Source: Lachnospiraceae bacterium
GTDB taxonomy: Bacteria > Bacillota > Clostridia > Lachnospirales > Lachnospiraceae
Direction: 5' to 3'
Assembly: GCA_003453515.1 (NCBI GenBank)
Contig: DMLD01000065.1
Location: 1-5,302, forward strand
Length of the DNA stretch: 5,302 nucleotides
Position numbers and translations under genes: made by a program. Positions 1 through 5,302 of the stretch are shown here, piece by piece (positions within the stretch are counted from its first letter, which is position 1; each line of letters opens with the position of its first letter). The notes under the pieces were generated by a model. The model did no database searches, had not been told where the DNA came from, and saw only the letters and a list, made by a program, of their open reading frames with translations.

Positions 1-1122
1 GAGGTCATCAGCCTCGGGATAGGCGATGTGACGCAGCCGATAGCACCTGCCATCATAGCTGCCGCGAAGGCAGCGGTCGAGGAGATGGGGAGAGCCGAGA
101 CCTTTCACGGCTATGCGCCCGACCTTGGCTACGAGTTTTTGCGAAGTGCGATAAGGGAGAACGATTACAAGGCAAGAGGTGTGGATATAGCGCTTGATGA
201 GATATTTATAAGTGACGGTGCCAAGAGCGACAGCGGCAATATAGTAGATATTTTTGCAACGGATAACAGGATAGCCGTGACCGACCCGGTGTATCCGGTG
301 TATGTGGATTCCAACGCGATGGCGGGAAAGACCGGAACCTACGACAAATCGAGGGAGAGATGGACGGACGTGATATATATGCCGTGCACGGAGGACAACA
401 ACTTTGTTCCGGATTTCCCTGACGAGACGCCCGACATCATATATATATGCTGCCCGAACAATCCGACAGGCACCACGCTGAAGAGCTCTGAGCTTCAGGC
501 GTGGGTCGACTACGCGATAGACAAGCAGGCTCTGATCATCTACGACGCGGCGTATGAGGCGTACATATCCGAGCCCGACGTGCCGCACAGCATATACGAG
601 TGCGAGGGGGCAAAGACCTGTGCGATAGAGATGCGCAGCTTTTCGAAAAATGCGGGCTTTACGGGGATGCGTCTTGGGTTCACGGTGGTCCCGAAGGATC
701 TCATCTCGCATGACGGCACGGACACGCAGCTGAATTCCCTGTGGGCGAGGAGACACGGCACCAAGTTCAACGGCGCGCCCTACATCATACAGCGCGCGGG
801 AGAGGCGGTGTACTCGAGCGAGGGCAGGGAGCAGACAAGGAAGCAGATAGAGTATTATATGAAAAATGCCGCCGCGATAAGGGAGGAGCTCTCCCGTGCG
901 GGGTACACCGTATACGGCGGAATAAACGCTCCTTATATTTGGATGAAGACTCCGGACGGAGTGAGCTCATGGGATTTCTTTGACAGGCTTTTGGAAAAGG
1001 CAAATGTGGTAGGAACTCCGGGATCGGGCTTTGGACCGAGCGGTGAGGGATACTTCAGACTTACGGCGTTTGGTACCGCCGAGAAAACAAGGGAAGCCCT
1101 TAAGAGAATAATATCGATGTAA
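1..1122 (+). CDS. dapL: LL-diaminopimelate aminotransferase (DapL), 5'-truncated by window edge
   Basis: This PLP-dependent class I/II aminotransferase converts tetrahydrodipicolinate plus glutamate directly to LL-diaminopimelate, bypassing the acylated intermediates of the DapD/DapE route to lysine and peptidoglycan. Frame 1 is open from base 1, so the gene starts outside the window and the GTG at 28 is internal. The visible 373 residues begin with LGIGDVTQP, the conserved N-terminal DapL motif. They continue with CPNNPTGT (PLP-pocket Asn), YDAAYEAY (PLP-contacting Asp and Tyr), and SFSKNAGFTGMRLG, whose Lys (codon 646-648) should form the Schiff base. A C-terminal YFRLTAFG holds the substrate-carboxylate Arg. 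About 35 N-terminal residues are missing relative to the usual ~405-410. Isoleucine is mostly ATA (22 of 31), unlike the ribosomal genes. No terminator is visible after the stop, so read-through into the next gene, 54 nt away, is possible. The family call is strong; generic aminotransferases lack this motif combination. Confidence 0.95.
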   Translation, partial: EVISLGIGDVTQPIAPAIIAAAKAAVEEMGRAETFHGYAPDLGYEFLRSAIRENDYKARGVDIALDEIFISDGAKSDSGNIVDIFATDNRIAVTDPVYPVYVDSNAMAGKTGTYDKSRERWTDVIYMPCTEDNNFVPDFPDETPDIIYICCPNNPTGTTLKSSELQAWVDYAIDKQALIIYDAAYEAYISEPDVPHSIYECEGAKTCAIEMRSFSKNAGFTGMRLGFTVVPKDLISHDGTDTQLNSLWARRHGTKFNGAPYIIQRAGEAVYSSEGREQTRKQIEYYMKNAAAIREELSRAGYTVYGGINAPYIWMKTPDGVSSWDFFDRLLEKANVVGTPGSGFGPSGEGYFRLTAFGTAEKTREALKRIISM

Positions 1123-1130
1123 GGAAGTAT

Positions 1131-1164
1131 ATTATATACTCAGGAAACTTATATACTTAGGAAA
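1131..1164 (+). repeat. Two-copy 17-bp tandem repeat upstream of the DUF1002 gene
   Basis: Two adjacent 17-bp units (1131-1147 and 1148-1164) match at 15 of 17 positions, with the shared core TTATATACTnAGGAAA. The first copy overlaps an inverted repeat, AGTATA-tta-TATACT (1126-1140). Each unit contains TATACT, which resembles a -10 element (1135-1140 and 1152-1157), but neither has a recognisable -35 at 17 bp. The repeat lies just before the GGAGG ribosome binding site (1166-1170). It could be a local duplication, a regulator site or a weak promoter; the sequence does not decide. Confidence 0.6.
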
Positions 1165-1176
1165 TGGAGGCTGACG

Positions 1177-2112
1177 ATGAAAAAAAGAGTGAGAAGGATA
1201 TCGGCGATCGTATTATGTCTGGTCACGGCAATGAGTGCTTGCCTTGCGGTCGGGACGGACGGAGGGACGGCGCGCGCTGCATCAGAGGTAAAGCCGTATA
1301 TAGCATTTGGCGCATCCCTTAAGGATTCCGAGAAAAAGACCGTCATGAAGCTTTTGGATGTGACCGAGGATACACTTGCCGACTATGAGGTCATCGAGGT
1401 CACCAATGAGGAGGAGCATCAGTATTTGGATGATTACATCGCGTCGTCGGTCATAGGTACCCGCGCGCTCTCATCTGTTAAAATAGAAGAAAACGGCAAC
1501 GAGGACGGCATCAGGGTCACCACCAAAAATATCAACTTCTGCACGGAAGCCATGTATGTGAACGCGTTGGCGACGGCGGGCTTTACCAATGCGGACGTGA
1601 CTGTTGCGGGGCCGTTCGAGCTCTCGGGCACGGCTGCACTCGTCGGTGCGATTAAGGCGTACTCAACCATGCAGGGAGAGGATGTGGATGATGATACCAT
1701 GGATGCGGCAGTGGATGAGCTTGTGACCACCGGTGATCTGGTAGAGAGCGTGGGCTCGGAGAAGGCTGCGCAGCTCATGGCGGTCATCAAGGACGCCGTT
1801 GTCAAGGACGATTTAAGCTCCGACGAGGATATCATGAAGGCGATAGAGGACGGAGCCGACAAGGTGGGAGTCACGCTTTCGGACGAAGAAAAGCAGAAGA
1901 TAATGGAGCTTATGAAAAAGATAGGGTCTCTCGATCTGGACATCGGCGCCCTGGAGAGATCCGCGCAGTCCATATATGATATGCTCTCAAACTCCGGTAT
2001 CGATCTCGGCGAGGCAGGGGGCTGGTTTTCCAAGGTATTCTCTTCGATCGGTGATTTTTTTGCCGGCATAGGTAATGCCATAGCGGATTTTTTTAAAGGG
2101 ATTTTCGGGTAA
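1177..2112 (+). CDS. Exported DUF1002 protein (YpuA-like)
   Basis: A 311-residue secreted protein of unknown function, matching the DUF1002 family whose Bacillus subtilis member is YpuA. Residues 1-7 (MKKRVRR) are a basic n-region, residues 8-25 are hydrophobic, and ARA-A around 32-35 is a plausible signal peptidase I site; C22 lacks a proper lipobox. The mature part starts YIAFGASL and carries the family's hallmark strings: VTNEEEHQYL, the IGTRALSSVKI region, EAMYVNALATAGFTNADV and GPFELSGTAALVGAIKAY. A helical acidic region follows (about 165-270). The last ~30 residues are a Gly/Phe/Ile-rich amphipathic tail (WFSKVFSSIGDFFAGIG...), suggestive of membrane or surface contact. The ATG at 1177 is supported by GGAGG at 1166-1170, 6 nt upstream. 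It may be co-transcribed with dapL. No intrinsic terminator is seen after the stop; the next promoter begins almost at once. Confidence 0.85.
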   Translation: MKKRVRRISAIVLCLVTAMSACLAVGTDGGTARAASEVKPYIAFGASLKDSEKKTVMKLLDVTEDTLADYEVIEVTNEEEHQYLDDYIASSVIGTRALSSVKIEENGNEDGIRVTTKNINFCTEAMYVNALATAGFTNADVTVAGPFELSGTAALVGAIKAYSTMQGEDVDDDTMDAAVDELVTTGDLVESVGSEKAAQLMAVIKDAVVKDDLSSDEDIMKAIEDGADKVGVTLSDEEKQKIMELMKKIGSLDLDIGALERSAQSIYDMLSNSGIDLGEAGGWFSKVFSSIGDFFAGIGNAIADFFKGIFG

Positions 2113-2117
2113 GCAGT

Positions 2118-2165
2118 AAAAAAATTAAAAAAAAGCTTGCAATTATCAGTGACTTGCGTTATAAT
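2118..2165 (+). promoter_or_regulatory. Strong vegetative promoter of the S10 operon with UP-like A-tract
   Basis: A -35 hexamer TTGCAA (2137-2142), a 17-bp spacer and a perfect -10 TATAAT (2160-2165) give a near-consensus sigma-A promoter. Directly upstream, 2118-2134 is almost all A with two Ts, in the position and style of an UP element contacted by the RNA polymerase alpha subunit. Such promoters are typical of rRNA and ribosomal protein operons. Transcription should start near 2172, leaving a leader of about 345 nt before rpsJ. The motifs are seen directly; activity is inferred. Confidence 0.88.
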
Positions 2166-2325
2166 AGCGATTGCTGTGACATGATAGCGAAGATCCGGGA
2201 GGTTGCCATCGAGGCAGGATGCGCCGACTGTGTGGCGCATAAGCCGTTTGAGATGGGTTTTTCCGGGGAGTAAATGTCAAGAGGTTCGGCATGATCAGCA
2301 AACAGTGTCCGAACCGCTAAACCTG

Positions 2326-2473
2326 ACGACAAGTCACTGTACAGTAGCATAGTTTCTGCCACGAGCAGATAAACGTGTGAAAGTCCACCGTTATCGGGTA
2401 GTATGGGTAACGGCCTATATTTTTGAAACAGGTATGGACACACACGGATGAGTGTACAGTCACCGCTTGTCGT
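2326..2473 (+). ncRNA. Multibranched RNA domain closed by a 16-bp long-range helix
   Basis: The closing helix joins ACGACAAG (2326-2333) to CTTGTCGT (2466-2473), 8 bp, and after a 2/5-nt internal loop ACTGTACA (2336-2343) to TGTACAGT (2453-2460), another 8 bp. Nested inside are the hairpin TCTGC/GCAGA (2355-2359/2365-2369, 5-nt loop); the two-part helix CGTGTG/CACACG (2374-2379/2441-2446) continued by GTCCA/TGGAC (2383-2387/2435-2439); and the hairpin CCGTTA/TAACGG (2388-2393/2408-2413). Sixteen closing pairs over a ~150-nt span plus nested stems are hard to explain by chance. This is a cis-acting mRNA element or a fossil ribozyme domain rather than a free-standing RNA, as no separate promoter is seen. 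Confidence 0.65.
2388..2424 (+). terminator. Possible weak attenuator hairpin in the S10 leader
   Basis: The hairpin CCGTTA/TAACGG (2388-2393/2408-2413, 14-nt loop) is followed by CCTATATTTTTG, whose T run ends at 2424. This resembles a weak intrinsic terminator and could serve for premature termination inside the leader. The stem is short and the T run starts a few bases late, so it may be only part of the surrounding fold. Confidence 0.25.
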
Positions 2474-2497
2474 ACTAACTTATTTTATATAGTACGA
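2470..2497 (+). promoter_or_regulatory. 8-bp hairpin adjoining the rpsJ ribosome binding site
   Basis: TCGTACTA (2470-2477) pairs perfectly with TAGTACGA (2490-2497) around a 12-nt A/T loop. The stem ends 3 nt before GGAGG (2501-2505). Its first four bases (2470-2473) are also the 3' end of the long-range helix at 2326-2473, so the two outer stems cannot both form in full. That makes it a candidate switch element controlling access to rpsJ; the mutual exclusion is visible, the regulation is inferred. Confidence 0.55.
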
Positions 2498-2516
2498 AAA
2501 GGAGGCGACTATTTTT

Positions 2517-2840
2517 ATGGCAAGTAAAAAGAGTCAAAAGATGAGGATCATCCTCAAGGCGTATGATCATCAGATCATCGACAGTGCAGCAGCAAAGCTG
2601 GTAGACACGGTCAACAAGACCGGAGCCAAGGTATCAGGACCCGTTCCGATGCCGACCAAGAAGGAGGTAGTTACGATCCTTCGTGCGGTTCATAAGTATA
2701 AGGACTCGCGTGAGCAGTTCGAGCAGAGAACACACAAGCGTCTGATCGACGTGCTCGGCCCGACACAGAAGACAGTTGATGCACTTTCGAGAGTTGATCT
2801 GCCTGCGGGTGTGGCTATCGATATTCAGATGAAGAAGTGA
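2517..2840 (+). CDS. rpsJ: 30S ribosomal protein S10 (NusE)
   Basis: S10 is a 30S head protein and, as NusE, a transcription antitermination factor acting with NusB. The 107-residue product carries the family core: ILKAYDH (12-18), the SGPVPMPT signature (40-47), the conserved block [19 protein letters not shown] (60-78) and the closing [10 protein letters not shown]. It is a few residues longer than the usual 102-103 because of an N-terminal ASKKSQ extension. The ATG at 2517 is preceded by GGAGG at 2501-2505 with an 11-nt spacer, somewhat long. The stop TGA is followed at once by TAA. It is the first gene of the S10 operon and lies behind a long structured leader. Isoleucine is ATC in 7 of 8 codons with no ATA, consistent with very high expression. 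Confidence 0.98.
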
Positions 2841-2850
2841 TAACATTTAC

Positions 2851-2915
2851 GACCGAAGGTATAGCGCCCCGATGAACCGTTTCATTATAAAGAAAGGTTC
2901 CGCCCGGGGAAGGTC
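2851..2915 (+). promoter_or_regulatory. Long irregular hairpin in the rpsJ-rplC gap
   Basis: Four stacked stems share one axis: GACC/GGTC (2851-2854/2912-2915), CCCCG/CGGGG (2867-2871/2905-2909), GAACC/GGTTC (2874-2878/2896-2900) and TTTC/GAAA (2880-2883/2892-2895) around an 8-nt loop. The structure fills most of the 100-nt gap and ends 11 nt before the rplC ribosome binding site AGGAGG (2927-2932). There is no T run, so it is not an intrinsic terminator. A role in mRNA processing, stability or translational control of rplC is possible but inferred. Confidence 0.6.
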
Positions 2916-2940
2916 AGTATATTTATAGGAGGAAACGATA

Positions 2941-3576
2941 ATGAAAAAGGCTATAGTAGCAACCAAGATCGGTATGACACAGGTGTTTGATGAAAACGGA
3001 ATAATGACACCGGTCACAGTATTGAAGGCAGGTCCGGTATACGTCACACAGGTCAAGACAGAGGAGAATGACGGATACGAGGCTGTACAGGTCGCTTACG
3101 GTGATACCAGAGAGAAGCTTATCAACAAACCGGTCAAGGGTCATCTTGCAAAGGCAGGAGTTGAGAATAAGAAGTTTTTAACTGAGTTCAAGTTTGAAAA
3201 CGCAGCTGAGTATACACCCGGTCAGGAGATCAAGGCTGATATCTTTGAAGCAGGCGACATCGTTGATGTATCTGCCAAGACCAAGGGTAAGGGCTTCCAG
3301 GGTGCCATCAAGCGTCACGGACAGTCAAGAGGACCTATGGGACACGGTTCAAAGTTCCATCGTCATGCAGGCTCCAACGGATCTGCATCGGATCCGAGTA
3401 AGGTTTTCAAGGGCAAGAAGATGCCCGGACAGATGGGTGCGGTCAATGTGACCATCCAGAACCTCACCGTAGTCCGTGTGGATGCCGAGGAGGGACTGAT
3501 CCTTATAAAGGGTGCGGTACCGGGACCGAGAAAGTCAACGGTCATCATTAAGGAAGCAGTTAAGGCAAACGCTTAA
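2941..3576 (+). CDS. rplC: 50S ribosomal protein L3
   Basis: L3 is a primary 23S rRNA binder needed early in 50S assembly; its long central loop reaches towards the peptidyl transferase centre. The 211 residues match the usual bacterial length (~205-215). They open with [19 protein letters not shown], the standard bacterial start. The glycine- and basic-rich extension covers about 117-166, including [20 protein letters not shown] (117-136) and [11 protein letters not shown] (156-166). The C-terminal part has NLTVVRVD and GAVPGPRKS, both typical. The ATG at 2941 has AGGAGG at 2927-2932, 8 nt upstream. The gene lies between rpsJ and rplD in canonical S10 operon order. The 64-nt gap to rplD holds only a weak A/T hairpin (3590-3606) and the next ribosome binding site. 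Confidence 0.98.
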
Positions 3577-3640
3577 TCAGCGCTTCATATAAAAGAAAAG
3601 CTTTTAGATAATCGATATTAAAAAAAGGAGGACTTAACAG

Positions 3641-4327
3641 ATGGCAAGCGTATCTGTTTACAATATGGACGGCAAGGAAGTCGAAAAGATGGACGTCAGC
3701 GATTCCGTATTTGCCGCTCCGATCAACGAGCATCTGCTTCACAAGGCAGTAGTGCTCCAGCTCGCGAACAGACGTCAGGGCACACAGAAAGCCAAGACCC
3801 GTTCAGAGGTTCGCGGCGGCGGTCGTAAGCCGTGGAGACAGAAGGGGACCGGACATGCAAGACAGGGTTCCATCAGAGCACCACAGTGGACAGGCGGTGG
3901 CGTGGTATTTGCACCGACACCGAGAGATTATACATTCAAGATGAACCGCAAGGAGAAGGCAGCAGCTATCAAGTCTGCGCTCTCTGCAAAGGTTCAGGAT
4001 GAGAAGCTGTTTATTGTTGATTCATTCAACTTCGATGAGCCCAAGACCAAGGTCATGAATGAGGTTCTCGGAAAGCTCGGAACAAGCAAGGCATTCGTCG
4101 TACTCGGAGGAGATGACATGGATGCACCGAGTGAGTCACAGAAAAACGCAGCGCTTTCACTCAGGAATATCCAGGGTACACGCAGCACGTACTTCCTCCG
4201 CAAGGAGAACAAGGAAGTCGGCACCGTGGACGTCACAAGCGGACTTAACGTATATGACATTCTCAAATACGACGCACTTGTGATCGAGAAAAGCGCCATC
4301 AAGGCCATCGAGGAGGTGTATGCATAA
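3641..4327 (+). CDS. rplD: 50S ribosomal protein L4
   Basis: L4 binds 23S rRNA domain I and lines the exit tunnel with its extended loop; in E. coli it also represses its own S10 operon. The tunnel loop is clear at about 47-90, with RSEVRGGGRKPWRQKGTGHARQ and RAPQWTGGGVVFAP. The C-terminal domain ends in LNVYDILKYDALVI (202-215). At 228 residues it is about 20 longer than the usual ~207. Roughly 14 extra residues lie between RNI (175-177) and LNVYD (202-206), where 24 residues stand instead of about 10; the reading frame is intact on both sides. AGGAGG at 3626-3631 is 9 nt before the ATG. The stop TAA overlaps the next start by one base (TAATG). L4 is the natural candidate ligand for the structured leader upstream, by analogy only. 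Confidence 0.97.
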   Translation: MASVSVYNMDGKEVEKMDVSDSVFAAPINEHLLHKAVVLQLANRRQGTQKAKTRSEVRGGGRKPWRQKGTGHARQGSIRAPQWTGGGVVFAPTPRDYTFKMNRKEKAAAIKSALSAKVQDEKLFIVDSFNFDEPKTKVMNEVLGKLGTSKAFVVLGGDDMDAPSESQKNAALSLRNIQGTRSTYFLRKENKEVGTVDVTSGLNVYDILKYDALVIEKSAIKAIEEVYA

Positions 4328-4626
4328 TGGCAGATATCAAGTATTATGATGTGATCCTGAAGCCTGTCATCACCGAGAGTTCGATGGAGGGCATGGATTA
4401 CAAAAAGTATACGTTTTATGTACATACAGATGCAACAAAGACGATGATCAAGGATGCGGTTGAGAAGATGTTCCCGGGCACAGAGGTTGCAAAGGTCAAC
4501 ACCATGAACGTATCCGGCAAGCACAAGCGCAGAGGTCGTACAGAGGGTATGACAGCCAAGAGAAAGAAGGCTATCGTATGGCTGACCGAGGAAAGCGCTG
4601 ATATCGAGATTTTTGAAGGACTTTGA
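4327..4626 (+). CDS. rplW: 50S ribosomal protein L23
   Basis: L23 sits at the polypeptide exit tunnel and is the docking point for trigger factor and signal recognition particle. The 99-residue product has the usual length and motifs: DVILKPVITESS near the N-terminus, YTFYVHTDATK (28-38), and the basic loop VNTMNVSGKHKRRGRTEG (57-74), followed by KRKKAIVWL. The start is set by a one-base overlap with the rplD stop (TAATG) and by AGGAGGTG at 4311-4318, inside the last rplD codons, 8 nt before the ATG. This arrangement points to translational coupling, which would keep L4 and L23 in step. The gap to rplB is only 20 nt. Confidence 0.97.
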   Translation: MADIKYYDVILKPVITESSMEGMDYKKYTFYVHTDATKTMIKDAVEKMFPGTEVAKVNTMNVSGKHKRRGRTEGMTAKRKKAIVWLTEESADIEIFEGL

Positions 4627-4646
4627 TATAGAGAAAGGAGATAACC

Positions 4647-5302
4647 ATGGGAATCAAGAGTTATAACCCATATACCCCTTCGAGAAGGAACATGACCGGT
4701 TATGATTTCAAAGAGATCACGGCCGATACGCCGGAGAAGAGCCTGCTTGCACCGCTCAAGAAAAATGCCGGACGCAACGCTCAGGGCAAGATCACGGTTC
4801 GTCACCGTGGAGGCGGCAATCGAAGGAAATACAGAATCATAGATTTCAAGAGAAATAAAGACGGGATCCCTGCTACGGTCAAGACGATCGAGTACGATCC
4901 TAACCGTACAGCCAACATCGCACTGCTTTCCTACGCGGATGGTGAGAAGCGTTACATCATCGCTCCCGCAGGACTCAAGGTAGGGGATGTGCTGATGAAC
5001 GGAGAGAGCGCCGAGGTTCGTGTAGGCAACTGTATGGAGATGAAGGATATGCCTGTAGGTACACAGGTGCACAACATCGAGATGTATCCGGGACACGGCG
5101 GACAGCTGGTACGTGCGGCAGGTACATCCGCACAGTTGATGGCAAAGGAAGGCAAGTATGCGATCCTGCGTATGCCGTCAGGGGAGATGAGAATGGTTCC
5201 GATCAACTGCCGTGCAACGATCGGTGTTATCGGAAACGGAGAGCACAACCTCATCAACATCGGTAAGGCAGGAAGAAAACGTCACATGGGTATCCGCCCG
5301 AC
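4647..5302 (+). CDS. rplB: 50S ribosomal protein L2, 3'-truncated by window edge
   Basis: L2 is one of the most conserved large-subunit proteins, needed for subunit joining and peptidyl transferase function. The visible 218 residues open with [16 protein letters not shown] and contain [20 protein letters not shown] (44-63, first rRNA-binding region), the [13 protein letters not shown] segment (95-107) and [19 protein letters not shown] (151-169). [13 protein letters not shown] follows at the right edge. About 60 C-terminal residues, including the conserved histidine region, lie outside the window, which ends two bases into a codon. AAGGAG at 4635-4640 is 6 nt before the ATG. The order rplW-rplB is standard, so rpsS and rplV are expected next. 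Confidence 0.98.

Follow-up and report, generated by a model that had tools for sequence, protein, structure and literature searches.

The S10 operon of Escherichia coli is controlled by uL4 at both transcription and translation, as described in the available part of PMC10931766. In the part of PMC2965389 available to us, the rpsL leader is a predicted attenuator with a 5' terminator and the greA and rnk leaders also possess antiterminators; rpsJ does not occur in that portion of its main text. For Firmicutes, an S10 leader was predicted earlier and many Clostridia examples have been reported, which the available portion of Eckert and Weinberg's text leaves undiscussed (PMC7247131). Genes of the S10 cluster account for a large part of the ribosome, and the literature we found says little on its control in Clostridia. 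Our search returned no paper naming S10-Clostridia and none joining Lachnospiraceae with an S10 leader, and by title or opening of the abstract no rpsJ attenuator in Clostridia was found among the matches listed, supplements being outside the scope of the search. Here, we analyze a window of 5,302 nucleotides from a Lachnospiraceae bacterium whose rpsJ leader is likely a self-regulating switch with two alternative folds. In folding models, the leader RNA of the window and of many relatives, including Lachnospiraceae, is predicted to adopt either a long-range helix, P1, or a terminator-like hairpin, T. The catalogued family RF03136 is the front part only of the whole rpsJ leader. The analysis thus provides the S10 leader with a second half, two mutually exclusive folds and exact bases to mutate.

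Open reading frames and Pfam assign to the window, in this order, the terminal part of an aminotransferase gene, a DUF1002 gene and an S10 operon. The part of the operon inside the window comprises rpsJ, rplC, rplD, rplW and the start of rplB, with rpsJ (S10; 2517-2840, ORF and PF00338) as the first gene. All features described here lie on the forward strand. A promoter-like site, TTGCAA-17-TATAAT at 2137-2165, was located by consensus scan and is solely a consensus match (10/12 positions); the leader would therefore be about 345 nt long. The DUF1002 gene upstream of the operon (1177-2112; PF06207, E = 5.9e-73) encodes a product with a signal-like N-terminus.

Relatives of the leader were collected with a DNA query spanning 2300-2516 and with R1, a covariance model of the leader's 3' part. 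The DNA query matched in 49 of 61 genomes, the window's own genome included, which together with the pairing kept in swap tests places the helix beyond chance. The sequence-only reading is supported in part: this is an S10-operon regulatory leader in Clostridia, with a conserved long-range helix that stays paired while its sequence varies. Within the window's order, R1 had matches in 137 of 196 genomes, representing 74 of 101 genera; in the class it matched 24 of 196 genomes, 7 of these belonging to the order. Two strong R1 matches were present in G206 (contigs C139 and C74), and one strong and two weak ones in G086 (contigs C9, C19 and C14), which may reflect duplication or contamination. Both searches contributed to an alignment of 164 leaders, of which 151 belong to the order and 13 to other orders. 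Conservation of pairing was assessed by swap test, in which the pairing of a 5' strand with its own 3' strand is compared with its pairing with the 3' strands of other leaders; the permutations ignore the tree, and the controls, which share the tree, stay near zero.

The upstream half of the leader is formed by the S10-Clostridia leader RF03136, presumably its sensor part. It is the sole Rfam match of the window at E up to 1, covers 2182-2292 upstream of rpsJ and scores 53.7 bits, above Rfam's gathering cut-off of 35.1 bits. The sequence-only reading had recognized no known ribosomal leader in the P1 domain and had missed this catalogued one upstream of it. P1 is joined to this known leader and the leader as such is therefore not new. 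Across the class, RF03136 was matched in 192 of 291 genomes, in 128 of 291 above the cut-off. Among 14 control genomes it is also matched in two, those of Bacillus subtilis and Lactococcus lactis, so that the label Clostridia-specific, suggested earlier, does not hold for the RF03136 part; P1 was surveyed in Clostridia only.

The main RF03136 hairpin, H1 (2195-2266), covaries at its base: the pairs 2195-2266, 2196-2265 and 2197-2264 each reach E = 0.00 in an R-scape-like scan of the 164 leaders, and the H1 swap test within the order yields z = -17.1. The helix H2b (2276-2327) pairs GUCA at 2276-2279 with UGAC at 2324-2327. Its pair 2279-2324 likewise reaches E = 0.00, its swap test in the order gives z = -4.1 and its covariation score beats a column-preserving tree null (p = 0.01). 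The Rfam register of this helix, UGUC/GACA, is 96% paired with a pairing share above the tree null (p = 0.04), and shows no covariation (score p = 0.68 against the tree null, swap z = +0.2). Rfam's last helix seems to be shifted by one base (window 2275-2292 and 2324-2331), which suggests GUCA/UGAC as a corrected helix register for this public RNA family. A long H2 arm probably explains why the Rfam alignment in the window stops at 2292, ahead of the strand UGACGACA. UGUC/GACA was considered as an anti-antiterminator and dropped, being without covariation whereas GUCA/UGAC covaries. H2b and P1a have just two bases in common (2326-2327), and H2b therefore also does not exclude P1. A separate observation concerns the octamer GAUCAGCA (2293-2300 in the window), which is found in 19 of 164 aligned leaders compared with 0.6 expected in shuffles. 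Its carriers are the window's genus and near kin (L002-L007, L009-L012, L015, L017, L019-L021, L030, L046 and L048). The octamer usually resides in the H2 arm and is found inside the P1 domain in L010 and L012, as if either arm could carry one loop.

P1 lies between the RF03136 match and promoter-like site upstream and rpsJ downstream, and is composed of two perfectly complementary 8-bp segments, P1a (2326-2333/2466-2473) and P1b (2336-2343/2453-2460), with gaps of 2 nt and 5 nt between them. The 16-bp helix claimed from sequence is thereby confirmed in its coordinates, its two perfect segments and its 2/5 spacing. Both segments are recovered when 2320-2480 is folded to minimum energy without constraints, and a ninth pair, U2334-G2465, is added there. 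This fold has an energy of -56.9 kcal/mol compared with -40.1 ± 3.8 kcal/mol for 200 dinucleotide shuffles (z = -4.5), none of which (0/200) folds as low as the native sequence. P1 encloses a hairpin (2355-2359/2365-2369) and a stem, P3, formed by CGUGUG at 2374-2379 and its partner at 2441-2446, with a further arm. The P3 swap test gives z = -8.5 in the order, with a shifted control at +1.4; in other orders its signal does not stand out from that of the control (z = -2.4 versus -2.0). Also within P1 is the conserved block ACACACACGGAUGAG (2438-2452), whose pattern AC[AG]C[ACT]N?GG, here called ACAC-x-CGG, occurs in 72 of 77 aligned other-order leaders, one genome being counted twice. One order leader, L040, retains the T segment and the RF03136 match, but its H2 arm and the 5' strand of P1 seem to be missing, as in a natural deletion.

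Pairing of P1 and T is kept as their sequences change. Pair by pair, the R-scape-like scan (220 columns, 164 leaders) finds no significant P1 or T pair within the order; at E ≤ 0.05 it detects only H1 and H2b pairs and 2319-2322, which is outside any proposed helix. P1 and T covariation scores in the order likewise do not beat the column-preserving tree null. This weak classical covariation is a consequence of sequence conservation in the order. The share of canonical pairs does exceed the tree null for P1a, P1b, T and the hairpin P2 (CGUAC/GUACG type), at p = 0.0025, the floor of 400 simulations. Swap tests in the order yield z = -6.8 for P1 and z = -6.6 for T, with two controls at +0.3 and -1.6, and non-redundant subsets retain the signal (T, z -5.9 to -4.5; P1, z -5.7 to -4.3). 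For P1 in other orders, z = -14.5 over 74 distinct strand pairs, 42 of which fall in the top decile, with accompanying controls at -0.2, -0.7 and +0.8. Reducing the other-order leaders to non-redundant sets of 55, 35 and 18 gives z of -13.7, -11.4 and -7.4 for P1 and -7.0, -5.4 and -4.4 for P2, the controls in these sets staying between -1.2 and +0.7. In L214, for example, P1 is formed by GCGACUUUAAGAC paired with GUCUUAAGUCGC. The strong swap tests in other orders combined with controls near zero establish P1 as a real S10-leader helix well beyond the window's order.

A direct link between the RF03136 domain and P1 was also sought. The candidate P0 would pair GUGAC at 2176-2180 with GUCAC at 2333-2337, and is 97% paired and nearly invariant. 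As a link excluding P1 it was rejected, with swap tests of z = -1.5 in the order and z = -1.7 (p = 0.047) in other orders, and -0.9, +0.5 and +0.8 in the non-redundant other-order sets; in folds of the window its probability never rises above 0.04. P0 is left as a candidate only.

The rpsJ Shine-Dalgarno sequence is located inside the terminator-like hairpin T. T (2458-2516; fold and swap test) consists of a hairpin at 2458-2510 and the U-tract UAUUUUU at 2510-2516. In the stem, AGUC, CC, CUU and CGUACU (2458-2476) pair with AGUACG, AAG, GG and GACU (2491-2510), and the 3' side of the stem leads into AUUUUU and then the start codon of rpsJ (AUG at 2517). By sequence and fold, the Shine-Dalgarno GGAGG (2501-2505) is part of the T 3' strand. 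T is present in the unconstrained minimum-energy fold of 2172-2516. Between C2457 and the AUG, a hairpin with a U tail is found in 151 of 151 aligned order leaders and in none of the 13 leaders of other orders. The T segment folds with z below -2 relative to shuffles in 146 of 151 order leaders and in 7 of 13 other-order leaders; these seven thus have a stable hairpin at the T position without the U-run. In L150, L152 and L153, a hairpin of very different sequence (CGAUUUUUC... with ...GAAAAAACG) takes the place of CGUACU/AGUACG, and a terminator-like hairpin ahead of the U-run is still formed.

Placement of the Shine-Dalgarno in the T 3' strand could also mean that control is exerted on translation alone, with T masking the Shine-Dalgarno, P1 freeing it and the U-run serving as a spacer at which polymerase does not stop. 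The internal loops of T, and its absence from the results of a simple terminator scan allowing only loops of 3-8, are in keeping with such an arrangement. We consider it unlikely given the behavior of the U-run. Immediately behind the stem, 150 of 151 order leaders carry six or more T among the 10 bases preceding the AUG, and masking needs no U-run. The same criterion identifies none of the 13 aligned other-order leaders and none of 69 further RF03136 leaders of other orders. The U-run is also specific to rpsJ, with at least six T at 144 of 144 readable starts (148 loci) and at 0 of 115 rplC starts in the same loci.

The 151 order leaders were found by queries that contain T (R1 and the DNA query), and T was therefore also searched for with a 19-base pattern over its 5' strand that includes neither the T 3' strand nor the U-run. 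This pattern identified at least 118 loci. Among the matches listed, all 114 loci with a readable Shine-Dalgarno and AUG are terminator-like; an S10 start is recognizable in 110 of them and four are incomplete. The remaining loci listed are two at locus ends, L379, with a variant Shine-Dalgarno and the same layout by eye, and L293, a Bifidobacterium locus without the T layout that looks like a chance match. Named carriers among the matches listed include Lachnospira multipara, Lacrimispora amygdalina and Fusicatenibacter saccharivorans and are mostly Lachnospiraceae. A set of 22 match-negative genomes (the 20 listed of 59 R1-negatives and two DNA-query negatives) contained S10 in 17 cases and a readable rpsJ start in 11. 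Three of these 11 leaders have at least six T before the AUG, one of them at a contig edge, and eight have no U-run; T is therefore widespread in the order but not universal. One order therefore carries a terminator-like element on a leader with a core common to other orders as well.

P1 and T compete for the same bases. They have 2458-2460 (P1b 3' strand) and 2466-2468 and 2471-2473 (P1a 3' strand) in common and therefore cannot both form in full. Across 151 leaders, the difference in ensemble energy between forced T and forced P1 is -0.8 ± 3.4 kcal/mol; the gap is at most 5 kcal/mol in 132 of 151, with T favored in 86, and the window's own difference is -2.7, favoring T. In folds of growing prefixes of the window, P1 has a probability of 0.99 with the RNA end at 2474-2480, and P1a drops to 0.28 by 2500 as P2 forms. 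T takes over once 2507-2510 are made, its outer stem reaching 0.76-0.77 at ends 2510-2516, where half of P1b remains paired. The probability of H2b ranges from 0.04 to 0.63 in these folds. Exclusivity, close energies and folding order in these models are what an attenuator would need and do not amount to proof that one operates. The leader combines a stem-loop directly followed by a U-run with an exclusive, conserved helix predicted to be the antiterminator, two of the elements of an intrinsic-terminator attenuator. The helix had initially been read as closing a multibranched domain, the alternative pairing of its 3' strand with the stretch over the Shine-Dalgarno having been overlooked, and is better read as a switch arm opposed to T.

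P1 might instead be a fixed element of structure or stability, with T acting as a constitutive, partial terminator or not terminating at all. The prediction of P1 at 0.99 until the T 3' strand is made and the missing U-run in part of the order would suit such a static leader. The pairing of T is itself kept through sequence change in the swap tests, and T competes with P1 for the same bases at close energies in most leaders, making a leader that does not switch highly improbable.

Taken as a whole, we regard it as fairly probable that the leader is an attenuator that also masks the Shine-Dalgarno, with P1 as antiterminator and control by a protein of the S10 operon, likely L4. The parts of this reading that we infer are actual termination, the connection with the sensor domain, the identity of the ligand and the direction in which control runs; L4 is suggested by analogy with E. 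coli. When the protein is scarce, P1 would persist and block T, so that RNA polymerase would read on with the Shine-Dalgarno free. In excess, the protein would bind the upstream RF03136 domain and P1 would be disfavored, allowing T to form. Transcripts would then stop just before the start codon, and those escaping would have a masked Shine-Dalgarno. A linear comparison with 23S rRNA placed one of 18 leaders (L091, 5' part) above all 30 of its own shuffles and, for the inner part of P1, none of the 18; no convincing recurrent resemblance to a 23S site emerged from this linear comparison of 18 leaders.

Clostridia that lack T also have P1 and its inner block, and P1 must therefore serve some role other than antitermination there. 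This observation bears on the opposite direction of control, an ON switch in which the P1 domain with the ACAC-x-CGG block itself contributes to the ligand-binding core and in which stabilization of P1 by the ligand prevents T. Other-order leaders lacking T keep both P1 (z = -14.5) and the block (72/77), and the swap tests revealed no RF03136 link that excludes P1, both of which agree with such a design. A protein that activates its own operon would create positive feedback, and ribosomal leaders reduce expression at protein excess according to the available part of PMC7247131; we consider the ON switch quite improbable. In its boldest form, ligand binding would stabilize P1 and turn the operon on, giving a ribosomal leader with the ligand as antiterminator, which we hold to be improbable.

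As far as our searches reach, three features are new: P1 with the ACAC-x-CGG block as the downstream half of the S10 leader, a terminator-like hairpin that embeds the Shine-Dalgarno in leaders of the window's order, and the corrected H2 register. The earlier Firmicutes S10-leader prediction is reportedly a paper from 2007, and P1 may already be described there or in supplementary material. RF03136 and the window leader share the H1 and H2 region upstream of rpsJ, as the 53.7-bit match shows, but the 81-position model ends before P1, the ACAC-x-CGG block and T, and its 3' register UGUC/GACA lacks the covariation that GUCA/UGAC displays in the aligned leaders. Attenuators of the rpsL type (PMC2965389) similarly place a predicted 5' terminator ahead of a ribosomal-protein operon; the window leader differs in that its terminator strand contains the Shine-Dalgarno. 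The E. coli S10 leader, as portrayed in the available part of PMC10931766, controls the same operon and also combines a leader terminator with translational control. The parallel in logic to the window leader is clear, as an analogy. The two differ in that RF03136 is the only Rfam family to match the window (E up to 1) and in that the Shine-Dalgarno of the window leader lies within the terminator-like hairpin itself, which ends at the AUG.
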